Origin: JBFLXN01 sp040755715 [NCBI: Candidatus Edwardsbacteria bacterium]
Lineage (GTDB): Bacteria; Edwardsbacteria; AC1; JBFLXN01
Assembly: GCA_040755715.1 (NCBI GenBank)
Contig: JBFLXN010000139.1
Coordinates: 1 to 7,156 of the forward strand
Reading direction: 5' to 3'
Length of the DNA stretch: 7,156 bases
The notes below the pieces were generated by a model. The model did not search any database. It had not been told where the DNA came from and saw only the letters and a list, made by a program, of their open reading frames with translations. The number at the start of each line of letters is the position of its first letter. The first letter of the stretch is position 1. Below, piece after piece: positions 1 through 7,156 of this stretch. A program made the translations under genes and the position numbers.

Positions 1-40
1 ATCTGAAGTTATTTCAAATTTCCAAATATTTAGGTGATAG

Positions 41-122
41 TTTGCACCGAAATCGGAAAAGCTAACAAACATATTGATATTTCAGCGTCTTCCTTTAAAA
101 TTTGCACCGAAATCGGTGAAGC
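41..122. repeat. Two direct repeat copies with a small internal hairpin
   Basis: A 22-nt unit occurs at 41-62 and 101-122, exactly 60 bp apart, and matches at 20 of 22 positions. The first 16 bases, TTTGCACCGAAATCGG, are identical. The core ACCG-AAAT-CGGT can fold, and in the second copy the stem extends to CACCG/CGGTG. With only two copies and a small palindrome inside the unit this is not a CRISPR array. More copies may lie left of the window. Confidence 0.6.
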
Positions 123-150
123 CCCTTAAAAAGAGCTTGACATAGTGTGT

Positions 151-220
151 CCACGAAGACACGAAATCACGAAAAAGGATCTTTTTAATTACCTAGTTTC
201 CAAATTTCGTGTTTTCGTGG
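151..220. repeat. Long inverted repeat, 17-bp arms
   Basis: The left arm 151-167 (CCACGAAGACACGAAAT) pairs with the right arm 204-220 with a single G-T wobble, around a 36-nt loop. The loop edge contains a second, alternative inverted repeat: TAATTACC at 186-193 with GGTAATTA at 219-226. This CACGAA/TTCGTG type of palindrome looks like a dispersed intergenic repeat. There is no coding sequence or T-run to make it a clear terminator. Confidence 0.65.
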
Positions 221-267
221 TAATTATTGATTTTCCTAGGCGCCAAGATAAGCCTCGCTTACGCTCG

Positions 268-403
268 GCAAGTAGCGAGTAGCAAGTAGAGGGTATTCAG
301 TTAATTGAGTTTGTTGGGTTTATTGAGTTCGTCCCGATGAAATCGGGACAAACTCAATAAACTGTGTAAACCCAGTAAACTTACCCCAATTCTCGCTACT
401 TGC
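268..403. repeat. Nested inverted-repeat (cruciform) element
   Basis: The outer 12-bp perfect arms are GCAAGTAGCGAG (268-279) and its complement at 392-403. Nested inside is a 21-bp stem at 318-338 pairing with 342-362, with one mismatch and a 3-nt loop (GAA). The flanks of the inner stem are made of degenerate GAGTTTGTTGGGTTTATTG-like units. The structure is that of a non-coding palindromic repeat or MITE-like element. No transposase or clear target duplication is visible. Confidence 0.6.
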
Positions 404-447
404 TGACCACGCTCTGAAAATCTGGAAAGACATATTTTGCTTCCCCG

Positions 448-563
448 GGGATAGAGGCGAACCCCGTTAGAAATTGGAAATTTTTTCCAGGTAGTTTTCC
501 TAATCTCTAACAGGGCGAACCCTGCCTTTTGAAAAAAAGGGGGCGGCAGGTCGCCTCTATCCC
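448..563. repeat. Hairpin element copy A with GGGATAGAGGCGA termini
   Basis: Perfect 13-bp terminal inverted repeats lie at 448-460 and 551-563. Inside, ACCCCGTTAG (461-470) pairs imperfectly with CTAACAGGGC (507-516), and TGGAAA/TTTCCA (475-480 with 484-489) forms a further small stem. The upstream flank ATATTTTGC (432-440) and the inner GAACCCCGTTAG are shared with element B, which marks the two as one repeat family. It has no coding capacity. Confidence 0.6.
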
Positions 564-647
564 ATCACTTGCTTTAACCTTATTTGGTGTGATGGTAGCA
601 GTGATGCTCTTGATTGGAGCAGAGAACAGTGAGATATTTTGCCCAAC

Positions 648-764
648 GGGAAATAGAGGCAAGCCTTGCCTTTTTGATGAACCCCGTTAGTCCAGATTTC
701 ATCGGGATTCTAACGTGGTGAACCGAACCACTGTCTTTCCAAGCCCAGACCCGCCTCTATACCC
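648..764. repeat. Hairpin element copy B, related to copy A
   Basis: The terminal inverted repeats are ATAGAGGC (653-660) and GCCTCTAT (753-760), extended by GGG/CCC across a bulge. The inner stem ACCCCGTTAG (681-690) pairs with CTAACGTGGT (710-719) with one mismatch. It shares with copy A the 12-nt GAACCCCGTTAG (679-690), the flanking ATATTTTGC (634-642) and a CACTTG/CTACTTG-like right flank. The two copies start about 200 bp apart and are diverged in sequence but conserved in fold. Confidence 0.55.
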
Positions 765-774
765 ACTACTTGTC

Positions 775-906
775 TCAGCCACCTCCAGAAATAGAAGGTG
801 ATGGAGGAGGTGGCCAAGGCTGTGGGTCTGTAGCTGCATATATAGTAGAAGTCAGACCTAAAAATAGTCCAACCACAAATAGCCCGAGAAGTATTAACCG
901 CTTCAT
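775..906 (-). CDS. Small putative secreted Pro-rich peptide, 43 aa
   Basis: I do not recognise this gene. The ATG at 904-906 is preceded by AAAGGAGG with an 8-nt spacer, one of the two best ribosome binding sites in the window. The N-terminus has Lys-Arg followed by a hydrophobic helix (residues 4-18, LILLGLFVVGLFLGL) and a small-residue region (STIYAA, 20-25) suited to signal peptidase cleavage. The remaining mature part would be only about 18 residues, rich in Pro, Ser and Gly (DPQPWPPPPSPSISGGG). A longer version starting at 1005 is open, but its extra 33 codons run through a GC-rich dispersed palindrome and lack a good ribosome binding site, so I prefer the short form. The 3' end of the frame forms a 9-bp hairpin (778-786 with 806-814). 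It could instead be a membrane-anchored micropeptide or a chance frame in repeat DNA. Confidence 0.5.
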   Translation of the reverse strand: MKRLILLGLFVVGLFLGLTSTIYAATDPQPWPPPPSPSISGGG

Positions 907-914
907 TCTTAATT

Positions 915-922
915 CCTCCTTT
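915..922 (-). promoter_or_regulatory. Strong Shine-Dalgarno for the 43-aa peptide gene
   Basis: On the minus strand this reads AAAGGAGG, with 8 nt between it and the ATG at 904-906. It decides the start codon in favour of 906 over the in-frame ATG at 1005. Confidence 0.65.
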
Positions 923-928
923 CTAACC

Positions 929-968
929 TCTCCCCTTCCCTCCCCCAGTGGGGGAGGATGTGGGAGGG
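929..968. repeat. GC-rich CTCCC/GGGAG dispersed palindrome
   Basis: The core CCTCCCCC (939-946) pairs with GGGGGAGG (950-957) around an AGT loop. Outer CTCTCCC/GGGAGGG-like arms surround it. It lies directly upstream of the ribosome binding site of the small peptide gene, so a transcript from further upstream would carry the hairpin in its leader. Its core resembles the CTCCC-AAT-GGGAG core of the palindrome embedded in the kinase gene (5755-5846), so both probably belong to one dispersed family. Confidence 0.55.
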
Positions 969-989
969 GTCTGTGATTTTGACTTTTAC

Positions 990-1017
990 TTATTATTTTA
1001 AGCAATTACTATGCCAA
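990..1017 (-). promoter_or_regulatory. Possible weak promoter for the 43-aa peptide gene
   Basis: On the minus strand TTGGCA (1012-1017) and TAATAA (990-995) are separated by 16 nt. Both hexamers depart from consensus in AT-rich DNA, so this is only a candidate. It would start transcription just upstream of the GC-rich palindrome at 929-968. Confidence 0.25.
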
Positions 1018-1030
1018 CAACTCCATAAAT

Positions 1031-1058
1031 AAAAAAGGTCACTATAAGTGACCATTTT
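1031..1058 (-). terminator. Rho-independent terminator reading leftward
   Basis: A perfect 7-bp stem, GGTCACT (1037-1043) with AGTGACC (1047-1053), has a 3-nt loop. On the minus strand it is followed by TTTTTTATTTAT. It lies about 155 nt after the transposase stop codon, so it can end transcripts from the kinase/RAYT side before the small peptide gene. The short A/T flanks are partly symmetric, but the right-hand T-run is weaker, so rightward termination is less likely. Confidence 0.65.
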
Positions 1059-1088
1059 ACAGAATATTAGTATAAGCATTTTATGAAA

Positions 1089-1103
1089 CGCCCCTACCAG
1101 GGG
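1089..1103. repeat. Partial REP-like palindrome
   Basis: CGCCCCTAC at 1089-1097 matches the end motif (GTAGGGGCG read on the minus strand) of the REP family around the transposase. A 5-bp hairpin CCCCT-ACC-AGGGG fits at 1091-1103, but a full REP fold is absent, so it looks like a decayed or half copy. Confidence 0.4.
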
Positions 1104-1151
1104 AATTCTAAACTATATAACATTATGTTACTTTAAGTAACGAAATGTTAC

Positions 1152-1180
1152 TGTGGGCGGCCCACTGGGTCGCCCCTACA
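1152..1180. repeat. REP-like palindrome downstream of the RAYT
   Basis: Read on the minus strand it starts TGTAGGGGCG and folds as GGGCG-x-CCC / GGG-x-CGCCC (1155-1163 with 1167-1175, one G-T wobble) around a 3-nt loop. It lies about 30 nt beyond the RAYT stop codon. It shares the TGTAGGGG terminal motif with the copies at 1471-1541 and 1813-1842, the arrangement expected of REP sequences flanking their transposase. Confidence 0.65.
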
Positions 1181-1208
1181 TTGTAAAATCTGGGTATTTA
1201 CCTTCAAT

Positions 1209-1805
1209 TCATTCCCATTCTTCCTGATAAAATCTATCCTTAATTCTATCCGGATTCTCCCTATCAAATTGCCATTTTAATAGGTTTATTTGAATATATT
1301 TACGGATGCGGTTTAATTCGTCTTCATTTCTAATGATGTGTTCGTAATAATTCCGTTGCCATAACCGTTTATTAAAGGTTTGCCAATTGTTTTGTTTGAT
1401 ACCATCAATATATTTCTTTGTTGTCAATGATTTGAACCGTTGCACCACATTCGATAACGATAATTTTTCCGTAGGGGCGAACCCCTGTGTTCGCCCTATA
1501 TCGTTGGATTTTATGGGGCAGACACAGGGGTCTGCCCCTACAATTAAAATAATGCCATGAATATGATTCGGCATAACAACAAATTCATCAATGTCTATAC
1601 CCGAATAATATAATGGTATTTCCTTCCATATTTTTTCAATTACCCCCCCCAATTCATTCAACGCTATTTTGCCATTGACAATTGCACCAAATAAGCATTT
1701 CCTATTCTGTGTGCAAATTGTAACAAAATATGCCCCTGTCTGAGAATAGTCGTATCCTTTGAATCTTATTGAATGGCGATGATGTTTTTCAGGATTATAT
1801 GTCAT
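1209..1805 (-). CDS. REP-associated tyrosine transposase (IS200-like, Y1/HUH), 198 aa
   Basis: This single-strand DNA transposase of the RAYT group is expected to nick REP hairpins through a phosphotyrosine link. The HUH metal-binding motif is His81-Ile-His83 in MPNHIHGI. The conserved C-terminal block runs LWQRNYYEHIIR (149-160) then RKYIQINLLKW (169-179). By analogy with IS200-type enzymes Tyr170 is the likely nucleophile, an inference from family knowledge. The N-terminus MTYNPEKHHRHSIRFKGYDYS is the usual one for this group, so I start at 1805. The frame stays open to an ATG at 1955, but those 50 codons overlap the kinase gene and a REP. No clear ribosome binding site precedes 1805. Residues about 90-112 are encoded by an inverted REP pair inserted without loss of frame. 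A G8 run (1643-1650, coding strand) could slip. The enzyme appears intact. The REP hairpin at 1813-1842 separates it from the kinase gene by 38 nt. Confidence 0.88.
   Translation of the reverse strand: MTYNPEKHHRHSIRFKGYDYSQTGAYFVTICTQNRKCLFGAIVNGKIALNELGGVIEKIWKEIPLYYSGIDIDEFVVMPNHIHGIILIVGADPCVCPIKSNDIGRTQGFAPTEKLSLSNVVQRFKSLTTKKYIDGIKQNNWQTFNKRLWQRNYYEHIIRNEDELNRIRKYIQINLLKWQFDRENPDRIKDRFYQEEWE
1471..1541. repeat. Inverted pair of REPs (BIME-like) inside the RAYT frame
   Basis: Two 30-nt units, 1471-1500 and 1512-1541, are inverted copies separated by 11 nt. Each begins GTAGGGGC from its outer end. Unit 1 folds GGGCGAA/TTCGCCC; unit 2 folds GGGGCAGAC/GTCTGCCCC (1515-1523 with 1530-1538). 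They differ at 5 of 30 positions, and four of these are paired changes that keep the stem (GA..TC versus AG..CT). Their loops, ACCCCTGTGT and ACACAGGGGT, are exact complements. On the coding strand the pair is read as roughly VGADPCVCPIKSNDIGRTQ, between the HUH motif and the next helix. Confidence 0.75.
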
Positions 1806-1812
1806 GCTTGGG

Positions 1813-1842
1813 TGTAGGGGCGATGCACGCCTCTCCCCTACA
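1813..1842. repeat. REP-like palindrome between kinase stop and RAYT start
   Basis: TGTAGGGG (1813-1820) pairs perfectly with CCCCTACA (1835-1842) around a 14-nt loop. The repeat begins one base after the kinase stop codon (1844-1846) and ends 7 nt before the RAYT ATG. It may act as a weak terminator or mRNA end-protecting hairpin for the kinase transcript, and it limits ribosome access to the RAYT. Together with 1152-1180 it brackets the RAYT. Confidence 0.7.
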
Positions 1843-1843
1843 T

Positions 1844-4800
1844 TTACAATTTGTATTTTTTGATTTTTCTTAAGAGTCTTGGTCTTGAGATGCCTAAGAT
1901 TTTGGCGGCGGTTCTTTTTTTCCCTTGAGCATATTTCAATGCTTTTTGAATACATTCCTTTTCCATCGCCTCAAGTCTAACTGATTCTGCCGACATTGTT
2001 GGTTCATTCTTGACAATTTTTCCTGGGAGGTCTTTTAAGGCAACCCTTCTTGTCTCGCAGAGGGTAACTGCTCGTTCAACCACATTTTCCAATTCCCGGA
2101 CATTACCTGGCCAGGAATAGTTTAACAGGGCTTCTACGGCCTTTCTGGTGAACCCCACAATTTTGCTTTGGCTAATCTCTTTGTATTTCTGAAAGAAGTG
2201 TTTGATGAGGAGTGGGATATCTTCTCTTCTTTGTCTCAGCGTAGGTAATTTCAATTCTACTACATTCAAGCGGTAATAGAGGTCGCGGCGAAATCTTTGC
2301 TGGTTAACTTCTTCTTCAAGAATTTTATTGGTAGCGGCGATGATGCGCACATTTGTCTTTATTATTTCGGTCTCGCCGACTTTTCTTATTTCACCACTCT
2401 CAAGAAACCTCAACAGTTTTGACTGGAGTGAAGTAGGCAATTCTGCAATTTCATCCAGAAAGGCAGTGCCGCCATCAGCAAGTTGAAGGAGTCCAATCTT
2501 ATCTTGAATGGCTCCGGTAAAGGCACCCCTTTTATGGCCGAAGAGTTCTGATTCTAATAATGTTGGAGGTAAGGCTCCGCAATCAATCGTTACAAATCTT
2601 TTGTCCTTGCGAGGACTATTATAGTGAATGGCTTTGGCAATTAATTCCTTGCCGGTGCCGGTTTCGCCTTCAATCAAAACGGAACTGTCAAACTTACTGA
2701 CCTTTTTTAATGTCGCAAAAATTTCCTGCATCGCAGGACTCTTTCCGATAATGTCGGCAAAGCGAAATCTTTCCTCAACTTCTTGCTTTAAATAGACATT
2801 TTCTTCCTCTAATAGTTCTTTGCTCTTTTGCAGTTCGGAAAAGAGTTGCGCATTTTCCAGAGCAACGGCGGCTTGGTCCGCAAAGGCAATCAGGAATTCC
2901 AGGTCTTTTTCAGCGAAGGCATTCTGAACCCTGCGGTGGTCAATATAAATGGCGCCAATGGTATTTCCTTTGTTGCGCAAAGGAACGCACATCAGAGAAA
3001 GGAGTTGGTGATGGATGACGCTTTTTCGGTCTTTAAATCTCGGGTCCTGCCGGGCATCAGAGGTAAGAAACACCTCGCCACGATTAGTAGTATCAGAAAC
3101 GATACTGTGGGATATAGAGGACAAGTCATCAAGTGTTTCACCTTCAAGATTTCTGGCAATCTTTATAGAGAGTTCGCCCTTTTCATCCCGTAATAAGATA
3201 AATCCTCTTTCTGCCTGGAAGAGTTCTAAGGCTAAATCAAGCACCTTAGTCAAGAGTTCTTCGGGCTGACGGATGGAATTGACCACTTGACCAATCTCAT
3301 AAAGCGTAGAGAGCCTGCGGGCATCTTCAGAGATGAGTGGCAGGGGTGTGGTATAGGTGAAACGCCTTGGCTCTCTGACCATCTGAGGAGTTGAAACTGG
3401 GAGCTCATATCTGGAATCTGCTATCTCCTTAACTGTCTTTTCCAATTCGTATGGGAGGCCAATTTCTTCAAAAATCTGCTGACTTCTTTTAAGATGCTGG
3501 TTGGCTTTTTCTTTCTCGCCTTCACTCTTACACACCATTCCCAAGATTCTTTCTACCTTTCCCATTTCTATACGGTCATCAAGTTCATCTGCGAGAAACT
3601 TTCCCTTTTCTACCTTTTGCCGAGCCTCTTCTAATTCCCCGAGACCGAGATAGACTTCACCCATAGTGGAATAAACTTGTGCCAATCCTTTTTTCATTTT
3701 TAATTTCTCATAAATAACACGGCTTTGCTCTAAATATTTCAAAGCCTCTAACCAGTTCTTTTCCTCAAGATAAAAGCGCCCCAGGAGATAATAGGTAAGA
3801 GAGGTGTTAGCGGTCTCTCCAATTTCTTTACCGATTTTTAGGGCCTGTTGAAGAAAATGCAAAGACTTCTCCTTCATCTCCAATTCCAAGTAAAGTCGTC
3901 CGAGACTTAGATTGGTTCCCATTATGCCGGATGGTTCATTTATTCTTTCTTGTATTTTCAGGGCTTGCTCATAGCATCTTGAGGAATTCTCGTATTCACC
4001 CCTCACTCTATAAATATCTCCCAAGTTGTTTTGAAGGTGTCCCTCTCCTGTCTGATTATTTATCCTTCTGGCAATTTCAAGACTCTTTTGATAATGCTCT
4101 TCCGCTTTTGTCCAGTTACATCTCTCATAATAGATGATGCCGAGATTGTTGCAAATAGCGGCAATCTGACAGACATTGCCAATTTTCTCCTGAATCAAAA
4201 GGGCTTGCTGATAGTTGTTAATTGCAGACGCCCATTCTCCCTTCTGCCAGTAAATAATTCCTAAAAGTCCATAATTCAGTGCCTTTCCGTATTCATCGCC
4301 AATTTTTTCTTTTAACAAAAGACTTTTTTTACTATAATCTATGGCGGCTTTGATTTCTCCTTTATTCCAGTAGAGAAGTGCCAAGAAATAAAAAATTCGG
4401 GAAAGTTCATACTCATCTTTGATTTCTTCAGCAATCTTTTGGGCTTGGTGTCCATATTGTTTTGCTTTTTCATATTCTCCCTTTAACCGATAGACTTCAC
4501 ATAATTCGCTGAGAATACGAATCGTCTCTTTAGTCTGCGATTTCTCTTCCAGTAATTTCTCTGCGTTTTGTAGTATTTCTTTTGCCTTTTCATACTCTCC
4601 TCTTATCCTTTCAATACTGGCAATCCTACCATAAAATTTTGCCTTGAGCATTGGCTCATCCGCCACACTGACGGCGGACAGGTCTGTAATCTCGGCAATA
4701 TTAGAGAAGGAATTTATTGCTTTTGGATAATCACCGATAATTTCACAAATCTCACCAATTTGTTCCAGGACTTCTACTCTCTTTGCCTCCTCCACTAAAT

Positions 4801-6976
4801 TCAAAGCAGATTCAAAGAAATAAAGGGCTTGTTGATTGCTATAAGTTTTCTTTAGTTTCTCTCCGGTTTTGAGGGCATAGGGAGTCGCTTTTCTCTTATC
4901 AACACCGTTCAAATAATGACTGGCAATTCTTTCGCTTAAATCTATTTTAGTTTTATCACCGTATCTTTCTAAACCTTCGGCAATCTTCTGGTGAATTGTC
5001 TTTCTTACTTCCTCAGTCAGAATTTCTTCAAGATATTCACCAATCCAGTCATAAGTGAGTTCATAATCACCTTCGGGTTTTGGCTGGATGATTTTATTCT
5101 CCCGGAGTTCCTCAAAGTTATTCAATAATTGTTCTTCATCCCAGTTGGTAATTTCTTTTAAGAGAGTCAGACTGAACGGTGCTTTTAAGAGACTAATAAT
5201 CTTTGCCAAATCCAGACTTACCAATGAAAGTTTTGTTAAATGTCTTTCTAAATGTTCTTTAATACTTTTTGGAGTAAATCTTTCTTCTGGCAATCTTTCT
5301 TTTTGTAACTTCCATTGTCCTTGAAAAATGGACAAAATTCTTTCGTCTATAAGTTGAGAAAGCCATTCTTCTAAAAAGAGAGGATTTCCTTTAGTTAATT
5401 CAAAGGCGTAATTTTGTAAGATTTCCAGCATAGGGGCGTATGGCCATACGCCCTTACTGCTGAGGCCCATCATTGAAATCATCAGTTGGCTGGTCTGTTC
5501 AGGAGAAAATGGCTTCAGCCAAATTTCTAAGAAATCCCTCTCGGTAGATTCAGGCAATAATTTTCTTTGAGAAGTAGCACAAATAAGTCCTGGCTGACTC
5601 TTGATTCCTTTGGCTAAATACTCTAGTAATTCAAGACTTTCCAAATCAGCGAAATGAAGATTTTCAATCAAGATAACCAGTGGTTTCTCTAAAGTTATTT
5701 GTTGAAATAAATCCCGGTAAATAATTTCAAAGAGCTGGAATTTTGTCTCTTTAGCCTCACCTCTCTCTCTTACCCCGCTCCCAATGGGAGAGGTCTCGCC
5801 CGTCCCGTAAATCGGGAAGAGGCTACGCCCGAGGGGAAGGGTGAGGTCCGAGGATTCGTTCATCTCTTTGATTATTTCTATAAAAAAAGAAGAGAGATTT
5901 TTTGTTTCTTCAGTAAGCTTGGTAGAAAAGACTCGGGCTCTTTCTAATTGGGCAAAGAATTTGAATTCTTGCAGGAGTCGGGTTTTGCCTACGCCGAGTT
6001 CACCAATAATCAGAACAGTCTGTCCCTGGCTCTGTCCTGCTCCTCTAAACAATTCCTTCAGTTGATTCAATTCGGTTTCACGATTTGAAAAATCAGCGGA
6101 GAAGATGTAGGGTTTACCCAGCACTTCATAGGAAGTGCTGGGTTTACTTTCTTCAGGTGTTTCTAGGGTGATTTTTGTTGGGGCGATTTGGCTAATCTCT
6201 TTCAGCACTTCGGCGGCTGAACTAAAGCGGTTTTTTGGCTCCTTTTCCAAAAGGCGCATCAAAATGCGTTCAAGTCTTTCAGGAATTTTCTTACCCAGAG
6301 CACTCGGTGGAAAAATCTTTCTGGTATAATGTTCTTTGATTAATGAAATGAGGCTTTTAGCTTCAAAAATCTTGGTCTGAGTAAGAATCTCATAGAGAAG
6401 AATACCTAAGGAATAGAGGTCAGCTCTTTTATCAAAATAATTCCCCCGAGCGACCTCAGGGGCAATATAATGAAGTGTGCCACCTACCTTTAGTTCCGGC
6501 AAAATTTCTATTCTTTGAGTCATACCAAAGTCCGTCAACTTAACTACCATTTTAGAATCAACTAGGATATTTTGTGGTTTGATGTCTCCGTGAACCAATC
6601 CCTTAAAGTGAATAAATTCCAGCCCTTGCAGAATCTGGGTCAAAAGGGAATAGAGAATAGAATAATCAATCTCTGAGGCAGTAAAAATTCTGTCAATCGT
6701 TTTGCCTCGGATATGTTCCATAGTAAAAAACGGCTGCAGTGATTCGGTTTCACTAAAATCATACACTTTTAGAATATTTGGATGCCTCATTTGGCTCATC
6801 AGACGAAATTCACGGCGCAGGGCAAAAATTTCTTCTTCTGTTTTTTTCGCCAGGATAATTTTCAGGGCATAGACCTTTCTTTCAAGGCGGTCAAAGACTT
6901 TATAGACTTCGCTCGTTCCTCCCTGGCCAAGTCTTTTTTGAATTTGATAGCGATTATTAATCAATTTTTCCAGCAT
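1844..6976 (-). CDS. Ser/Thr kinase-ATPase-TPR-GAF-sigma-54 activator fusion, 1710 aa
   Basis: This is a cytosolic, one-polypeptide signal transducer with no visible membrane segment. Domains in order: a PknB-type kinase (about 10-265) with G17QGGTSEV, Lys39, Glu56, catalytic HGDIKPQN (129-136, Asp131; the HRD Arg is Gly), DFG 149-151 and APE 172-174. Next is an AAA_16/STAND-like ATPase (about 295-560) with Walker A GELGVGKT (325-332) and Walker B-like LVILIENLHFAD (433-444). Then come about 12 TPRs (about 705-1175), a GAF domain (about 1223-1380) and a short coiled coil (1381-1405). The sigma-54 AAA+ domain (about 1408-1640) has GETGTGKE (1437-1444), GAFTGA (1484-1489) and FLDE (1506-1509). 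A Fis-type HTH (about 1666-1708) closes the protein. All motifs for sigma-54 activation and DNA binding are present. The AAA+/GAF/HTH half resembles FhlA/NtrC-class activators. I infer that kinase, TPR and GAF inputs control the output; the signal is unknown. An in-frame TAG at 6992-6994 fixes the start at 6976, and the sequence implies a leaderless mRNA. Four palindromic repeats lie inside the frame. Confidence 0.93.
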   Translation of the reverse strand: MLEKLINNRYQIQKRLGQGGTSEVYKVFDRLERKVYALKIILAKKTEEEIFALRREFRLMSQMRHPNILKVYDFSETESLQPFFTMEHIRGKTIDRIFTASEIDYSILYSLLTQILQGLEFIHFKGLVHGDIKPQNILVDSKMVVKLTDFGMTQRIEILPELKVGGTLHYIAPEVARGNYFDKRADLYSLGILLYEILTQTKIFEAKSLISLIKEHYTRKIFPPSALGKKIPERLERILMRLLEKEPKNRFSSAAEVLKEISQIAPTKITLETPEESKPSTSYEVLGKPYIFSADFSNRETELNQLKELFRGAGQSQGQTVLIIGELGVGKTRLLQEFKFFAQLERARVFSTKLTEETKNLSSFFIEIIKEMNESSDLTLPLGRSLFPIYGTGETSPIGSGVRERGEAKETKFQLFEIIYRDLFQQITLEKPLVILIENLHFADLESLELLEYLAKGIKSQPGLICATSQRKLLPESTERDFLEIWLKPFSPEQTSQLMISMMGLSSKGVWPYAPMLEILQNYAFELTKGNPLFLEEWLSQLIDERILSIFQGQWKLQKERLPEERFTPKSIKEHLERHLTKLSLVSLDLAKIISLLKAPFSLTLLKEITNWDEEQLLNNFEELRENKIIQPKPEGDYELTYDWIGEYLEEILTEEVRKTIHQKIAEGLERYGDKTKIDLSERIASHYLNGVDKRKATPYALKTGEKLKKTYSNQQALYFFESALNLVEEAKRVEVLEQIGEICEIIGDYPKAINSFSNIAEITDLSAVSVADEPMLKAKFYGRIASIERIRGEYEKAKEILQNAEKLLEEKSQTKETIRILSELCEVYRLKGEYEKAKQYGHQAQKIAEEIKDEYELSRIFYFLALLYWNKGEIKAAIDYSKKSLLLKEKIGDEYGKALNYGLLGIIYWQKGEWASAINNYQQALLIQEKIGNVCQIAAICNNLGIIYYERCNWTKAEEHYQKSLEIARRINNQTGEGHLQNNLGDIYRVRGEYENSSRCYEQALKIQERINEPSGIMGTNLSLGRLYLELEMKEKSLHFLQQALKIGKEIGETANTSLTYYLLGRFYLEEKNWLEALKYLEQSRVIYEKLKMKKGLAQVYSTMGEVYLGLGELEEARQKVEKGKFLADELDDRIEMGKVERILGMVCKSEGEKEKANQHLKRSQQIFEEIGLPYELEKTVKEIADSRYELPVSTPQMVREPRRFTYTTPLPLISEDARRLSTLYEIGQVVNSIRQPEELLTKVLDLALELFQAERGFILLRDEKGELSIKIARNLEGETLDDLSSISHSIVSDTTNRGEVFLTSDARQDPRFKDRKSVIHHQLLSLMCVPLRNKGNTIGAIYIDHRRVQNAFAEKDLEFLIAFADQAAVALENAQLFSELQKSKELLEEENVYLKQEVEERFRFADIIGKSPAMQEIFATLKKVSKFDSSVLIEGETGTGKELIAKAIHYNSPRKDKRFVTIDCGALPPTLLESELFGHKRGAFTGAIQDKIGLLQLADGGTAFLDEIAELPTSLQSKLLRFLESGEIRKVGETEIIKTNVRIIAATNKILEEEVNQQRFRRDLYYRLNVVELKLPTLRQRREDIPLLIKHFFQKYKEISQSKIVGFTRKAVEALLNYSWPGNVRELENVVERAVTLCETRRVALKDLPGKIVKNEPTMSAESVRLEAMEKECIQKALKYAQGKKRTAAKILGISRPRLLRKIKKYKL
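4659..4678. repeat. Short palindrome in a TPR linker of the kinase gene
   Basis: TCCGCC (4659-4664) pairs with GGCGGA (4673-4678) around 8 nt. It encodes part of TDLSAVSVADEP (about 764-775). This is the one place in the later TPR array where the spacing breaks: 45 residues between the repeat glycines 748 and 793, against exactly 40 afterwards. The CTGTCCGCC/GGCGGATGAG-like sequence suggests a small inserted dispersed repeat. Confidence 0.4.
5431..5456. repeat. REP-like perfect palindrome inside the kinase gene
   Basis: GGGCGTATGGCCATACGCCC (5434-5453) is a perfect 20-bp palindrome. It is extended on both sides by TA/TA across one G-T pair. The TAGGGGCG start matches the REP family around the RAYT. 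It is read in frame as SKGVWPYAP (about 507-515), in the ATPase region between the helix ending GLSS and the helix starting MLEIL. Related ATPases usually have a short loop at this place. Confidence 0.7.
5755..5846. repeat. Dispersed CTCACC/GGTGAG palindrome inside the kinase gene
   Basis: The outer arms CCTCACC (5755-5761) and GGTGAGG (5840-5846) enclose two smaller hairpins: CTCCC-AAT-GGGAG (5778-5790) and TCCCG-TAAAT-CGGGA (5803-5817). Translation gives a low-complexity stretch rich in Gly, Pro, Arg and Ser (about 377-407), unlike the surrounding ATPase sequence. It lies before the Walker B-like strand. The core resembles the repeat at 929-968, so this looks like an in-frame insertion of a mobile intergenic repeat. 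Confidence 0.65.
6116..6143. repeat. 12-bp perfect hairpin in the kinase-ATPase linker
   Basis: ACCCAGCACTTC (6116-6127) pairs perfectly with GAAGTGCTGGGT (6132-6143) around a 4-nt loop. It encodes about KPSTSYEVLG (278-287), the flexible linker after the kinase domain. A 12-bp perfect stem is unlikely by chance in coding DNA, so it is probably a third type of in-frame palindrome, though a regulatory mRNA hairpin is possible. Confidence 0.55.
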
Positions 6977-6985
6977 ATTTTTTTT

Positions 6986-7014
6986 ATTATACTACAGAAT
7001 GCGAGAGAAGTCAA
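6986..7014 (-). promoter_or_regulatory. Sigma-70-type promoter of the kinase gene, leaderless start
   Basis: On the minus strand TTGACT (7009-7014), a 17-nt spacer and a perfect TATAAT (6986-6991) form a near-consensus promoter. With the usual 6-8 nt from the -10 box, transcription would begin at about 6977-6980, only 1-4 nt before the ATG. No Shine-Dalgarno fits. The bases between are A8 then T. Confidence 0.75.
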
Positions 7015-7036
7015 GGAAAAATCGCCCTTTTGTCAA

Positions 7037-7089
7037 TTAAAAATTAAAAGTGGACTGTTTTTATGGCATTTAAAGATTAAAAGTGGACT
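7037..7089. promoter_or_regulatory. Two 20-bp direct repeats, operator-like
   Basis: A 20-nt unit ending ATTAAAAGTGGACT occurs at 7037-7056 and 7070-7089 with one mismatch. The copies start 33 bp apart, about three helical turns, so they face the same side of DNA. The second copy reaches the -35 box of the rightward promoter, and both lie upstream of the leftward promoter. This fits a binding site for a shared regulator; the protein is unknown. Confidence 0.5.
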
Positions 7090-7116
7090 TGCAAAGAGAG
7101 AGATATTTGCTATAAT
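7089..7116 (+). promoter_or_regulatory. Sigma-70-type promoter with extended -10, rightward
   Basis: TTGCAA (7089-7094), a 16-nt spacer and TATAAT (7111-7116) are visible. TG at 7108-7109 makes an extended -10 (TGCTATAAT). It would start transcription at about 7123, giving a leader of about 22 nt before the ATG at 7145. Confidence 0.75.
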
Positions 7117-7127
7117 TTAGACCTCAA

Positions 7128-7136
7128 AAAGGAGGT
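7128..7136 (+). promoter_or_regulatory. Strong Shine-Dalgarno of the right-end gene
   Basis: AAAGGAGGT with 9 nt between GGAGG and the ATG is close to a perfect match to the 16S rRNA tail. It contrasts with the leaderless start of the divergent kinase gene. Confidence 0.85.
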
Positions 7137-7144
7137 ACTAAATT

Positions 7145-7156
7145 ATGGCACAATTA
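7145..7156 (+). CDS. Start of an unidentified gene (partial)
   Basis: Only ATG GCA CAA TTA (MAQL) lies inside the window, so no function can be given. The promoter, ribosome binding site and start spacing are all strong, which makes the gene itself credible and probably well expressed. It is divergent from the kinase/activator gene with 168 bp between the two start codons, and shares with it the direct-repeat region. Confidence 0.75.

Follow-up and report, generated by a model that had tools for sequence, protein, structure and literature searches.

The window, a 7,156-nt stretch of a Candidatus Edwardsbacteria genome, carries on its minus strand a gene for a RAYT (TnpA_REP) transposase, and an inverted pair of REP units is read through in frame within that gene. 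The features of the locus are as follows.

1212..1805, minus strand: RAYT / TnpA_REP gene, 198 aa, stop codon at 1209-1211 (PF01797, NF047646, structure model)
1557..1565, minus strand: HUH motif H81-I-H83, in the beta strand directly before the insert (alignment A1; model strand 81-88)
1471..1541, no strand assigned: REPIN-like inverted pair of REP units with outward GTAG feet, read in frame within the beta3-alphaC loop (residues 89-112)
1516..1541, minus strand: REP unit 1, sense strand of the gene; GTAG foot, 8-bp AGAC-type stem, loop CCCTGT; codes from residue 89
1471..1496, plus strand: REP unit 2, antisense strand of the gene; GTAG foot, 8-bp GAAC-type stem, loop CCCTGT; ends in residue 112
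1389..1457, minus strand: helix alphaC, residues 117-139, presumed REP-reading helix (model; coupling to REP class)
1296..1298, minus strand: presumed catalytic tyrosine Y170 (column invariant in alignments A1 and A2)
1155..1179, minus strand: REP-like unit, 29 nt past the RAYT stop codon (strict rule)
1814..1841, no strand assigned: double-foot hairpin GTAG..CTAC, decayed, in the gap that precedes the RAYT start (sequence; fold of 1812-1845 at z -4.5)

Domain, family and structure matches agree that the pair lies in a RAYT, as had been proposed from the sequence. The protein contains a Y1_Tnp domain (PF01797, E 1.2e-08) and matches NF047646 REP_Tyr_transpos at E 4.8e-18, with 65.4 bits in two stretches; this is below the NCBIfam equivalog cut-off of 80 bits, presumably because the REP insert lowers the score. 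In the AlphaFold model (mean pLDDT 83.8, pTM 0.78), the best PDB matches found by Foldseek are the ISDra2 and IS608 transposases (2xma, E 1.5e-07), and the E. coli RAYT-REP complex 4er8 ranks 13th (E 1.9e-06). The hallmarks of a Y1 HUH enzyme are all present: the PF01797 fold, HIH at 81-83 and the invariant Y170, which we take to be the catalytic tyrosine from its spacing from W149 and from the E. coli enzyme. W149, Q150 and R159 are invariant in A1 and A2 and align to W94, Q95 and R104 of 4er8, so that the W/Q/R residues of guide recognition are in place. By its position before the WQ motif, alphaC is probably the counterpart of E. coli helix alpha3. We therefore base the family claim on the fold, the motifs and the association with REPs, the sub-threshold NF047646 score notwithstanding. 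The gene has a variable-length beta3-alphaC insert with in-frame REPs, and by this diagnostic trait it appears to fit TnpA_REP subclass 2.4, or RAYT group 4. A PHROG match of the window was weak and to a family without a name, and an Rfam scan of the window gave no match.

The first-pass annotation had described an inverted REP pair inside the transposase gene, and its coordinates, arms, 11-nt spacer and in-frame position between the HUH motif and the next helix all proved correct. The arms (1471-1500 and 1512-1541) are 30 nt each and 83% complementary. The plus strand at 1471-1496 reads GTAG-GGGCGAAC-CCCTGT-GTTCGCCC and the minus strand at 1516-1541 reads GTAG-GGGCAGAC-CCCTGT-GTCTGCCC; by the strict rule each unit consists of GTAG, an 8-bp stem and a 6-nt loop. 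The paired difference between the arms, GA..TC versus AG..CT, is present as well. The loops complement each other simply because the two units are inverted copies of one element. The 71-nt pair folds at z -8.8 and -8.9 on the two strands, values equalled by 0 of 200 shuffles, and the single units at z -4.8 and -4.9; the inverted pair is thus beyond chance. On the minus strand it supplies residues 89-112 of the 198-aa ORF. This REP-encoded loop has a pLDDT of 51 (blocks 91-100 and 101-110) versus 90-98 in blocks 21-90 and 121-180, and four residues separate it from helix alphaC in the model. GTAG-tagged REPs also flank the gene on both sides, at 1155-1179 by the strict rule and, in decayed form and missed by that rule, at 1814-1841.

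Insertion of REPs in this loop is common among homologues. These were gathered from one scan (16 loci), a profile search of 12 of the genomes it yielded and five phylum samples, in which 42 of 294, 57 of 247, 32 of 198, 18 of 199 and 3 of 13 genomes had matches. With at most the 30 best loci per search, and after removal of ORFs incomplete between HUH and WQR, of gaps of more than 200 residues and of identical cores, 164 ORF hits were reduced to 122 distinct full RAYT ORFs, one of them that of the window. Between HUH and WQR, 96 of the 122 have a hairpin tagged GT[AG]G (176 units), a share that may be overstated, because 10 of the 11 rows of profile A1 carry an insert; the draw by best match to A1 favours profile-like genes, and these shares are not those of all RAYTs. 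The expectation from codon-shuffled loops is 0.88. Elsewhere in the gene the hairpins are nearly absent, with 1 of 122 in the 85 codons upstream of the loop and 0 of 122 in the 35 codons downstream. Near-palindromic units can score on both strands in the counts of loop units, of their recurrence and of frames and stems.

The gene can persist without the insert, given that no loop unit was detected in 26 of the 122 RAYTs, about 16 of which also lack a REP-like peptide by eye. Among the genes without it are L006/L028, 56% identical to the window protein, which bears out the expectation that the ~24 codons would be absent in some homologues. Where it is present, the sense foot is read in one frame in 70 cases, in a second in 20 and in just 1 in the frame in which GTAG would read TAG; that single unit, in L124, has the foot GTGG. 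The feet point outward in 31 of the 32 loops having exactly two separate opposite units. Across 60 genomic regions they do so in 24 of 25 pairs inside RAYT ORFs versus 16 of 24 intergenic pairs, so the outward orientation is a general trait that is just somewhat sharper in RAYTs. Tandemly multiplied REP units or half-units occur in the loops of L122, L083, L081, L082 and L153; L122 has four copies of VGADLRVRP, and L081 has repeats of GPRACPA and GQPQGVVLSIP.

What is conserved in these loops is the DNA and its fold, not the peptide, as the first reading of the sequence had suggested. In loops picked by peptide alone and compared with the rest of the same genes, V is encoded by GTA in 66 of 70 (18% in the rest), the next G by GGG in 67 of 70 (30%), the A of APT by GCC in 51 of 51 (26%) and its P by CCT in 47 of 51 (17%). 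In 130 units for which foot and lower stem were the sole criteria, pairing holds at 502 of 520 upper-stem positions, versus a mean of 204 and a maximum of 237 in 1000 shuffles of the partners, with several pair types at each position. The pattern that would have spoken for the protein, a conserved peptide over variable DNA, is the opposite of what the homologues present. One could still suppose that the inserted peptide is selected as a recognition loop of the protein, in keeping with the recurrence of VGA..P and GxAPT-like peptides. However, the loop codons are almost fixed as GTA-GGG and GCC-CCT, whereas every codon is in use for these residues elsewhere, and the other frame yields unrelated peptides such as CRGGSRTAPT. 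The codon test contradicts peptide-level selection, which we reject as next to impossible.

The differences between the two arms had been taken for compensatory change within the gene, and here the first-pass annotation is not supported as worded. GAAC..GTTC and AGAC..GTCT stems are separate REP subtypes in two other genomes, G005 and G001; the AGAC+GAAC combination occurs twice as adjacent units in G001 (C17:5373/5400 and C84:16824/16851) and again in the loops of L083, L108, L111 and L121, and the window's sense unit has two letter-for-letter copies in G001. Since both stem types and the mixed pair exist elsewhere, change of the arms in situ was set aside. The arms' differences are more simply those of two standing REP subtypes, paired alike elsewhere, from which the window's pair would have been built. 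The fold is maintained across the REP population, and the window gene by itself shows no evolving of the fold. A recurrent asymmetry was seen in loops of the 26-nt class (L001, L076, L081, L103, L105 and L127), in which the sense unit is mostly of the AGG/AGAC type and the antisense unit mostly of the AAC/GAAC type.

Where REPs gather was examined in 60 regions of up to 20 kb chosen around RAYTs (1.197 Mb in total), with genes called by a simple longest-ORF rule that gave 55 RAYT ORFs in 54 regions. Of the tagged hairpins, 102 lay between genes, 55 within other coding sequences and 80 inside RAYT genes, versus 9-17, 37-63 and 2-7, respectively, for three control tags in the same regions. Other coding sequences in the 60 regions therefore have no total excess over the control tags (55 versus 37-63). 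Those within 0.5 kb of a RAYT have 12 tagged hairpins versus 4 for a control tag, which means that RAYT genes are not strictly the sole genes hit; perhaps some of these hairpins lie in ORFs that are not genes. Within RAYT ORFs, 62 of the 80 sites fall in the fifth to seventh tenth. Intergenic density in the 54 regions is highest next to the RAYT, at 3.09 per kb in the first 0.5 kb, and declines through 1.43, 0.61, 0.20 and 0.24 to 0.13 in the last bin, beyond 8 kb, while a control tag gives 0.32, 0, 0.15, 0.04, 0.13 and 0.03 per kb across the same bins. Because the regions were picked around RAYTs, this gradient may be affected by the choice, although the contrast between RAYTs and other genes is not. 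The decay with distance can also reflect the loss of distant copies.

The REPs around a RAYT also tend to be those within it. Loop units recur at 0.173 per kb in their own locus versus 0.015 in other loci, with near copies for 41 of 96 RAYTs; the other 55 have no near copy of the loop unit within the fetched flanks. In 18 of 39 regions, loop units have a match among the other units of their own 20 kb (mean 2.8 for permuted regions, maximum 9 in 2000 permutations), and in 31 of the 45 RAYTs with both kinds, loop and flank units are alike (at least 0.75 over the upper stem and loop), being identical there in 20. The genome G464 has three RAYTs, each with a different 24-nt REP inside the gene and copies close by. 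At one place in it (C1:762067-764413), ten matches to two very similar 24-nt REPs are crowded into 2.4 kb of a RAYT gene and the sequence following it, with three successive spacings of exactly 287 nt, as in a tandem array.

REP type is not uniform within a genome. The pattern GTAGGGGC..GCCC has 16-316 matches in each of 12 homologue genomes, above a reversed-pattern control in 8 of the 12 but not in G003, G004, G008 and G009. Among the 26 matches of equal length in G001, the sense-strand loop unit occurs nowhere but in the RAYT, and the commonest unit (7 of 26) has a different stem and loop. We dropped the idea of one genome-wide REP common to all RAYTs of a genome, given that same-genome pairs share unit length in 3 of 17 cases. 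The nearest RAYT of another genome by whole-core identity shares it in 45 of 95 cases, and all pairs do so at 27.7%.

REP type is coupled to the sequence of helix alphaC. We clustered REPs by average linkage and predicted the cluster from the nearest neighbour in another genome; dropping overlapping cases took 75 RAYTs to 68. (An earlier single-linkage clustering was replaced; it had put 51 in one cluster and let REP-encoded residues enter the alphaC segment.) RAYTs in clusters of fewer than 3 members were left out of the prediction, of the partial correlation and of the re-anchored test. The 22 residues around the FK of alphaC predict the cluster in 56.8 of 68 and the 34 residues up to the loop in 47.8, versus 21.4 for the 52 N-terminal residues, 18.8 for the 33 residues from WQR on, 34.7 for the N-end, HUH and C-end segments together and 46.5 for everything together; random expectation is 20%. 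Shared REP class correlates with alphaC identity given the rest (partial r 0.452, permutation maximum 0.134; reverse 0.084). Some alphaC segments in the 68-RAYT test were mis-anchored (e.g., L113, L121 and L079), and both partial correlations use those anchors; after re-anchoring (67 kept, 66 scorable), the result was alike, at 57.1 of 66. When partners had to be less than 50% identical elsewhere, alphaC predicts 42.5 of 49, compared with 32.2 for the 34-residue stretch ending at the loop and 11.6 for the remainder. REP type thus follows alphaC much better than it follows the N and C ends.

The association extends to REPs outside the gene, for which alphaC predicts 26.3 of 61, the N end 13.2 and the HUH part 19.2 (flank REPs versus alphaC, partial r 0.337, permutation maximum 0.121); this argues against mere linkage inside the loop. 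Informative positions such as -5, -2, -1, 3, 4, 8, 11 and 12 from the F look like one face of the helix. By eye, and with exceptions, GRLIGAFKTVSTKRIN goes with GGTTCGCGAACC, EIVRAFKTFSSRxIN with GGGTTTNAAACCC, PTIIRSFKSAVTK with ACGGCATGCCGT, WFKTMTTNEYIRGVK with CCTgcGTG-like loops and HRFKTMTTKRY with CCCCnGTG-like loops.

The window's arrangement is not new in kind. Quentin et al. (2018, PMC6006769) describe REPs that interrupt the gene without breaking its frame, as a rule between HuH and Y, as a trait that only TnpA_REP subclass 2.4 has and that predominates there; to this subclass the authors assign all 100 RAYT group 4 sequences of Bertels et al. (2017). Their account of the subclass likewise has long canonical and double-foot GT[AG]G REPs, several phyla and a peripheral loop, and there is no difference in kind. 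The in-frame REP is therefore an already published feature, and the window gene is another case of it. To this we add controlled counts, the codon test, the absence of a total excess in other genes, the distance decay and the coupling of alphaC to REP. No coupling of this kind was found in print in the literature searched, including passages of PMC6006769, PMC8266576 and PMC3733652 and a search for terms in PMC12306157, and in the literature consulted neither biochemistry of RAYT group 4 nor RNA binding by a RAYT was found.

The E. coli REPtron (TnpA_REP, 4er8) and the S. maltophilia and Marinomonas duos share with the window gene the HUH-Y fold and the GTAG foot; in the portions consulted of Corneloup et al. 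(2021, PMC8266576), these systems are of groups 2 and 3 only and are not described as carrying REPs inside the gene. In E. coli, according to the same paper, helix alpha3, before W94, touches the REP stem via K82. Intragenic GTAG REPs are known as palindromes read in frame, with more than half of the inserts being dimers or groups that code for 20-30 aa (Di Nocera et al., 2013, PMC3733652). Those REPs are spread over many unrelated genes, whereas in the regions sampled for this analysis RAYT genes and intergenic stretches account for the total excess. Rickettsia palindromic elements, named in the same work, are also in-frame palindromes inside proteins, like the window pair. REPINs, which Bertels and Rainey are said to have described in 2011, are reportedly inverted REP doublets; the window pair has the inverted doublet in common with them and sits inside the transposase gene. 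A REPIN would be expected in many copies in its own genome; for the window's REP, copies were seen in genomes of homologues.

We are inclined to think that the insert is the cognate REP pair of the enzyme, seeded and renewed in cis in a tolerant loop before the presumed REP-reading helix. Helix alphaC and the GTAG foot would let the RAYT recognise its own REP in single-stranded form, and the enzyme would insert or renew REP pairs with a preference for sites in cis, within its gene or beside it. Of its coding sequence, it is chiefly the disordered loop between beta3 and alphaC that would survive such insertions, and only in frames that avoid the TAG of GTAG, and enzyme and cognate substrate would thereby stay linked and travel together. 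Cis action is something we infer; an enzyme that prefers cis and reads REPs through alphaC, acting on a gene with a tolerant loop, would explain why RAYT genes hold an excess of REPs, why density falls with distance, why the loop REPs are of the cognate type and why the frames are mixed.

The loop might instead be a passive hot spot, in which REPs land everywhere and a disordered stretch merely tolerates an in-frame insert, with neither function nor cis preference. The loop is predicted to be disordered and is termed peripheral by Quentin et al. (PMC6006769); it takes REPs in two frames and at varying positions, some members have no insert or only decayed units, and expansions such as those of L122, L083 and L081 would be expected of such a site. 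This would explain the loop and the frames but not the absence of a total excess in other coding sequences, which must have tolerant loops too. Nor would it account for loop REP type going with alphaC or for units that stay paired and GTAG-tagged, and we think it rather unlikely. A regulatory role, in which the hairpin persists for the feedback it gives, through binding of the RAYT to its own gene or mRNA or through slower translation, draws on the strong fold on both strands, the constraint at the DNA level and the position of the hairpin directly before the alphaC codons. Set against the 26 of 122 RAYTs in which no unit was detected, it strikes us as improbable.

The coupling of REP type to alphaC has an explanation of its own that does not need the helix to read the REP: the stretch from HUH through the loop to alphaC could recombine as a block, a cassette exchange that links the two. 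That the 34 residues up to the loop come second to alphaC (47.8 of 68), with the N and C ends poor, would fit such exchange. But the N and C ends are more conserved and hence less informative, alphaC predicts REPs outside the gene as well (26.3 of 61, versus 13.2 for the N end and 19.2 for HUH), and the E. coli enzyme touches its REP with the helix that precedes W94 (PMC8266576). We regard block exchange as quite unlikely. Returning to the cognate pair renewed in cis, one can envision a bolder form of it, which we hold only tentatively: group-4 RAYT genes may be self-labelled pairs of enzyme and substrate, in which the gene's own REP is kept beside the codons of the reading helix by cis re-insertion or by selection. 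If so, the gene would stay paired with its substrate when moving between genomes, and there would be a readable code between alphaC and REP.

Group-4 RAYT genes in effect state their own presumed substrate, and helix and REP hairpin can be read together across dozens of genomes. Data are thus at hand for asking how RAYTs distinguish one REP from another, and the gathering of REPs at and inside the RAYT locus bears both on cis action and on the origin of REP families.

Other repeats and genes lie elsewhere in the window. The minus-strand ORF at 1844-6976 (1710 aa) combines a Ser/Thr kinase, AAA_16, TPRs, GAF, a sigma-54 activator and a Fis-type HTH in one protein. A REP-like hairpin with a decayed foot, TAGGGGCGTATGGCCATACGCCCTTA, lies in frame in it at 5431-5456 (fold of 5425-5462 at z -5.0). 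Another C-rich inverted repeat, of the CTCACC..GGTGAG type, is in frame in the same ORF at 5755-5850, with a fold that is not strong (z -1.9), and an inverted repeat resembling it is found at 926-970. Short direct repeats occur near the window ends, at 41-62 and 101-122 (60-nt spacing) and at 7028-7056 and 7061-7089 (33-nt spacing).
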